DNA of 55,864 nt from Pricia antarctica (GTDB lineage Bacteria; Bacteroidota; Bacteroidia; Flavobacteriales; Flavobacteriaceae), in the NCBI GenBank assembly GCA_011050085.1, contig DRGL01000013.1, forward strand, positions 1 through 55,864. The letters are read 5' to 3'. Made by a program: the position numbers and the translations under genes. Numbering within the stretch: the stretch's first letter is position 1; each line of letters starts with the position of its first letter. This document shows, piece by piece, positions 1-55,864 of the stretch. Under the pieces are notes generated by a model, which ran no database searches, was not told the origin of the DNA, and saw only the letters and a list, made by a program, of their open reading frames with translations.

Positions 1-119
1 ATCATGCTGCAAAAATTGCACTTGGTAATAAATCTAATGTCTTTATTAGCAAGACATCTGGTGGCAAATTATCTAAACATGCCGCTAAACGTAGAAGAAG
101 AAAATTAAGAGGAAAGTAA
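1..119 (+). CDS. C-terminal fragment of an unknown basic protein
   Basis: The gene starts before the window. The frame enters at base 3 and runs 38 codons to TAA at 117-119. The visible end is rich in lysine and arginine (it ends KRRRRKLRGK), which would suit nucleic-acid binding. No domain is recognisable from so short a piece. The next possible start codon (120) shares the last A of the TAA, the close packing seen throughout this phage. Confidence 0.6.
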   Translation, partial: HAAKIALGNKSNVFISKTSGGKLSKHAAKRRRRKLRGK

Positions 120-257
120 ATGGCAGAAACAGAAAAGATGACTGAGTATGTTGAGCAGTAAAGCGCATCAATCCCGATATGGCTTGATTATCTATGGCAC
201 GACAACTTTTGCACACCAATTTATTTAAGGCATAGAAAACATAGGTTGCAATTATGA
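120..257 (+). pseudogene. Small ORF interrupted by an in-frame TAA
   Basis: ATG at 120 (TAAATG junction) gives 13 codons to a TAA at 159-161. The same frame then stays open for 31 more codons to a TGA at 255-257, which overlaps the next ATG (254) as ATGA. That overlap is the usual gene junction here, so the full 45-codon frame looks like the original gene with one nonsense codon. It could instead be a chance 13-codon ORF followed by noncoding sequence. No function is recognisable. Confidence 0.3.
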
Positions 258-550
258 TTAAATCATTCATACTAACATTCATATTTTGGACCCTGTTTAT
301 CATCATAGATTCCATCATGGATGCTATAAAGGTCTATACGAAATTCATCTGGTATAAAAACAGCAAGTTATGGCACCGATTGAAATATTTCAGAATAGGA
401 TTCTGTGTAGCTACTGGCTGGTGTGCTTATGGATTATATTTATCAATATCCGGGTATGAACATGGATTGTTTAGCTTTCTCCTGCTATGGTTCCTGTTTT
501 TGCGCTGGATCTTATTTGAAGGTTTAATGAAAAAATGGAGTGGACAGTAA
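254..550 (+). CDS. Small membrane protein, 98 aa
   Basis: Hydrophobic segments lie at about residues 3-22, 48-66 and 73-90, with a short basic loop between the first two, so this is probably a two- or three-span inner membrane protein. The start overlaps the preceding stop (ATGA) and the stop overlaps the next start (TAATG), so it is translationally coupled. I do not recognise the family. Position in a run of small genes before the terminase suggests an accessory role (inference). Confidence 0.6.
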   Translation: MIKSFILTFIFWTLFIIIDSIMDAIKVYTKFIWYKNSKLWHRLKYFRIGFCVATGWCAYGLYLSISGYEHGLFSFLLLWFLFLRWILFEGLMKKWSGQ

Positions 551-696
551 TGTATGAGAATTGCCCGTTAAAAGGGAAAGTTTGCCCTTTATGTTTTGTG
601 TCGGGCGGTCTTGGTCAAACTTTAATTTGTAGCAAAAAAGTCGGCGAAAACGAGATACAGAAAATGAAATGCTGTCCCAAGAAAAAAAAAAGATAA
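550..696 (+). CDS. Cys-rich 48-aa protein, zinc-ribbon-like
   Basis: ATG shares the A of the upstream TAA. Cysteines occur as C5, C12-P-L-C15, C27 and C41-C42, with a lysine-rich tail. The opening (NCPLKGKVCPLC) resembles short phage proteins with two cysteine pairs, and another protein in this window (53789-54025) has a comparable CPLIK..C..DC stretch. Metal binding is inferred from cysteine spacing only. Confidence 0.5.
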   Translation: MYENCPLKGKVCPLCFVSGGLGQTLICSKKVGENEIQKMKCCPKKKKR

Positions 697-725
697 AACT
701 TAAAACAATTATTAAAGGAGACGCC

Positions 726-920
726 ATGACCAGATCAGATATTAAATTAACCAAAGCTCAGATTGAACACATTAACCAAACCGGCTCAATGCCGTGTCCG
801 CATTGTGAAACAGTGATGGAACGGTTTCCCCGAGATCCGAAAACGCAAGTTCACGCAGCTAAAAAACCGGAGCTGTATTGTGCGAAGGATCATGAATCTG
901 TAGCTTTGTTTGTGAGGTAG
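726..920 (+). CDS. Small CPHC-motif protein, 64 aa
   Basis: The start at 726 is chosen because AAAGGAG (714-720) lies 5 nt upstream; an in-frame ATG at 669 would overlap the previous gene and has no ribosome binding site. The protein has a CPHC motif near residues 24-27 and a third cysteine further on (YCAKDH), so a degenerate zinc ribbon is possible. No family recognised. Confidence 0.6.
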   Translation: MTRSDIKLTKAQIEHINQTGSMPCPHCETVMERFPRDPKTQVHAAKKPELYCAKDHESVALFVR

Positions 921-922
921 AT

Positions 923-1405
923 ATGGATATTACTAAAGAGATAGAAGATTTGAGGGGTTATTTCAATAAAACCATATTGGGATCGGAGCAACAAACAACC
1001 CTTAGAAGCATTTTAGATATTCTTTTTGAATTATATGAACTGCACGAACGCCAGAAAACACGAGAGGGTAGGAGAAAAGAAGAATTAGCTAACTATTGCG
1101 GTAGAATAGAGGCGCTGGAAGGGGCTCACGTTAGAAACAAAGGACGGACCAATAAAGTCCAAAAGGAAATATTTGAAGTGTGGGGGCAAATTAGCAAACT
1201 TGAAAAAGCGGTTTATCGTTCGGCGGAAATAAAATCAGCAGGGCCGCCAAAAGAAGAATTAAAGCCTTGTCTGTTTTGCAAGTGTGCCGTAACAGAAATC
1301 AGGTTTGAGGGCAGATATTTTGTTGTGTGTTCTAGATGTTATTGTTGTGGCCCGAAAGCTGATACCGAATATTGGGCTGCGGTTAAATGGAACTTGGGGT
1401 CATAA
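923..1405 (+). CDS. Coiled-coil protein with C-terminal Lar-like zinc ribbon, 160 aa
   Basis: The first two thirds are charged and helical (coiled coil). The end, from about residue 113, reads LKPCLFCKC...VVCSRCYCCGPKADTEYWAAVKWN. This matches the pattern of Lar-family restriction alleviation domains, whose usual form is KPCPFCG, then VxCxxCGxxGP, then AxxxWN. Lar proteins modulate host type I restriction; whether this one does is inference from the domain pattern. Compared with stand-alone Lar proteins it carries an added helical N-terminal region. Its stop overlaps the next start (TAATG). Confidence 0.6.
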   Translation: MDITKEIEDLRGYFNKTILGSEQQTTLRSILDILFELYELHERQKTREGRRKEELANYCGRIEALEGAHVRNKGRTNKVQKEIFEVWGQISKLEKAVYRSAEIKSAGPPKEELKPCLFCKCAVTEIRFEGRYFVVCSRCYCCGPKADTEYWAAVKWNLGS

Positions 1406-1608
1406 TGGCTAAAAAACTAACACCCGAAGATTTCCGGAAACTGGAAGAACAGAAGGAACGCCAGGACAGGGCTAACAATTTTAAAAAGGCTGTCGAATAC
1501 CAGGAGAAGAAATTTAACTGTGTCATTATTCCGGTTCATACATTCGTTGGCGGCAACATGCAGTCCGGATGGCTCGGGGAGGCTTTGCCGGTTAAGGAGA
1601 AGAAGTGA
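1405..1608 (+). CDS. Unknown protein, 67 aa
   Basis: Starts at the ATG overlapping the previous stop; an upstream in-frame ATG at 1387 lies inside the preceding gene. The first half is charged and helical, the second contains a short hydrophobic strand (CVIIPVHTFVGG). Not recognised. Confidence 0.55.
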   Translation: MAKKLTPEDFRKLEEQKERQDRANNFKKAVEYQEKKFNCVIIPVHTFVGGNMQSGWLGEALPVKEKK

Positions 1609-1757
1609 TTAATCTTGAAATCAAAATAAACACAAAACAATTTGAGAAGGCGCTGGCAACATGGAAGAAGTCGATTAGTTTTAGAAGGTCCATATATCAC
1701 GTACAATACGAACAACTAAAAGAATCCGGATTAATTTCACCGTGTAGGTATCTATGA
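1605..1757 (+). CDS. Unknown 50-aa protein, GTG start
   Basis: GTG at 1605 overlaps the previous stop and is preceded by AAGGAG (1594-1599). The frame ends with TGA at 1755-1757, overlapping the next ATG (1754). The protein is basic with a KQFEKALATWKK helix. The overlaps on both sides and the ribosome binding site support a real gene; function unknown. Confidence 0.5.
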   Translation: MINLEIKINTKQFEKALATWKKSISFRRSIYHVQYEQLKESGLISPCRYL

Positions 1758-1939
1758 AAACCAAGAAACCAACCAGCAAGGGCGATGAATTGATGAAGAA
1801 ATACCATAACGATGAATCTTTGCAAGATAGCTTTAACCGTCAAATGAGGGAATTGCAACAAGTAATGTCATCTCCCTTGAATATAACTAAATTATTGAGA
1901 AGCAATGAAGCCAATATTTCATGTAAAGTGGTTGGATGA
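1754..1939 (+). CDS. Unknown protein, 61 aa
   Basis: Coupled to the previous gene by ATGA. Basic N-terminus (KTKKPTSKGDELMKKYHND) followed by a helical stretch. No family recognised. Confidence 0.5.
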   Translation: MKTKKPTSKGDELMKKYHNDESLQDSFNRQMRELQQVMSSPLNITKLLRSNEANISCKVVG

Positions 1940-1942
1940 TAA

Positions 1943-2062
1943 ATGATTGATCTAATCGGTTTGACTATAGAATTTTTATTAGGAATGTTTGTTTTAGTAA
2001 TGGTATTTGTTGCGTTTGCCGTTATTTTTATTGGGCTTGTGATCGGTATTCGCGGATATTGA
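1943..2062 (+). CDS. Single-span membrane peptide, 39 aa
   Basis: ATG three bases after the preceding stop. Almost the whole product is a hydrophobic helix (residues about 8-34) with a short positive end (GIRGY). The size and composition fit the tiny membrane proteins common in phages. It may also be a chance ORF, since no strong ribosome binding site is present. Confidence 0.4.
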   Translation: MIDLIGLTIEFLLGMFVLVMVFVAFAVIFIGLVIGIRGY

Positions 2063-2096
2063 AATCTTTTATTAAATAATTTGAAATAATTAGAAA

Positions 2097-2558
2097 ATGC
2101 CAAAGAAAGACAGCGAAAAATATAAACTTGACGGTATACACAAAGAGTATATTCTCAATAAATTAGCCTTGCACTGTGGACAAACGGAAATTGTCAAAGC
2201 TATCAAAACAAACTTTGGAATTGAAATATCAGTGCAAGGCATTGATTATTATAAGCGCGAATATGAAAAGGAATGGCGCGAAAAGAGGAGCTATTTCAAT
2301 AAGCACATTGCCGAGATTGAACCTTTTGCAGATAAGTCTTTAAGGGTCCAGAAACGGGGAGAATTGATTCGGGACATTGAGGATGAGGGGTTGTGGTATA
2401 CTGTTTTTGGAAAATTTGGAGATCACAAAAAAGGCAATCATGGAGCGATTAATGATCTTTTAGATTCAATTAAAAAGGAAATAGAGCCGTTTAAAATTGC
2501 CCAAACCAATCCGGACGGCGAAGGCCCGGTTGAAATTAACGTGAAACTTGTAGATTAG
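2097..2558 (+). CDS. terS: Putative terminase small subunit, 153 aa
   Basis: The N-terminal half is a helix-turn-helix type region: residues about 10-45 contain HKEYILNKLALHCGQTEIVKAI and FGIEISVQGIDYYKREYEKEW. This layout matches phage small terminase proteins of the DUF2280-like type, with HTH followed by helices used for oligomerisation. Small terminase recognises packaging sites and recruits the large subunit. The large terminase follows two small genes later, which supports the call. The region before the ATG is A/T-rich and lacks a clear ribosome binding site. Confidence 0.65.
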   Translation: MPKKDSEKYKLDGIHKEYILNKLALHCGQTEIVKAIKTNFGIEISVQGIDYYKREYEKEWREKRSYFNKHIAEIEPFADKSLRVQKRGELIRDIEDEGLWYTVFGKFGDHKKGNHGAINDLLDSIKKEIEPFKIAQTNPDGEGPVEINVKLVD

Positions 2559-2569
2559 GAGGAAACACC

Positions 2570-2896
2570 ATGAAATCATTTAGAAAAAGAAATGATAACG
2601 AAGATCGTATTCAAGAGAAAACAATCATTGTAGGAGAAATAAAACTCACCACAAAACAACAGGCGAGGCTTTATACTCAAAGCGAAAGATCACACTATTT
2701 TAGGGATAAAATAAAGGATATTGTTTCATCTTTAATAGATGAATCTTATGAATGTGAGAAGATGTTTTGGAATGATGTCGCAAGGGTATGTGGATATAAA
2801 AGCACCTTTGACGCAAGCATAAAAGATGGCATACATCTCCGGGTAGATTGGTTAAAAGGTGTAATAGAAAAAAGAAAACTGAAAGAGACTGATTAA
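2570..2896 (+). CDS. Unknown protein between terminase genes, 108 aa
   Basis: Good ribosome binding site (AGGAGGAAACACC). The middle is charged and helical and contains MFWNDVARVCGYKSTFDASIKDG, which could be a small helical DNA- or protein-binding fold. No family recognised. It sits between small and large terminase, so a packaging-related role is possible (inference from place only). Confidence 0.6.
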   Translation: MKSFRKRNDNEDRIQEKTIIVGEIKLTTKQQARLYTQSERSHYFRDKIKDIVSSLIDESYECEKMFWNDVARVCGYKSTFDASIKDGIHLRVDWLKGVIEKRKLKETD

Positions 2897-2910
2897 TTAG
2901 GAGGAACACC

Positions 2911-3102
2911 ATGTCGCTCATTGCCGGAATGAACGAAGAATTAAATCGAGATAGAGAGCTTTTACAGCAATATCAACAAATCGGCGGTTTGTTTGCATTT
3001 ACTATACTTAAAGCTAAAATAAAAGAAGCAGAGGACTCTATTGCAAGTGGGAATGTTGTAAGAATGTTAATTGCATACAAAACACTGAAAAATTCAAAAT
3101 AA
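2911..3102 (+). CDS. Conserved-looking small phage protein, 63 aa
   Basis: Starts after GGAGGAACACC. Helical, with an N-terminal MNEELNRDRELLQQYQQIG segment and a second helix NVVRMLIAYKTLK. I recall short phage proteins of this pattern (RDRELLxQYxxIG, then a VxMLxAYxxLK end) beside terminase genes, but have no function for them. Confidence 0.6.
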   Translation: MSLIAGMNEELNRDRELLQQYQQIGGLFAFTILKAKIKEAEDSIASGNVVRMLIAYKTLKNSK

Positions 3103-3105
3103 TAA

Positions 3106-4320
3106 ATGGATCCAACTAATGTCAATATCAGCAGAAAAGTCTTCAATCCTAAGTTCCTACCGCTATTGGACAATGATGATGCGGTTAACATATTTTATGG
3201 CGGTGCATCGTCCGGCAAGTCTCATTTTCTTGCCCAGAGGGTTATCTACCGCATGCTTAAAGATATTGATCGCAATACGATGGTTGTCCGTAAAGTTGCT
3301 CGAACTAACCGGGGCTCGACGTTTGCCGAGATTAAAAAAGTCATCAATACATGGGAAATGAATAGCTTGTTTAAAATCAATAAATCCGAAATGACTATAA
3401 CGCGCAAAGGCGGTGGACAGATCCGGTTTGAGGGTTTGGATGACGTTCAGAAGCTCAAGAGCGTGACGTTTGAGCGCGGCGTTCTGAATGATATTTGGTT
3501 TGAAGAAGCTACAGAGGGATCACAAGATGACGTGATTGAACTTGAATTAAGATTACGCGGGCTGTCTAAAGTTCCATTTCAATTAACAATGTCATTCAAT
3601 CCGATTTCTGCTTTGCACTGGATCAAGAAAGTATATTTCGATGCCCAGCATGACAATGTTACAATCCACCATAGCACATACCTGGACAATAGATTTTTAG
3701 GCGAGCGTGAAAAGAAAACACTTCAGAACCTAAAAGCATCGCACCTGGTTAAATATGACATTTACGCGCTGGGTAAATGGGGCGTGCTTGGTGGTTTAAT
3801 CTACACTAATTACAAAGTGCATAAATTTGAGGACGACTTTGATAGGCATTATAACGGTTTAGATTGGGGCTATAAAAATCCGGCAGCATTTTTGAAGATG
3901 GGATTCCGGGACCAGGAAATCTATATCATTGATGAATTTTATATGTCCGGAGTTGATAATCCAGGTTTGATGCGGGCTGGTAAGCGTGTCTGGGATAAGC
4001 AGCGGGACAGAATAACAGCCGACAGTGCAGAGCCGCGATCAATAAAAGAATGGCAAACGGCTGGTTGGATGATTGAGGGTGCGCGCAAGGGTAAAGATTC
4101 GGTTCGCAATGGTATTGGCTGGATCAGAAGCCATCCGATGCACATACATCCGCGCTGTCAGAACTTCATTAACGAGATTCAGGGTTATGTATACCGCAAA
4201 GATAAAGATGGGAACGAGACAGAGGAGCCGTTGGATTTCCGCAATCATTTGATGGATGCAAAACGTTATGGATTTGAAGAGCTAATGGACTTAAAAGAGT
4301 TTAGAGTATTGGCGGTTTGA
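3106..4320 (+). CDS. terL: Terminase large subunit, PBSX-like family, 404 aa
   Basis: This is the ATP-driven DNA packaging motor and genome-cutting nuclease, acting at the procapsid portal. ATPase: Walker A GGASSGKS (residues 32-39), Walker B LNDIWFEE (127-134) and the coupling motif TMSFNP (161-166). Nuclease: D253 in GLDWGYKNP, D306 and E309 in TADSAEP, and D384 in HLMDAKRYG, the acidic residues expected of the RNase H-like domain. Length about 400 is typical. The start at 3106 follows the previous stop by 3 nt. The fold order and motifs leave little doubt about function. Confidence 0.93.
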   Translation: MDPTNVNISRKVFNPKFLPLLDNDDAVNIFYGGASSGKSHFLAQRVIYRMLKDIDRNTMVVRKVARTNRGSTFAEIKKVINTWEMNSLFKINKSEMTITRKGGGQIRFEGLDDVQKLKSVTFERGVLNDIWFEEATEGSQDDVIELELRLRGLSKVPFQLTMSFNPISALHWIKKVYFDAQHDNVTIHHSTYLDNRFLGEREKKTLQNLKASHLVKYDIYALGKWGVLGGLIYTNYKVHKFEDDFDRHYNGLDWGYKNPAAFLKMGFRDQEIYIIDEFYMSGVDNPGLMRAGKRVWDKQRDRITADSAEPRSIKEWQTAGWMIEGARKGKDSVRNGIGWIRSHPMHIHPRCQNFINEIQGYVYRKDKDGNETEEPLDFRNHLMDAKRYGFEELMDLKEFRVLAV

Positions 4321-4321
4321 G

Positions 4322-4489
4322 ATGAACTTATTTCTTAACATTTTAATATTTTGTTTTTCTATCTTTGCAATAATAACTTTATACTCTATTGATTTTGGCA
4401 CGCTGGACACGTTTTCGAAATATGAGTCTTGTTTGTTGATATTGATATTGGTAATATTATCAAAAATATATCATAAAATGGATAATTAA
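4322..4489 (+). CDS. Two-span membrane protein, 55 aa
   Basis: ATG one base after the terminase stop. Hydrophobic stretches at residues about 3-22 and 36-49, separated by a short acidic loop (DFGTLDTFSKYES). No known family and no strong ribosome binding site; coupling to terL translation is likely. Confidence 0.45.
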   Translation: MNLFLNILIFCFSIFAIITLYSIDFGTLDTFSKYESCLLILILVILSKIYHKMDN

Positions 4490-4490
4490 T

Positions 4491-4715
4491 ATGCTAATTG
4501 AGTTTATAGGCGGTAAAATGGATGGGGAGGTTGGGGATGTGCCAATCGTATATAGTTCGATAAAGGTTCCATATTGCAAACCGCTAAACAACAATGAGTA
4601 TTTAACTAGGCAACAGTTTTCTGAATCAGTAAAGGAACCTATGTTTTTTGTTGCAGTCTATCACCGCAAACCAGCAACCAACAAATTCTACTTTGATAAA
4701 ATAGAGGAGGTGTGA
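4491..4715 (+). CDS. Unknown protein, 74 aa
   Basis: Beta-rich small protein beginning MLIEFIGGKMDGEV. It ends at a stop overlapping the next gene. This is the first of a run of unknown genes between terL and portal. No function recognised. Confidence 0.55.
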   Translation: MLIEFIGGKMDGEVGDVPIVYSSIKVPYCKPLNNNEYLTRQQFSESVKEPMFFVAVYHRKPATNKFYFDKIEEV

Positions 4716-4957
4716 TGGGCAAAAAAGAATCAAATCCACCACCAGCACCAGCTCCAAGAATGGTAGATGCCGAAAACAAGCCATTTAAAAAGGAATGTGC
4801 CGGAGCGTGTTGTATCATAGCAATAAAGCGGATTTCCGACAACGAAGAGGGAATATTTTATTTTGATTGCGATGATGGCTTGCAATGGGCTGTCATCAAA
4901 TTTTGTCCATATTGTGGAGGTATGTTAAAATGTCCGAACAAATCAAAGTCACACTAA
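4715..4957 (+). CDS. Cys-rich protein with FCPYCGG ribbon, 80 aa
   Basis: ATG 4715 is preferred over GTG 4712; GAGGAGG lies at 4704-4710. The N-terminus is proline-rich (PPPAPAP). Cysteines occur in ECAGACC and in the late FCPYCGGMLKC, which looks like one half of a zinc ribbon with an unusual first half. Overlaps the next gene by 28 nt. Unknown role. Confidence 0.6.
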   Translation: MGKKESNPPPAPAPRMVDAENKPFKKECAGACCIIAIKRISDNEEGIFYFDCDDGLQWAVIKFCPYCGGMLKCPNKSKSH

Positions 4958-5184
4958 CATTCAACTTTGCCGATGAGGGTGAAGAAAAACAACCAGATTT
5001 AATCAGCATCAACGATGGTAAATCTAACCCATTAGACAGAACTAAATTGATTGATCTGATAATATTATTACAAATCAACAAACAGCTATATGATGTGGAA
5101 TCAAACGAATCAACCGCAAAAGCTGAACGAAGTAGACTTAATGATTTAAAAAAATCGATTGCACTTGACAAATTGGGTAAGTGA
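4930..5184 (+). CDS. Unknown acidic/helical protein, 84 aa
   Basis: The ATG at 4930 is chosen because GGAGG (4916-4920) lies 9 nt upstream, inside the end of the previous gene; the longer in-frame start at 4885 has no such site. An N-terminal beta-like strand (IKVTLTFNFADEG) is followed by a long charged helix. Not recognised. Confidence 0.55.
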   Translation: MSEQIKVTLTFNFADEGEEKQPDLISINDGKSNPLDRTKLIDLIILLQINKQLYDVESNESTAKAERSRLNDLKKSIALDKLGK

Positions 5185-5196
5185 TTGGATTAAATC

Positions 5197-5547
5197 ATGA
5201 GCATAGAACAAATTATATTTCATAGCCTGACAGACGAGCTTGGTAAAATGTATATGGATGCTTCAATTTTAGAGCGTGATCCAATTAACTTATGGGGCAT
5301 TCCGGTATTGGAAAATAAATATTTGCCTGAAAATACAATGATGTGCGTTTGTGGTGATTTTGTTAAGTTCGTAAAGATTGATGGTAATAGACTAAAGTTC
5401 TGGGATGTTGCACGTGAGAAAATGGAACTTAAACTTTGCAAATGGGAACCATTAGAGCCGACAAACAATGACAACGACAATCAATTTAAGTTTATTGGCA
5501 ATAACCTTATAAATAAAATAACAGACCAATTAAGGCCGCTGTCATGA
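5197..5547 (+). CDS. Unknown protein, 116 aa
   Basis: Mixed alpha/beta protein with a short MMCVCGDFVKFVKIDG strand region. Its end overlaps the next ATG (ATGA). No recognisable domain; a structural or host-interaction role cannot be told apart. Confidence 0.55.
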   Translation: MSIEQIIFHSLTDELGKMYMDASILERDPINLWGIPVLENKYLPENTMMCVCGDFVKFVKIDGNRLKFWDVAREKMELKLCKWEPLEPTNNDNDNQFKFIGNNLINKITDQLRPLS

Positions 5548-5864
5548 TAATTAAACTATGGCAGAAAACACATAAACAAATTCAAAAAGATGTCAGCTTT
5601 CCTATCTACAGGCAGATTTCGAGCGATTACGATACAGAATATACTCGAATAAACGATGATTTAACAGCAATTTCGATAACAGAAGAATTGTGTCCTACCG
5701 GTAGGGTTAAATATATAATCGAATACGTACCTAAGTACACTTTTGACAAATCGGATATGAATTATCATCTCGGTTTAAATGAAAATTCATCATCAAAGGA
5801 AGAATTTTTTGATGCGTTTTATAGGTTTGAGAAGCATATTAAAAAGATAGGGGCGACTTTATGA
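5544..5864 (+). CDS. Unknown protein, 106 aa
   Basis: Coupled to its neighbours by ATGA overlaps on both sides. Beta strands (TAISITEELCPTGRVKYIIEY) are followed by a helical acidic end. Not recognised. Confidence 0.55.
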   Translation: MIIKLWQKTHKQIQKDVSFPIYRQISSDYDTEYTRINDDLTAISITEELCPTGRVKYIIEYVPKYTFDKSDMNYHLGLNENSSSKEEFFDAFYRFEKHIKKIGATL

Positions 5865-6046
5865 AATCTAACTACCGCAACAAAATGCAATCGCCTGACA
5901 TAATCAAGCAGGACAAATTCAACCGACGCACTGAGGCGGATCAGGCTTTGATTAAGGCGCGATATGACCAGCACAAGGCTCTGGCGTTCAAGGTTGGCGC
6001 GAAGCCGATGGAGTGGCCTGCTTGGTTGGTGAAGGAGGGGTATTGA
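5861..6046 (+). CDS. Unknown basic protein, 61 aa
   Basis: ATGA overlap with the previous gene. Helical and basic, containing RRTEADQALIKARYDQHKAL and a tryptophan-rich end (MEWPAWLVKEG). The codon use is more G/C-rich than its neighbours, but no function is apparent. Confidence 0.55.
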   Translation: MKSNYRNKMQSPDIIKQDKFNRRTEADQALIKARYDQHKALAFKVGAKPMEWPAWLVKEGY

Positions 6047-6047
6047 T

Positions 6048-6242
6048 ATGTATGAATTATATTGTCTTGTCTGTGATGAGTGGGTACCAATGGTTGAAAT
6101 GTCTGCAAACAATTTAGGCTATGGCAGAGTTGAAGCAGAATTTAAGGTTTCCTGCGGACACCACATAAAAACAAAAAGTTCGAATCGTCCGTTTGGTGAA
6201 ATGCTTCTTGTGGGCGATCCGGAAGAATTAAAAGCCAAATGA
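6048..6242 (+). CDS. Small CLVC-motif protein, 64 aa
   Basis: Strong ribosome binding site (AAGGAGGGG). Cysteines C6-L-V-C9 and a later CGHH could together form one zinc site, as in short phage zinc-ribbon proteins. Unknown function. Confidence 0.55.
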   Translation: MYELYCLVCDEWVPMVEMSANNLGYGRVEAEFKVSCGHHIKTKSSNRPFGEMLLVGDPEELKAK

Positions 6243-6460
6243 AAATACAGCTAACAAGAAAATTTGAAGGTGTTCCAATCATTGAAATAACCGAAACAAT
6301 TTATTTGAATTTATTGGACAGCATTCACCTATTCACACTTGACCAATATCTGAAAAGCTGGATTATGGATAAACGTGAAATCGGCATGATAATTAACATT
6401 GTTGGCACATGGAACAATATAAAACATATTAAACCGATATTAAGAATGAAATTAATTTAA
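6239..6460 (+). CDS. Unknown protein, 73 aa
   Basis: ATGA overlap. Contains a leucine-rich helix (YLNLLDSIHLFTLDQYLKSW) and a hydrophobic GMIINIVG strand. Not recognised. Confidence 0.5.
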   Translation: MKIQLTRKFEGVPIIEITETIYLNLLDSIHLFTLDQYLKSWIMDKREIGMIINIVGTWNNIKHIKPILRMKLI

Positions 6461-6479
6461 AAGCCAAAGGAGGCTTGTG

Positions 6480-6752
6480 ATGGATGAAGCGAAAGCACAG
6501 AGAGAAACCCAAGTATGCCACGAATTAAATGAAATAGGGTTTGCGGCTGAACGGTTGGAAAAAACAATTAATTGCTTAATCGAAAGGCTAAAGAGTGTCT
6601 TGCAGGAGAGATCCGCCGAGGTTGGAATGGTTCAAAAAGAACCCGATAGCAAACAGCTGGTTCCTTTGGCACAACAGATAAAAGGGAGGTCGTGTGCAAT
6701 CAACAGGCTTAATGATAAATTGGGAGACGTTATCGCAGGCTTAGAAATATGA
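6480..6752 (+). CDS. Helical coiled-coil protein, 90 aa
   Basis: ATG 6480 is preferred over GTG 6477; AAAGGAGG lies at 6466-6473. The product is mostly helical with heptad-like spacing (ELNEIGFAAERLEKTINCLI and a second helix near the end), so oligomerisation is likely. Function unknown. Confidence 0.6.
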   Translation: MDEAKAQRETQVCHELNEIGFAAERLEKTINCLIERLKSVLQERSAEVGMVQKEPDSKQLVPLAQQIKGRSCAINRLNDKLGDVIAGLEI

Positions 6753-6979
6753 TCAACTACCTAATAGCCGGATTCATAGTAGCCTACGCTGTTTTAGTCG
6801 GCTACACGATACTCATATACTTCAATACGGACACAAACGCAGTGCCTAAGCGTGGCTCAAAAGGGTATCCGGTTTACATGCACGGCTTAATATGGTTTAA
6901 TGGTTTGTGGATCTCGTTCGCCTTCGCGCTGGGGTCGATAATCGCTAAGTGGATCGGTGAGCAGTTGGGAGGAATGTGA
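6749..6979 (+). CDS. Two-span membrane protein, 76 aa
   Basis: Hydrophobic segments at residues about 4-26 and 45-66, with a basic loop (VPKRGSKG) between them that would face the cytoplasm. Coupled to the upstream gene by ATGA. Size and topology would suit a holin, but the position before the portal makes that doubtful; left as unknown. Confidence 0.55.
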   Translation: MINYLIAGFIVAYAVLVGYTILIYFNTDTNAVPKRGSKGYPVYMHGLIWFNGLWISFAFALGSIIAKWIGEQLGGM

Positions 6980-7227
6980 TGACGTTATATTTGTTTGAAC
7001 GGATAGATAAAGTAACCGATAGCTGGCACTCAGCGGGCGGTATAGTTATTATTGCGAAGGATCGGCGCCAAGCAAAAGAAATAGCTACTAAATATTTTGA
7101 CAGCAAGTTTGATAAACGTGACAAGGTCGGCATAACTATTGATGAATGGAAATCGGTTAAAGTGTTTGTTTTGGCCGGCAAACACAAGCCAGAAGTATTC
7201 ATATTTCCAGATGAGGGATGCTGTTAA
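6979..7227 (+). CDS. Unknown protein, 82 aa
   Basis: ATG 6979 follows GGGAGGAATGTG. Alternating strands and helices (LYLFERIDKV, IVIIAKDRRQAKEIATKYF) look like a small alpha/beta fold. It ends with CC. Not recognised. Confidence 0.55.
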   Translation: MTLYLFERIDKVTDSWHSAGGIVIIAKDRRQAKEIATKYFDSKFDKRDKVGITIDEWKSVKVFVLAGKHKPEVFIFPDEGCC

Positions 7228-7452
7228 ATGAAACGCACCATAATCACAATCAAAACAATCAACTCCGGCAATAAGATCAAATCGCAAAGCCGCATACTGC
7301 TCAAGGAGGCGGAAGGTTGGCACGGAAAGATTGAGCTGGTTATGAAGGATGGCGTTTGCGTCCATGCGTCTGCACCGGTCAAGAATTTAACCGTCGAGAA
7401 GATATCGATTAGCGCGTATCTTAATAATAATGATTCGGGGGATGGAAAATAA
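7228..7452 (+). CDS. Unknown beta-rich protein, 74 aa
   Basis: Starts directly after the previous stop. Composition (ITIKTINSGNKIKSQSRILL and a later IELVMKDGVCVHASAP) suggests a small beta sheet. No family recognised. Confidence 0.5.
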   Translation: MKRTIITIKTINSGNKIKSQSRILLKEAEGWHGKIELVMKDGVCVHASAPVKNLTVEKISISAYLNNNDSGDGK

Positions 7453-7513
7453 GGCTAAAGTTTTCGTAAAATGTGCCGATATATAAGTAGACGCAAACAA
7501 AAAGGAGTCTACC

Positions 7514-7834
7514 ATGAAAACACGAATAAAACTAACAATCGCGCCCGCCATAATCATCTTAATCGCACTGGCTTTATACTTTAGTCCCGCCATGACAGAT
7601 CCGGTGATAGGCAAAGACGAAAATTATGTAATAGCGATTTCCGACAGCTTGACAATGGGATATTTTGCCAAATTACTCATAGCAGATTATAAAGAATATG
7701 ATGCCGAGTGTTATGCGGATAGCACCAACTCTCTGAATGGTTGGCGGGAGACCGGTGTTTATAGTTACTCGCATAGAGAGATGACATTGCCGGGATTTGT
7801 GGAATTTATGGAACGGAAATACGATTTGAAATAA
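7514..7834 (+). CDS. Membrane-anchored or secreted protein, 106 aa
   Basis: Ribosome binding site AAAAGGAG. A basic N-terminus (MKTRIKL) is followed by one hydrophobic helix (about residues 7-25, TIAPAIIILIALALYF), giving a signal anchor with about 80 residues on the far side of the membrane. The soluble part is acidic and tyrosine-rich. Unknown; perhaps a host-envelope factor (inference). Confidence 0.6.
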   Translation: MKTRIKLTIAPAIIILIALALYFSPAMTDPVIGKDENYVIAISDSLTMGYFAKLLIADYKEYDAECYADSTNSLNGWRETGVYSYSHREMTLPGFVEFMERKYDLK

Positions 7835-7838
7835 AATA

Positions 7839-7867
7839 TTGCATATTTTGTTAAATATAGTTATATT
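7839..7867 (+). promoter_or_regulatory. Putative sigma70 promoter, TTGCAT class
   Basis: TTGCAT (7839-7844), a 17-nt spacer and TATATT (7862-7867). The same -35 hexamer with the same 17-nt spacing occurs at 38358, also preceded by AATAAAA. It would start transcription at about 7874, just before a small ORF, the Tat-signal gene and the 23S-like RNA. Confidence 0.45.
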
Positions 7868-7876
7868 CGGATTAAT

Positions 7877-8011
7877 ATGAAAACGATAATTGGCACAATC
7901 TCGATTCTAATCAATGGTATAAAAACATGCTTCAAGTCATGCAGAGACTATAATGTCATTATGGATGAAGTGGATAAATATATATGTTATGGTAACGAAA
8001 AAACCAATTAA
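7877..8011 (+). CDS. Small Cys-containing peptide, 44 aa
   Basis: ATG lies about 10 nt after the predicted -10 box, so the message would be almost leaderless, and there is no clear ribosome binding site. Four cysteines (CFKSC, YIC) and a basic centre. It overlaps the Tat-signal gene by 23 nt. May be a chance ORF. Confidence 0.3.
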   Translation: MKTIIGTISILINGIKTCFKSCRDYNVIMDEVDKYICYGNEKTN

Positions 8012-8213
8012 CAGACGAAATTTCCTCAAATACTTCACCGGCGGCTTGCTTGGCGCTGGACTTGTGCCGATGGTGGGCAAGGAAGATCCCGACGTTGCAA
8101 CTATGATAGATTTTGAGGGCAATGAATATCCGGTAGTTATAGAACCGATTGATTGGGACATGGCAAGAAAAGAATTAGCAGAGTTCTTTAAAATAGTAAA
8201 ATTACAAGGTTGA
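7989..8213 (+). CDS. Tat-signal microprotein, 74 aa
   Basis: Residues 8-22 read INRRNFLKYFTGGLL, a clear twin-arginine motif (RRxFLK) followed by a weakly hydrophobic glycine/leucine stretch (GGLLGAGLVPMVG), as in Tat export signals. The remaining 45 residues (acidic, with PVVIEPIDWDMARKELAEFF) would be exported or membrane-tethered after folding. The start at 7989 is chosen because it places the RR motif near the N-terminus; ATG 7953 is a longer alternative. Its stop lies inside the outer helix of the RNA that follows. Confidence 0.5.
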   Translation: MVTKKPINRRNFLKYFTGGLLGAGLVPMVGKEDPDVATMIDFEGNEYPVVIEPIDWDMARKELAEFFKIVKLQG

Positions 8214-8374
8214 ATGTGGGCTTAGAAGCAGCCACCATTTAAAGAGTGAGGTGGGCAGCCCTAAATAAATTGGGCGACCTCTGGCTTGAGACACAGCCAA
8301 TGTCGGAACGGTGTCAACCAACGTGTGTTGGCAGACTGTCCTCGCCTCTTTGGCGTAATAGCACACAATTTTGT
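8204..8374 (+). ncRNA. Structured RNA mimicking the 23S rRNA L11-binding (GTPase-associated) centre
   Basis: Bases 8214-8248 (ATGTGGGCTTAGAAGCAG, CCACCATTTAAAGAGTG) match the bacterial 23S rRNA segment of helix 43 and the start of helix 44 with one substitution as I recall the consensus. GGCGTAATAGCACAC (8352-8366) matches the helix 44 loop. ACAAGGTTG (8204-8212) pairs with CAATTTTGT (8366-8374), replacing helix 42 with unrelated bases. Between the two conserved parts is an insert of about 100 nt closed by GAGG/CCTC (8248-8251/8345-8348) and GGGCAG/CTGTCC (8253-8258/8336-8341). It holds hairpins 8259-8274, 8282-8299 and CCAAC-GTGT-GTTGG (8318-8331). Role unknown; an L11 decoy is one possibility. 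Confidence 0.75.
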
Positions 8375-8425
8375 AATGTTCTTTAAAATAAACAGCAACA
8401 TCAAGGTCAGTTGACCGAAATTCGG

Positions 8426-8480
8426 AGGCTGGCTATCTAAGAGATAATGTCTTAATATCTTTTAGGTGGTCAGCCTTTTT
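8426..8480 (+). terminator. Intrinsic terminator after the 23S-like RNA
   Basis: A 21-bp stem (8426-8446 with 8456-8476, all pairs Watson-Crick or G-U) with a 9-nt loop, followed by TTTTT to 8480. It lies between the structured RNA and the portal gene, so the RNA could be released as a discrete molecule. Two small inverted repeats precede it: GGTCA-GT-TGACC (8405-8416) and CCGAA-A-TTCGG (8415-8425). Confidence 0.7.
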
Positions 8481-8495
8481 GCGTTTAGGAGCAGA

Positions 8496-10577
8496 ATGGG
8501 ACTATTACAACAGACATTAGCCGCAAACAAGCTAATCGACCCCAACATTGCACGGGATAACCGGGTAACGCCCGCCATTGCGCACGTGAACGCTGGAATC
8601 ATGGGGCACGGAGTGGACCCGCTGGAGTCTATCGAATCGTTCCAGAAAACATACGCGACTATTACCTGGGTTTATGCTGGCGTATCTGCTATCCAGGATA
8701 ACATTGCCAAACTACCCATCCGCATATATGACCGACCGGCCACGGAAGATGACCGTATTGAGATTACCGATAATCCTAAATTTAAACTATTTGAAAAACC
8801 AAATCCATTCTCCTCCAGGTATTTATTTTGGGCAACAGTAGTTGGATCATTAGAATTAACTGGGGAATTGTTCGTAAACTTAGTTCGCGGCAATGAAAAC
8901 CAACCGCCACAAGCAATGATACCGCTCCGATCTGACCGCATTTCGATTGTCCCCGATCCCAAAGAGTATATTGGAGGGTATGTTTACAAGATTGGTGGTA
9001 TAGAGATACCATTTCAACCCTGGGAAATCTTTCATGTTGCATACTATAACCCAATAGACGATTATCGCGGCCAATCACCGTTACAGGCAGGTCGGAACGC
9101 TCAAATATTGGAACTCCATTCAGTTAATTGGGCGAAAGATTTTTTCAAGAGTGGAACCCGAGCGGCGGGGATGCTTACAATTGATGGGAAGATAGATCAG
9201 GAACAATTTAAGCGTCTCGAGAAGCAGTTTTCTGAAAAATATATAGGTCGGCAAAAAACAATGATATTGGAACAGGGTATGGATTTTACCCAAACGTCCG
9301 TGGCTCCCAAAGATGCTGACTTTTCCGGATTGCGTGACATGAATAAGGCAGAAATATTAGCCGTATTGGGTGTGCCTCCGCTTATGGTTATGGATTTAAG
9401 TGATTCGTCAGTGCTTCAAAACACCGAGATCCAGCGCAAGTTATTCTGGGAAGAAACGTTGATCCCGAAAATGACTATGTTCATGGACGAATATAATACG
9501 GAATTGTTACCGCTGTTCGGCGTTGATGGAGCGGTAGCTGAGTTTGACACGTCCGGCGTTGAAGCATTACAGGAGAACCGGAAAGAAAAGTGGAAACGGT
9601 ACTTTGAGGGATTCACCCGGGGTGCAATAACGCCCGATGAAATACGCCAGGACGTATTCGGCAAAGATCCTATCGGCGGCGCCACGATGACATCGACATA
9701 CCTGTCCATGAATGTATTACCGATCGGCGAAGATACAAGCGCATCGGAAAGAGCCGTTCAATTGATTGAGCGGAAATCACTCAAACAAAAAAAAGTCCGT
9801 GACCAGCAATGGAGGGCTTTTATTGCACGGGTTGTGCCGATAGAACGGGAGTTTGTGCTGGTGTTGGTTAAATTGTTCCGTGAGTTGGAAGAAGAAGTGT
9901 TGCGGAATTGGAACTCACAAAAAGATTTTGCCGGGCTGGTTAAGAAGTATAATCAGAAACCGGATTTTGGATTTGAGGCTTTGTTTAATACCGAAGAATG
10001 GGCTAAAAAGTTTAAGGATGCCGGGTTGCCGTTTCTATCTGAAGCAGTAAGAACAGGCGGCGCCTCTGTATTAGCCGATCTGGTCAGTGATCAGGTTTTT
10101 GATATGACTAACCCGTTCGTCACTGAAACAATTAGAACGCGATTAGATTTCTTTGGCACTAAAGTTATCGGTACCACTCAAAAGGATATTGTGAAGGCTA
10201 TAGCTGCCGGGTTAAAAGAAAATGAAACGATTGAGCAGATCGCTAAGAGATTAGAGCGTTCATTTGATCTGGCGGAGAAGTTAAGGGCGCCGAGAATAGC
10301 ACGGACGGAAGTTACCAGCGGATTTAATGCAGGCAACGTCAACGGAATGCAGCAAAGCGGTGTAGTTGATACCCATAGCTGGCTTACAAGCCGTGATGCT
10401 GATGTTCGCGACCCGGGACATACAAAAACAAGTGGCGGGGAGAATTTAGACGGATTTAGTGTGAGGCTGGGTGAAAACTTTCCCACGCATAGAGAATATT
10501 CGGGATCAACATCTGAATTTCCATCTGATTTTAATGAAAGATGTACAACAATTCCAGACAGAAAAGAATCCGCATGA
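8496..10577 (+). CDS. Portal protein fused to a MuF-like domain, 693 aa
   Basis: The portal forms the DNA channel at one capsid vertex and docks terminase. ATG 8496 is chosen because AGGAG (8487-8491) precedes it; GTG 8466 lies in the terminator stem. Residues about 1-390 fit HK97-type portals (ESFQKTYATITWVYAGVSAI near the start, then IEIPFQPWEIFHVAYYNP and PPLMVMDLSDSS). Residues about 590-685 (RIARTEVTSGFNAGN and an FPSDFNERCTTIP end) fit the MuF/SPP1 gp7 minor head domain, so the two genes are fused. The C-terminus PDRKESA is repeated at the end of the next gene. Confidence 0.85.
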   Translation: MGLLQQTLAANKLIDPNIARDNRVTPAIAHVNAGIMGHGVDPLESIESFQKTYATITWVYAGVSAIQDNIAKLPIRIYDRPATEDDRIEITDNPKFKLFEKPNPFSSRYLFWATVVGSLELTGELFVNLVRGNENQPPQAMIPLRSDRISIVPDPKEYIGGYVYKIGGIEIPFQPWEIFHVAYYNPIDDYRGQSPLQAGRNAQILELHSVNWAKDFFKSGTRAAGMLTIDGKIDQEQFKRLEKQFSEKYIGRQKTMILEQGMDFTQTSVAPKDADFSGLRDMNKAEILAVLGVPPLMVMDLSDSSVLQNTEIQRKLFWEETLIPKMTMFMDEYNTELLPLFGVDGAVAEFDTSGVEALQENRKEKWKRYFEGFTRGAITPDEIRQDVFGKDPIGGATMTSTYLSMNVLPIGEDTSASERAVQLIERKSLKQKKVRDQQWRAFIARVVPIEREFVLVLVKLFRELEEEVLRNWNSQKDFAGLVKKYNQKPDFGFEALFNTEEWAKKFKDAGLPFLSEAVRTGGASVLADLVSDQVFDMTNPFVTETIRTRLDFFGTKVIGTTQKDIVKAIAAGLKENETIEQIAKRLERSFDLAEKLRAPRIARTEVTSGFNAGNVNGMQQSGVVDTHSWLTSRDADVRDPGHTKTSGGENLDGFSVRLGENFPTHREYSGSTSEFPSDFNERCTTIPDRKESA

Positions 10578-11467
10578 AAAGCAAATTTAACATAACAGAA
10601 GCTAAACTAAAAGATCTTTATTTAGACAAGGGCTTGACTCGGAAAGAGACAGCTAAATATTTTGGCTGTTGCGATGCTTATTTGAAGGTATTTATTAGAA
10701 AGTGGAAGCTATTTAAAAAAGTTTATGTTCTACCTCTTAAATTAGATAGAGATTGGTTATATCGGAAAGCTGTCATTGAGAATATGACAGGAAAGGAAAT
10801 AGCAGACATTTTAGGTTGTCGCAATACTGCTATAAACGATCATCTAAGGAAACACAATATCCCAGTAAAAAAAGCAGGCGGCCAATATCTCGGTCTTGAT
10901 GTAGATGAAATTCGCCGCCTATATGAAGTTGAAGAATTGACTACATCAGAAATTTGTGAAAAGCTAAAGATAAGCGCTGGAGCACTGTCCGTGTTTATGA
11001 ATAAACATGGCATCAAAGCGAGATATTATTCGAGGCAAGAGGGGAGATTGTATAAATTAGTGACAGAGGTTTTTCCAAGGGCGATATACAACAAGAGAAT
11101 GAAAGTTTGTGGTAAGGTTCGGTGTCCTGACATTTTGATAAAGAAACATAAGATCATAATTGAATACGATGGACTGGCATGGCACCAATTGCCGGAAGAC
11201 AAGCAGCGTGATTTTGAATTTATAAGTGAGGGATATAAGATTATCCACTATCAAGAATATATACCAACACTTGACGAACTAAAGACAGATTTAGAGCGGA
11301 TAATTAATTCTAAAAGCAAATTATCGGGGTATGTTTATAAACAAAAAGGCAAGGATATAACTTTTTTAATAGATATGTCATCTTCATATAGGGCGTTAGC
11401 TAAAACCCTAAAAACGACACATCGGAGTTTTTTTGATTACGTGCCAGATCGCAAGGAATCAGCATAA
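10574..11467 (+). CDS. Homing endonuclease with HTH repeats and EDxHD/Vsr-like nuclease, 297 aa
   Basis: ATGA overlap with the portal stop. Three helix-turn-helix-like repeats (residues about 5-45, 60-98 and 112-148; GLTRKETAKYFGC, MTGKEIADILGCRNTAINDH, ELTTSEICEKLKISAGALSV) precede a nuclease region at 184-228. That region contains CPDILI, IIEYDGLAWH (E197, D199, H204) and RDFEFISEGYKIIHYQE, like Vsr/EDxHD endonucleases. The last seven residues PDRKESA repeat the portal C-terminus with different codons, so the gene appears to have inserted at the portal 3' end and taken over the old end as its own tail. Confidence 0.75.
   Translation: MKSKFNITEAKLKDLYLDKGLTRKETAKYFGCCDAYLKVFIRKWKLFKKVYVLPLKLDRDWLYRKAVIENMTGKEIADILGCRNTAINDHLRKHNIPVKKAGGQYLGLDVDEIRRLYEVEELTTSEICEKLKISAGALSVFMNKHGIKARYYSRQEGRLYKLVTEVFPRAIYNKRMKVCGKVRCPDILIKKHKIIIEYDGLAWHQLPEDKQRDFEFISEGYKIIHYQEYIPTLDELKTDLERIINSKSKLSGYVYKQKGKDITFLIDMSSSYRALAKTLKTTHRSFFDYVPDRKESA
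11444..11467 (+). repeat. Second copy of the portal gene 3' end (encodes PDRKESA-stop)
   Basis: Encodes PDRKESA and a stop, as does 10554-10577, but five of the eight codons differ (GAC/GAT, AGA/CGC, AAA/AAG, TCC/TCA, TGA/TAA). Identical protein with diverged DNA points to an old portal end left downstream of the inserted endonuclease gene and a recoded replacement upstream. Confidence 0.65.
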
Positions 11468-11598
11468 TGTGGACAAAAATAAAATTGCTTATTAAGTGGT
11501 GGGATAATGAACAAAGTAAATTATGTCCCCATTGTGGCTATTGTTGTAATAATAACAGTGTGTCTTGCACGCCACCAATAGAAGAAATCAAACAATAG
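11467..11598 (+). CDS. Zinc-ribbon-like protein, 43 aa
   Basis: TAATG overlap with the endonuclease stop. Hydrophobic/basic start (MWTKIKLLIKWW), then CPHCGYCC and a later cysteine. Short phage proteins with one CPHC knuckle are frequent in this window. The absence of a strong ribosome binding site fits coupling. Confidence 0.45.
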   Translation: MWTKIKLLIKWWDNEQSKLCPHCGYCCNNNSVSCTPPIEEIKQ

Positions 11599-11606
11599 GT
11601 GATAAC

Positions 11607-12689
11607 ATGGACAAAGATAACTTAAAGGCTCAAATGCAGGAACGCCTTGAGAAACTTGTAACAGATCCCGGGTCATATTATCCAAAGACTAAATATAAAG
11701 TAGCGGGTCAAGTCTCTAAGGCTAATGATGATGGATCGATAAATTTCCATCTTATCACCGACGATCTCGATCGGGAAAGTGAGGTTTTATTGCCAATGGG
11801 TGCGGTGCTGGACAACTGGAAGAAAAACAATGTCTGGCTATGGGCACACAACATCGAAGCGTGGGGAGGCTTGGAACGTCCTCCTATTGGCAAGATAAAC
11901 ATCAACACCATTGAGCAGACAGAGCATTTTCTTGGCATTGATGTATTCTTTGACGAAAAGAACGATGAATTTGCTAAGATGGTAGCAGCTAAACACCGGG
12001 ACGGCTTTTTAAATGCTACTTCAGTCGGATTTATACCAATTACAGTCAGCACTGATACGGTTAAACCAGACCAAAAAGGCGTTACTTTTGAGAAATTCGA
12101 AGTTTTAGAGGGCTCAAGTGTTCCAATACCGGCAAATCCGGCAGCATTACAACAGAACAATTGGGGCGGTTTTGTTGATGACTGTAAGAGATTTGGATTT
12201 AGCAATATTAATATGAAAGCCTGGATGGAAATGGCTGGCTGGACTGCCGAACAAATCAAAGATGGTTTACCGAACGATAGTCTAACCTTGGTGATTCCTT
12301 ATGAAAAAGAAACCGTTACAGCCCCCGAAGGCTATGAAATTACTGACATTTCCGATGAAGAAGCAGAGAAACAGAAACCTAATGATAGTGAGGCCGTTGT
12401 TGAAATTGATAACGGCGAAAAGAAATTTGATGCAATAGTAACCTCTGAAGTTGTAGATAAAATTATAGAAACCTGGAAAAAATTAGCCGGCAATGGGCAG
12501 TCTACGCTTGAAATTGAGACTAAAGTCATAAAGGCGATTACGAATTTAGCAGAACCACCTAAAGAAACAGACAACACATATAAATTAATCATAGACGAGT
12601 TAAACTCGATTAACATTCACGACAAACCAGACGCAAGTAAATTAATATTAACCGAATTAGAAGGAATAAGAAATACTCTGAAGTCTTAA
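11607..12689 (+). CDS. Prohead maturation protease, HK97/U35-like, 360 aa
   Basis: Cleaves scaffold/delta domains of the capsid during head maturation. Family hallmarks: H81 in LWAHN, S139 in LNATSVGFIP and the downstream LEGSSVPIPANP (168-178). The start at 11607 (MDKDNL) follows a weak AGGTG; an upstream ATG at 11565 is inside the previous gene. The protease domain ends near residue 215. The rest (about 145 residues, acidic and helical) may act as a scaffold-like extension, a known arrangement in phages without a separate scaffold gene. It lies immediately before the major capsid gene, as usual. Confidence 0.88.
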   Translation: MDKDNLKAQMQERLEKLVTDPGSYYPKTKYKVAGQVSKANDDGSINFHLITDDLDRESEVLLPMGAVLDNWKKNNVWLWAHNIEAWGGLERPPIGKININTIEQTEHFLGIDVFFDEKNDEFAKMVAAKHRDGFLNATSVGFIPITVSTDTVKPDQKGVTFEKFEVLEGSSVPIPANPAALQQNNWGGFVDDCKRFGFSNINMKAWMEMAGWTAEQIKDGLPNDSLTLVIPYEKETVTAPEGYEITDISDEEAEKQKPNDSEAVVEIDNGEKKFDAIVTSEVVDKIIETWKKLAGNGQSTLEIETKVIKAITNLAEPPKETDNTYKLIIDELNSINIHDKPDASKLILTELEGIRNTLKS

Positions 12690-12739
12690 AGGCTCATACA
12701 GGCTTAAAAAGTCTAATATTGAAGTTTGGAGTAATTAAA

Positions 12740-14263
12740 ATGACACCCGAAGAGATTAAAGCACAAAACGAAGCGGTATTAAAAGCCGTTCACGATCTAA
12801 AAAGCACCGTTGATAAAGCAACCGAGGAAAAAGCTATCAACGATACTTTAGTTCAGGAATCACTGAAAAAGCAAGGGGAAGACATTCTTGTAATGCAGAG
12901 AGAGACAGCGGAGATTAAAAAACTGGCGGAAGCAACTACCATCGAAAGAGAAGAGGAATACAAAACCAACTTAAAACCGATCTTCGCAAGCAAGTCCGCC
13001 GGTGCATCTCTGCAAAGTTTATACAGCGTAGATATGACCGATGCGCCTGTAACTGATCACATGGTTGCCCGGAAAATGTTATATGCGCCACGAACATCGT
13101 TTGATTTAAAATCGCGAAGTTGGAAGCTGGGAAAATCTTACGATGGGTTCGAAGACATTATGGATCTTCAGGACACCGTGTATTTTGCGGGTCAGGCGAT
13201 AGCTGAAAAGACTAAACGTCCCTACATGGATGTTGTCAAAGGTTTAGACACTTTTAACCTGCTAAATGCTGAAATCAGAGGCAATTCCGAGCTGTCAAAG
13301 GCTCTGGATACTTCTGACACATCCAGTTTTATCCCGACTCAGTTTTCCGCCCGGTTATTGGATGACGTTCGGTTGCAATTGAAAGTTGCGGCTTTATTCG
13401 GTCGTTTATCTCTGCCGCGGAGTCCTTTTACCAACCCAGCACGCGGAACTAGGATCACAGCGTATTTAGTCGGAGAATCAACATCTAATTCTTCAACTAA
13501 AATACCTACCAGCGACCCGCCAAGCCGGAATGTGACCTGGACAGCGATTAAGTTCGCCGTAAGGAATGTATTCAGCGATGAATTAGCTGAAGATTCAATT
13601 GTTCCAATCATGCCATGGGTCAGGAGTGAATTAGTTCAGGGCATGGCCGATGCGGAAGAAGATTCTTGTATTAATGGCGATGATCAAACAACCCATCAGC
13701 ATTCAGATGTAACGGCTGCAACCGATCGCAGGAAAGCATTTGATGGGCTACTGTTACATTCCGGTGGTTCAAGCGGTGCTGCTGCTGTTAGTCTTGCAAC
13801 TTATTCTATAGCTAATATGCGATCAATCCGGAAAGCAATGGGACGTTTCGGGGTCACTTCTTCAAAGCTGGCCTATATCATGTCAATGTCATCTTATATC
13901 ACGGCTTTGAGCCTTGATGAAGTCGAGACAGTCGATAAGTTCGGCCCGATGGCAACGATATTAGCCGGTGAACTCGCAAAAGTTGACGGAACCGGGATTG
14001 TTGTATCGGAATTTGTTCGTAACGATTTGAACGCTTCCGGCGTTTATGACGGTGCAACAACTACTAAAACAGAAATATTCTTGGTTCACACTCCGTCGTT
14101 CTTGTGGGGCGATGTTGGTGCGGCGAAAAGTGAGACTGCCCGGGATATTGAAACCGGTCAAACTGTTGTTGTAACTTCCCGCAGAACCGATTTCCAGCAA
14201 ATACATAGTCCCGCGTCTTCCGGAGAGGAAACGGTTGGGCTGGGTTATAATATCGCATCGTAA
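12740..14263 (+). CDS. Major capsid protein, HK97 fold, 507 aa
   Basis: Forms the icosahedral shell. Residues 1-75 are a charged coiled-coil delta-like domain (MTPEEIKAQNEAVLKAVHD...), normally removed by the maturation protease encoded just upstream. The body has HK97-type features: SSFIPTQFSARLLDDVR, an E-loop-like section around RGTRITAYLVGESTSNSS, SDELAEDSIVPIMPWV, and a long P-domain helix SIANMRSIRKAMGRF. ATG 12740 is chosen over TTG 12719 because TTTGGAG precedes it. Length is typical for this class. Confidence 0.88.
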   Translation: MTPEEIKAQNEAVLKAVHDLKSTVDKATEEKAINDTLVQESLKKQGEDILVMQRETAEIKKLAEATTIEREEEYKTNLKPIFASKSAGASLQSLYSVDMTDAPVTDHMVARKMLYAPRTSFDLKSRSWKLGKSYDGFEDIMDLQDTVYFAGQAIAEKTKRPYMDVVKGLDTFNLLNAEIRGNSELSKALDTSDTSSFIPTQFSARLLDDVRLQLKVAALFGRLSLPRSPFTNPARGTRITAYLVGESTSNSSTKIPTSDPPSRNVTWTAIKFAVRNVFSDELAEDSIVPIMPWVRSELVQGMADAEEDSCINGDDQTTHQHSDVTAATDRRKAFDGLLLHSGGSSGAAAVSLATYSIANMRSIRKAMGRFGVTSSKLAYIMSMSSYITALSLDEVETVDKFGPMATILAGELAKVDGTGIVVSEFVRNDLNASGVYDGATTTKTEIFLVHTPSFLWGDVGAAKSETARDIETGQTVVVTSRRTDFQQIHSPASSGEETVGLGYNIAS

Positions 14264-14278
14264 CAGTAAAAAAAGTGA

Positions 14279-14346
14279 AGCGTAAAACGCTCCTATTTAT
14301 GGAGTTGGTAGTGCTGCCCGCAAAAATAGAGGGGCATGAGCCCAAC
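14279..14346 (+). ncRNA. Structured intergenic RNA element 1 (after capsid gene)
   Basis: About 110 nt without a gene. It contains AGCGT-AAA-ACGCT (14279-14291), CTCC-TATTTAT-GGAG (14290-14304) and a larger stem GTTGG/CCAAC (14304-14308/14342-14346) enclosing TGCCC/GGGCA (14315-14319/14332-14336). The motif TTTATGG.GTTGGTA recurs in element 2 at 16483. No U tract follows, so it is not a simple terminator; it could be a processing or attenuation element tuning expression after the capsid gene. Confidence 0.5.
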
Positions 14347-14372
14347 AAAGTAAAAAATAAGGAACAGGAACA

Positions 14373-15422
14373 ATGGGTAACAATTTAATGAACCTTTTGA
14401 AAACGAATCAGCCGGGCGTTTCATTGTCTATCGCTGATTTAATCGGCCCACGCGGGATGAACGATACAAGCGGTAATGCTTCCGGCTACAAACAGGCTGT
14501 TGAGGAATTGCAAAGAGCCGCAGGCATTAATCATATCGTTCAGATCAACGATTGCGAAACGCAAACAGACTGGACGGAAAGTGACAACGGAACATTCGAT
14601 CGCGCTGTTGGCAATGCCGGCGTAAAAGTTGGCACTAACTCTCTGAAACTTACGGCCACAGCGTCAACAGACAATACTCAGTATGTTGAAACAGTATTAA
14701 TCAATGAATCAACATACGTTCCTAAAACCGCTGATGGTGAACGGCAAATGGACTGGAGAGACACCGATTATATCGGTTTTTGGCAACACGCCGTTCAAAG
14801 TGCCGAATACGGAACAGCCGGGGAGATGCAGTTTGCAATTATGAATAATGGAGTGTTGTCGGATAAAACCGAGATCACCGGTAACGTCACAACTTCTCAT
14901 GCCTGGTTTCAGATCGACATATCGGGCTTTAGTCGTGATAAAGTCGAAGCTATCCGGTTTTACTCGAATAACACCAACACCGCTGAAGATTTTTATGCTG
15001 ATAACATCATTCGGTATAAATATGCTTTAGGCGGTGCTCCCATATTTGGTTCATACTACTATATCACTTCCGGGACTACCCTTACGGAAGGTAACGGCGT
15101 GAAATGGGGCATTGCAGGATTAACGGTGGCAAGTGCAACTGAGGCTGTGGTTGATTTAGGCCCTGCTTTCTTAGGTGGTGCTACAGCTACAGGAACCGCC
15201 GCAAGGAACGTTTATGCACAACTGCCCGGCAAGTTCATCTTTATGATGAAAGCCTCTACAACTAATACTGCCGGCGCCGGGGTGCAATTTGCCGGAGCAA
15301 CCACCGTTGAAGATGGTGACGCTGGCAACTTTGAGCATTCATTTGCAAAAGCTCTTGAGGCCGCTGGTGAGACTGGTGATTGGATTTTTTGTATTTATGA
15401 TACAGCAGGTCAGGAGGTGTAA
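14373..15422 (+). CDS. Head decoration/fibre-like protein A, 349 aa
   Basis: Beta-rich protein with a jelly-roll-like carbohydrate-binding style domain at about residues 55-215 (NDCETQTDWTESDNGTFDRA, DIDISGFSRDKVEAIRFYSN-type strands) and a glycine/threonine-rich C-terminal domain. The next gene is a same-length paralogue, clearly alike along the whole length. Position directly after the capsid gene suggests capsid decoration, possibly binding surface polysaccharide (inference). Strong expression is expected; ribosome binding site AAGGAACAGGA. Confidence 0.65.
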   Translation: MGNNLMNLLKTNQPGVSLSIADLIGPRGMNDTSGNASGYKQAVEELQRAAGINHIVQINDCETQTDWTESDNGTFDRAVGNAGVKVGTNSLKLTATASTDNTQYVETVLINESTYVPKTADGERQMDWRDTDYIGFWQHAVQSAEYGTAGEMQFAIMNNGVLSDKTEITGNVTTSHAWFQIDISGFSRDKVEAIRFYSNNTNTAEDFYADNIIRYKYALGGAPIFGSYYYITSGTTLTEGNGVKWGIAGLTVASATEAVVDLGPAFLGGATATGTAARNVYAQLPGKFIFMMKASTTNTAGAGVQFAGATTVEDGDAGNFEHSFAKALEAAGETGDWIFCIYDTAGQEV

Positions 15423-15424
15423 TT

Positions 15425-16474
15425 ATGGCTTTCTCCTTAGTAGACCAACAAAAAACCAACCAGCCTGGTGTTAATCTTGACCTTGCTGATAAACTTGGCC
15501 CTGGTGGATTAAACGATCCAACCAGTAATGTCACAGGCTACAAAGAAGCAATTCAAGAGCTGCAAAGGGCTTACGGAATCAATCATATTGTCCAGGTGAA
15601 TGATTGTGAAACCCAGGCGGACTGGACTCTTAGCGATTCTGGAACTTTTGATCGGGCTGTAGGAGCAACCGGGAAGCGTGTCGGTAGTAACTGTTTGAAA
15701 TTAACCTCAACGGCCGCCACAGACAATTCTCAGTATGTTCAGACTGTTGTAATTGATGAATCTGTCATTTTACCATTAGGGCCGAACGGCCATAAACAGC
15801 AAGACTGGACGGATACGGCTTATATTGGGTTCTGGACTCATGCTGAAGACTCTGCCGAATATGGGGCAGATGGCGAGATGAAATGGGCACTTGTCAATGA
15901 TGGAACAGTATCAGCCAAACAGGATATCACCGGGATTGTAGGGACGGAACATCAGTGGATGCAAATCGACATTTCAGGATTACCGCGTGATAAGGTCGAG
16001 GCCATTCGGTTCTATTCAAACAACCCTGCCACTGCCGAAGATTTATACATCGATAATATTATTAGGTATAAATACGAACTCGGCGGTGCTCCTGTATTTG
16101 GGTGCTACTATTATATCACGTCCGGAACTACCTTAACCGAGGCGGAAGGTGTAAAATGGACTATTGATGGGCTGGCCGCTGCAAGCGCAACGGAAACGGT
16201 AAGCGATTTAGGGCCTGCTATTCTGGGCGCATCTACATTGCTTGGAACCGCCGCCCGGAATAAATACGGCATGATCCCCGGGAAATTCATCCTAATGGTC
16301 AAAGCATCAGGTTCTACAACTGCCGGTGAGGGATTACAGTCGAGTGCTGCAAATACCTATAAAGATGCTGATTCCGGAAGTATGGAACATTCGCCGCTAA
16401 AAGGACTGGAGGCTGCTGGCGCTGCAAGTGATTGGATATTTGCTATTTATGATACGGCGGGTCAGCAAATTTAA
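15425..16474 (+). CDS. Head decoration/fibre-like protein B, 349 aa (paralogue of A)
   Basis: Same length and domain order as the gene before it. Shared blocks include TNQPGV, GYK.A..ELQRA.GINHIVQ.NDCETQ, DKVEAIRFYSNN and YYYITSGTTLTE. It starts 2 nt after the paralogue's stop with a strong AGGAGG. A tandem duplication that has diverged throughout; the two may form mixed complexes on the head or display different binding specificities (inference). Confidence 0.65.
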   Translation: MAFSLVDQQKTNQPGVNLDLADKLGPGGLNDPTSNVTGYKEAIQELQRAYGINHIVQVNDCETQADWTLSDSGTFDRAVGATGKRVGSNCLKLTSTAATDNSQYVQTVVIDESVILPLGPNGHKQQDWTDTAYIGFWTHAEDSAEYGADGEMKWALVNDGTVSAKQDITGIVGTEHQWMQIDISGLPRDKVEAIRFYSNNPATAEDLYIDNIIRYKYELGGAPVFGCYYYITSGTTLTEAEGVKWTIDGLAAASATETVSDLGPAILGASTLLGTAARNKYGMIPGKFILMVKASGSTTAGEGLQSSAANTYKDADSGSMEHSPLKGLEAAGAASDWIFAIYDTAGQQI

Positions 16475-16482
16475 GTTCTCAT

Positions 16483-16538
16483 AATCCTCCTTTATGGGAT
16501 TGGTAACAACTCCGGGGTGTTATGGTGGCATCCCGGAG
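16483..16538 (+). ncRNA. Structured intergenic RNA element 2 (after decoration gene B)
   Basis: Hairpin AATCC/GGATT (16483-16487/16497-16501), then TTGGTA and a perfect 7-bp stem CTCCGGG/CCCGGAG (16510-16516/16532-16538) with a 15-nt loop. Layout and the TTTATGGGATTGGTA core resemble element 1 at 14279. There is no U tract after the stem. Confidence 0.5.
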
Positions 16539-16563
16539 AATTTAAACGAAAGGCTAAAAAGTT

Positions 16564-16773
16564 ATGAAAAAATTAAGACCGATTGGGACGATATTTACTC
16601 AAGAATTTCCTCCGGACACATCAAGCACCAGAACGCGGAGTCGTGTAACTACTTATAGGGTTACAGCACATAGGGAAGTTTCATTTACTCCCGATTCGGT
16701 GGATGGCATGGCCGAGGAAATAGTGCCAATCAAAATTGAATATAGCGATGGTGAAATAATAGAAGATGAATAA
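16564..16773 (+). CDS. Unknown small protein, 69 aa
   Basis: Begins MKKLRPIGTIFTQEFPPDT and contains RSRVTTYRVTAHREVSF, a pattern I associate with short unknown proteins near phage head genes. Beta-rich. Ribosome binding site AAAGG. Function not known. Confidence 0.6.
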   Translation: MKKLRPIGTIFTQEFPPDTSSTRTRSRVTTYRVTAHREVSFTPDSVDGMAEEIVPIKIEYSDGEIIEDE

Positions 16774-16788
16774 ACGAAAGGCATTAAA

Positions 16789-17061
16789 ATGTCAGGTAAC
16801 GGCTATCTTGAATTAGATAAACGCTTAATCCAGCTCCAGAAGAACCTATACACGAAAGTAGATGAAGCTAAGTCACAGATCAACAAGCACGTAGACGACG
16901 ACCACAGGGACGATGATATTTACAAATTTCTTGCGCATACAACAAGGGGCCGGCTATTATGCAGCCTCTTTGGATATAAATCAAGCAACATTAGACGTGT
17001 CGCAGCACGGAAGAAGATACGTAAACTAAATAGAAAACGTAAACAAATAATTGAGGTATGA
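16789..17061 (+). CDS. Helical protein with very basic C-terminus, 90 aa
   Basis: Charged coiled coil (LDKRLIQLQKNLYTKVDEAK) followed by a histidine/aspartate-rich patch (HVDDDHRDDD) and a strongly basic end (ARKKIRKLNRKRKQ) that could touch nucleic acid. Not recognised. Confidence 0.55.
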   Translation: MSGNGYLELDKRLIQLQKNLYTKVDEAKSQINKHVDDDHRDDDIYKFLAHTTRGRLLCSLFGYKSSNIRRVAARKKIRKLNRKRKQIIEV

Positions 17062-17062
17062 G

Positions 17063-17359
17063 ATGTTAATTCAATTTGTCGGTGATGACAAACAAAGTCG
17101 GTTTAATGGTGATGGGATTATCGTAAAAAAGCTGGACGTTGTTGAGGTCACTGAAAAACAAAAAGAACTGCTTTACGAGGATCATGCTGCCTGGTGGAAA
17201 GATAAGAACATTAGGCCGAATTTTAAAACGCCTGATGTGACAGACAAAAACGGTAAAGTAATTAAGACCGGGAAGTCTGTTGTTGTAACAACTAAAGAAT
17301 TGCAAAAGCCTGTGATAAACAGTCACGGCTTATATCAATCACATCCAGAAATATCATAG
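17063..17359 (+). CDS. Small head-module protein, 98 aa
   Basis: ATG 17063 follows TTGAGG; TTG 17051 is a longer alternative. It begins LIQFVGDDKQSRFNGDGI and has VVEVTEKQKELLYEDHAAWW. The next gene has the same two features, so they are likely relatives. Proteins with an EVTEEKAxELLxDHPxWF segment are common between capsid and connector genes; exact function is unknown. Confidence 0.6.
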   Translation: MLIQFVGDDKQSRFNGDGIIVKKLDVVEVTEKQKELLYEDHAAWWKDKNIRPNFKTPDVTDKNGKVIKTGKSVVVTTKELQKPVINSHGLYQSHPEIS

Positions 17360-17368
17360 GAGGCAACA

Positions 17369-17755
17369 ATGTCCAGAGATCATAAACTTATTTTTGTAGG
17401 AACGGCTACTCAGCGGGAGTTTCGCGGTGGTGGTATTGACGATGGCAAAGATTATCCTATCGACTGCAAACAGAACGATGAAATATTTGTCACAGAGGGA
17501 AAGAAATACGAATTACTAAAGGATCATCCGGAATGGTTTGTTGAACCCGGCAAGGCAAAAGTTGAATCAAAAACCGAACCAACCGTTGAAAAATCGAAGC
17601 TGCCTCCAAGTGTGGTGCGAAAAGACGGTGAACAGCCAAAAAAGAAAAAAAGGGGCATGAAAGAACTTCGCAGAATCGCAAAAAATAAAAATATCAAGGT
17701 TCCATTTGGTATATCTATTGATGATCTGGAAGAATTAGTAGAACCTAAAAATTAA
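17369..17755 (+). CDS. Small head-module protein with SAP/Rho-N-like C-terminus, 128 aa
   Basis: Strong AGGAGG. The first 60 residues (KLIFVGTATQREFRGGGI, EIFVTEGKKYELLKDHPEWF) parallel the preceding protein. After a lysine-rich linker, the end (MKELRRIAKNKNIKVPFG, DDLEELVE) looks like a short two-helix SAP/HeH-type nucleic-acid-binding motif. Probably a minor head or head-completion protein (inference). Confidence 0.6.
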   Translation: MSRDHKLIFVGTATQREFRGGGIDDGKDYPIDCKQNDEIFVTEGKKYELLKDHPEWFVEPGKAKVESKTEPTVEKSKLPPSVVRKDGEQPKKKKRGMKELRRIAKNKNIKVPFGISIDDLEELVEPKN

Positions 17756-17766
17756 GGAGCATTAAA

Positions 17767-18084
17767 ATGGGTGCTTTCGATGACAGAGTAAAAGAGGGAC
17801 ACCAACCTATAACTGCATTCACGGTAACTTCCAGCACAACTGCGTTAAGTTACGCTGAGAAAAAAGGCAACGGCGACCAGAGAGAAATATCGTCCTTAAA
17901 AGTTCAGAATCAATCATCTACTGGCGGTGAGAATATCCTGATATCAACTGATAATGGTTCAAGCTTTTTCGCTGTAACTCCTTTGGCCACGCACGAGCAA
18001 AGCCTAAATTCAGGCTGGGAATTACAAATTAAGTCCGCAACAGGGACTCCGGCTTATGATCTTTGGTTCACAGTCAGACCATAA
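17767..18084 (+). CDS. Beta-rich small virion protein, 105 aa
   Basis: Contains beta strands rich in serine and threonine (AFTVTSSTTALSYAEKK, ENILISTDNGSSFFAVTP) and an SATGTPAYDLWFTVRP end typical of phage decoration or adaptor proteins. Ribosome binding site AAGGAG. Its stop is followed within 12 nt by a signal-peptide gene. Role inferred from location. Confidence 0.55.
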   Translation: MGAFDDRVKEGHQPITAFTVTSSTTALSYAEKKGNGDQREISSLKVQNQSSTGGENILISTDNGSSFFAVTPLATHEQSLNSGWELQIKSATGTPAYDLWFTVRP

Positions 18085-18094
18085 GGAGATTGCA

Positions 18095-19333
18095 ATGAAA
18101 AAGCTATTTTTAACTATCCTACTAATTGTCATTATGACATACCCAGCATTTGGTCAACGGATTAATCCCGGTGAATTGAACCGATTATTGTCAAGCTGGC
18201 CTTATAGTGTCAGCTTCGCAGGATCATTTGGCATGACCGGAACCTTAACATTAAGCGGGCCTATAACGTCAAATCAAACCTATTCAGCAGCGCAAACAGT
18301 ATTTTACTTTAGATCCGCGTTAACAGCCACATCCGGAGAGCATAACAATGTCAGAGGCCGGGCAATGAACCAAGCTATAGGCGCATCAACGTCCGATATT
18401 CGCGGCGTTTATGGACAGGCAACCACAACCGCTTCACTGTTTGGCGGAACTGGAACCGGTGTTTTTGCGAACTTTATAGCTAAAAACTTATCCACAACAG
18501 TCACAGGCCGTGGTTTGTTCGTTGAAGCTGAAACCGAAGCGACACCCACAGCGCTTACTAATTTATACGGAGCATTTATTAGAACTAAAGCCCATTTAGA
18601 TCCGACTTCTGACTATTTTGGAGTTATGATTGATCATACACAACTATCTACAGGATTTAAAACAGATGCTTATCTTGGGATGCAATCGACTTCCTGGTCT
18701 GGCGGTGAATCTGCTATTTACGGGATTGATATGAATGGAATTGACGGATTGACTACCGGTGATTGGCGGATGCATAACGGGGCATTATTTAATAACTCGG
18801 ATGCTAATAATTTAATTGTAACCGAGGCGAATATAGACTTTATTGGTGCAGTTACAGGTAACTCTTTTACTTCTGATGCAGACGTGACTGCAACAAACGA
18901 TGTTACAGGCGATTCTCTTATTGGGACAACCGGGATGAGAACGGGTGGAACCATTACCGCCAGCGGAGGCCCTGTTGTAAATACTTTTGAGGGCTGGTGC
19001 ACTCATGAAGCGGCAACAGATACAATTACATTGGGGACACTCCCGGCAAATGCTATTGTCATCGGCTTGTTTGTATGGGTTCAAGAAGCATTCAATTCTG
19101 ATGGGAATGATTTTCTGGAGGTTGGTTTTGATGCTAATCCTGATGCTTACGGGACTTCATTGGATGTTTCGGGCACGGGAGTTAAAGCTATGACATTGGG
19201 ATCTACTTCTAAGACAGTTGATGCAACCAGTCGGGTAGTTAAAGTTTTTTACGACGATCAAGGCACTGATGCTTCGGCGGGTGAGGTTCATGTAGTAATA
19301 GAATGGATACAAGCAACTATAAATCCATCATAA
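18095..19333 (+). CDS. Secreted beta-rich protein with Sec signal peptide, 412 aa
   Basis: The start at 18095 gives a textbook signal peptide (MKKLFLTILLIVIMTYPAFG, then Q) behind AAGGAG. The mature part is alanine/threonine/glycine-rich and repetitive (GTLTLSGPITSN, TSDADVTATNDVTGDSL), like tail-fibre or host cell-surface beta proteins, and ends with a strand-rich domain (EVHVVIEWIQATINPS). A signal peptide inside a virion structural module is odd: either the protein is exported from the infected cell or the helix serves another use. Related N-termini occur at 32808, 33284 and 35595. Confidence 0.6.
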   Translation: MKKLFLTILLIVIMTYPAFGQRINPGELNRLLSSWPYSVSFAGSFGMTGTLTLSGPITSNQTYSAAQTVFYFRSALTATSGEHNNVRGRAMNQAIGASTSDIRGVYGQATTTASLFGGTGTGVFANFIAKNLSTTVTGRGLFVEAETEATPTALTNLYGAFIRTKAHLDPTSDYFGVMIDHTQLSTGFKTDAYLGMQSTSWSGGESAIYGIDMNGIDGLTTGDWRMHNGALFNNSDANNLIVTEANIDFIGAVTGNSFTSDADVTATNDVTGDSLIGTTGMRTGGTITASGGPVVNTFEGWCTHEAATDTITLGTLPANAIVIGLFVWVQEAFNSDGNDFLEVGFDANPDAYGTSLDVSGTGVKAMTLGSTSKTVDATSRVVKVFYDDQGTDASAGEVHVVIEWIQATINPS

Positions 19334-19366
19334 CTATAATGGCGAATCTATAAAACAGGAGGCTCA

Positions 19367-19612
19367 ATGAAGCCAATCGAATTTAAAGGACAGACTAAAG
19401 TATTACAGAGGCCCTATAATATGACAGAGGCCGACTGTTCCCCATTGCCTATTTTTACTAACGGCAAACAATGCATAAGCTTGTGGAAGGCGAATTTTTA
19501 CGAACGTATCAAATTTTTATTTACTGGTAAAATGTGGCATAGTTCTCATAGTGGAAAAACGCAACCCCCTGTTTGGTTAAAAGTAAATTACCCTTTTAAC
19601 AAAGGAACATAA
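19367..19612 (+). CDS. Small conserved-type phage protein, 81 aa
   Basis: Behind CAGGAGG. Pattern MKPIEFKGQTKVLQRP, PLPIF, SLWKANFYERIKFLFTGKMW, then PPVWLKVNYPF. Short phage proteins with this FKERxKxLFTGKxW core are familiar in many phages, but their function is not known to me. Its stop overlaps the next start. Confidence 0.6.
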   Translation: MKPIEFKGQTKVLQRPYNMTEADCSPLPIFTNGKQCISLWKANFYERIKFLFTGKMWHSSHSGKTQPPVWLKVNYPFNKGT

Positions 19613-20556
19613 TGGCAAATCGATACCCATTAGCGGGCCTTGATATATTCAAGGATTACATAAACGAAACAGCCACAACGAATGATACGTTTAATCAGAA
19701 TTTAATTAATCGCGCATCACGGCAGATCGAATCATATACTAAGCGCAATATCAGGGCACGGACATATACCGAGTTTCAGGATGGAGACGGCAGCTCTGGC
19801 GAGTTATTCCTGAAACAATCACCGATTGTGTCGACCGTCTCAAGCATTGAGGTATACGATGATATAGACCGCACATTTGCATCTACTTCCAAGTTCGCAT
19901 CGACTGATTTTGTGATTTATGCGGATCAGGGCGTGGTTCAGCTTCTTACTGATTCGTCTTTGGGTAGTTTGTTTCAAAGAGGAATACAGAATATTAAGGC
20001 GGTTTATATCGCCGGTTATGATGAATTTGAGATTATCACAGGGATTAATGATGCAATAGATTTCAATGAGGGCGGAGCAGAGATAAATTCAACGCTGAGT
20101 TCTGGAACTTATACAGCATCAACTTTAGCAACCGAAATAGATACACAACTTACAACCGATGGCGCTTTGTCATATACGATCAGTTATAACACCGTCAATT
20201 GTAAGTTTACACTAACTGCCGCGAGTGGCACGTTTCAATTATTGTGGAGCAGTGGAGCAAATGCTGCTACGAGCGTAGGCGATACAATCGGTTTTCTTAT
20301 AACAGCAGACGATACGGGAGCCTTAGCATATACTGCTGACTTCTCCCGGCCAGGGATACCGCAGGATATTGAAATGGCGTGTCTGATGTTGGCGGCTCAT
20401 TATAAATTGGCCAGTCAAAAAGGACAGGCGCGGCAAGGATTAAGCGGTAAAACGGCAGGCAGTCCGGGATCTGGCTCAGTAACTTACTTTAGAAAAGACG
20501 CCATTCCTGCCGAAGTCACGGAAATATTAGAGCCTTATATCAGGAGAAATTTATAG
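19612..20556 (+). CDS. Head-tail connector (gp6-like) with inserted beta domain, 314 aa
   Basis: Residues 1-138 and about 246-314 fit gp6-like connectors: DIFKDYINETATTNDTFNQ, NRASRQIESYTKRNIRA, then PQDIEMACLMLAAHYK. Such proteins form a ring below the portal. Residues about 142-245 are an insertion (INDAIDFNEGGAEINSTL, SYTISYNTVNCKFTLTAAS, FQLLWSSG) closely similar to residues about 455-553 of the tail-tip protein at 29662. The connector is therefore roughly twice the usual length. TAATG overlap upstream. Confidence 0.7.
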   Translation: MANRYPLAGLDIFKDYINETATTNDTFNQNLINRASRQIESYTKRNIRARTYTEFQDGDGSSGELFLKQSPIVSTVSSIEVYDDIDRTFASTSKFASTDFVIYADQGVVQLLTDSSLGSLFQRGIQNIKAVYIAGYDEFEIITGINDAIDFNEGGAEINSTLSSGTYTASTLATEIDTQLTTDGALSYTISYNTVNCKFTLTAASGTFQLLWSSGANAATSVGDTIGFLITADDTGALAYTADFSRPGIPQDIEMACLMLAAHYKLASQKGQARQGLSGKTAGSPGSGSVTYFRKDAIPAEVTEILEPYIRRNL

Positions 20557-21032
20557 TGCCTCAAATTAAGCACAACATGAAAGAAGAAGCGGAGCGGATT
20601 GATAAGTTTGCGGATAGCCTGTCAGAACGAACCCGGATTGGAATGATTCGGGCATTACAGACGGTCGGCAGAACTGCCGCTCAAGATTGGTTGCAAGGGC
20701 CCCGGCCTGAACGATTGGGTGTTGTTTCCGGTTCTTTAATTCGGGCAATGCAAGGAACACATGCTTTTGATCCGGGCGAAGGCGGTTCGGCATCAACATC
20801 AAAAAAAGAGGGCTATGTTAAAGCGTGGAAGACTGGTAATCGGATCTTTGGTGAAATCGGAGTTGAAGTTTTTAGCAAGGGCGGTTTTGATTACGCTGAT
20901 TATTGGGAACATAGCGGAAAAGCACACGATGGGCCGCGACCATTCATGGCTCCGGCGGGGAATCAAGCGCTATCGGCCGGTTTATTAGATCGAGACATTC
21001 AAGATGAATTAAACAAGGCTAAGTTAGACTAA
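20556..21032 (+). CDS. Neck/tail-completion protein, HK97 gp10-like, 158 aa
   Basis: GTG start shares the G of the preceding TAG and follows CAGGAG. The protein has the HK97 gp10 pattern: N-terminal helices, LGVVSGSLIRAMQGT in the middle, then FDYADYWEHSGKAHDGPRPF and MAPAGNQAL. Position between connector and tail terminator agrees. Role: joining head and tail. Confidence 0.65.
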   Translation: MPQIKHNMKEEAERIDKFADSLSERTRIGMIRALQTVGRTAAQDWLQGPRPERLGVVSGSLIRAMQGTHAFDPGEGGSASTSKKEGYVKAWKTGNRIFGEIGVEVFSKGGFDYADYWEHSGKAHDGPRPFMAPAGNQALSAGLLDRDIQDELNKAKLD

Positions 21033-21547
21033 TGGCAATAACCAGCAAACAAGAAGGCGTTATGGCTGATATCGCTACAACATTAGCGAATATCGACGGG
21101 ACAGGTAATTACAACCTGAATTTAGGTTCAAATATCTGGCGCGTGTATCGGCATATTGGAGATATTGAAGACGACAAGTTTCCTTGTGCTTGCGTTATTG
21201 ACGATTTCGATACGCAATACCAGCCATTGACCGCAAACGAATACACGACCGGGCAAAATCAACAGGACGTTACTTCGGGCTGGCCGGTTGGGATAATCAC
21301 CTATCACAAATTAGCTACCGATGCAGCGCTTACCGGGACATTGCAAAAGGAACAGATCCAAATGTTTTCTGATGTTATAATTGCAATGTTGGCGGATAGA
21401 ACGCGGGGTGGCAATGCATTGTCTACGGTTTTACTAAGTTCGTCTAAACGGGTTGGCTGGCGTGATGAAGCGGGCTCGGGCTCGTGTAGTTTTGTGTTCA
21501 TAATTAAATACGATTTTAATCCGACAGCATCAACGCCGACAACGTAA
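21032..21547 (+). CDS. Tail terminator/completion protein, 171 aa
   Basis: TAATG overlap with the previous gene. N-terminal helix (MADIATTLANIDG), central strands (DDKFPCACVIDDF) and an end with GSGSCSFVFIIKYDF, resembling minor tail/terminator proteins that cap the tail tube. Position just before the tail tube genes is as expected. Sequence alone would not settle it. Confidence 0.55.
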   Translation: MAITSKQEGVMADIATTLANIDGTGNYNLNLGSNIWRVYRHIGDIEDDKFPCACVIDDFDTQYQPLTANEYTTGQNQQDVTSGWPVGIITYHKLATDAALTGTLQKEQIQMFSDVIIAMLADRTRGGNALSTVLLSSSKRVGWRDEAGSGSCSFVFIIKYDFNPTASTPTT

Positions 21548-21556
21548 GGATTTGAT

Positions 21557-22063
21557 ATGTATTGGAAAAAGTTTAAATATATTTTACAGCATAAATGGTT
21601 TGTGTTTTTAGAATGTTTAAAAACTGGACAAATAATCCATGGAATATTTCACGATTGTTCAAAATTCTTGCCATCTGAATTTATTCCTTATGCGAAAAAG
21701 TTCTTTGGTAATATTTCCGAGGACGATCAAACATTTGAAGCGATACAGAAATTCGGATGTCACGAAGCTGCACCTTTTGGATTTTATATAGAAGAACAAT
21801 TTTCAATAGCTTGGTTGTTACATCAACATAGAAACAAACACCACTGTGACTACTGGGTAGATTCAGATAATAAGATAATTCCGATGCCTATTAAATATGT
21901 AAACCAAATGATCGTTGATTGGCGCGCAATGGGTAGAAAGTTTGGCGATACTGCCGAAGATTTTTATTCTAACAATGCCCATAAAATGAAACTGCATCCG
22001 ATTACAATTGAGAGAATTAAACATATATTCGATATAGACAATTTAACTTTAGCAGTAAAATAA
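21557..22063 (+). CDS. DUF5662-like protein, 168 aa
   Basis: Contains YILQHKWFVFLECLKTG, GIFHDCSKFLPSEFIPYAKKF, LHQHRNKHHCDYW and MPIKYVNQMIVDWRAMG, the landmarks of the DUF5662 family. The paired HD and H..H residues resemble HD-type metal phosphohydrolases. A nucleotide- or phosphodiester-directed enzyme is possible but unproven. It is out of place in a tail operon, a typical accessory insertion. Ribosome binding site AAGGA. Confidence 0.65.
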   Translation: MYWKKFKYILQHKWFVFLECLKTGQIIHGIFHDCSKFLPSEFIPYAKKFFGNISEDDQTFEAIQKFGCHEAAPFGFYIEEQFSIAWLLHQHRNKHHCDYWVDSDNKIIPMPIKYVNQMIVDWRAMGRKFGDTAEDFYSNNAHKMKLHPITIERIKHIFDIDNLTLAVK

Positions 22064-22064
22064 T

Positions 22065-22265
22065 ATGGAAGATTTCAGGTGTAAAGAACCGGGTTGCAAT
22101 AAACTGCTCGGCAAAATAGACAAAAACGGCACTTTTCATTTTGAATCAACACGGGTGCCGGAATCGTTTCAAATTATAAAGGGAACGATTATATGTAAAA
22201 ATCGCCGGGAGCATTTCGGAGCAAAAAATAAAATTTATAAATTTAAACAAATAAAAACGGAGTAA
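22065..22265 (+). CDS. Com-like small Cys protein, 66 aa
   Basis: Begins MEDFRCKEPGCNKLLGKI, close to the CxNCNKLLxK start of Mu Com-type translational regulators, and has a second knuckle reduced to one cysteine (IICKNRREHFG). An RNA-binding role would fit Com proteins but is only a hint here. Confidence 0.5.
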   Translation: MEDFRCKEPGCNKLLGKIDKNGTFHFESTRVPESFQIIKGTIICKNRREHFGAKNKIYKFKQIKTE

Positions 22266-22268
22266 CTC

Positions 22269-23354
22269 ATGGCAACAGGAAGAGGTTATTTAGGGTTTTG
22301 CGGCATGAAAGAGCAAGCTGCACATAGGACGGCATTAGCCGCGTCAGACAAGGTCCCGTTTGTCTCTGAAGGCATAACAGAAGACATTGCCCGGATTGAA
22401 TCGGACTGGCTTGACGGTAAGTCCGGTAGACGTGGGGATGAGGCTGGGCCAATATCGGTAACCGGACCTATTGAGATGGTTATGATGCATGACGAACTTG
22501 ATGCCGGTGAATTTGTCGGCGTTGGTTTGCCTATCGCTGCAGCTATGGGAACAGCAACATATTCAGCCGGTGAGGGCGTGAACCAAATTACTTTAGCTGA
22601 ATCGCCTGCGGAAAGCTTGACCGTAGCATTTGAAAAAACGGTTTCAGTTCATGAAATAGTCGGAACTCAATTCAAAGGATTTGTAATAACCGGCGCAACC
22701 GGCGGAGATTTCCGCTGCACGCTTGATTGTGTTTCTTATGACTATGATATGACACCAGCAAATACATCCGGCGATTTAAGTTCACTACCTACGGTTATCC
22801 CGCCCAGGTGGCTGTTTGGCGATGTTCAATTTAGAATGGCTACAGACTTTAGTGACATATTGGCTGCTGGTGATTTAGTATCCATTTCATCCTTTACGCT
22901 TAATTACGGTGCCGGAATGAGTGATCCGGAATGGGCGACACCGCTTAATTCTGTATCTGACCCATACGGAACGGATGCGAACAGGTCAATGAAATCAGAG
23001 CGTAACGACTTCAGAGATATTACAGTTGAAATCACGGTGCCGAGATATACCGCAAACACCTGGAAAACGGCACACCAGGCAGACTCACCGATTCAAGCAT
23101 GGATGCAGATTTCAGCAAGCGGGACGCGGAGAGCCTGGATGTATTTCCCATACATGAAAATTACAAATATCGGACAACCAATTGCAGGGCCAGGGTTTAT
23201 AGTTGAAACAATTACACTGAAATGTTTTCGCGGAGAGGTTTATAACGCTGGTGCTGGAAACACTGTACAAGTTTTCACTGACACATCAACGCTCATAACT
23301 CAGGAATTTGCCATAGAAACAGATAATGATCGTAGCGCCGCAATTATAACATAA
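22269..23354 (+). CDS. Tail tube protein 1, 361 aa
   Basis: Residues begin MATGRGYLGFCGMKEQAAHRT. The sequence contains paired elements of phage tail tube folds: GPIEMVMMHDELDAGEF, FTLNYGAGMSDP, then ITVEITVPRYTANTWKTAHQ and MYFPYMKITNIGQPIAGPGF. The second tube-like gene (23722) shares the VPRY.ANT...HQAD core and the IDGPGA-like end. It would polymerise into the tail tube around the tape measure. Ribosome binding site CGGAG. Confidence 0.65.
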   Translation: MATGRGYLGFCGMKEQAAHRTALAASDKVPFVSEGITEDIARIESDWLDGKSGRRGDEAGPISVTGPIEMVMMHDELDAGEFVGVGLPIAAAMGTATYSAGEGVNQITLAESPAESLTVAFEKTVSVHEIVGTQFKGFVITGATGGDFRCTLDCVSYDYDMTPANTSGDLSSLPTVIPPRWLFGDVQFRMATDFSDILAAGDLVSISSFTLNYGAGMSDPEWATPLNSVSDPYGTDANRSMKSERNDFRDITVEITVPRYTANTWKTAHQADSPIQAWMQISASGTRRAWMYFPYMKITNIGQPIAGPGFIVETITLKCFRGEVYNAGAGNTVQVFTDTSTLITQEFAIETDNDRSAAIIT

Positions 23355-23383
23355 ACAAGGACTTAACCAAACGGAGGCATGAA

Positions 23384-23707
23384 ATGTCCAAAGAGGAAAA
23401 AGCAAAGAAACAAGCAAAAATTATAGAACAATTATTTTTATGGCTTGGAATGATAAAACAAATGGGGCTTGATGTTGAGTTTTTAAAAGAATCGTCGCAA
23501 TCTTTTATCGAACAAGTCGAGCAAAAAGAGTCAATTGGCATTATGTTTAACATGAACGCGCTTGAAGACGCAAAAATACTAAAAGCAAGAACAAAAGTTT
23601 TAGATTGTATTATTGCATTATTTGATTCAATAAATGAACGAGATGAAATAACTCAGGAATCTTTATCATTAAAAAATAAACGTTCTGAATTAGCAGAATT
23701 ATTTTAA
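23384..23707 (+). CDS. Helical protein between tail tube genes, 107 aa
   Basis: Entirely helical and lysine/glutamate-rich (EEKAKKQAKIIEQLFLWLG, then KARTKVLDCIIALFDSI). Strong ACGGAGG. Could be a small tail chaperone or an unrelated accessory gene; unknown. Confidence 0.55.
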   Translation: MSKEEKAKKQAKIIEQLFLWLGMIKQMGLDVEFLKESSQSFIEQVEQKESIGIMFNMNALEDAKILKARTKVLDCIIALFDSINERDEITQESLSLKNKRSELAELF

Positions 23708-23721
23708 TTGAGGTAAAATAA

Positions 23722-25233
23722 ATGGCAACAGGGACAGGAATACTATCAAAAGCGGCACTCAGGCCTAATAAACCGGATCTGAATGTTGATCTTGTAGCAA
23801 CAACCAACGGCGCGAAAGTAAACACGTATCCAACTACGATAGCTTTAGCGACCACAAACGCACAACGCATGGGGCCGTATGATCTTTTACCGCTATTAAC
23901 TGAAGGTATCAACGAGAATTATGAGTATGATGACGACAAAACCATCCAGGGGAAATCGGGTGTAAAGGGTCATGATGTAGTTTCTAAATTCTCAGGCGGG
24001 CCGCTCGAATTACAGGGGCATTATTTAGGATTAGATAACGCCTTCGCGTTGGCTTTGGGATATGAAAAACCTGGATTTGACGATTCGCCTACTTATGATG
24101 AATCGGTCAGCGGTGATAATCCCATGACCGGGACAACTACGGGAGGATCTACTGGAACAACCTTAGAAGACACAAACGCCGGCGGTCAATTTGTTGTAGG
24201 AAATATTGGTGAATGGGTGCGGATATCTGATTCGGGAGATGCCACAGAAGGGCAGGTGCGGAGAATCACAGCCAGAGCAAGCGCAACTACAGCAACTATT
24301 GATTCAGCTTGGATATCTGATCCTGGCGCCGGTTCGGATTATGAGATTTCGCGGGTGTTTAGTCACACCTTCGAATGTTCGACCAGTTTACACATAGAAA
24401 CGTTCGATAATGTTTTTTCTAATTACAGCACTGAAACATCCGGGAATTCGTCCGATGTAATGATGCGACATGGAACTTTAGTTTTTGAAAAAACCGTTGA
24501 TCAGTGGGAATGGCGCGGGGTTATGATTAACCAGTTGACATTTAACTATAGCATAATCAACGGCTTAAACCTGACTGCTGATATGGTTCCATTCGATATG
24601 CTTTTAGGTTCATCGGTTAATACAGCGTCAACGTCCTGGGATTATTCAGCAGGGCCTACAGCACCGATTCACCTACAAGAACGCATAATCGGTGCGGATT
24701 TGACTTTCCGGATTGACGATTTTTCAACAGGGACACTTCTATCTTCTACCGATAATCAAGGGATATCAGAATGGACAATGAATATAAACAATAACTTAAA
24801 GACTGATCAGCAAACAACGATAAGTGCTACACACATAGATGAACCGTTTAGAAGCGGATTCCGGGAGATCACGGGGACGGTGACCTTGCCGCGCTATGCT
24901 GCTAATACATTCTTTACTAAATATCAAGCTGATACCGTATTGATGGCATCGCTTATATTTGAAGGGTCAACATTGACCGGAACGAATATTTCAAGTAAAA
25001 ACACTCTAAAGATTTGGATTCGATCGCTTAAACTAACCAACGTTAGCGCGTCAATAGACGGCCCTGGTGCGATTCCTATAACATTTGGCTATAAGGCGTT
25101 GATTCCAACAGCTAACACCGCTGTTGATACTAATCATAACGCACCGACGCCGAATAATGCCAATACGGAGATAATTTTGCGCTCAATAAATAATAACCCT
25201 TTCAACAGTCTACGTGCTCAGAATGGAGAATAA
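23722..25233 (+). CDS. Tail tube protein 2 (enlarged paralogue), 503 aa
   Basis: Shares with the 22269 protein a late ITGTVTLPRYAANTFFTKYQ segment, a LKIWIRSLKLTNV strand and a DGPGAIP end. It is about 140 residues longer, with an inserted region at about 130-210 rich in glycine/threonine (GTTTGGSTGTTLEDT). Two tube-type proteins in one siphovirus may mean a mixed tube or a tube plus a distal-tail ring (inference). Confidence 0.6.
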   Translation: MATGTGILSKAALRPNKPDLNVDLVATTNGAKVNTYPTTIALATTNAQRMGPYDLLPLLTEGINENYEYDDDKTIQGKSGVKGHDVVSKFSGGPLELQGHYLGLDNAFALALGYEKPGFDDSPTYDESVSGDNPMTGTTTGGSTGTTLEDTNAGGQFVVGNIGEWVRISDSGDATEGQVRRITARASATTATIDSAWISDPGAGSDYEISRVFSHTFECSTSLHIETFDNVFSNYSTETSGNSSDVMMRHGTLVFEKTVDQWEWRGVMINQLTFNYSIINGLNLTADMVPFDMLLGSSVNTASTSWDYSAGPTAPIHLQERIIGADLTFRIDDFSTGTLLSSTDNQGISEWTMNINNNLKTDQQTTISATHIDEPFRSGFREITGTVTLPRYAANTFFTKYQADTVLMASLIFEGSTLTGTNISSKNTLKIWIRSLKLTNVSASIDGPGAIPITFGYKALIPTANTAVDTNHNAPTPNNANTEIILRSINNNPFNSLRAQNGE

Positions 25234-25235
25234 AC

Positions 25236-25496
25236 ATGGTAGTTTACAGCACATCTAAAAAGTTAAGAGTTCAGCGCGGGAAGATAATGATCTGTTTCGC
25301 TGGTGGCGCGTACTATTATGATAAACACAATCAACGGAGTTTATTCAAAATCTTAGAAACCGTTTCACCCACTGAATCTATTATTACAGACCAGGGGAAT
25401 AAGCAGATAAATAAACCAAAGGCCAAAAAGGTCAAGGAGTCTAAAGATGAGAAACGATTTAACAAGGTTCAGCAAAAAGTTAATCAAGGCGTATGA
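25236..25496 (+). CDS. Unknown basic protein, 86 aa
   Basis: Two bases after the tube gene. N-terminal strands (KIMICFAGGAYYYDKHNQ) and a lysine-rich C-terminal tail (KPKAKKVKESKDEKRF). The end overlaps the next gene by 50 nt in another frame. Not recognised. Confidence 0.5.
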   Translation: MVVYSTSKKLRVQRGKIMICFAGGAYYYDKHNQRSLFKILETVSPTESIITDQGNKQINKPKAKKVKESKDEKRFNKVQQKVNQGV

Positions 25497-25731
25497 GAAA
25501 TCTAATCAACACATGGTTAATTTTGTCATCAAAAATTGCGATAGAGAAGTAGAATTGTATAGTGATTTCATTCATTCAGATAGCCAGATTGATCAGAACC
25601 TATTAGCCGATGTTGATAATATCTTTTTATATTTCTCGCCAAAAGGGATAGAAATGTGGGGCAAAAAACAAATAGATGGAGTGTGTTATACAACAATCGA
25701 AAGATTGAAATTAGAATTAACTAAATGTTAA
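25447..25731 (+). CDS. Unknown protein, 94 aa
   Basis: Has its own AAGGAG 7 nt before the ATG, inside the previous gene, so it is separately initiated rather than a frameshift product. Helical N-terminus, acidic middle (YSDFIHSDSQIDQNLLADVD). Place before the chaperone genes suggests a tail-assembly role (inference). Confidence 0.5.
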   Translation: MRNDLTRFSKKLIKAYEKSNQHMVNFVIKNCDREVELYSDFIHSDSQIDQNLLADVDNIFLYFSPKGIEMWGKKQIDGVCYTTIERLKLELTKC

Positions 25732-25761
25732 AGGCTAAAAAGGTCAGAAAGGACTAAAGTT

Positions 25762-26115
25762 ATGCCAGTAAGAATAGTTAAAGACGACGAACGATTAAGT
25801 TTTGAATTCATGGGCGGAGATTTCTATTACCGCAGACCGCCATTGAAACTAAAAAAACGGTGGGTTAATGAATGCACCAACGCCAGGGGCATAATTGATT
25901 TTTACGGATTAATCGAAAGGGCTGTTCCGTATTGTCTAACCGGATGGAGCGACAAGGCTGTTGTAGATGCTGAAGACAAACCGATTCCGTTTAGCGATGC
26001 GGTTGCGCTATCTCTACCGGAAGATTTTTATACAACATTTTCAAGTCAACTTGGATTGTCGGATCCGGACAGCGACCAAACAAATGGATCATTAAAAAAC
26101 TCCAAGAGCACATAG
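25762..26115 (+). CDS. Tail assembly chaperone G-type, short product, 117 aa
   Basis: First frame of a G/GT pair lying just upstream of the tape measure, the standard place. Contains GGDFYYRRPPLKLKKRW and IIDFYGLIERAVPY; ends at TAG 26113-26115. The 0-frame includes the slippery run at 26094-26100 four codons before its stop. The product is expected to coat the tape measure during tail assembly. Confidence 0.7.
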   Translation: MPVRIVKDDERLSFEFMGGDFYYRRPPLKLKKRWVNECTNARGIIDFYGLIERAVPYCLTGWSDKAVVDAEDKPIPFSDAVALSLPEDFYTTFSSQLGLSDPDSDQTNGSLKNSKST

Positions 26116-26465
26116 AAAATCAAGTAGTCTGGGGGTTTAATTACTGCTCTATGTGCCGGGATGGATATGAAAACGACAAAAGACTGCCGCCATGTTCTGA
26201 AACGGATACTTGCAAATTCACGAAAGACGGAGAGATATTTGAGTTACTACCGGAAAACAGGTTCGCATGGTCGGTTTATTTAGAAATACGGGAGATCAGT
26301 GGATACGATCAAAACGGACTGCCGACAATCGGAAAGATTGATTTCTATGTCGGCTTTTTTAATATGGGATTGGACCATAATGAACTTGAGGAACTGGTTG
26401 AAAAGGTCATATTTATGAACAGTTACATGCGGTATTTATTATCAGCAACTAAACAGGGTGGATAA
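25762..26465 (+). CDS. Tail assembly chaperone GT fusion by -1 frameshift, about 234 aa
   Basis: At A-AAA-AAC (26094-26100) a -1 slip joins codon 113 of the first frame to a frame that runs open through 26151 to TAA at 26463-26465, adding about 121 residues (including FNYCSMCRDGYENDKRLPPC and LDHNELEELVEKVIFMN). The second frame has no convincing start or ribosome binding site of its own. This is the arrangement of lambda G/GT: the fused T part recruits tail tube subunits to the tape measure. Confidence 0.75.
26094..26100 (+). other. Programmed -1 ribosomal frameshift site (A AAA AAC)
   Basis: The heptamer A-AAA-AAC is in the correct phase: 0-frame codons TTA-AAA-AAC. After slippage the reading continues from C26100 as CTC CAA GAG into the open T frame. 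A canonical XXXYYYZ slippery sequence. Confidence 0.75.
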
Positions 26466-26525
26466 ATGACTAAAGTTTGTAAACAATGCAAGAAAAACTT
26501 TAAGGCAGACTGGTGGGGCGAATGA
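26466..26525 (+). pseudogene. Detached zinc-knuckle start of the HNH gene, 19 aa
   Basis: ATG directly after the GT stop gives MTKVCKQCKKNFKADWWGE and a stop overlapping the HNH start (ATGAATG). A CxxC knuckle is what often precedes the body of HNH proteins, so this looks like the N-terminus separated from the nuclease by a small deletion or frameshift. Confidence 0.35.
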
Positions 26526-26740
26526 ATGTTTTTAAAAGAGATGGCTTTGCATGCCAGATATGTTATAAGATAGGCGTGTACCTTGAGGCACATCATATAA
26601 TTAGGGTTTCTGAAAACATTGATCTAATTATGGTACTAAAAAACGGCATTACTGTATGTTATGAGTGTCATAATCAAATTCACTCTAAAGAATTTAAACA
26701 GTATAATTGGGAGGCTTTACGAGCGTCAAACTCACCATAA
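26522..26740 (+). CDS. HNH endonuclease, 72 aa (probably N-terminally shortened)
   Basis: HNH signature: VFKRDGFACQICYK (first zinc pair), LEAHHII (catalytic HH), NGITVCYECHNQIHS (second zinc pair and final H). Free-standing HNH genes of this size nick DNA and often act in homing. It sits between the tail chaperone and the tape measure, and its 3' end overlaps the tape measure start by at least 20 nt. The start 26522 overlaps the tiny ORF before it; GTG 26513 is an alternative. Confidence 0.7.
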   Translation: MNVFKRDGFACQICYKIGVYLEAHHIIRVSENIDLIMVLKNGITVCYECHNQIHSKEFKQYNWEALRASNSP

Positions 26741-29055
26741 CCGTGGACGACAAAGGTAATATCAAGATTGACGAGCTTGGCAAGAAAGTCAAGAAAGTCA
26801 GCGGAACCGTTACCAAAGAGTCTAAAAAGATGCAATCGGCATGGGCTAAAAGTGCAAACGCTATTAAGTCTAATGTCCTGGGCATCGCCAGCATGGCTAC
26901 CGCTGTATTTGCGATCAGGGGTGCCGTTAAAACCGTTCTGGCGTTTGAAGATGCTATGGCAGAAGTCTCTACTATAGTTGATACCAGCACGGTTGATATG
27001 AAGAAATTAAATGCCGAGATTCTTGATCTGTCCACACGCGTTCCGAAAGATGCTGAAAGCCTGGCGCAAGGATTATATCAGACCATTTCCGCCGGTGTTA
27101 CGGATGTCGCCGATGCCATGATAGTGTTGGAGTCGAGTTCTAAAGCAGCTACGGCCGGATTGACTTCTACGTTCGTTGCGGTGGACGCTGGCACAACTAT
27201 CATGAACGCCTATGGTAAAACCGTTGAAGATATTGACGCTATTCAGGATGTTCTTTTTAATACGGTTAAAGAGGGTAAGACTAAATATGATTCCCTTGCT
27301 ACCAGTATTGGTCGAGCCGCCCCGATTGCTGCACAGGTCGGAGTTAAGTTTGAAGAATTGACAGCAGCAGCAGCCACACTAACTAAGGGTGGCTTATCTA
27401 CTGAAGAAGCTATGACATCAATTCGGGCTATTATGGTTGGAATTTTGAAACCGACAGCCGATGCAGAACAGTTAGCTAAAAAATTAAAAATACAATTTGA
27501 CGCAGAGGCGTTAGCCGCAAAAGGATTGGGTGGGTTTTTGGAAGAAGTCAAAGAAAAGACTGGTGGTAATGCTCAAGCAATAACAGGTTTATTTGGTAAT
27601 GTTCGTGCCTTGACTGGCGTAATGTCTTTAGCTGGAAAACAAGCAGATGAATTTAAAAGAATAATAGAATCTAATACTACTGCTGCTGGTGTTATGAATG
27701 AAGCATTCGAAAAAGTAAATACAACGGTAACGAATCAGTGGCAGTTGTTTAAAAATCAATTCAACAAGACATTATTGGAAACTTCAGAAAAAGTCTTGCC
27801 AGCCGTCACTGGGGCGTTAAAGGGACTGAATGAAGCGATCAGCGAACAAGGCATAATCGGATCTTTGACAGATTTTTTCATACAAGGAGGAGCTGTAAGT
27901 AGAGCAATAAAACAATTAAGGATGGAATCTGAATTATTAAAGATAGAGATGGAGGAAGCAGATGTAGTATTAAAACCCTTTGTTGTTGATATAACAACAT
28001 TAGGCACTGTATCGGCTGCGTCAAGCACAAATTTAGTCGTAATAACCAAAGATCTTGAAGCCGTAAAAGCCGCATTAGAAGATGCCGACACTCCATTTAG
28101 GGCAATATTAGAACATTTTAGGGGTATCGAAGAAGCAGCAAAAGCAAAACTAACCATTCCAGATCCGCCTTCGATTGTTCCGGAATTAACAGCAGATCAA
28201 AAAACAATACTTAAAATTAAAGAGGCAATTTTAAAAGCAGAAAAAGAATCCATGTTAACCCAAATGGCTGTTAATCAGATTGAAGCTGAACGGATAGCAA
28301 ATGCACAAGCAGCATTTCCTCAAGCCTCTGAAATCAGAGCTGAAATATTATCTAATAGTGAGGCAGTGAGAATCAGTCAAGATGGTATTGTTGATGGGAT
28401 GCGTGAATGGGCGGATGAAGCCAAATTGTTACCCACTCTTGCAAATGATTACGAGCTTGCTGTTAATGCTGCTACAGGATCAATTGAGATTGTTGTTGCG
28501 GGCACTCGACAAATAAATGAAAATTATCAAGAAACGGTAGTTCGATTAAGAGAAGCAGTTAGCACATCAAGAAACTGGGAAATAAGCACCCTGGGTGTTT
28601 TACGAACCCTTAGTTCGATGGCTCGTCAAATGAGAGAAATTAGTAGTCTGAACATCAAGTCTGGGTTGCTATCAGGGCTTGGCAAATTAGCCGGGCTTGG
28701 TGTCGCAATTTTTAATCCGGCATTGGGCGCCCAAATTATTGCTGGGTCTGGTATTGCCGAGGGGTTAGGATTCCAACATGGCGGAGAATTTAGGGTTGGT
28801 GGTTCTGGCGGTGCTGATTCTCAATTGGTGACATTCAGAGCTTCACCCGGTGAAAGGGTTCAAATAACACCTCCGGGTCAAAGCGATCAAGGCAGTGTTG
28901 TAATTAGTCCTCAATTTAATATTACAGGCGCGAGTTTTTCAAAGGCTGAAGCATCTGAAATAGCACGTCCTGGAATGGAATTGATTGCGGAGAGCTTTAA
29001 ACGCGCTATTGCCGGCCGTAAAATCCGGCGCTCAGACATAGAAAAGGCGGTGTAA
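26707..29055 (+). CDS. Tape measure protein, TP901-1 type, up to 782 aa
   Basis: Sets tail length and helps DNA enter the cell. Residues about 75-270 carry the TP901 core: AMAEVSTIVDTSTVDMKKLN, LSTRVPKDAESLAQGLYQ, ISAGV.D, GKTKYDSLATSIGRAAPIAA, GGLSTEEAMTSIRAIM. Long helices follow, then a glycine-rich membrane-compatible stretch (LLSGLGKLAGLGVAIFNPAL). At about 1.5 angstrom per residue the tail would be roughly 115 nm. The start is uncertain: no ATG is present, TTG 26707 precedes the GGGAGG at 26709-26714, and ACG 26719 lies 4 nt after it. Confidence 0.85.
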   Translation: MGGFTSVKLTITVDDKGNIKIDELGKKVKKVSGTVTKESKKMQSAWAKSANAIKSNVLGIASMATAVFAIRGAVKTVLAFEDAMAEVSTIVDTSTVDMKKLNAEILDLSTRVPKDAESLAQGLYQTISAGVTDVADAMIVLESSSKAATAGLTSTFVAVDAGTTIMNAYGKTVEDIDAIQDVLFNTVKEGKTKYDSLATSIGRAAPIAAQVGVKFEELTAAAATLTKGGLSTEEAMTSIRAIMVGILKPTADAEQLAKKLKIQFDAEALAAKGLGGFLEEVKEKTGGNAQAITGLFGNVRALTGVMSLAGKQADEFKRIIESNTTAAGVMNEAFEKVNTTVTNQWQLFKNQFNKTLLETSEKVLPAVTGALKGLNEAISEQGIIGSLTDFFIQGGAVSRAIKQLRMESELLKIEMEEADVVLKPFVVDITTLGTVSAASSTNLVVITKDLEAVKAALEDADTPFRAILEHFRGIEEAAKAKLTIPDPPSIVPELTADQKTILKIKEAILKAEKESMLTQMAVNQIEAERIANAQAAFPQASEIRAEILSNSEAVRISQDGIVDGMREWADEAKLLPTLANDYELAVNAATGSIEIVVAGTRQINENYQETVVRLREAVSTSRNWEISTLGVLRTLSSMARQMREISSLNIKSGLLSGLGKLAGLGVAIFNPALGAQIIAGSGIAEGLGFQHGGEFRVGGSGGADSQLVTFRASPGERVQITPPGQSDQGSVVISPQFNITGASFSKAEASEIARPGMELIAESFKRAIAGRKIRRSDIEKAV

Positions 29056-29441
29056 TGGCGACTTTCGTTTTAGGCGGATCGACTATAACATTTACGGGGT
29101 TCATATTCCCGTTCGTTCATACATACGAACACCATCAAAATATCGGCGTAGCTGAAGACGGTTCAGTCAAGGCTTATGATCGAAGTGTGACAGAGCGGTT
29201 TATAGGGATAAAATTAAACGAAAAGAATCACACAAACGCAACGACTAATTTGAGGACGTTCATAATTACGACTGTCACGTTTACTAAAGACACTTTTACT
29301 TTTACGCCGGATTCGGGAATGAATGTGGGAAATGGCGATGGTGGTGCCGTGACGGTGAGATGGTGGGGCGGCAGTTTAGTAGAGTCGCAATGGGCATATC
29401 AGAAATATGCTTATGATATTATTTTGAGAGTTGAAATATGA
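29055..29441 (+). CDS. Small tail protein, 128 aa
   Basis: Beta-rich (STITFTGFIFPFVHTYEHHQ, TFIITTVTFTKDTFTFTPDS). TAATG overlap with the tape measure. Position corresponds to distal tail or adaptor proteins, but no motif proves it. Confidence 0.5.
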   Translation: MATFVLGGSTITFTGFIFPFVHTYEHHQNIGVAEDGSVKAYDRSVTERFIGIKLNEKNHTNATTNLRTFIITTVTFTKDTFTFTPDSGMNVGNGDGGAVTVRWWGGSLVESQWAYQKYAYDIILRVEI

Positions 29442-29665
29442 TAGTATTTGCAGCACAATATTGCCCCTGTATTCACGAAAGTGATATGGGTGTAATTTCA
29501 CTACATGAAAATATCGGCGGGGCCTATAGCGCCATGAAAGATCATTTACTGAGCGAGTATAATCGGTGGTATGATAGCAGGATATCAACCGGTAAAAAGA
29601 ATTACCGCGGCGAAAAGTTTGGTGAAAATGAATTTTGGAATATCAAAAAATATAAGGTTAAATGA
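29438..29665 (+). CDS. Unknown protein, 75 aa
   Basis: Coupled on both sides by 4-nt overlaps. Contains VFAAQYCPCIHESDMG and a basic end. Short metal-binding-like sequence (CPC..H) within the tail operon; not recognised. Confidence 0.5.
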   Translation: MIVFAAQYCPCIHESDMGVISLHENIGGAYSAMKDHLLSEYNRWYDSRISTGKKNYRGEKFGENEFWNIKKYKVK

Positions 29666-32600
29666 AAACACTCAGCGCAAATGTGAGCACGGGTAAAGCG
29701 GGAGATTCAAAACCGGCATACCTGATGACAATCGAACCTGGATCTAATGATTCGTGGAACGCCATCAATTGGGCTACGGAAGATATTACCGATTTGGAAG
29801 TTGAGGCTCGTTCCGATGGTGCTGCTGCAGGTGGAAGCACTCAGTTTGATTCTGCCGGTGCAACATTCGAGACTAGAGGCGTCCTGCCTGGTGATGAATT
29901 GTTAATAGATGGTGATGCATCTTATGTCGTTGCTTCTATAGATAGTGAAACAAGACTACAAGCTACCGCAAACATAAACGCCGGAGATCCTGTTGTTTAC
30001 CATGTTCAGCGTGATTTTGAGGGCGGTCGGATACGAAAAGGCGGACTTGGAACAATCACAAAAGAGGTTGATTTGTTTGATGGTGGTAATATTGCTACAG
30101 TATCAGATTTCAGCTTTGAAATTCTCAATCAAGACGACTTTCTTAATTCAACATCAATGCCGCCGGTTTTAGAAGGTCGAAATATTGATGTTAGATTATT
30201 GTTCACTGATGGTTCAGGCCAGACCTGGCCGAATGCGTTGAGATTACATAAGTTCACTATTGAAGTAGTTGATTACGATACCGATGTAGTCCGGTTCACC
30301 TGCACTGATGCCAGCCGGGCAAGATTCGCTATTGATTTACCGCAAACAGCTATTACCGTTTCAGATTTTGCAGATGTTCACCCTTCTAATATAGGCAAAC
30401 CGAGACCGCTAACTTATGGTAATTTTGATAGTATAAATTCATCAAGAGATTGGATCGATGCGGGATTACATAAAGCTTTGTTAGTCGATCAGAATTTACG
30501 GATATATCTTTCAAGTGATCATTTAGCCGATGCACCTGGTGCCGCACATTTTTGGTCCAGCGAAATAAACAGGTTTGCGCTTTTTACCGTTGATGCACAA
30601 AGCGCCAGTCCTGCTGGACTACCGGCAAATAAAAGCTACCACACAGTAAGTGATCCGCGTAGATTTATTACTTTACGGGCTGCTGCTGATCCGGGAGGGG
30701 CATTTAATGATGCAAGCGACTGGATTAAAATCATGGATGGTGACGCAAGCACGTTTGTAGATATTTCACCTGGTGGAGCGAATCAACAGGTTGGGGCTAC
30801 GGTGATGGGTAGACCAACACAAACCAATATCTCTGTTAGGGTTGCTTGGGTGCTAACAGTACCCCAGGGCGTTTTAACGTTAGGAGATTTGGTCAATATC
30901 TATGTTCGCGATGATAACGGACAAATATTTAAGTCCCCCAATAAAACAGCCGCTGAAACCGCTGTTTCCGTAATTACTCATGCCTGGACACGAAAATTTG
31001 TTGTCTCGGCTGGCGTTAATGATGCAATAGATTTTAAAGAAGGTGGGGGTGGAGAATTAAACGCAACGCTATCAGCGGCGACATATAGCGCAACAGATTT
31101 GGCGATAGAAATAGATACTCAGCTAACCGCCGCTGGTGCTGGTGCATACACTGTATCATACAGTTTGACAACGTTTAGATTTACTATCACAAAAAGTGCA
31201 ACAACGATTCAGATTCTTTGGAACAGTGGTACAAACTCAACAACCAACGCAGCTAATTTGTTAGGCTTTGATAAAATAGCCGACACCAGCGCCGCAATAG
31301 CACAGTCATCTAATTTTGATGTAGTGGGCGCCATCCGGGATATTAGTGATGCAATAGTCTACGCTGATTATACAACAGGTGCTGGTGCCGGAAATATAAT
31401 GAGAGTCGAAACGCTACAGATTGATATTTCCAATATGCCAGAAACTACACGATTAACCGAGGTTTACACGAGCGATGACGGTATTGCTTTTGGCTCTTGG
31501 ATTGATACTGCGGGACGAGTAAATAATTATAACGCAGGAAATCTGATTGAGCCTGGCGTATTTGCAGTTGAATCAATGTTGCGGGATCATTTAAGCTTGG
31601 GCGATAGTGATATAGATTATGTCAATTTTGATACGTTGGGAGATTCTGCTGCTGGCACGCGCAAAGATGAAATAGTGGCATTCCAAATGTTACAACGCCG
31701 GAATCCGCTAAAATGGATCTCTGATCTATGTTTTAATATTGGGATCCTATATTTTACTGATCACGACAACAAAGAAACGGTGAGAGCTATCGATTTAATC
31801 CCGGCGGTGAAGCAATTCACAACTGCTGATTACGAAATCGAACCAAGTTCTAAGAAATCGACGTTACGGGTCAGGAAAACACCATTAAATTCGGTATTTA
31901 ACGATATTGAAGTCCTGTATTTTAAGAATTACCACACAAACGAATATGAAAAACGGTCATTCTGTAATAAAGATGGCAAAAGTTCCGGCGTAGCTGCTGG
32001 ATATGATACCAAATGCTCAACATCATTTACTAATTTTGGATTTGTCCGGAAGTTAACTGTTGAAAGCGACTATATCCGGGACGATGACACTGCTGATTTT
32101 CTTGTTCAATGGCTGGTTGATTGGTTCTATCTACAGAAACGGATTGCCAATTTCACATCAATGATTCAAAATGTAGATGTTGAATTGGGAGATATGACAA
32201 CGCCGACACATTCACGGATTTACCCGTCGGGTAATGCAATTGCGACAAAAATTGCACACAATTTAGCAACTGATGAAATTAGCTTTGAGTTGGTAGACCA
32301 TACACATGACAATAAGGTTTCTAATGGTGACCTTGAATCCTTAGATGGTGCTGATGATTTTTCAGATTGGACGGAAGCTAATAATGGAACGTCATCGGTT
32401 AACGATGAAACATCAACACAACACGGCGGTGATCATGCTGCAAGATTCGATCTTGACGGGACGGGTAATTATGCTGCCATTGTCCATAATCCAAATTTGA
32501 CTCTTGTAGTTGACACTCAATACACATTAACATTCTACAATAAATCGTCTGTTTTAACAACTTCTATCGCAGTTGGATTACAAAACACTACATCTTCCAA

Positions 32601-32790
32601 TTATTTGCAATCAGATGGGAGTTGGGCGGCAGCACCGACATCGTTTGGTGTGCCTGCATCGTTATCATGGGTATATTTTTCCATTAATTTTACAACAGAA
32701 GGGGCTGGAACGGCTTTTGTGCTCGAGCTAAAAAGAAGCGGCTCTATTGCGGGTGCTTCTATTTACATTGATGACATTACAATTTTCTAA
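29662..32790 (+). CDS. Tail-tip/baseplate protein with C-terminal carbohydrate-binding module, 1042 aa
   Basis: Largest protein in the window. The N-terminal part (YLMTIEPGSNDSWNAINWAT, VDLFDGGNIATVSDFSFEIL) looks like tail-tip hub proteins. Residues about 450-553 repeat the insertion seen in the connector (NDAIDFKEGGGGELNATL, IQILWNSGTN). Residues about 660-880 contain a hub-like stretch (LKWISDLCFNIGILYFTDHD). The end, about 886-1042, fits a CBM4/9-type jelly roll (SNGDLESLDGADDFSDWTEA, SIYIDDITIF). Probably contacts the host surface glycans. Confidence 0.65.
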   Translation: MKTLSANVSTGKAGDSKPAYLMTIEPGSNDSWNAINWATEDITDLEVEARSDGAAAGGSTQFDSAGATFETRGVLPGDELLIDGDASYVVASIDSETRLQATANINAGDPVVYHVQRDFEGGRIRKGGLGTITKEVDLFDGGNIATVSDFSFEILNQDDFLNSTSMPPVLEGRNIDVRLLFTDGSGQTWPNALRLHKFTIEVVDYDTDVVRFTCTDASRARFAIDLPQTAITVSDFADVHPSNIGKPRPLTYGNFDSINSSRDWIDAGLHKALLVDQNLRIYLSSDHLADAPGAAHFWSSEINRFALFTVDAQSASPAGLPANKSYHTVSDPRRFITLRAAADPGGAFNDASDWIKIMDGDASTFVDISPGGANQQVGATVMGRPTQTNISVRVAWVLTVPQGVLTLGDLVNIYVRDDNGQIFKSPNKTAAETAVSVITHAWTRKFVVSAGVNDAIDFKEGGGGELNATLSAATYSATDLAIEIDTQLTAAGAGAYTVSYSLTTFRFTITKSATTIQILWNSGTNSTTNAANLLGFDKIADTSAAIAQSSNFDVVGAIRDISDAIVYADYTTGAGAGNIMRVETLQIDISNMPETTRLTEVYTSDDGIAFGSWIDTAGRVNNYNAGNLIEPGVFAVESMLRDHLSLGDSDIDYVNFDTLGDSAAGTRKDEIVAFQMLQRRNPLKWISDLCFNIGILYFTDHDNKETVRAIDLIPAVKQFTTADYEIEPSSKKSTLRVRKTPLNSVFNDIEVLYFKNYHTNEYEKRSFCNKDGKSSGVAAGYDTKCSTSFTNFGFVRKLTVESDYIRDDDTADFLVQWLVDWFYLQKRIANFTSMIQNVDVELGDMTTPTHSRIYPSGNAIATKIAHNLATDEISFELVDHTHDNKVSNGDLESLDGADDFSDWTEANNGTSSVNDETSTQHGGDHAARFDLDGTGNYAAIVHNPNLTLVVDTQYTLTFYNKSSVLTTSIAVGLQNTTSSNYLQSDGSWAAAPTSFGVPASLSWVYFSINFTTEGAGTAFVLELKRSGSIAGASIYIDDITIF

Positions 32791-32807
32791 CTAAAAGAGG
32801 TAACACA

Positions 32808-33272
32808 ATGAAGAAACTACTTATTTTAATCTTAGTATTAATTTCCGGGAACGCGGTAGCACAACAAGATATTGACGCTGGGATATTTGATGATGTCTAT
32901 TTATTACAACCAGGCAAGGCAGATTTTGATTCTACATATATCAACACTGCCGGCGGAAGTGATTTTACTGCAACCTATGGAATGTGGCCGATCTTATCGA
33001 TAGATTATTTATTTAATGATACCGGAACTGTTGGGTCTACGCTAATATTTCAACAGAACGTGAAAGACAGCAAGGGCAGAGAAACAGATAGATGGGTGTC
33101 TCAGGATTCATTAGTGGTATCGTCTACATCTACTGACTGGCAGACATGGCTTGTTACTGCTTCGGGGAGTGATATTCCACCGAAACCTTTATGGCGCATT
33201 GAGGTCGCATCTCACGCAGCCGAGGCTGATACCTGTCAATTAAAAGGAAACGGCTGGAATAACCAAAGATAA
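32808..33272 (+). CDS. Secreted protein with Sec signal peptide, 154 aa
   Basis: MKKLLILILVLISGNAVA then QQ is a clean signal peptide behind AAGAGG. The mature part is beta-rich with DTYGMWPILSIDYLF-type strands and SKGRETDRWVSQDSL. It sits between tail-tip and fibre genes. Whether it leaves the cell or is assembled into the virion cannot be told. Confidence 0.55.
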   Translation: MKKLLILILVLISGNAVAQQDIDAGIFDDVYLLQPGKADFDSTYINTAGGSDFTATYGMWPILSIDYLFNDTGTVGSTLIFQQNVKDSKGRETDRWVSQDSLVVSSTSTDWQTWLVTASGSDIPPKPLWRIEVASHAAEADTCQLKGNGWNNQR

Positions 33273-33283
33273 TGAGGTCTAAA

Positions 33284-35458
33284 ATGAAGAAATTTATATT
33301 TTTAATACTTGGTTTATTATTCGCAACATCGGCCTTCGGTCAGAGTGTGTTCGGCATCGGCGGTGTTAGGGGTCTTAAATGGGACGGTTTCGGGCTCAGG
33401 TTTCAATCTCCCGCCGATTCTGTTATCTTCGAGATCCCGGTCAGCTTTGAGTCAACCATCACAATAACGACATTGATCGGCACGTCGTTCAAGGTCTTCG
33501 ACACCGATAGTGATTCAATCATAGCCAAACCGTCCGGCTTTGCTCTGACAAATTCAAGCGCCGTCGGGGTTTATGTGTTCCAGGTTAAAGACGGTGAGGG
33601 ATCGCTGAATGCTTTTAGCGTTGATTCATTGGGGAATGTTATAATGGCCGGGGATGTTGCCCCGGGTGACGATGTGCTTTTAGCTGATGGTGCGGTAATT
33701 GGCATTACCGGCAATGAGGTTATTACGTTTCTGGCGGGGGCTGGTAGTATAAATTTCACGGGTGCAACAGTGGACATTGACGGAGCTTTTACCGCTACTT
33801 CTGTGGGGGCAGATGCTTTAGTAACCGCTGAAACCGGAGTCACAATCAACCCTACCGTGGCAGACGGCGAAGATCCATCACTCATCCTTAAATTCGATGC
33901 TGACAGCGATAGTCCGGCGAATACGGCTGAGACTTTCACGATTAGCGGAACTGCTGCTGCCGACCCCACTGATGCAACTATTGACTATACAATGACTCAG
34001 GCATTAGGCTACAAATTCTTCGGTGATCAAGGTGAATATCTTTTTATAACTCAAGATAAAGTAAATAACAATATGTATCTTGAGTCTGATGCAACTCAGT
34101 TCTTTTTGCGTCAAAGCGGTAATGATGCTATTGCGCTCCATGCTACAAGACAGGTAAGGGAAGTTTTTTCCGATTTAGTACTTGCCGGCTCTCATTTTGA
34201 ATTTCGTCCATCATCTGCGAGTACTGAGTTAACGGGCAATAATGTTAAACAAGGGCTTATGCTTGTTGAGGGTGAAGCTGCACAAACTTCTACCGCTTCG
34301 CTTGATGCGTTCTGTGTTGATATAGATATTACATCTTTGGGTGACGGCTCAGCTGGCAATGGAAACAACCTGTTGAATTTGAGTGTGTCGGGTTCGCCAT
34401 TGTTTAGAATTACTACTGATGGATTATTTGATGGAGATGGAACTTCTATCACAAGTGACAACACATTAGCTGATACTTTGATTGTTACAGGCCAGGTAGA
34501 TGCTTCAACTGGATTCACCGATGGCACGTTTACTGTTGATGGATCGGGAGCATTTACCGGAGTTGCCAGTATCGTTTCAAGTGGTGCAATTTCGGGAACC
34601 GCAATAACCGGATCAGCCGAAGCAAACTTCACAAATAATGCTGCTGCTGCAACTTTCGGAGCTGTTGGAACCGATGCCGATGTAGTTTTAGCTTTTGACG
34701 CTGTAACCAATCAAGGCTCAATCACATACATGGAAGATGAAGACAGATTCGACTTTGATAATGATTTAGATGTGATTGCGGACTTGACAGCAGGGACGAT
34801 GATATCTGATGGTGTGTTAACCGCACTTGGAGCTTTTACATCGTTAGGCATCGATGATAATGCGGATGCGAACGCAATAACAATTTCATCGGGTGAAGTG
34901 GTCACGTTTGTTCAGGCTCCCGTATTCGCCTCATACACCCGCCACCTCGATTTAGATATAGGCGCGGCCGTGTTAGGCCCAAACGCACCGACAGCTACAA
35001 CTATAGGAACTTCACGAGGGCTCGGCTTTGATGCCGACAATGAAGCTGCGTACGTTGAGTTCGAGATTCCTTCGGATTGGGATGGCGCAAGTAACATGAA
35101 TTTCAATATTCATTGGCATCCAACGAGTGGGGATGCCATAGCGAACACAGAAAAAATCAAGTGGGACGCACATTACCGGAGTGTTGCAATTGGTGAAGCT
35201 GTGGACAATGGAACTTTAGTCACCGCCACAACCACATTTACGGGAGGGGCATCCGAGGGCGACAAAGAAACTTATCAGACGGTTATTGTAATCGTCTACA
35301 CGGGAGGCAACCAGCCCCTTACCGCAGGCGACATATTGTATATACAGGTTGATCGAGACGTAACCGGCGAGGCTGGCGGAGGCGGATCATATTCAGGAAT
35401 GGGGATTATTACATTGGTGGAGCTGGAATATACATCGAATGCTTTGGCTTCACATTAA
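33284..35458 (+). CDS. Tail-fibre-like protein with signal peptide, 724 aa
   Basis: The start at 33284 gives MKKFIFLILGLLFATSAFG then Q (signal peptide); an upstream in-frame start at 33272 adds four residues. The body is alanine/threonine/aspartate-rich and repetitive (GAGSINFTGATVDIDGAFTA, DGTSITSDNTLADTLIVTG, IISSGAISGTAITGS-like), as in phage fibres. The last about 170 residues form a distinct beta domain (VYVEFEIPSDWDGASNMNF-like, INIHWHPTSGD) likely to be the receptor-binding tip. A cleavable signal on a fibre would be unusual. Confidence 0.6.
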   Translation: MKKFIFLILGLLFATSAFGQSVFGIGGVRGLKWDGFGLRFQSPADSVIFEIPVSFESTITITTLIGTSFKVFDTDSDSIIAKPSGFALTNSSAVGVYVFQVKDGEGSLNAFSVDSLGNVIMAGDVAPGDDVLLADGAVIGITGNEVITFLAGAGSINFTGATVDIDGAFTATSVGADALVTAETGVTINPTVADGEDPSLILKFDADSDSPANTAETFTISGTAAADPTDATIDYTMTQALGYKFFGDQGEYLFITQDKVNNNMYLESDATQFFLRQSGNDAIALHATRQVREVFSDLVLAGSHFEFRPSSASTELTGNNVKQGLMLVEGEAAQTSTASLDAFCVDIDITSLGDGSAGNGNNLLNLSVSGSPLFRITTDGLFDGDGTSITSDNTLADTLIVTGQVDASTGFTDGTFTVDGSGAFTGVASIVSSGAISGTAITGSAEANFTNNAAAATFGAVGTDADVVLAFDAVTNQGSITYMEDEDRFDFDNDLDVIADLTAGTMISDGVLTALGAFTSLGIDDNADANAITISSGEVVTFVQAPVFASYTRHLDLDIGAAVLGPNAPTATTIGTSRGLGFDADNEAAYVEFEIPSDWDGASNMNFNIHWHPTSGDAIANTEKIKWDAHYRSVAIGEAVDNGTLVTATTTFTGGASEGDKETYQTVIVIVYTGGNQPLTAGDILYIQVDRDVTGEAGGGGSYSGMGIITLVELEYTSNALASH

Positions 35459-35598
35459 TGCTTGATTCCGGTATGAAAATTGCTTATACTATAACCGACG
35501 GAGACACTTCAATGAATTTAACGCTGGGAGGCTGCAACCCCATCTTAGCCTCCGTCAAATTGTGGCCTTTCGGTCTATATAAGACGGAGGCAAAATGA
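35458..35598 (+). CDS. Possible 46-aa ORF covering the leader RNA
   Basis: TAATG overlap with the fibre stop and ATGA overlap with the next gene are the usual junctions here. However, the region also contains a promoter and strong RNA pairings, so the frame may be incidental. No domain. Confidence 0.3.
   Translation: MLDSGMKIAYTITDGDTSMNLTLGGCNPILASVKLWPFGLYKTEAK
35462..35490 (+). promoter_or_regulatory. Putative sigma70 promoter before the lysis-type cluster
   Basis: TTGATT (35462-35467), 17-nt spacer, TATACT (35485-35490). The -35 is preceded by C as in the other CTTGA promoters of this window. It would start an RNA at about 35497, exactly where the switch-like pairings begin. Confidence 0.5.
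35497..35590 (+). promoter_or_regulatory. Leader RNA with mutually exclusive stems masking a ribosome binding site
   Basis: AGCCTCC (35547-35553) pairs perfectly with GGAGGCT (35527-35533). The overlapping CCTCCGTC (35549-35556) pairs perfectly with GACGGAGG (35583-35590), which contains the ribosome binding site for the gene at 35595. A third partner GACGGAG lies at 35497-35503. The stems cannot form together, so translation could be on in one fold and off in the other. The signal that would choose is unknown. Confidence 0.55.
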
Positions 35599-35966
35599 AG
35601 AAATTATGTATCATCTTAATTGTATTGGTTTCATGTGGAACGCTTTTCGGGCAAAGAAACGCAATAATCCCAGAAAAAGTGCGACTTGAACTCCAGCTCC
35701 AGCAGGCGCAAGCGGAAGTTAAACGGTTAAACATTGTGCTTGCAGATACAAAGGCCGACCGGGATGCTTTAACTTTAGCAATCGCAGAGCTTAAAAAAAA
35801 TGTAGTCGCACAGAATGCCGGCCTGGAGAAAACGAGATTAATTTTACAGGACGCATTAAATAATGGAGGCAAAGTTGACTGGAAAACGCTTATTGATGAT
35901 GTTAAGTGGAATCTTGTTCTTCCAGATTCTACCGCTACAAAGCCAGACAAAAGCGGAAAGCGTTAA
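35595..35966 (+). CDS. Secreted or lipoprotein coiled-coil protein, spanin-like, 123 aa
   Basis: MKKLCIILIVLVSCGTLFGQ may be read as a signal peptide cut after FG or as a lipoprotein signal with lipobox LVSC (C14). Residues 28-85 form a coiled coil (LELQLQQAQAEVKRLNIVLA). Membrane anchor plus coiled coil followed by an overlapping exported protein recalls spanin pairs, which join inner and outer membranes at lysis. Family identity cannot be shown from sequence alone. Confidence 0.5.
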   Translation: MKKLCIILIVLVSCGTLFGQRNAIIPEKVRLELQLQQAQAEVKRLNIVLADTKADRDALTLAIAELKKNVVAQNAGLEKTRLILQDALNNGGKVDWKTLIDDVKWNLVLPDSTATKPDKSGKR

Positions 35967-36435
35967 GTTCTACGAGTCGATCACATTCACGCAATCGGTA
36001 GACTATACAGCTAGAATCATACCGCTATTAAATTTGTTCAATATGGACGGCTATAATAGCGAATCGTTTTTGGAGGGCTTGCGCAAACAGAAAATCCTAA
36101 AGAAACAGGCCGGTAAATACTGGTTCTGGATTCCATTACAAGAGGACTTCGGTGATCAAATTTGCTACATGATTTACGACACAACGCTATTCTGGTTCGG
36201 CGGATACAAACCGTTCGCCTGGTCCAAAAATGGCAGGGACAAGCGCGAGCCTCAAATTATCGTCTGGGCGGAGTATATAATCACGCCCGGGATCGGCATC
36301 ACCAAAGCCAATTCGAACATTTTAGACTACACGGATCATACAAACGTTGATCTGAAATCGTTCTATAGTGGCCTTAATGGCGCTCATATTGCGTTTGAGA
36401 AACGGAAGAAACCTAAACCGAGAGGGAAGAGATGA
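35863..36435 (+). CDS. Exported protein overlapping the coiled-coil gene, 190 aa
   Basis: Overlaps the previous gene by 104 nt in another frame. N-terminus MEAKLTGKRLLMMLSGILFF continues with QILPLQSQT, a probable signal peptide. The mature domain is aromatic-rich (KYWFWIPLQEDFGDQICYM, DTTLFWFGGYKPFAW), unlike any lysozyme I know, and it ends with a basic tail (RKKPKPRGKR). The nested arrangement is like Rz/Rz1, but the second product is larger than an Rz1. Unknown. Confidence 0.5.
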   Translation: MEAKLTGKRLLMMLSGILFFQILPLQSQTKAESVKFYESITFTQSVDYTARIIPLLNLFNMDGYNSESFLEGLRKQKILKKQAGKYWFWIPLQEDFGDQICYMIYDTTLFWFGGYKPFAWSKNGRDKREPQIIVWAEYIITPGIGITKANSNILDYTDHTNVDLKSFYSGLNGAHIAFEKRKKPKPRGKR

Positions 36436-36587
36436 GCCTCCTAATCCAAATCGACAAAGGATTTGCCGCGTTTTGTCTATGGTTCCTGATTAATTTCGAT
36501 GCGCTCAATCTTGTCTTTGTCCCTTATGCTATCGATTCGTGGTTTATGAAACGGCGTTTTTATAGACGCTGGGAGGAGTATTTTTAA
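36432..36587 (+). CDS. Small membrane protein, 51 aa
   Basis: ATGA overlap with the preceding gene and TAATG with the next. Central hydrophobic span (FAAFCLWFLINFDALNLVFV) and basic end (KRRFYRRW). Could take part in lysis (holin-sized), but this is inference from size and place. Confidence 0.45.
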   Translation: MSLLIQIDKGFAAFCLWFLINFDALNLVFVPYAIDSWFMKRRFYRRWEEYF

Positions 36588-36784
36588 TGAAGAAAATAAA
36601 AGCATGGATAATAAATAGAAAAGAAGGAATTAAGATGGTCAAAATGATGAAAAGATACTACAACTTATTACACGGTTTTGTTAAATGTCCGAAATGTGCA
36701 TCTACCGCAAGCACCTACTCTCACAGAAAGAACTATGAAATAAACGCAAGGTGTAATAATTGTAATATTATGTTTGTAATTTAG
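36587..36784 (+). CDS. Zinc-ribbon protein, 65 aa
   Basis: Basic N-terminus (MKKIKAWIINRKEGIKMVKM) followed by a four-cysteine ribbon: CPKC and CNNC near residues 34-60. GGAGGAG precedes the start. DNA or RNA binding likely; target unknown. Confidence 0.6.
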   Translation: MKKIKAWIINRKEGIKMVKMMKRYYNLLHGFVKCPKCASTASTYSHRKNYEINARCNNCNIMFVI

Positions 36785-36793
36785 GAGAATAAA

Positions 36794-37093
36794 ATGAAAT
36801 ACCGTTGGGTCAAATGGCACGATGACAAGTGGCTCTCCAGGCAAGGGTCTATATTGCCCTGGGATAAAGCCGAACACGCCATAGTGAGCGCTATATTGGC
36901 TTATTTTGCTACCTTATTACTGCCGTTACTGGCCGGTTGCCTGCTGGTGCTGTTTATCGGGTCGCTGTGGGAACTGAAAGACTCTATCATGCCCTGGGAA
37001 AAGTATGGCTTTTGGGGCGGAGATGGTTTTTCATGGAAGGATCTGATTGCTGACTTTGTGGGAATTTTGATAATATTTATAATCAAATTTTGA
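36794..37093 (+). CDS. Polytopic membrane protein, possible lysis/holin-like, 99 aa
   Basis: AGGAG before the ATG. Hydrophobic spans at about 29-45, 46-58 and 84-98; motifs DKAEHAIVSAILAYF, GSLWELKDSIMP and SWKDLIADFVGIL follow a D..H...KE/KD...D..AD..G pattern of small phage membrane proteins. The end SWKDLIADFVGI is echoed by a diverged second copy downstream of the inserted endonuclease gene (37586-37663), so this C-terminus appears to have been rebuilt. Confidence 0.6.
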   Translation: MKYRWVKWHDDKWLSRQGSILPWDKAEHAIVSAILAYFATLLLPLLAGCLLVLFIGSLWELKDSIMPWEKYGFWGGDGFSWKDLIADFVGILIIFIIKF

Positions 37094-37100
37094 GGGAGCC

Positions 37101-37604
37101 GTGAAACTAATTGCATTGCATGGGAAATATGGTGAGGGAAAATTTGCCATAGTAGACGATGATCTTTTTGAGCGTCTAAATCAATGGCGTTGGCATTATC
37201 ATTATCACAAATCCAGACGCGACAATCATTGTTATGCGTGTCGCGGCGTAAAGATATCAAAAAATAAAACAAAAACGATTGCCATGCACCAAGAAATAAT
37301 GAACACCCCAAAAGGAATGAAAACAGATCATAAAAATAATAACAATTTAGATAATAGGAAATATAATCTTAGAATATGCACGGATCAACAAAACCAAATG
37401 AACTCACTTCCGAGCAGAGGTGGGACATCAAAACATAAGGGTGTTCATTGGTCTAAAAAATATAACAGGTGGATTGCAAGGGTTGGAATTAACCGTAAAA
37501 AGGTTTTTCTTGGTCATTTCACATCCGAGGTTAAAGCAGCAAAAGCCTACAATCGAAAAGCAAAAGAATTGTTCGGAGAATACGCATGTTTAAATTCTAT
37601 TTGA
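37101..37604 (+). CDS. HNH-AP2 homing endonuclease, 167 aa
   Basis: GTG start behind GAGGGAG. HNH part: MHQEIMNTPKGMKTDHKNNN followed by LDNRKYNLRICT (residues about 55-95). AP2 DNA-binding part: KHKGVHWSKKYNRWIARVG, KKVFLGHFTSEVKAAKAYN (about 110-160). It ends YACLNSI, a usual end for this class. The gene lies between a membrane protein gene and a diverged second copy of that gene's 3' end, the same layout as at the portal and the SMC-like gene. Confidence 0.8.
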   Translation: MKLIALHGKYGEGKFAIVDDDLFERLNQWRWHYHYHKSRRDNHCYACRGVKISKNKTKTIAMHQEIMNTPKGMKTDHKNNNNLDNRKYNLRICTDQQNQMNSLPSRGGTSKHKGVHWSKKYNRWIARVGINRKKVFLGHFTSEVKAAKAYNRKAKELFGEYACLNSI

Positions 37605-37663
37605 AAGACTTAATCGCTGATTCTGTCGGCGTGATTGCTATATTTGTTTGGAGGTTATTATGA
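37586..37663 (+). repeat. Diverged second copy of the 3' end of the 36794 membrane gene
   Basis: The frame from ATG 37586 to TGA 37661-37663 encodes FYLKDLIADSVGVIAIF..., matching FSWKDLIADFVGILIIF at the end of the gene at 36794. In KDLIAD every codon but one differs. Read as the original 3' end left behind the inserted endonuclease gene. It overlaps both the endonuclease stop and the next ATG. Confidence 0.6.
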
Positions 37664-37848
37664 AAACACTTATAAAGATTAAAATACACGCTTGGATGGC
37701 TATCTTCTTCTTGCTAATTTCTCATTTCATTCTCATTCGTATTGTGCTTGAGGGTTTTGACGGACTGGGAGGCGACTTTAAAGATATGTGGGAAGATCGG
37801 TATTACATATTTGGCAATCGTAGTGATTGGGAAATACTCGGCATATAA
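37660..37848 (+). CDS. Single-span membrane protein, 62 aa
   Basis: TGGAGG lies 7 nt before the ATG. Hydrophobic helix at about residues 13-30 (MAIFFLLISHFILIRIVL), then an acidic soluble end (DFKDMWEDRYYIFGN). Part of the membrane-protein cluster; role unknown. Confidence 0.55.
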   Translation: MKTLIKIKIHAWMAIFFLLISHFILIRIVLEGFDGLGGDFKDMWEDRYYIFGNRSDWEILGI

Positions 37849-37863
37849 TAACGGAGATTGAAA

Positions 37864-38205
37864 ATGACTAGATCAAACGGCAAGGGCGTTAAAATCGCTG
37901 GCGGAATTACATTCGGAACTTTAGTTTTAGCGATAACACTTTATTTTACATTGACTGACCGGGCAAAGGAATCCGGAGTAGCCAAAGCTACCGTAAAAAT
38001 GCAAGTTGAGGCGGTAGAAAAACGCGTTGATCATTTAGAGACTCATGCCAGCGAAACCGAGAACGTTTTAAACGGCAAAGACGGAGTTGTAGCAACCGTT
38101 GAAGTCATTAAAAGCAAGATCGAAAATATTGAGAAACAGGGCGTTGACCTGAAAGAGCAAAACAGGCTCATTCTCCAAAAGATTGACGCTTTGCCTAAGA
38201 AATAG
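37864..38205 (+). CDS. Membrane-anchored coiled-coil protein, 113 aa
   Basis: ATG 37864 preferred over TTG 37858 given CGGAG. One N-terminal transmembrane helix (residues about 11-29) and a long coiled coil (VEAVEKRVDHLETHA, KSKIENIEKQ). This topology fits an inner-membrane spanin or a holin-associated protein, and it is the last gene before the terminator. Family not proven. Confidence 0.55.
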   Translation: MTRSNGKGVKIAGGITFGTLVLAITLYFTLTDRAKESGVAKATVKMQVEAVEKRVDHLETHASETENVLNGKDGVVATVEVIKSKIENIEKQGVDLKEQNRLILQKIDALPKK

Positions 38206-38208
38206 TTC

Positions 38209-38236
38209 TTGACTTTTTCCCGCAAAACACTATCTT
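38209..38236 (+). promoter_or_regulatory. Putative promoter, CTTGA class
   Basis: AGTTCTTGACT: -35 TTGACT (38209-38214), 16-nt spacer, -10 TATCTT (38231-38236). The same AGTTCTTGA and TATCTT occur at 47528. A strong terminator begins only about 20 nt after the predicted start point, so this promoter would make a short RNA unless the terminator is bypassed. Confidence 0.45.
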
Positions 38237-38264
38237 ATAAATATCATAATTACTTTCCTTTAAG

Positions 38265-38295
38265 GGAGCGATTTACGCGGGTCGCTCCTTTTTTT
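38265..38295 (+). terminator. Intrinsic terminator
   Basis: GGAGCGA (38265-38271) pairs with TCGCTCC (38282-38288), loop of 10, followed by seven T (38289-38295). It separates the lysis-type cluster from the following gene block. Confidence 0.85.
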
Positions 38296-38357
38296 ATTAA
38301 GATTCCGTAATATTTATACTTAAAATCCTACCTTTTTGAAAACAATTAAAATAAAAC

Positions 38358-38386
38358 TTGCATCTTTGTAATACGTTTTGTATTAT
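38358..38386 (+). promoter_or_regulatory. Putative sigma70 promoter, TTGCAT class
   Basis: TTGCAT (38358-38363), 17-nt spacer, TATTAT (38381-38386), in an A/T-rich stretch directly after a terminator and about 40 nt before a gene with a strong ribosome binding site. Partner of the 7839 promoter. A second -10-like TATAAT lies at 38386-38391. Confidence 0.6.
38369..38385 (+). promoter_or_regulatory. Candidate operator overlapping the -10 box
   Basis: Perfect inverted repeat TAATAC-GTTTT-GTATTA inside the spacer and -10 of the promoter. A dimeric repressor bound there would block RNA polymerase. The small HTH-like protein at 38595 is a candidate binder (inference). Confidence 0.4.
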
Positions 38387-38428
38387 ATAATAGTCAACAG
38401 AGACGAACCAAAACAAGGAGAAGCTGAG

Positions 38429-38584
38429 ATGAAGAAAATAAGAGAATGGACGAAAGTCATAGCTATAGCGATTGTCGGTGTGGCTTTGATAGCCGTTTTG
38501 GGTAAGTTGAGTGGCACTCTGATCGCTAACACAATAATCGAAAGCAAACAGAACAGGGTGATCTCAATAGAAATAACTTTTTAG
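38429..38584 (+). CDS. Small membrane protein, 51 aa
   Basis: AAGGAG precedes ATG 38429; a longer frame from 38378 would start in the promoter. Hydrophobic span at about residues 8-35 (VIAIAIVGVALIAVLGKLSG). First gene after the promoter. Unknown. Confidence 0.55.
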   Translation: MKKIREWTKVIAIAIVGVALIAVLGKLSGTLIANTIIESKQNRVISIEITF

Positions 38585-38594
38585 GGAGGCAAAT

Positions 38595-38762
38595 TTGAAC
38601 TATTTAAAAGTAACAAACGCAGCTAAAATTAAGGGAGTCTCCCGGGCCGCAGTAACCCAGGCGGTTGCATCTGGCAAGATCCATCAAAAAATGATTGACG
38701 GGACTCCGTATATTTTAGAGAACCGCGCGTTTGAAGTCTGGAATCCGGGGGTGAAGAAATGA
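38595..38762 (+). CDS. Small HTH protein, excisionase/MerR-like, 55 aa (TTG start)
   Basis: TTG 38595 lies 5 nt after GGGAGG (38584-38589). The product YLKVTNAAKIKGVSRAAVTQ continues with AVASGKIHQKMIDG, the pattern of winged helix-turn-helix excisionase-like proteins (helix, turn, recognition helix, then beta wing). Likely binds DNA, perhaps the operator upstream. ATGA overlap with the next gene. Confidence 0.6.
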   Translation: MNYLKVTNAAKIKGVSRAAVTQAVASGKIHQKMIDGTPYILENRAFEVWNPGVKK

Positions 38763-38944
38763 ATCTGCCGAAACCCGGCCATGAGCAATACGAGAAATTC
38801 AAAAACGTGGACTGTAAATATTGGTTCGATTACAAATACTGCCACACCACCGGAGCTAGATTCCAGAAGATTTCCCGGTCACTGAAAGCCTGCCGGGAAG
38901 CTAAAAATCAATGGTTAAAAAAACAAGGAGAAAGCCATGAATAG
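38759..38944 (+). CDS. Unknown basic protein, 61 aa
   Basis: Aromatic and basic (KYWFDYKYCHTTGARFQKIS), overlapping its neighbours by 4 and 8 nt. Not recognised. Confidence 0.5.
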   Translation: MNLPKPGHEQYEKFKNVDCKYWFDYKYCHTTGARFQKISRSLKACREAKNQWLKKQGESHE

Positions 38945-39089
38945 ACAACAAAAAGATCAGCTCGAATTCACCAAACTCCGCATTGTAACGGCCGCGTCAA
39001 TTATGAAAATCCGGAAGTTGACTGACAACTATATCGCTGACCGGATACAGGAGAATTTGAGGTACGCTAAAGAAATTGGGCGGGCATAA
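38937..39089 (+). CDS. Unknown helical protein, 50 aa
   Basis: AAGGAG 7 nt before the ATG, inside the end of the previous gene. Basic helical peptide (FTKLRIVTAASIMKIRKLTD). Stop overlaps the next start (TAATG). Confidence 0.5.
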   Translation: MNRQQKDQLEFTKLRIVTAASIMKIRKLTDNYIADRIQENLRYAKEIGRA

Positions 39090-39208
39090 TGGCAAAAGAT
39101 AAATGTCCCCGATGTCAATCTACGGTTCCGCCTTACAAGATTAATCCTAACAACGGTGACAAACATTGCTTTTATTGTATGACTTTCATTGAAAAGGGGG
39201 AGCGATGA
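39089..39208 (+). CDS. Zinc-ribbon microprotein, 39 aa
   Basis: Two CxxC knuckles, CPRC (residues 6-9) and CFYC (27-30), in only 39 residues. Overlaps on both sides (TAATG, ATGA) support translation. Probably a minimal zinc ribbon; partner unknown. Confidence 0.55.
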   Translation: MAKDKCPRCQSTVPPYKINPNNGDKHCFYCMTFIEKGER

Positions 39209-39657
39209 TAGAAATTAAAGAACGGGGGATCATATTTTCCTCTGAAATGGTGAGGGCTATTTTAGATTATAGGAAAACGGAAACGCGGAGGGTGATGAAA
39301 CCGCAACCACCTGGTGTTTTTAGGTGTCCCTACGGCAACCCTGGCGATATCCTCTATGTCCGAGAAACGTTTATGCTTGGGAAATACAGCGGAGAAATTT
39401 ATTATAAGGCTGATAATAATGTTAGATTCCTTCCCGAATGGAAACCATCAATCCACATGCCAAAGAAATTCAGCCGGATCAAACTTAAAATACTAAAAAT
39501 AAGATCTGAGCGATTGCAACAAATAGATAACTTGGGCTGTATAGCAGAAGGTGTTGGCAAGTTTGTATTGCTTTGGGACTCCCTCAACAAAAAGCGCGGT
39601 TTCGGGTGGGATGTTAACCCGTTTTGCTGGGTAATTAAATTTGAGAGGATAAAATGA
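39205..39657 (+). CDS. ASCH-like phage protein, 150 aa
   Basis: Follows the well-known phage pattern: IIFSSEMVRAILDYRKTETR, CPYGNPGDILYVRETF, WKPSIHMPKKFSRI, then LWDSLNKKRGFGWDVNPFCW. ASCH/PUA-like folds bind RNA or modified nucleotides; the specific task is unknown. Immediately precedes an RNA methyltransferase gene with ATGA overlap, so a joint role in RNA or nucleotide modification is possible (inference). Confidence 0.75.
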   Translation: MIEIKERGIIFSSEMVRAILDYRKTETRRVMKPQPPGVFRCPYGNPGDILYVRETFMLGKYSGEIYYKADNNVRFLPEWKPSIHMPKKFSRIKLKILKIRSERLQQIDNLGCIAEGVGKFVLLWDSLNKKRGFGWDVNPFCWVIKFERIK

Positions 39658-40091
39658 GGGGCTATTCCTGTATAGGATTAGACAATCCTAAAACAGCCGT
39701 TAATGTTGGTTGTGTTCTTAGGGCTGCCGGTAATTATGGATCAGCTATGGTTGCAATTACGGGACAGCGATATAAGAAATCTAAATCAGATACAATGTCA
39801 CAATATCGGCACATCCCACTTTTGCACGTTGAAAATCTTAAATCTGTTATTCCGTTTGATTGTGTCCCGGTTGCGGTGGATCTGATCGAGGGCGCAACTT
39901 CACTAATAGAATATGAACACCCACAGAGAGCGTTTTATATATTTGGCGCAGAGGATGCTACGCTTGGAATTCGAATAACTTCGTTGTGTCGAGATATAAT
40001 TTATGTGCCGACTAATCGCTGTATGAATCTTGCTGCTGCGGTTAATGTAATTCTTTATGATCGCATGGCAAAATTTGAGAGGCTAAAATGA
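39654..40091 (+). CDS. SPOUT-class RNA 2'-O-methyltransferase (SpoU/TrmH-like), 145 aa
   Basis: Uses S-adenosylmethionine to methylate ribose in tRNA or rRNA. Motif 1: NVGCVLRAAGNYG (N17, R23); motif 2: FYIFGAEDATLG with E99; motif 3: VPTNRCMNLAAAVNVILYD (117-135), which forms the trefoil knot. It is a minimal form without the N-terminal substrate-binding domain, like TrmL. The SpoU class includes enzymes acting on A1067 in the 23S L11-binding centre, the very region mimicked at 8204-8374; any link is speculative. Confidence 0.85.
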   Translation: MRGYSCIGLDNPKTAVNVGCVLRAAGNYGSAMVAITGQRYKKSKSDTMSQYRHIPLLHVENLKSVIPFDCVPVAVDLIEGATSLIEYEHPQRAFYIFGAEDATLGIRITSLCRDIIYVPTNRCMNLAAAVNVILYDRMAKFERLK

Positions 40092-40366
40092 AAAATGAAA
40101 AACTCCCCTTTAGAAAGGGTCAATACTTCGAATTTGAGAACGCCGGACAAAAACAATACTGGAAAATTTTCGGCATATTCGAAAAAGCTAACTTCATGAT
40201 TCTGGTTAACATGGGTGCGCCGGAGAGAATGGATATTAATATAGCGGTTCAGCACATTAATGAGGGTAAAATTAAGGTCGTCAATAAAGATGAAATAGTT
40301 GAATATTGCGGTGAGTGCGGTGGTGTTTCTGGCGTAGTTGGTATACATGAATGTGTTTGTAAGTGA
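40088..40366 (+). CDS. Unknown protein with CGECGG motif, 92 aa
   Basis: Beta-rich start (QYFEFENAGQKQYWKIFGIF) and an end with CGECGGVSGVVG and CVC, possibly a metal site. ATGA overlap with the methyltransferase gene. Confidence 0.5.
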   Translation: MKNEKLPFRKGQYFEFENAGQKQYWKIFGIFEKANFMILVNMGAPERMDINIAVQHINEGKIKVVNKDEIVEYCGECGGVSGVVGIHECVCK

Positions 40367-40378
40367 TTGGAGGTAGGA

Positions 40379-41107
40379 ATGAATTTGTTTGTCAGTGTTT
40401 CTGGTGGGCTTGACTCTACGGCTTTAGCGATATTAATGGCAGAAAACAAAAAAGCGAAATTTATCTTTGCTGATACCGGTGATGAATTTCCCCAAGTTCA
40501 TAATCATTTAGATAACATGGAAAGGGTTTTAAATATAAGCATTACAAGGGTGCAAAACAAAAAATATTCCCTTAAAGAATATGAAATTGCAAGAAAGTTT
40601 TTTCCGTCACCGAGGGCGCGATACTGTACCCGAATATTTAAAATAAAACCCATTGAGGAATACATGGAAATTTTTGCACCGTTTCAACTTGCTATAGGTT
40701 TAAGATACGATGAAACCGGACGGACTGGCAATATATCGGATTATGCTATTTATCCATTACAGGACAAAAAGATGGTGCGGGACGATGTTTATGAGCTATG
40801 TAATGACTATGGTTTGGTTCCGGAATATCCCTGGTATATGTCCAGGGGCGGTTGTTATAGTTGCTTCTTTAAGTCGCGAGCGGAGCTATTAGCTCTTGCC
40901 AAACATGAACCGAAGCTTTTTAATGACCTGATTTACAGAGAGGAAACCATTCAGAAATCGCGTGGCGATAATTATCTAATGTTTGACCGATTTAAAAAGA
41001 ATCCTTTGCGTAGGGTTAAAGAAATGGTCGATAGTAAAATAGCGAATTTTGAACAAATCCCCATGACTTATAATACCGGTCAATGTGGAATCTTTTGCAG
41101 AAAGTGA
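40379..41107 (+). CDS. PP-loop ATPase, PAPS reductase/DndC-like, 242 aa
   Basis: PP-loop SGGLDS (residues 8-13) and the family features IFADTGDEFPQVHNHL and RYCTRIFKIKPIEEY. Additional cysteines (GGCYSCFFKSR, QCGIFC) may hold metal. Such enzymes adenylate substrates for sulfur or nitrogen transfer; phage versions are linked to DNA or tRNA thiolation or to sulfate assimilation. ATG 40379 follows GGAGGT; TTG 40367 is less likely. Neighbouring modification genes favour nucleic-acid modification (inference). Confidence 0.75.
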   Translation: MNLFVSVSGGLDSTALAILMAENKKAKFIFADTGDEFPQVHNHLDNMERVLNISITRVQNKKYSLKEYEIARKFFPSPRARYCTRIFKIKPIEEYMEIFAPFQLAIGLRYDETGRTGNISDYAIYPLQDKKMVRDDVYELCNDYGLVPEYPWYMSRGGCYSCFFKSRAELLALAKHEPKLFNDLIYREETIQKSRGDNYLMFDRFKKNPLRRVKEMVDSKIANFEQIPMTYNTGQCGIFCRK

Positions 41108-41118
41108 TTGAGGACTAA

Positions 41119-41487
41119 ATGCGAATAAAGAAATACAACCCAATAAAATATTGTGACGATCTTTGGGCTGAGTGGGTCAAGCTCCGCGATGGCAAAAAAT
41201 GCGTCAAATGTGGAACGGAATTTGAGCTTCACTCACATCACATAATTAAGCGGGGTGTTTGGAACTTGAGATATGATATAGATAACGGGCTTACGCTCTG
41301 TTTTTATGACCATTTCCATTGGTTGCGCCAAAACCCTATGGACTATATAAAATGGCTAAACGACAAGTACCCAGGACTACTTGACAAATTAGAATTAAAG
41401 CGATACGAGAAAGCACGGCATGACTACACGCTATTAGTAATTTGTTTGGAATCGGAAATAAGGAAATTAAAGCGGAGGCAACCATGA
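41119..41487 (+). CDS. HNH nuclease-like protein, 122 aa
   Basis: KCVKCGTEFELHSHHIIKRG followed by DNGLTLCFYDHFHWL is an HNH core with one zinc knuckle; the C-terminal half is helical. Such proteins in recombination blocks may resolve or nick DNA. No duplicated neighbour end is visible here, unlike the three homing cases. Confidence 0.65.
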   Translation: MRIKKYNPIKYCDDLWAEWVKLRDGKKCVKCGTEFELHSHHIIKRGVWNLRYDIDNGLTLCFYDHFHWLRQNPMDYIKWLNDKYPGLLDKLELKRYEKARHDYTLLVICLESEIRKLKRRQP

Positions 41488-41744
41488 AACTATCCATCCA
41501 CAAATATGATACATCGGGCACAACGATCTTCCAGTCTGGGAATCCAACGATTCGAATAGCAGCTACAAATAAATACCTTCTTGAGTTGTGGACAAAGAAA
41601 GGCGATATAATCGTTGACACCGGTGATTGTTGGGAAGAAATGGAGCAAAGTAAAAAGAGATGGATCTTAAAAAAGATACCCGGATATTGTAAAACAAAAT
41701 TCCACGTGGTAAAGGAAACAACAACCAGAACATTTGAATGTTAG
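41484..41744 (+). CDS. Unknown protein, 86 aa
   Basis: ATG 41484 behind GCGGAGG. Strands (TIRIAATNKYLLELWTKKGD) and an acidic/aromatic middle (DCWEEMEQSKKRWIL). Lies before the exonuclease gene; unknown. Confidence 0.5.
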   Translation: MKLSIHKYDTSGTTIFQSGNPTIRIAATNKYLLELWTKKGDIIVDTGDCWEEMEQSKKRWILKKIPGYCKTKFHVVKETTTRTFEC

Positions 41745-41800
41745 AATGTCTTGCCATTAAGGACATTATTTTTAACTTATCAGACGACGGAGGTATAACA

Positions 41801-42739
41801 ATGAACACAATTCAAACAAACGAAATGACTCATGAAGAATGGCTATTAGAGCGAAAAAACGGGATTGGTGCCAGCGACGCATCTGCTGTTTTGGGATTAA
41901 ATAAATATAGAACTGCCTACGATGTGTGGGTAGACAAAACAAGTGACTCAGCGGAAGAAGAAGAAAGCCCCAACAAGGAATTAATGGAGGCCGGGCTGAG
42001 AATGGAGGAGGTCATTTCTGCTTGGTGGGCTGAAGAAACCGGTATGAAAGTTCGGCGGGATCACAAAATTCGCTCACATCCGGATTATGATTTTATCCGG
42101 TGTAATCTGGACAGGACAATTGCGGGGAACAACGGTAATGGCCCGGGAGTACTCGAGTGCAAAAACACAAAAGAAGTAATGATGAAATATTGGGACGATG
42201 GTCCACCATTGATGCACTTTACACAGATCCAAATGCAGTTAGCTATCACGGGCTATTCTTGGGGTGAAGTAGCCGTGTGTTTTGGTGGCTGTCGCTTTGA
42301 CAGGTTCCCGGTTGAGACAGATACCGAGTTAATCAATGACTATATGATTCCCCGGTTAGTCGAATTTTGGGAAAATAACGTCCTGAAAAAGATTCCACCA
42401 GAGCCACAAACCGAAAAGGATGTCTTGGCGCTTTATCCCGCACAACAGGGGAAAGTAATTGAGGCCGCCGAAGAGACTATCAATATACACCAAAAACTTG
42501 TAGATGTCAGAGAAAAAGTATCTGAATTTACGGACGAAAAAGAGAAATACGAAGAACAGATCAAACTTGCCCTCCGCGATGCAGAGATATTAACTTCTTT
42601 TGGACAAATTCTTGTAACCTGGAAACAAGACAAAACCTCTATCAAGTTCAATGAAAAAGCGTTCACCATCGATCATCCAAAACTTTATGAAAAATATAAA
42701 ATAGATAAACCTGGTAGTAGAAGATTTTTAGTTAAATAA
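41801..42739 (+). CDS. YqaJ-type recombination exonuclease (lambda Exo-like), 312 aa
   Basis: Degrades one strand of DNA ends to make 3' tails for the annealing protein encoded next. Signature R.NGIGASDASAVLG (residues about 18-32), D104 in CNLDRT, and E119/K121 in GVLECKN, the PD-(D/E)XK active site. A coiled coil follows near residues 225-270. ATG 41801 chosen because ACGGAGG precedes it; an earlier in-frame ATG (41738) lies in the previous gene. Paired with recT as in many phages. Confidence 0.88.
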   Translation: MNTIQTNEMTHEEWLLERKNGIGASDASAVLGLNKYRTAYDVWVDKTSDSAEEEESPNKELMEAGLRMEEVISAWWAEETGMKVRRDHKIRSHPDYDFIRCNLDRTIAGNNGNGPGVLECKNTKEVMMKYWDDGPPLMHFTQIQMQLAITGYSWGEVAVCFGGCRFDRFPVETDTELINDYMIPRLVEFWENNVLKKIPPEPQTEKDVLALYPAQQGKVIEAAEETINIHQKLVDVREKVSEFTDEKEKYEEQIKLALRDAEILTSFGQILVTWKQDKTSIKFNEKAFTIDHPKLYEKYKIDKPGSRRFLVK

Positions 42740-42764
42740 ATCATCATTAAAAGGAGGACGGACC

Positions 42765-44141
42765 ATGACAACAAGATCGGACGAAGCAAAGAACATTCTT
42801 GGAAAAAAAGACGGTGGCAATAACGATACAGCACAGGCCAGCGTTCCCAAAACCATGAAGGGGATGAAAACAACTGGGATTCACGGGCTGATTGATATGT
42901 ATAAACTTCAAATCGCCCAGGCGGTTCCTAAACACGTTACACCCGAACGAATTATTCAGATTGCAACTACGGTAATTTCCCGCAATCCCAGCATACAGAA
43001 ATGCACTACTTCAAGCATCATCGGCGCTGTGATGCAATCAGCTATTTTGGGATTGGACCCGACTCCGGCGCTGGGTCAGTGTGCCTTTGTCCCATATTTC
43101 AACAGCAAGGCCGGATCTTACGAATGTCAATATATGACCATGTATCAGGGATATATCCAGCTTGCAAGACGATCCGGCAGCATTGAGACTGTTTACGCTT
43201 ATGTTGTTTATGAAAACGACCATTTCAACTATGAACTCGGGCTGAATCCAAAATTAGAGCATCGGCCTTTGATGGAAGGTGATAGGGGGAATCGGCGGTT
43301 TGTTTACTCCGTATGGAAATTTAAAGATGGGGGATACCATTTTCAGGTAATGAGCAAAGAGCAGGTTTTAAAACGCCGGGCAGTTTCAAAAGCCAGCAGC
43401 AAAAAAGAATCCCCTTGGAATGTTTGGGAAGATGAAATGTGGTGCAAGACGGCAATTCTGGCAAGCAAAAAATATGTCCCTCTCAGCATCGAAATGCAGC
43501 AGGCGGTTGCCTCAGATGAAAGCACCCTGGCCCCGGAAATGTATAAAGGGGGCGCATTAGATTTAAACTTGCTGCCGGAACATGTCAACGCTGAGAACGT
43601 CGAAGAGGTTGAGGTTGTCGAAGATCCACCCAAAGAAGAAAAAAAGACTACCCAAAAAACCGAAGAAAAAACAGCCGACGATTCCGATGAAAAGATTGAG
43701 GACAAAACCGGGAACCAATTAAAAACCGAATCCCCCGCTGAAATGGCTGAAAAAGATGCTGCGAACTTCGAAGACAAACACGTTGATACGGAGCAAGTAG
43801 AAGAAGGCAAGCTGCGCCATGAGGTTCGCAAACAAATGGCAGCTTCAGAAAAGAAACAGAAGCCTGACGGAACCAAAATCGCCGAGGAGTCTCCTGCTGA
43901 TGCGGGCCCCGACACCCCCAAAGACTCCGATGCCCCACAAATGACGACCGGACAGTCTAAAATGTATATTGCCGATCTTCTCCGGGTTCAGGTTGGAAAC
44001 AATCCTGACAAACAAAAAGATTGGTTGGAAGAAAATTGTGAAAAATTGTTTGGCCAGCCAGACATAAGATCCTGGACGAATGTTTCAGAGCTTTGGCTGG
44101 AGGAATTAGAAGCCGAAATCTCAAAATTGGCTAAACCGTAA
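42765..44141 (+). CDS. recT: RecT-family single-strand annealing protein with acidic tail, 458 aa
   Basis: Anneals complementary single strands in phage recombination. Family blocks: SAILGLDPTPALGQCAFVP, MYQGYIQLARRSGSIETVYA, DHFNYELGLNPKLEHRP and WNVWEDEMWCKTAI in the first 290 residues. The remaining about 165 residues form an acidic, lysine/glutamate-rich low-complexity linker (EEVEVVEDPPKEEKK...) and a short ordered end (MYIADLLRVQVGNN), longer than usual RecT. Strong AAGGAGG. Confidence 0.88.
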   Translation: MTTRSDEAKNILGKKDGGNNDTAQASVPKTMKGMKTTGIHGLIDMYKLQIAQAVPKHVTPERIIQIATTVISRNPSIQKCTTSSIIGAVMQSAILGLDPTPALGQCAFVPYFNSKAGSYECQYMTMYQGYIQLARRSGSIETVYAYVVYENDHFNYELGLNPKLEHRPLMEGDRGNRRFVYSVWKFKDGGYHFQVMSKEQVLKRRAVSKASSKKESPWNVWEDEMWCKTAILASKKYVPLSIEMQQAVASDESTLAPEMYKGGALDLNLLPEHVNAENVEEVEVVEDPPKEEKKTTQKTEEKTADDSDEKIEDKTGNQLKTESPAEMAEKDAANFEDKHVDTEQVEEGKLRHEVRKQMAASEKKQKPDGTKIAEESPADAGPDTPKDSDAPQMTTGQSKMYIADLLRVQVGNNPDKQKDWLEENCEKLFGQPDIRSWTNVSELWLEELEAEISKLAKP

Positions 44142-44156
44142 GAATCTGTGGCAGGA

Positions 44157-44252
44157 ATGGCGGTCGGTAGCCATTCAGGTCGGAACCTGTTTAGGCAAAT
44201 TAAAATGCAGGAGCGACGTGCGTAATAAGTCGATAGTCTGCCCGACCGCCAT
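44157..44252 (+). ncRNA. Structured RNA element downstream of recT
   Basis: A perfect 11-bp closing stem (ATGGCGGTCGG at 44157-44167 with CCGACCGCCAT at 44242-44252). Inside are hairpin CAGGT-CGGA-ACCTG (44176-44189) and a stem made of GCAG/CTGC and CGAC/GTCG near the 3' side, whose loop carries GTGCGTAATAA. That loop shares GCGTAATA with the 23S-like element at 8352. No U tract, so not a plain terminator. No Rfam family recognised by eye. Confidence 0.6.
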
Positions 44253-44270
44253 ATTTTAAAAGGAGGAACG

Positions 44271-44561
44271 ATGGGCAATAAAACGAAACCAGGTTTAACA
44301 TTCTCCATACCGGAGATTATGGAAATTATAGAACGGAAATATGGTGATAGATGTGAATTAAGATTAACCAATCAACTTCAAGCTTTTATTGAAGATTGCT
44401 CATTGGTATTAGTCAAAGAATTTAACAATTTAGAAAAATTATATCTTTGGGTTGCCAAAACCCGGACAGAACTTGACGAACAGGAAGCCGAGCAAAGCGC
44501 GGCCAACGATAAAATCAACCATGAATCAGCTAATGTTGATATTATGAAACTTAAATTTTAA
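44271..44561 (+). CDS. Unknown helical protein, 96 aa
   Basis: AAGGAGG before the ATG. Predicted helices (FSIPEIMEIIERKYGD, LQAFIEDCSLVLVKEFNNLE) and a glutamate-rich end (LDEQEAEQSAANDK). Sits between recT and the SMC-like ATPase; perhaps a partner of the latter (inference). Confidence 0.5.
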   Translation: MGNKTKPGLTFSIPEIMEIIERKYGDRCELRLTNQLQAFIEDCSLVLVKEFNNLEKLYLWVAKTRTELDEQEAEQSAANDKINHESANVDIMKLKF

Positions 44562-44575
44562 AAAAGGAGTAGCTA

Positions 44576-45871
44576 ATGAAAATCAAGAAGCTAAAACTTA
44601 AAAACTTCCACGAATTCACAGATTTTGAATGTGAATTTAACGACCAAATAACGCGCCTGGTGGGCATTAATGGATCAGGCAAGACAACCATTGGATTAAC
44701 TGCAATATGGGCGTGCCTGAAAGGCATATCGGAGAGATCTAAGGACGGTCAACTGATCGGCGAGCGTTTCCGCTTCATCGGTAAAGGGCGGCCGACATCT
44801 GACATTGAATTAACCCTTATCGATGAAACTATGGGCGTTGAAATCGTTGTTAAAAACCACATTTCAAAAGCAACTAATCATATGAGTTTTAAGGCTCCCG
44901 ATGATTACCCGGTAAATCAGAAATGGCTTAACGGGCTGTTAAACGTCGCTTTTATCTCTGCCCGTCACTTTGCATCCATTGACAGCAAACAGCAAGCGAC
45001 CTTGTTGGGGATTGATACGAGTAAATATGATGCGGACATTTCTAACCTGAAAGCTGAATACACCCTCCTGAACCGGGATTATACAAATTTCGGGGAGTTG
45101 GTAGAGCCGGAAAAGGTTGAGGAAGTTAAGGTTGACAAGTTGGCCTTAGAGTTGCAAACCCTGCAAGACATAGACCAAAAACATTATGACAAAACGGAAG
45201 AAGATTGGTTGGATTCTACAGAGACCACTACCAACCTGAAAAACGATATTGTTCAATTAAAGGCCGATCTGCAAGAAAAGGAGCGCCTTTTAAAAACAGC
45301 CGAAATTGATTCAGAAAAACAATTCAAGGTATTAGAAAGGCTGGAAAACCCGGTAGACAAAATTGCCAAAATTCAGGGAGAACTCAAAACTGCTGGCGAA
45401 ACCAACAAAAAATACAATACCTGGAAAACCTGGGATGATGATTCTAAAGATAAGGCCAAAGCCAAAAAATTAGTCGATGCTAACCAGGCAAAGCAAAAAG
45501 TAAAAACTAAAGAACGTTTAGATTATATTAAAAAGTTTAATTTCGGCTTTGATAATATGAGTGTTGGTGAAAATGGCGAACTGCTCTTGAATGATAGACC
45601 GATCAAAGAACCCTACTATTCAAAGGGGGAGCTGGAAATCGTGGTCGCTAAACTGTTTATGTCCAAAGACCCGGAACTTCGATACAGGTTTATTGACGAT
45701 TTGCAAGACCTTGATGACAAAAACCAAACAAAAATTATCGATTCGCTTTTAAAAGAGGGGTTCCAGATATTAACTGCTGAGGTTGGGGATAAAAAGGTTA
45801 AAGATAATACTCTCCTGATTAAAGAGTGCGGTGTGGTTGAAAGCTACGATCAAAAGAAAAATCTAATATAA
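44576..45871 (+). CDS. SMC/RecF-like ATPase, 431 aa
   Basis: N-terminal KIKKLKLKNFHEFTDFECEF and Walker A GINGSGKTT (residues 30-38) are typical of RecF/SbcC/Rad50-type DNA repair ATPases. A moderate coiled coil spans about 170-310. The second half of the ATPase has SKGELEIVVAKLF (signature-like) and YRFIDDLQDLD (Walker B-like). Works with the exonuclease/annealing pair in recombination (inference). The end ESYDQKKNLI is echoed by SYSEDKNLI at the end of the endonuclease gene that follows. Confidence 0.75.
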   Translation: MKIKKLKLKNFHEFTDFECEFNDQITRLVGINGSGKTTIGLTAIWACLKGISERSKDGQLIGERFRFIGKGRPTSDIELTLIDETMGVEIVVKNHISKATNHMSFKAPDDYPVNQKWLNGLLNVAFISARHFASIDSKQQATLLGIDTSKYDADISNLKAEYTLLNRDYTNFGELVEPEKVEEVKVDKLALELQTLQDIDQKHYDKTEEDWLDSTETTTNLKNDIVQLKADLQEKERLLKTAEIDSEKQFKVLERLENPVDKIAKIQGELKTAGETNKKYNTWKTWDDDSKDKAKAKKLVDANQAKQKVKTKERLDYIKKFNFGFDNMSVGENGELLLNDRPIKEPYYSKGELEIVVAKLFMSKDPELRYRFIDDLQDLDDKNQTKIIDSLLKEGFQILTAEVGDKKVKDNTLLIKECGVVESYDQKKNLI

Positions 45872-46013
45872 CTAATCATTGACTTCGAGTGAAATTATGA
45901 TTACATTTTATCAACGGAAAAATGACAAAAAACTTTATATGAATCCTCTTTGCGGTGTATTGGCCTTTGTCAGCCATCCGTGCCGTAGGGAGGATTTTTT
46001 TATTGAGGTCAAT

Positions 46014-46673
46014 ATGGGTAAATTTATTGATTTAACGGGACAGAAATTTGGACGACTACAAGTCCTGGGACGCGATGGTGTGGTTGGGGGTGGTGTTTCG
46101 GTGTTCTGGTTTTGCAGGTGCGATTGTGGAAAAATAAAAACGGTGAGCGGTGATCAGCTTCGATGTGGAGGGACAAAGAGTTGTGGCTGTCTGCAAAGAG
46201 ATCTTACAGCTAAAAGATTTAGAACACACGGGCACAGTGTTGGATCTATTAAGACAAAAGAATTTCAAGCATGGTGTGGCTTGAGAAGAAGATGCTATAA
46301 TCGCAAGCGCAAAGACTATAAAAGCTATGGTGGTTATGGTATTAGGGTGTGTGATCGCTGGCTCTACAGCTTCGAGAACTTTCTTGCCGATATGGGCTGT
46401 GCCCCGTCGCCAAAACATACTATTGAGAGAATTGATAATGATGGGGATTATACCCCCGAAAATTGCAAATGGGCCACCATGAAGGAACAATGCAGGAACA
46501 AAAGAACGAATATTTGGATCGAGTTCAACGGTAAAAAAATGATTCTGGGAGATTGGGCAACAGAGCTTAATGTGCCCAAATCTACATTTTATAGAAAAAT
46601 TAGAGAATGTAACATCCAACAAATAGCGGATAAAGCAGGATACAGCTACAGCGAAGATAAAAACCTGATATAA
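46014..46673 (+). CDS. HNH homing endonuclease, 219 aa
   Basis: The start at 46014 (MGKFIDLTGQKFGRLQVLGR) has GAGGTC upstream and matches the usual N-terminus of this HNH class; the frame is open further upstream to 45879. Features: FWFCRCDCGK and TKSCGCLQRD zinc pairs, SYGGYGIRVCDRW, HTIERIDNDGDYTPENCKWA (HNH core) and a C-terminal helix-turn-helix-like DNA-binding part. The last nine residues SYSEDKNLI copy the C-terminus of the SMC-like gene just upstream. Bases 45872-46013 hold no separate gene that I can support. Confidence 0.75.
   Translation: MGKFIDLTGQKFGRLQVLGRDGVVGGGVSVFWFCRCDCGKIKTVSGDQLRCGGTKSCGCLQRDLTAKRFRTHGHSVGSIKTKEFQAWCGLRRRCYNRKRKDYKSYGGYGIRVCDRWLYSFENFLADMGCAPSPKHTIERIDNDGDYTPENCKWATMKEQCRNKRTNIWIEFNGKKMILGDWATELNVPKSTFYRKIRECNIQQIADKAGYSYSEDKNLI
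46644..46673 (+). repeat. Second copy of the SMC-like gene 3' end
   Basis: Encodes SYSEDKNLI-stop, matching SYDQKKNLI-stop at the end of the gene at 44576. NLI is written AAC-CTG-ATA here and AAT-CTA-ATA upstream. Same arrangement as 11444-11467 and 37586-37663. Confidence 0.5.
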
Positions 46674-46710
46674 TTAACCCGGTTTAATTTAATCATTGTA
46701 GTTTGGAGGA

Positions 46711-46920
46711 ATGATGGTATATCAAGAATTTGATGGAAAAGTAACTGAATTTATGCGCGGACTAGTGGGTGAGCAGTTAGATCAATGCACTGGCGAGCAG
46801 ATAACTTTGTTTAATCGAATGTATAAAAGTATTGATGAAATCGCTGTTGACAAAATGCGTCGTGCTTACTATCAATGTCGCAAAACAGTGTTGGAAAATA
46901 AGGAGAAATCTAATGGCTAA
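46711..46920 (+). CDS. Unknown helical protein, 69 aa
   Basis: Strong TGGAGG; two adjacent ATG codons. Acidic helical protein (GKVTEFMRGLVGEQLDQCTG). Overlaps the next gene by 8 nt. Not recognised. Confidence 0.5.
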   Translation: MMVYQEFDGKVTEFMRGLVGEQLDQCTGEQITLFNRMYKSIDEIAVDKMRRAYYQCRKTVLENKEKSNG

Positions 46921-47167
46921 ATTGTCTTGTGGGTGCACTCCGGACGCTTCTGGTTTTGGTTACTGTGGAGAATGTGTTCGGAAATTAAGAGAGAAAATAT
47001 GGAAAAACATGAGCGAAGAAAGGAAAAATTATGACCGCTATTTTGCACCAGCACAAAGCAAAACCTTAGACGATGCAATGATTGACTATGAGGGCAATCG
47101 CGGCTGCTCTTGTCATATTAATGCGCCGTGTAGTTTTTGTGTTGATGGCAATAAAAACAATGATTAA
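46913..47167 (+). CDS. Cys-rich zinc-binding protein, 84 aa
   Basis: ATG 46913 behind AAGGAG. Cysteine sets CGCTPDASGFGYCGEC (N-terminal) and CSCHINAPCSFC (C-terminal) flank a charged helix, suggesting two zinc sites. Function unknown. Confidence 0.55.
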   Translation: MAKLSCGCTPDASGFGYCGECVRKLREKIWKNMSEERKNYDRYFAPAQSKTLDDAMIDYEGNRGCSCHINAPCSFCVDGNKNND

Positions 47168-47179
47168 CCCGGAGCAACC

Positions 47180-47509
47180 ATGACTATCTTCACCGACTGG
47201 CCAGAACTCGAACAGGAGCCTTTTAAATGTCCGTGCTGTGGGTATAATCGTTACAAACCGGTTTCCACCGTTACCAATAAAAAACAACCCGAAATCACCA
47301 CAAGAGCATCCGGAATGATTAAGGTTTCAAATCGGAAATTCGTAGATGTCGAGATTGTTAAGGATTTCGCGGAATGTTTGTCCTGCCGGTATCGAACACT
47401 ATTAGACGAGACGGAAACGATCATCTCCAAAGAGTCTAAAAAGGAAATAGCTGCCAGGTTGGCGGAAACTAAATTTAAGGGTCACTTTTTAGATACGGGG
47501 TCGGGATGA
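47180..47509 (+). CDS. Zinc-ribbon protein, 109 aa
   Basis: CPCCGYNRYKPV and CLSCRYR give the four ligands of a zinc ribbon spread over about 55 residues; a helical tail follows. CGGAG before the ATG. Last gene before the promoter at 47528. Confidence 0.55.
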   Translation: MTIFTDWPELEQEPFKCPCCGYNRYKPVSTVTNKKQPEITTRASGMIKVSNRKFVDVEIVKDFAECLSCRYRTLLDETETIISKESKKEIAARLAETKFKGHFLDTGSG

Positions 47510-47527
47510 AAAGTAATAAAATAGTTC

Positions 47528-47556
47528 TTGATAATGTCTTCGATTTGTGTTATCTT
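47528..47556 (+). promoter_or_regulatory. Putative promoter, CTTGA class
   Basis: AGTTCTTGATA: -35 TTGATA (47528-47533), 17-nt spacer, -10 TATCTT (47551-47556), about 30 nt before an HNH gene. Same AGTTCTTGA and TATCTT as the 38209 promoter. Confidence 0.5.
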
Positions 47557-47592
47557 TATCTATGCAAACAAATCAAAATTTAAGGACGGATA

Positions 47593-48054
47593 ATGATAAC
47601 TTACTACGAAGGATTTAAGGTATGGTATTCTAAGAAAGGGTACCCGTGTATCTGGATAAACAGAAAAGAAATATACTTACATGTCTGGGTTTGGGAAAGA
47701 AAAAACGGGAACAAGCCAAAAGGATATGACATACACCATAAAGACCTTGATAAATCAAATTACTTATTAAACAATTTAAAAGTAATGCTCCATTCCGATC
47801 ATTTGAGATTACACGCTGGCTGGATTAGAGAAAATGGAGCTTGGATTAAAAAGCCCTGTAATAAATGCAACAAGGTTTTGTTGTTAAAAGATTTTTATTA
47901 CGTAAAAACGAGAAAGATCGAAACCGCTTTATGCAAAACATGTCACAATAAAGCCGTAACAGAAAGAAACCAAAGACCAGAAAACAGAGAAAAACTAAAG
48001 GCATATAAGAGAAATTACTATAGGGAACACTATGCCACAACTATTAAACGGTGA
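47593..48054 (+). CDS. HNH endonuclease with extra zinc finger, 153 aa
   Basis: HNH core YDIHHKDLDKSNYLLNNLKV followed by LHSDHLRLH; a second part has CNKCNKVLLLKDFY and CKTCHNKA, a recruiter-type zinc finger common in phage HNH proteins, then a basic tail. Directly behind its own promoter. Overlaps the next gene by 23 nt. Confidence 0.7.
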   Translation: MITYYEGFKVWYSKKGYPCIWINRKEIYLHVWVWERKNGNKPKGYDIHHKDLDKSNYLLNNLKVMLHSDHLRLHAGWIRENGAWIKKPCNKCNKVLLLKDFYYVKTRKIETALCKTCHNKAVTERNQRPENREKLKAYKRNYYREHYATTIKR

Positions 48055-48682
48055 AAAAACGATAGTTAGCCTTTGCTCTGGAACCGGCGCATGGGAACGG
48101 CCTTATGTTGAGGCAGGATATAACGTTATCTCTATTACGCTTCCGGATAATGACGTTCTAACCTATAAACCGCCCAAGAATGTCTATGGGATACTTGCAG
48201 CTCCACCTTGCACAATGTTTAGCCTGGCAAGAATGAACGCTAAAACGCCCAGAGATTTACGCGCTGGCATGGAAACCGTGACAGCGTGTTTGAATATAAT
48301 TTGGGAGTGTCAGTATAAATTAGAAAAAGAAACAGCGCACAAAACCACCATTAATTTTTGGGCTGTAGAGAATCCATATAATGGTTTTTTAAAACGCTTT
48401 ATTGGTCGACCCGCTTTTACATTCCAACCTTATGATTTCGGCGACAGATATAAAAAACATACCGCGTTATGGGGACATTTCAATGATCCGATTAAAAAGT
48501 CGGTGGATTTGAATCAAGGTGAATTGGAATTGGCGCGCAGAAACAGTCAAAAATTACCGAAATTTGATTCCATGAAATCAAAAGATATCCACCCGGAATT
48601 TTATGGTAAATTAGATCAGGTAACGCGCCGGTCAATAACCCCGCCAGGCTTCGCCAAAGCATTTTTTGAAAGCAATAGATGA
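48032..48682 (+). CDS. DNA cytosine-5 methyltransferase-like protein, 216 aa
   Basis: Motif I SLCSGTGAWERPYVEAGY, motif IV AAPPCTMFS with catalytic C60, and ENP in place of ENV (113-115). Shorter than full Dcm enzymes and with a small target-recognition part, as in phage versions. Modifies phage DNA against host restriction, or may be a pathway enzyme for base modification. The start lies inside the upstream HNH gene with AGGGAAC before it. Confidence 0.75.
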   Translation: MPQLLNGEKTIVSLCSGTGAWERPYVEAGYNVISITLPDNDVLTYKPPKNVYGILAAPPCTMFSLARMNAKTPRDLRAGMETVTACLNIIWECQYKLEKETAHKTTINFWAVENPYNGFLKRFIGRPAFTFQPYDFGDRYKKHTALWGHFNDPIKKSVDLNQGELELARRNSQKLPKFDSMKSKDIHPEFYGKLDQVTRRSITPPGFAKAFFESNR

Positions 48683-48689
48683 GGCTATT

Positions 48690-48890
48690 ATGAAAAGCAA
48701 CGAAGAACTAATGCTCGAAAACGCGATCGACCGCGCCCGTGATCACCGGGAAAGGTGGTTGAAGTTTATGGCTTTGGCTGATGAACAGCTTGAATTAAGT
48801 AACCGTTATGTGAGAGATATGGGAATTTTGAAGAGAAAGATTAAAGCTGAAGACAAAAAGAAGAAACGGAGGTTTTTGAAATGGCTCTAA
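48690..48890 (+). CDS. Helical basic protein, 66 aa
   Basis: ATG 48690 behind TGAGG. Helical, arginine/lysine-rich toward the end (RKIKAEDKKKKRRF). Overlaps the next gene by 10 nt. Unknown. Confidence 0.5.
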   Translation: MKSNEELMLENAIDRARDHRERWLKFMALADEQLELSNRYVRDMGILKRKIKAEDKKKKRRFLKWL

Positions 48891-49549
48891 ATAAATCTAA
48901 GGGAAATATGTATAGTTTTGTTGATTTCACTTGGAACCCAATTAAGGGTAAATGCGAACAACACGACTGTATTTATTGCTACATGAAACAATTTAAGCTT
49001 AATCCGGTGCGGTTAGATGAAGGGGAATTAAAGGTTAATCTGGGGCTCCACCGTAAAATATTTGTTGGCAGTTCAACGGATATGTGGGCTGAAGATATTC
49101 CTACCCGTTGGATTTCTCTGTCTTTAATGCACGCAGATCAATATCCAAATACATATTATTACCAAAGCAAAAACCCCAAAAGGTTCAGTGAGTTTGATAT
49201 ATTTCCACATAACTTCTTAGGAACAACAATAGAAACTAACCGCATTGATTATGATGGTGATTTTTCAACAGCTCCATTGGTCAATAAACGATTTGCTGCT
49301 ATGCGAAACATAAAGAGACTACGCAAAAAAACCTTTATTACAATTGAGCCAATCATGGATTTTGATGTGATTGATTTTGCAAAAGAACTATTATACTGTC
49401 AACCCGATTTCGTCAACATCGGCGCCGACTCCAAACGCCACAACCTACCGGAGCCGAGTTGGGAGAAAGTTCAGGAGTTGATTGTAGAGTTAAGTAAATT
49501 TACAGAAGTCCGCCAGAAGTCTAATTTAGAACGGTTAAAACATGACTGA
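48881..49549 (+). CDS. DUF5131 (phage Gp37/Gp68-like) protein, 222 aa
   Basis: Begins with [21 protein letters not shown]25, C30 and C33 form a CX4CX2C group that could bind an iron-sulfur cluster as in radical-SAM-like enzymes. Later [25 protein letters not shown] and ETNRID fit the Gp37/Gp68 family. Its reaction is not established; neighbouring methyltransferases suggest DNA or nucleotide modification. Confidence 0.75.
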
Positions 49550-49730
49550 ACCCTTAGAAAAAACTGACCCGGAGTTTGCCTTGAGAGTTAAAAATTACGT
49601 AAACTTTGACCCGAATCTCCATTTTAGACCAAAGCTGAAAACCAAGAGAGAATATCTAAAAAACAAAATCGGCAGGAATGATCCTTGTATTTGCGGATCA
49701 GGGAAGAAATATAAACGATGTTGTCTTTAA
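49542..49730 (+). CDS. SEC-C motif protein, 62 aa
   Basis: Ends with [19 protein letters not shown] (C49, C51, C60, C61), the SEC-C zinc motif found at the end of SecA and many small proteins. Coupled to the DUF5131 gene by an 8-nt overlap. Probably a protein-interaction tag or ribosome/SecB-type binding module; target unknown. Confidence 0.75.
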
Positions 49731-49784
49731 ATAGCTCCAAACAAAGCCCCTGGGAGCCGATTAACTTAAAAGGAATGGTCTGGC

Positions 49785-50045
49785 ATGGATAAAGCAATAA
49801 AGTCTAAAAAACAAGCCCTGATGGCGTTAAGAATCTCAAAGAACCCACAGAACGATATTGTTGAGATGATTGATAAGAGATTATTAGACAGAGCTATGGA
49901 GCTTCACCGGGAAATCAAGGAGCTTTCCGCAAGGCTGTTAAAACTACAGCAGGAAAAGATTGAACTTTTGGAAGAAAATCGGCTGTTGAGGATTAAGCTT
50001 GATGAATTGGAAAAGGGTGTTTTAAACGATTATCAAGATCATTAA
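49785..50045 (+). CDS. Coiled-coil protein, 86 aa
   Basis: Long leucine/glutamate heptads (LHREIKELSARLLKLQQEKI, then ELLEENRLLRIKLDELEKG). Likely dimeric. AAAAGGA before the start. Function unknown. Confidence 0.6.
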   Translation: MDKAIKSKKQALMALRISKNPQNDIVEMIDKRLLDRAMELHREIKELSARLLKLQQEKIELLEENRLLRIKLDELEKGVLNDYQDH

Positions 50046-50055
50046 AGGCTAATAA

Positions 50056-50694
50056 ATGAATGAAAATAAAATATATTGCGGTGACTGCCGGGAACTTGCC
50101 TCAAAATATATTGAACCTGGGAGCGTGGATTTGATATTCACGGATCCACCATATCCAAAAAAATATCTATATCTTTATGGTTGGCTTGCCGAAGAAGCTG
50201 CCCGGGTCCTAAAGCCGGGTGGTTTTTTATTGGCCTATGTGGGTGTTTATTGGAAAAAACAAGTAATGGCGCGCCTTAACAGCCAGCTCTATTATTTCTG
50301 GGATTTCGTAATTGAAAACGCTGGCAATTCTCCCATAATGTGGCAACGGAAAATCATATCAAGACATAAATCAATTCTGGCATATTGTAAAGACGAAAAC
50401 GGGCTGCCGCGCTGTAATGTTTTGTCCTTTTGGCGCGGTGGTGGTGAAGATAAACGATTTCATAGATGGGGACAGGATGAAAGTTCAGCCCGGTATTACA
50501 TTGACTGTTTTTCAAAGCGTGGCGATTTGGTTGTGGATTATATGTTGGGTGGCGGAACCACTGGAATGATATGTAAGAAACTGAACCGTAAATTTATAGG
50601 TTTTGAGATTGAAAAGGAAACATTTGATATCGCTAAAGATCGGATAGAAAAAGCAAACACATTACTTGAATATGACCAAATTAAGTTACTTTAA
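50056..50694 (+). CDS. DNA N6-adenine or N4-cytosine methyltransferase, 212 aa
   Basis: Motif IV DPPYPKKY (residues 30-37) near the N-terminus and SAM-binding VVDYMLGGGTTGMICKKLNR near 165-185, so the beta-class order. It also has SRHKSILAYCKDENG and IGFEIEKETFDIAKDRI. Modifies phage DNA, probably against restriction. Last gene before the promoter/leader at 50702. Confidence 0.85.
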   Translation: MNENKIYCGDCRELASKYIEPGSVDLIFTDPPYPKKYLYLYGWLAEEAARVLKPGGFLLAYVGVYWKKQVMARLNSQLYYFWDFVIENAGNSPIMWQRKIISRHKSILAYCKDENGLPRCNVLSFWRGGGEDKRFHRWGQDESSARYYIDCFSKRGDLVVDYMLGGGTTGMICKKLNRKFIGFEIEKETFDIAKDRIEKANTLLEYDQIKLL

Positions 50695-50701
50695 TTTTCT
50701 C

Positions 50702-50729
50702 TTGATTTTTACGTGGAAATGTGTAGATT
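50702..50729 (+). promoter_or_regulatory. Putative promoter before the replication block
   Basis: TTGATT (50702-50707), 16-nt spacer, TAGATT (50724-50729), with CTCTTGA around the -35 like the other CTTGA promoters. Leads into the structured leader that follows. Confidence 0.4.
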
Positions 50730-50748
50730 AGTAAGTGGACATTAAATT

Positions 50749-50861
50749 AAATGGAGATTCACAGATGATAATTATAGCCCAAATAAGACTTGGGACCCGG
50801 AAACGGTTCCACAATCCTATTCTCCATTTGATTGTGTCCTGTCTAAGTTTGGGCTTTTTTT
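50749..50861 (+). terminator. Attenuator-like leader ending in an intrinsic terminator
   Basis: Outer stem AGCCCAAA/TTTGGGCT (50776-50783/50848-50855) continues through AGAC/GTCT and GGAC/GTCC and is followed by seven T (50855-50861). Inside are CCG-GAAA-CGG (50797-50806) and ACAATC/GATTGT (50811-50816/50830-50835). AAATGGAGA (50749-50757) can pair perfectly with TCTCCATTT (50821-50829), which would compete with the terminator. A 34-codon ORF (50765-50869) behind GGAG runs through it and could be a leader peptide. Confidence 0.65.
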
Positions 50862-50873
50862 ATAGGTAGGGAG

Positions 50874-51302
50874 ATGCAGTATAAATCAGAGCAAATTTAT
50901 AACAGTTATATTAGTAAAATTGCCTGTGAGTGGTGTGGTTGGCATGAGAGATTAACGGTTATAGAGCCAGAATCGTCACAAAATTGGGGCAAGGATGTTT
51001 GTGCAAATTCACGATGTAGTAAGTTTTTCAAGTGGGTTCGCGATCCCAGTAAAAAAGAGAAACGCCAATCAGTAAAACACATCAAACAAAATATAAAATA
51101 CTGTGAAATTTGTCTCCGGATTAAAGAATTTTTAGGCGTAGCAAATACTTTCACAGAACATCATATATTATCACCAGAAACAAACCCTGAAATAGATAAT
51201 GCGCCATCAAACCGATTAAAACTTTGCACTCAATGTCATCAAATAGTTGAAACAATTCGTAGGATGTGCCAAACGGGAGTGTATAAAAATGGCAAGAAGT
51301 AG
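50874..51302 (+). CDS. HNH-like zinc protein, 142 aa
   Basis: First half has CEWCGWHERL and CANSRCSKFF (zinc pair); second half CEICLRIKEF, TEHHIL and LKLCTQCHQIVE, an HNH-like core. Such two-part proteins accompany phage replication genes. AGGGAG before the ATG. Its end overlaps the next gene by 14 nt. Confidence 0.6.
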   Translation: MQYKSEQIYNSYISKIACEWCGWHERLTVIEPESSQNWGKDVCANSRCSKFFKWVRDPSKKEKRQSVKHIKQNIKYCEICLRIKEFLGVANTFTEHHILSPETNPEIDNAPSNRLKLCTQCHQIVETIRRMCQTGVYKNGKK

Positions 51303-52008
51303 GCTAATTCGACCTGAATTTTGGAATGACGAAAAGCTCGCTACACTTTCGCGAGACTCTCGCTTAACTTTCGTGGGCATGTGGACGGCCTCAGATGATT
51401 ACGGAACGGTTAAGGGGCACTTGACATGGCTAAAAAATCAGATATTTCCATACGAAAATATAAACAAAGACACTTTCGAAAAATGGATTATGGAACTTGA
51501 AAACATTGGGGCAATTATTTCATTCTCGTATCATCAAGAAAAATACTACTTTATAAGAAATTTTCCCAAGCATCAAAAAATAGATCACCCATCAAAACAG
51601 AGAAATCCCGAGCCGCCCGATAATATTTTAGAAAATGTAGCTCCACAATCGCTACACAATCTCGATGAAACAGAAACAGAAACAGAAACAGAAACTATAG
51701 AGAAAAAGCGACTGATTTCAAAAATCATAGAAAAGGATTCTGACGAGATTTACGAGTTTTATAAAAAGTTTGTGAAGCCAGGGCCTAAAAGAGATTCAAT
51801 TATAAACATAAAAAAGTTACTTCGCAACGGCAAAAACAAACCTGAGTTAATGGGTTATATTATAAACTATGCTGAATATCTAAAAAGAAACGCTAAAACA
51901 GACAAGATATATTGGATACAGCCCAATAATTTTTTTGGAGAAAAAGAGCGCTACCAAGAATTTTTAACTCCGCCAAAATTAAAGCCTGAAGAAGTGGAAT
52001 TAACCTAA
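51289..52008 (+). CDS. Putative replication initiation/replisome organiser protein, 239 aa
   Basis: ATG 51289 behind ACGGGAG. N-terminal winged-helix part (RLIRPEFWNDEKLATLSRDS, RLTFVGMWTASDDYGTVKG, FIRNFPKHQKIDHPSKQRNP) matches phage replisome organisers that bind the origin and load helicase. A short ETETETETE linker, coded by hexanucleotide repeats, leads to a helical C-terminal part (EFYKKFVKPGPKRDS, ELMGYIINYAEYL). The primase-helicase gene follows with TAATG overlap. Confidence 0.7.
   Translation: MARSRLIRPEFWNDEKLATLSRDSRLTFVGMWTASDDYGTVKGHLTWLKNQIFPYENINKDTFEKWIMELENIGAIISFSYHQEKYYFIRNFPKHQKIDHPSKQRNPEPPDNILENVAPQSLHNLDETETETETETIEKKRLISKIIEKDSDEIYEFYKKFVKPGPKRDSIINIKKLLRNGKNKPELMGYIINYAEYLKRNAKTDKIYWIQPNNFFGEKERYQEFLTPPKLKPEEVELT
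51667..51696 (+). repeat. GAAACA hexanucleotide tandem repeat
   Basis: Four perfect GAAACA units and one GAAACT encode an ETETETETE linker between two domains of the replication protein. Copy number could change by slippage in steps of two residues without breaking the frame. Confidence 0.8.
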
Positions 52009-53714
52009 TGGACTTCCCTGAATACAAATATGTAGACCATGCGTTAGGTCATGTCAATAAAAGGAACAATGTAGTTGACCAGCTACCCGATTGCACTGGA
52101 AAAACAGATTGTTATCGATCAGTTTTTAGATTTACAAAAGAATATCTAAACTACTGCGAAAAAAACAAATCTGTTGGCGGTTACTCCGGGCCTTGTTTTT
52201 GTGATTGGATGCCAATCGACATTGATGACGAAAATTTAGATATCGCATACAAAAAAACAAAGGACGTAATAGGTATTTTAGAGATTGATTATGATATTAG
52301 TGTAGAACATTTATTTTTTTCGGGAGCAAAGGGTTTTCATGTTTTACTGCCGTCTCGAATGTTTGGTTTAATCCCATCGGAAAAGTTGCCTGGAGTTATG
52401 AAAAACATGGCAGCAGAGATGTTTGGAGAATTGCACGATGGGGCTATTTATGATATTAATCGACTTCTTAGATTGAATAATACAATAAACTCAAAATCGG
52501 GAAAGCACAAAATATCAATTTCGATTCAGGAATTTAATGAAGGTATCAATAAAATACTAGAGTTGGCAACCAAACCACAGCCTGTTAAGTCTCCAAGTTT
52601 ATACGATTGCGTCACAAACGACCAACTCAATGAGCTATATAAAAAATGGATGAGCAATGAAAGCAAACCGAAATCTAAAACAACTACCGATTGGCAAAAG
52701 ATTAGAGACGGGGTTGGAGAGGGCGAACGTAATAAGTATGCTTGCTCTTTGGCTGGTATTTGTAAGACCGGAAATTTCAATAAAGACACAACATTCAACG
52801 TTTTGTCCGGGTGGAACAATGGCAACGATCCGCCATTAGAAGACAGTGAACTAATCAGTATCATCGATAATTTATACAAAAAAGAAGATAAAAACGATCT
52901 GGAAAACAAAGTATTTCCTATTTGGTCAATTTATGATGAATACCAAGAGTTTGTGAGATCCGGGAAAAAAGTAAATATCGGCGTTCCAAAAATGGATGAG
53001 CGTATCCGGGGAATACGGCCCGGACAGGTCCTAACAATTATGGGCTACACAGGCAATTTTAAAAGCGCTTTACTGCAATGGATTCTTAGGCATTACACCC
53101 AGTATTCAGAGGAGCCGGTTTTAATGTTTGAATTAGAAATGACCCGGTTGGATCTGTTTGAACGTGCAGTGCAGATGGAATCCGAGTTGTCCGGACCACA
53201 AGTTGAGGAAAGTTTTAAACAAGGAGACTTTAAAGATTTGGTTGATGGTGTTAAATTGCGATTACCTAATTATTACGTGGTTGATATCCCGTATTTGTCA
53301 TTTACTGACATGGAACGTTTTACGCTCTACGCCGAACAGCAGATTTACAATAAGAAAACAGGGTTAATAGGCATTGATTTTATACAATTAATGGATGGCG
53401 GAGGCCGGACCAACGTGGAACGGGTTGATAAAATTGCAAAGGAAATGAAATCTTTCGCTAAAAGATTGAACGTGCCATTGATTATGATTTCCCAAGTTAC
53501 GGGAGTTGAAAACAATACCACAGCCATTTCACTGGACCATTCCCGGGATTCAAAAACCATTGCCCAAATGAGTGATTATGTCATAGGAATTTGGATCGAT
53601 GAAAAAGACCAGCAAGTACTGAGGTTGTTAAAAAATCGCAAAGGCGGACTCGGAACTACCACACAGACAATCGACCGCAACAGCTTGAGGTTTGGCAATG
53701 ACCCACCATTTTAA
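52008..53714 (+). CDS. AEP-type primase fused to DnaB-like helicase, 568 aa
   Basis: Primase part: MPIDIDDEN (acidic pair D71, D73), SGAKGFHV (105-112) and INRLLRLNNTINSKSGKHKI (150-169), the three motifs of archaeo-eukaryotic type primase/PrimPol proteins. Helicase part from about residue 325: Walker A GYTGNFKSA (about 346-354, with an unusual F before K), Walker B IGIDFIQLMDG (about 453-463) and the DnaB-like DYVIGIWIDEKD and KNRKGGLGTT. A self-contained priming helicase for phage replication. Confidence 0.85.
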   Translation: MDFPEYKYVDHALGHVNKRNNVVDQLPDCTGKTDCYRSVFRFTKEYLNYCEKNKSVGGYSGPCFCDWMPIDIDDENLDIAYKKTKDVIGILEIDYDISVEHLFFSGAKGFHVLLPSRMFGLIPSEKLPGVMKNMAAEMFGELHDGAIYDINRLLRLNNTINSKSGKHKISISIQEFNEGINKILELATKPQPVKSPSLYDCVTNDQLNELYKKWMSNESKPKSKTTTDWQKIRDGVGEGERNKYACSLAGICKTGNFNKDTTFNVLSGWNNGNDPPLEDSELISIIDNLYKKEDKNDLENKVFPIWSIYDEYQEFVRSGKKVNIGVPKMDERIRGIRPGQVLTIMGYTGNFKSALLQWILRHYTQYSEEPVLMFELEMTRLDLFERAVQMESELSGPQVEESFKQGDFKDLVDGVKLRLPNYYVVDIPYLSFTDMERFTLYAEQQIYNKKTGLIGIDFIQLMDGGGRTNVERVDKIAKEMKSFAKRLNVPLIMISQVTGVENNTTAISLDHSRDSKTIAQMSDYVIGIWIDEKDQQVLRLLKNRKGGLGTTTQTIDRNSLRFGNDPPF

Positions 53715-53734
53715 TTATTTTACAATAAGCCGAA

Positions 53735-53771
53735 CGGGTGTTATTTAGACATAGCGAAATAGCTTCACCCG
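53735..53771 (+). other. Intergenic hairpin after the primase-helicase gene
   Basis: CGGGTG/CACCCG (53735-53740/53766-53771) with a 25-nt loop that holds a small AGC/GCT stem. The next gene's GGAGGG follows a few bases later. No U tract, so more likely mRNA processing or stability than termination. Confidence 0.4.
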
Positions 53772-53788
53772 CTTAATTTGGAGGGAAG

Positions 53789-54025
53789 ATGAAAAACGAA
53801 ACAGGACAAACGGAATTTAACAACGAACACGACGCACAAAACAAAGCTGATTACTTAAACAAAGAAGGAAAACCACTTCAATTTTGTCCATTAATTAAAA
53901 ACACCTGTCGTAAAGATTGTGTGTGTTTTGTTGAAGCGCGGATTGGAAGTAGGGTTGATGGAGACGGTTATATATTTAAAGTTCGCGGGTTTTGTTGTCA
54001 CAATGAGATGTTTAATAGTGAATAA
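53789..54025 (+). CDS. Cys-rich small protein, 78 aa
   Basis: FCPLIKNTCRKDCVCFVEAR and a later GFCCHNEMF give six cysteines. Phage proteins with CPLI..xCxxxCAxw patterns are known but uncharacterised; metal binding probable. Resembles the Cys-rich peptide at 550-696 in its first pair. Confidence 0.6.
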   Translation: MKNETGQTEFNNEHDAQNKADYLNKEGKPLQFCPLIKNTCRKDCVCFVEARIGSRVDGDGYIFKVRGFCCHNEMFNSE

Positions 54026-54039
54026 ATTGGAGGACAAAG

Positions 54040-54234
54040 ATGGGAGCAATAAAAGAACCTTATGAAAAATATTTAACGGTCAGCGCATTAATTTATTCTA
54101 TGTGTCTCGAAACGTTTAAGTCAATAGGTAGCCCTGGAATAAGCTCTGAAATGGCAGAAAAGATAGTATTGGAAGCCGTGACAATGATAGCCAAACAATT
54201 TGCATCTTGTGAAATTGATTGGAGTAAATTATGA
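54040..54234 (+). CDS. Unknown helical protein, 64 aa
   Basis: TGGAGG before the ATG. Two helices (YLTVSALIYSMCLETFKSIG, SEMAEKIVLEAVTMIAKQF). ATGA overlap with the next gene. Unknown. Confidence 0.55.
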   Translation: MGAIKEPYEKYLTVSALIYSMCLETFKSIGSPGISSEMAEKIVLEAVTMIAKQFASCEIDWSKL

Positions 54235-54581
54235 AATTCAAACCATTTTACCTATTCCTAATCGCCGTTCTGGTTTTAATTGCGGTGGTTGTGATCTGCG
54301 GGAAGCCTGTAATTGTGCCGAATGTTGCGGTGATTGATGATAGTGATACGCTTGTAATTTACGAGCCAGTTGAAACCGTTGCACTGCCGTTTGAGTTTGA
54401 TTTTACTAAAGCACTTGAATATAAAGCCGCCACATTGGTTGACACGTTCCCACCGATTAGTTTTTTTCTTATAGAACCGGAGCCGTATTTTGAACAGGCG
54501 ATTCTCGACACAAACAACGTTTTAACAATCTATGACTCCAGGATAACGGTGGTCTATGATACATCTAAAGTAGTCAAATAA
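54231..54581 (+). CDS. Membrane-anchored protein, 116 aa
   Basis: One N-terminal hydrophobic helix (residues about 5-24, FYLFLIAVLVLIAVVVICG) and a beta-rich, acidic outer part (VAVIDDSDTLVIYEPVETVA). Signal anchor or uncleaved signal peptide. Unknown role, possibly envelope-directed. Confidence 0.55.
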   Translation: MKFKPFYLFLIAVLVLIAVVVICGKPVIVPNVAVIDDSDTLVIYEPVETVALPFEFDFTKALEYKAATLVDTFPPISFFLIEPEPYFEQAILDTNNVLTIYDSRITVVYDTSKVVK

Positions 54582-54585
54582 AAAT

Positions 54586-54676
54586 TCCCGGTCGCATGGC
54601 TAATGTTCTTTTAATAACTGAAGAGATGTTTTAAAATTAACAATTAGTTGCAGTAAACAAACCGATCCGGCCGGGA
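54586..54676 (+). other. Intergenic paired region
   Basis: About 120 nt without a gene. TCCCGG (54586-54591) pairs with CCGGGA (54671-54676) over a long A/T-rich loop. Weak evidence for structure; no promoter seen in it. Confidence 0.25.
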
Positions 54677-54699
54677 TTAATTTTAACTTGGAGGTAAGG

Positions 54700-54861
54700 G
54701 TGAAATGTAAAGATTGTAACGTAGACTTGTACCAGCTTGACTGTCAGAAAATACCAGAAGTTCTCTGCTGTCCCAAATGCGGTAAAATGGCTAAAAGTGA
54801 AGAGTCAATACGGGAACTTAGAGCAGCTCTGCTAAAGCAACAATCAGACTTAAATAAATAG
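54700..54861 (+). CDS. Zinc-ribbon microprotein, 53 aa (GTG start)
   Basis: GTG 54700 lies 4 nt after GGAGGTAAG. CKDC (residues 3-6) and CCPKC (23-27) form a compact zinc ribbon, followed by a charged helix (SIRELRAALLKQQ). Unknown target. Confidence 0.6.
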   Translation: MKCKDCNVDLYQLDCQKIPEVLCCPKCGKMAKSEESIRELRAALLKQQSDLNK

Positions 54862-54932
54862 TTATGTTAATTCGTGGCGATGGACTCAGCCAATTAAGAA
54901 AGGCGATGTTGTTTTGGACTTTAATATTTTTC

Positions 54933-54961
54933 TTGACAATGAAATAAAAATTTTGTATAAT
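54933..54961 (+). promoter_or_regulatory. Consensus sigma70 promoter before the endolysin-like gene
   Basis: TTGACA (54933-54938), 17-nt spacer, TATAAT (54956-54961): both hexamers match the consensus exactly. TTCTTGA surrounds the -35 as in the other CTTGA promoters. Drives the gene starting at 54981. Confidence 0.85.
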
Positions 54962-54980
54962 CATTGCGGAGGTAACAACC

Positions 54981-55811
54981 TTGAAAATGAAATCCACCGA
55001 CATAAGCATCAAAAACCTAAACCCCATATTTCTTAAGCCGCTTGAAAAGTTTGACGAACTGCACAAAAACATACTAGGCACCCAAGCAGTTGTAACATCT
55101 GTGGATACTGGCAAACATTGGGGAAAATTAAAAAAGCACATGCGGCCAGACAATTGGGAGATAATGACAGAGGCCGAAGTTCGGAAGCTCTCAAATTCAA
55201 AACACTACACCAAACCGCTTTGTGATGCCTTAGACTTCCGGCGCCGGAACCCGGATACTGAGAGCGATTTAAACTATTACGACGATCTGACCGAGTCCGA
55301 ACAGGAATTATTTAAGGTTAAGATGTTTAATTGTTTCCCCGACGAATATTTCGATGTGGTGTTTAGCCGGTTGTGCATCCACATAGAGCTTGATCCCGAT
55401 TTTGATGTTAGAAAGCCGAAAGGACTGACAAATGAAGATTTGGAACCGCGAACAAAAGTAAGTGACGAATATGTTCGACGATATGATAAAACGATAAAAC
55501 GTATGCTTGAAGAGAAGAAACCGATCGAATTACCACAACTACCGATTTGGAAGAAGTCAGGTTTTAAGCGGAAATTAGGTGGTATTGTTTTGTTGATTGG
55601 TGGTTTATTGTCGCTGATTCCACAAACAGCTCCTATCGGTCAGGGATTATTGGCTGTTGGTGGAGCCGTTGGAATTACCGGCGCTGGTCATGGAATGATG
55701 AAGAATCGGAAAAAAGAGCAAACTACAAAAATAGATACGATAGCCATTCTGAGAATATTGGCTGATATATTAATCTGGCTGTTTAGCCGAAAAAGAGGAG
55801 AAACAAAATGA
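54981..55811 (+). CDS. Likely M15-type peptidase endolysin with C-terminal membrane segment, 276 aa
   Basis: TTG 54981 lies 8 nt after GCGGAGG; ATG 54987 is an alternative. Residues 33-90 contain GTQAVVTSVDTGKHWG and SKHYTKPLCDALDFRRR, and 123-139 contain YFDVVFSRLCIHIELDP. This matches phage M15 peptidases (SxHY...DAxDxR, then DVVxE..HIHIExDP), giving zinc ligands H75, D82 or D85, and H134. The usual glycine after the first histidine is changed and three residues are added. Residues about 198-240 are hydrophobic and glycine-rich, so the enzyme may be membrane-tethered. No other endolysin is visible in the window. Confidence 0.6.
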   Translation: MKMKSTDISIKNLNPIFLKPLEKFDELHKNILGTQAVVTSVDTGKHWGKLKKHMRPDNWEIMTEAEVRKLSNSKHYTKPLCDALDFRRRNPDTESDLNYYDDLTESEQELFKVKMFNCFPDEYFDVVFSRLCIHIELDPDFDVRKPKGLTNEDLEPRTKVSDEYVRRYDKTIKRMLEEKKPIELPQLPIWKKSGFKRKLGGIVLLIGGLLSLIPQTAPIGQGLLAVGGAVGITGAGHGMMKNRKKEQTTKIDTIAILRILADILIWLFSRKRGETK

Positions 55812-55864
55812 GTAATGGAACAGATCCGGCAATGCCGACAAAATTAGGCGTTAAAGAAACTGAG
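55808..55864 (+). CDS. Start of a truncated gene at the window end
   Basis: ATGA overlap with the endolysin-like gene and AGGAG just upstream. Only 19 residues are visible (MSNGTDPAMPTKLGVKETE), with no feature. Its place after an endolysin suggests a lysis or neighbouring gene, but this is a guess. Confidence 0.4.
   Translation, partial: MSNGTDPAMPTKLGVKETE

Follow-up and report, generated by a model that had tools for sequence, protein, structure and literature searches.

Background

What is a copy of the GTPase-associated centre (GAC), the L11-binding region of 23S rRNA, doing on its own in a phage genome? Viruses carry tRNAs and ribosomal proteins, and there are precedents both for rRNA mimicry, in ribosomal-protein leaders, and for large RNAs of phages located near tRNA islands. 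In the locus described here, a GAC stands free at positions 8201-8377 of the window, by which we mean the whole stretch of DNA analysed, an entire 55,864-bp contig (C13) of a 5.48-Mb draft genome. Its proteins match the PHROG terminase, portal, head-morphogenesis and capsid families, which makes the window a phage or prophage contig.

Results

A ribosomal domain without a ribosomal RNA gene

The features of the locus are as follows.

7953-8213, + strand: small ORF, 86 aa, which has a twin-arginine-like signal (by eye) and whose final codons overlap helix 42
8183-8195, + strand: left copy of the 13-nt direct repeat GTTCTTTAAAATA, separated from the closing stem by 5 nt
8201-8212, + strand: helix 42 closing stem, 5' strand ATTACAAGGTTG (scan register, covariation)
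8213-8247, + strand: helix 43 hairpin and helix 44 5' strand (23S similarity)
8248-8348, + strand: insert arm of 101 nt, inside helix 44 between 1090 and 1091 (sequence)
8349-8366, + strand: TTT followed by GGCGTAATAGCACAC, the helix 44 loop and 3' strand (sequence, family counts)
8366-8377, + strand: helix 42 closing stem, 3' strand CAATTTTGTAAT, pairing with 8201-8212
8378-8390, + strand: right copy of the direct repeat GTTCTTTAAAATA, abutting the closing stem directly
About 8427-8480, + strand: imperfect long hairpin then TTTTT, terminator-like, before the portal gene (sequence, cmscan alignment)

Position numbers within the GAC follow E. coli 23S numbering, and its tertiary contacts are those of the 23S GAC. 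Helix 43 occupies 8214-8238, with its upper hairpin at 8219-8233 and then ACCATTTAAAGAGT up to 8247, which places A1067 at 8224, C1072 at 8229 and 1087-1090 at 8244-8247; GGCGTAATAGCACAC lies at 8352-8366 (C1092 at 8354, A1095 at 8357, G1099 at 8361, A1101 at 8363). The 23S-like stretches pointed out by the initial annotation all stand where it had put them, and the 9-bp closing stem that it had drawn (ACAAGGTTG/CAATTTTGT, 8204-8212/8366-8374) is present and extends to 12 pairs (8201-8212/8366-8377), two of them G.U. What it had missed is the architecture, in which the two rRNA halves are separated by the 101-nt insert in helix 44, at whose base a stem of 8 bp, including two G.U, can form (GAGGUGGG/CUCGCCUC, 8248-8255/8341-8348). 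An unconstrained fold of the element gave another structure, at -59.7 vs -55.7 kcal/mol for the GAC-constrained one, under a model that has no tertiary contacts.

In blastn searches of 2.3 Gb, the 5' half of the element was 93.8% identical to annotated 23S over 32 nt (E 3e-4; matches H41, H53 and H54) and 97.1% identical over 35 nt (E 6e-7) to an unannotated 2.6-kb record (H26) that is probably 23S contamination. The claim that no other rRNA surrounds the element held up, with no LSU match in 7000-9500 by an Rfam covariance-model scan (cmscan) and no match to one strict intact-GAC pattern in the whole window. No Rfam 15 family covered the element at gathering score, the sole overlap being a sub-threshold RT-17 match at its 3' end (16.6 bits vs a cut-off of 40.4, E 9.1). 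We attribute this lack of a family match to the parting of the helix 44 strands by the 101-nt arm. The window holds no tRNA genes, and the 86-aa ORF upstream has no PHROG match. A terminator had been proposed downstream, and a hairpin followed by TTTTT is visible there, while a terminator scan, which needs a loop of 3-8 nt, reported none at 8427-8480.

No assembled 23S is present in the window's own genome. In relatives of the same genus (L254), the same family (L249, L251) and the same order (L248, L250, L252, L253, L255), 23S has GGCTTGGAAGCAGCCATTCATTTAAAGAGTGCGTAACAGCTCACT or a close variant of it, a sequence distinct from that of the element, which speaks against the artefact joined to host rDNA that the initial annotation had named as a way for its reading to fail. 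These eight 23S loci have G at the A1067 position in seven cases and A in one (L253), and carry an extra base in the helix 43-44 linker.

Covariation in secondary and tertiary structure

From 213 matches to the 3' motif in 212 loci we assembled 141 unique cores with an unbroken linker, leaving out copies with a diverged or interrupted helix 43, duplicates and copies at contig ends. A scan of outer-stem registers in 110 unique elements, from which the window copy (L003) and L006 were excluded, gave as the best register exactly 23S helix 42 (G1055-C1104), with a mean unbroken outer stem of 6.44 pairs vs a maximum of 2.77 in 500 partner shuffles. Relatedness is ignored in the pairing shuffles used here and below, yet many pair types occur and the phages of origin are very different. 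The outer helix 42 pairs 1051-1108, 1052-1107 and 1053-1106 form in 127, 114 and 123 of the 141 cores (shuffle maxima 74, 76 and 78). Within helix 43, three pairs each form in 140/141: 1058-1080 with all four Watson-Crick types (shuffle maximum 83), 1057-1081 (A-U 128, C-G 12) and 1064-1074 (C-G 129, A-U 10).

The tertiary contacts behave in the same way. The pair 1082-1086 forms in 134/141 cores (shuffle maximum 94), as U-A in 78, C-G in 34 and A-U in 22, and the triple 1072:1092-1099 switches as a unit, being C:C-G in 104 and U:U-A in 37 with no mixed case among the 141; among 125 cores from the three scans whose patterns fixed nothing but the 3' motif, 88 were of the C type and 37 of the U type. 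The state of 1092-1099 (C-G or U-A) was set by the search patterns and is not evidence in itself, and the real tests are 1082-1086 and 1072, both left free. Other contacts fit as well (1060/1088 in 141/141, the triple 1071:1091-1100 in 140/141), at positions named in the patterns, so that U1060, A1088, G1091 and C1100 are conserved partly by construction, with three substitutions allowed among the 5' bases.

Four loci contain tandem GAC-like units (from 875 in L009, from 867 in L014, from 66 in L031 and at 4107-4321 on the minus strand in L132), the upstream unit being diverged and combining U1072 with a GGUGU...AACAC helix 44, which amounts to a U-type triple. On account of these units, we had written down before the scan the prediction that elements with U1092-A1099 should carry U1072. 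The U-type scan returned 58 loci, in 48 of which helix 43 was located with 1072 left free, and U stood there in 48/48 (40 unique), one of them, L132, having been among the four that prompted the prediction. Among the other 10, four (L212, L232, L233, L240) have a diverged helix 43 with U1072 by eye and four (L201, L206, L208, L219) show no helix 43 in the stretch inspected; the remaining matches, L203 and L220, look like chance.

The bases at the tip, which face translation factors, vary more: 1067 is A in 118/141, 1070 is A in 103, 1096 is A in 100 and 1097 is U in 64. Variable tips over a fixed or covarying core make us lean towards L11 binding or the fold itself, rather than factor binding, as what is maintained, in a comparison that has no diverse 23S baseline.

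With covariation in helices 42 and 43 and in the pair 1082-1086, and a concerted switch of 1072:1092-1099, sequence comparison shows selection on the three-dimensional GAC fold itself. The defining junction of helices 42, 43 and 44 is there, with compensatory pairing, and that the element mimics the GAC fold is in our view almost certain. A phage RNA copying the GAC and selected for its structure, as had been proposed, is thus strongly supported by compensatory changes at both levels, found by the very comparison among relatives whose failure was to count against it.

A large family in viral genomes

The complete GAC-plus-insert design occurs in 14 phage records, at least 169 viral-contig loci, 12 bacterial assemblies and at least two plasmids, some of the viral-contig loci being near-identical and at least two being the same phages as isolates. 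The phages, found by blastn and then fetched and read, are pf16, GAP32, XbC2, Kaldavass, Milchi, UNO-G1W1, CBB, XaC1, Aeromonas 4_4572, Astolliot, XacN1, Serratia BF, pEa_SNUABM_12 and Vibrio 2.275.O, the last with a diverged copy. Many other phage records matched by blastn are apparently contaminating bacterial 23S, to judge by their length or a 23S label, and Pd_22F (L006) was rejected as true 23S and kept as a control for it.

A pattern for the 3' half found at least 120 loci in viral contigs, with helix 43 upstream in 108 of the 120 listed and absent in 12. Genome contigs of 84,980 species yielded 15 loci in one scan, with helix 43 recognised by pattern in 11 and by eye in L143; the remaining three were judged to be chance. 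Across 149 genomes (G000 and 148 relatives) the strict 3' motif occurred in G000 itself only. Two plasmids, L259 (NC_006823.1) and L260 (CP136011.1), carry the element as read by eye among the best 20 of 228 matched records, which were mostly short 23S-like matches; one of the two plasmids is 909 kb long and has a dense tRNA array. By the strict pattern, 19 of 21 records held one copy and two held none. The patterns would miss copies that have no insert. On this distribution of sequences, the window element is one member of a large RNA family.

An accessory cassette among phage genes

A copy 95.6% identical to the window element over 160 nt lies on another viral contig (L045), in a match that ends inside the closing stem. 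The two closing stems, AUAGAGUUG/CAACUCUAU vs ACAAGGUUG/CAAUUUUGU, share the inner bases, and the outer five pairs differ between the two, yet pair in both, while the flanks outside helix 42 are unrelated. The L045 element precedes genes whose homologues lie near 46.7-47.1 kb in the window (73% over 259 nt; frames by eye), where the window has no element, and the same core thus sits at different genome places. Searches for relatives of the window itself confirmed none via its portal protein and returned none by megablast of positions 2-8180 among phage records.

A second contrast comes from Otagovirus, where in UNO-G1W1 the whole element fills the slot between tRNA-Trp and tRNA-Arg, whereas PE09 has an unannotated tRNA-Trp-like sequence and tRNA-Arg a few nt apart with no element, and phiPsa315 has another tRNA-like sequence in that slot (by eye); at this one site the slot is filled or vacated among close relatives, as for a cassette in a tRNA array. 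Insertion into pre-existing palindromes, as an explanation of the paired flanks, was not seen there. In jumbo phages of the Mimasvirus/Eneladusvirus type from five host genera, the element is kept beside a 198-nt ORF. The examples therefore include a constant place in one jumbo-phage lineage, presence or absence as a unit in another lineage and different places in two related phages. Related phages without the element were to count against the initial reading, and some close relatives do lack it; we read these absences as the mark of an accessory cassette.

A tRNA or tmRNA lies within 200 nt of 52/110 elements (47%, against 27% when positions are drawn at random in those loci), 39/110 element loci show no tRNA, and the nearest flanking ORFs are on the same strand in 166 cases vs 74. 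No conserved neighbouring gene was found: among 130 elements the largest cluster of neighbour proteins spans 6 loci (crude ORFs within 5 kb, blastp 1e-5), and both clusters of that size look by eye like homing nucleases, HNH and GIY-YIG. Rfam scans at gathering of 16 element-bearing loci gave no match, among those checked, that overlaps the element. Five element-bearing loci (L121, L128, L130, L034, L114) also hold ROOL, tmRNA, permuted tmRNA, a twister-P5 ribozyme or a group I intron.

Direct repeats of at least 11 nt flank 5/110 elements, one of them T-rich, vs 2/2200 shuffles. Repeats lie near or at the closing stem in the window (13 nt), L128 (12 nt) and L084 (10 nt), and their hugging of the stem suggests insertion with target duplication. 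As a general rule, flanking repeats were rejected, given only 5/110 and repeats in L090 and L049 that do not hug the stem. In L090, a perfect repeat of 33 nt that includes a TATAAT-like sequence flanks the element upstream and downstream and may be a duplicated promoter.

A variable arm at a fixed site

In every element found, the insert lies between 1090 and 1091, with a length of 24-365 nt, and its first four stem pairs form in 507/564 cells vs a shuffle maximum of 312. Its content is diverse: 59/130 inserts are singletons with no blastn relative in the set, the largest blastn cluster holds 32/130, and a CACCCC...GGTAAGG motif is common to 23 elements, whose alignment shows a consistent outer fold and no shared internal insert fold. 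The idea that the insert is a second rRNA mimic was not convincing, as k-mers shared with 23S were in slight excess over each of 20 simple shuffles (9-mers 900 vs 890, 10-mers 267 vs 246, 11-mers 76 vs 72), 12-mers did not exceed them (16 vs 23) and SRL-like matches numbered 6/138 vs 3.95.

Position 1101 is A in 139/141 cores, where the pattern allowed A or G, and in 16/16 elements with the base left free; TTT precedes GGCG in 10/16 elements with those bases left free. A second, rarer insertion point lies in the helix 43-44 linker, after the 3' strand of helix 43 and before UUUAAAG; it holds 24-61 nt and is used in 12/128 elements (L110, L112, L128, L130, L133, L023, L048, L057, L083, L084, L087 and L105).

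Discussion

The reading we prefer is that of a phage-borne, free-standing noncoding RNA that would fold into the GAC and be used in trans on the host translation apparatus; to this explanation as a whole we give an even chance. Its parts differ in standing. That the element acts in trans as an RNA is very probable, this being the best reading of a cassette that has no fixed neighbours and is placed like a tRNA gene. The RNA would be transcribed and would accumulate in infected cells, where its GAC module would bind free uL11 of the host and perhaps, in addition, uL10/bL12 or a translational GTPase. We propose uL11 since a GAC on its own is known to be capable of both folding and binding, and by that analogy uL11 binding seems fairly probable: PMC4409310 describes the GAC region as the L11 site with an autonomous fold, and reports that isolated 58-nt and 29-nt GAC RNAs bind a GAC methyltransferase with a Kd of 0.37-0.91 uM. 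In the weakest step, L11 or factors would be titrated or occupied, which would blunt RelA-type, ribosome-dependent stress signalling or alter elongation, and the insert would lend the RNA stability or a further target specific to the lineage. According to PMC9998046, thiostrepton at the cleft between L11 and H43-H44 lowers RelA-dependent pppGpp synthesis.

Titration of L11 or factors as the main role is doubtful. Titrating L11 against all ribosomes needs very high expression, and there is no genetic link to the L11 or L12 partners, since an L11 gene was present in 0/21 element-bearing phage records or contigs and an L12-like match in only 1/21 (UNO-G1W1, W05, PP551948.2, 96300-96383, E 7e-10, in a 195-aa frame). 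For ROOL, which occurs in phages and prophages, PMC12286853 reports an abundance matching that of 16S rRNA in one strain, and L11 titration is therefore not absurd.

Phage tRNA arrays are thought to offset tRNA attack, and by analogy the GAC RNA could be an anti-defence decoy that absorbs a host toxin, nuclease, modifying enzyme or thiopeptide attacking or sensing the ribosomal GAC. Such a role would suit its cassette life among phage tRNAs, its patchy presence among close relatives and its strict fold with variable arms; we nevertheless think it unlikely, as the variation at 1067 (A 118/141) and 1096-1097 would disturb tip-directed enzymes, and no phage-defence effector that targets the GAC is known to us. 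GAC-modifying enzymes accept isolated GAC fragments well as substrates (PMC4409310), which again favours a decoy. We judge it equally improbable that the GAC serves as a scaffold, recruiting host uL11 or a factor as chaperone or tether for an insert arm that is the working, phage-specific part: the insert is indeed the variable part, at a fixed site on a paired base and in recurrent classes (the cluster of 32/130, the CACCCC...GGTAAGG motif in 23), but neither a common insert fold or activity nor clear second rRNA mimicry was found in it.

Less likely still is a selfish mobile RNA gene, moving from phage to phage and retaining the GAC fold for no purpose beyond its own mobility or stability. 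The different genome places of one core in the window and L045, together with the repeats at 5/110 vs 2/2200 shuffles, close to the stem in the window, L128 and L084, are what such a gene would leave; against it, 105/110 elements have no such repeats, no mobility gene is linked (the HNH-like and GIY-YIG-like clusters cover 6 loci each), 19/21 records carry one copy and two none by the strict pattern, and the element has stayed beside the 198-nt ORF in Mimasvirus/Eneladusvirus-type phages of five host genera. A regulatory leader, as the initial annotation had considered, would act in cis as a leader or attenuator like those of rRNA-mimicking ribosomal-protein operons, and the window element does precede a terminator-like hairpin and the portal gene; with no conserved downstream gene among 130 elements (neighbour clusters of at most 6 loci), copies between tRNA genes in several phages, inside tRNA arrays as well as in tRNA-less loci, and no L11 gene in 21 records, we consider it very improbable. 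The high identity to 23S over 32-35 nt could come from a host rDNA fragment joined by assembly or from decaying captured rRNA, an origin we discount almost entirely: independently sequenced phage isolates carry the element, the 23S of host relatives differs, and the compensation in secondary and tertiary structure, that is, the covariation, already refutes it. A self-splicing intron or 23S intervening sequence was likewise rejected, as the flanks outside helix 42 are unrelated between the window and L045 and helix 42 changes freely while pairing.

The element shares with the 23S GAC (helices 42-44, E. coli 1051-1108) the same helices, junction, loop sequences and tertiary contacts, and differs in standing free in phages, in bearing an arm between 1090 and 1091, in a helix 42 of free sequence and in having A at 1101, where the compared 23S copies have U. 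Like GOLLD and ROOL (RF03087), described as structured phage noncoding RNAs near tRNA islands in PMC12286853, it lives in phage genomes, and ROOL is itself present at one element-bearing locus (L121); the element matches neither, is smaller and is built on an rRNA domain. Ribosomal-protein leaders, such as the uL1 site of the L11-L1 operon in PMC10931766, also have an RNA imitate the rRNA site of a protein, but act in cis on their own operon, whereas the element has no fixed downstream gene, and no fixed place upstream of a ribosomal-protein gene emerged when L11 and L12 were searched in 21 records. OLE RNA, proposed in PMC12286853 to sequester free RpsU in a ribosome-like pocket, is similar in principle and differs in protein, RNA and hosts, the sequences having been compared via Rfam scans only.

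In the open-licence literature we found no published description of a free-standing viral GAC RNA, and the main texts of the XacN1 paper (PMC5852040) and the XaC1/XbC2 paper (PMC11273794) contain none of the terms rRNA, 23S, non-coding or ncRNA. The family could be an unnamed candidate in PMC8040213, since its supplements list thousands of candidate RNAs; the main text mentions neither 23S nor L11. A detached viral ribosomal centre with a grafted variable arm is not among the kinds of RNA that these searches turned up.

We would suggest, tentatively and with rather less than even confidence, that these widespread viral RNAs are detached, evolvable copies of the GAC with lineage-specific arms, which capture L11 or translational GTPases and so retune or disarm ribosome-based sensing (RelA, ribosome-directed defences). 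Because the GAC fold, L11 and inhibitors such as thiostrepton are well studied, the function is directly testable. The many natural GAC sequences that evolve outside the ribosome also allow bases needed for folding and L11 to be told apart cleanly from those that serve translation. Should the RNA prove to bind L11 or factors in cells, it would exemplify a viral strategy directed at translation or the stringent response, and its naturally diverse arms, 37-365 nt long in 130 elements, would be a ready-made library of GAC-based RNA devices. The element suggests a new viral means of interfering with protein synthesis.
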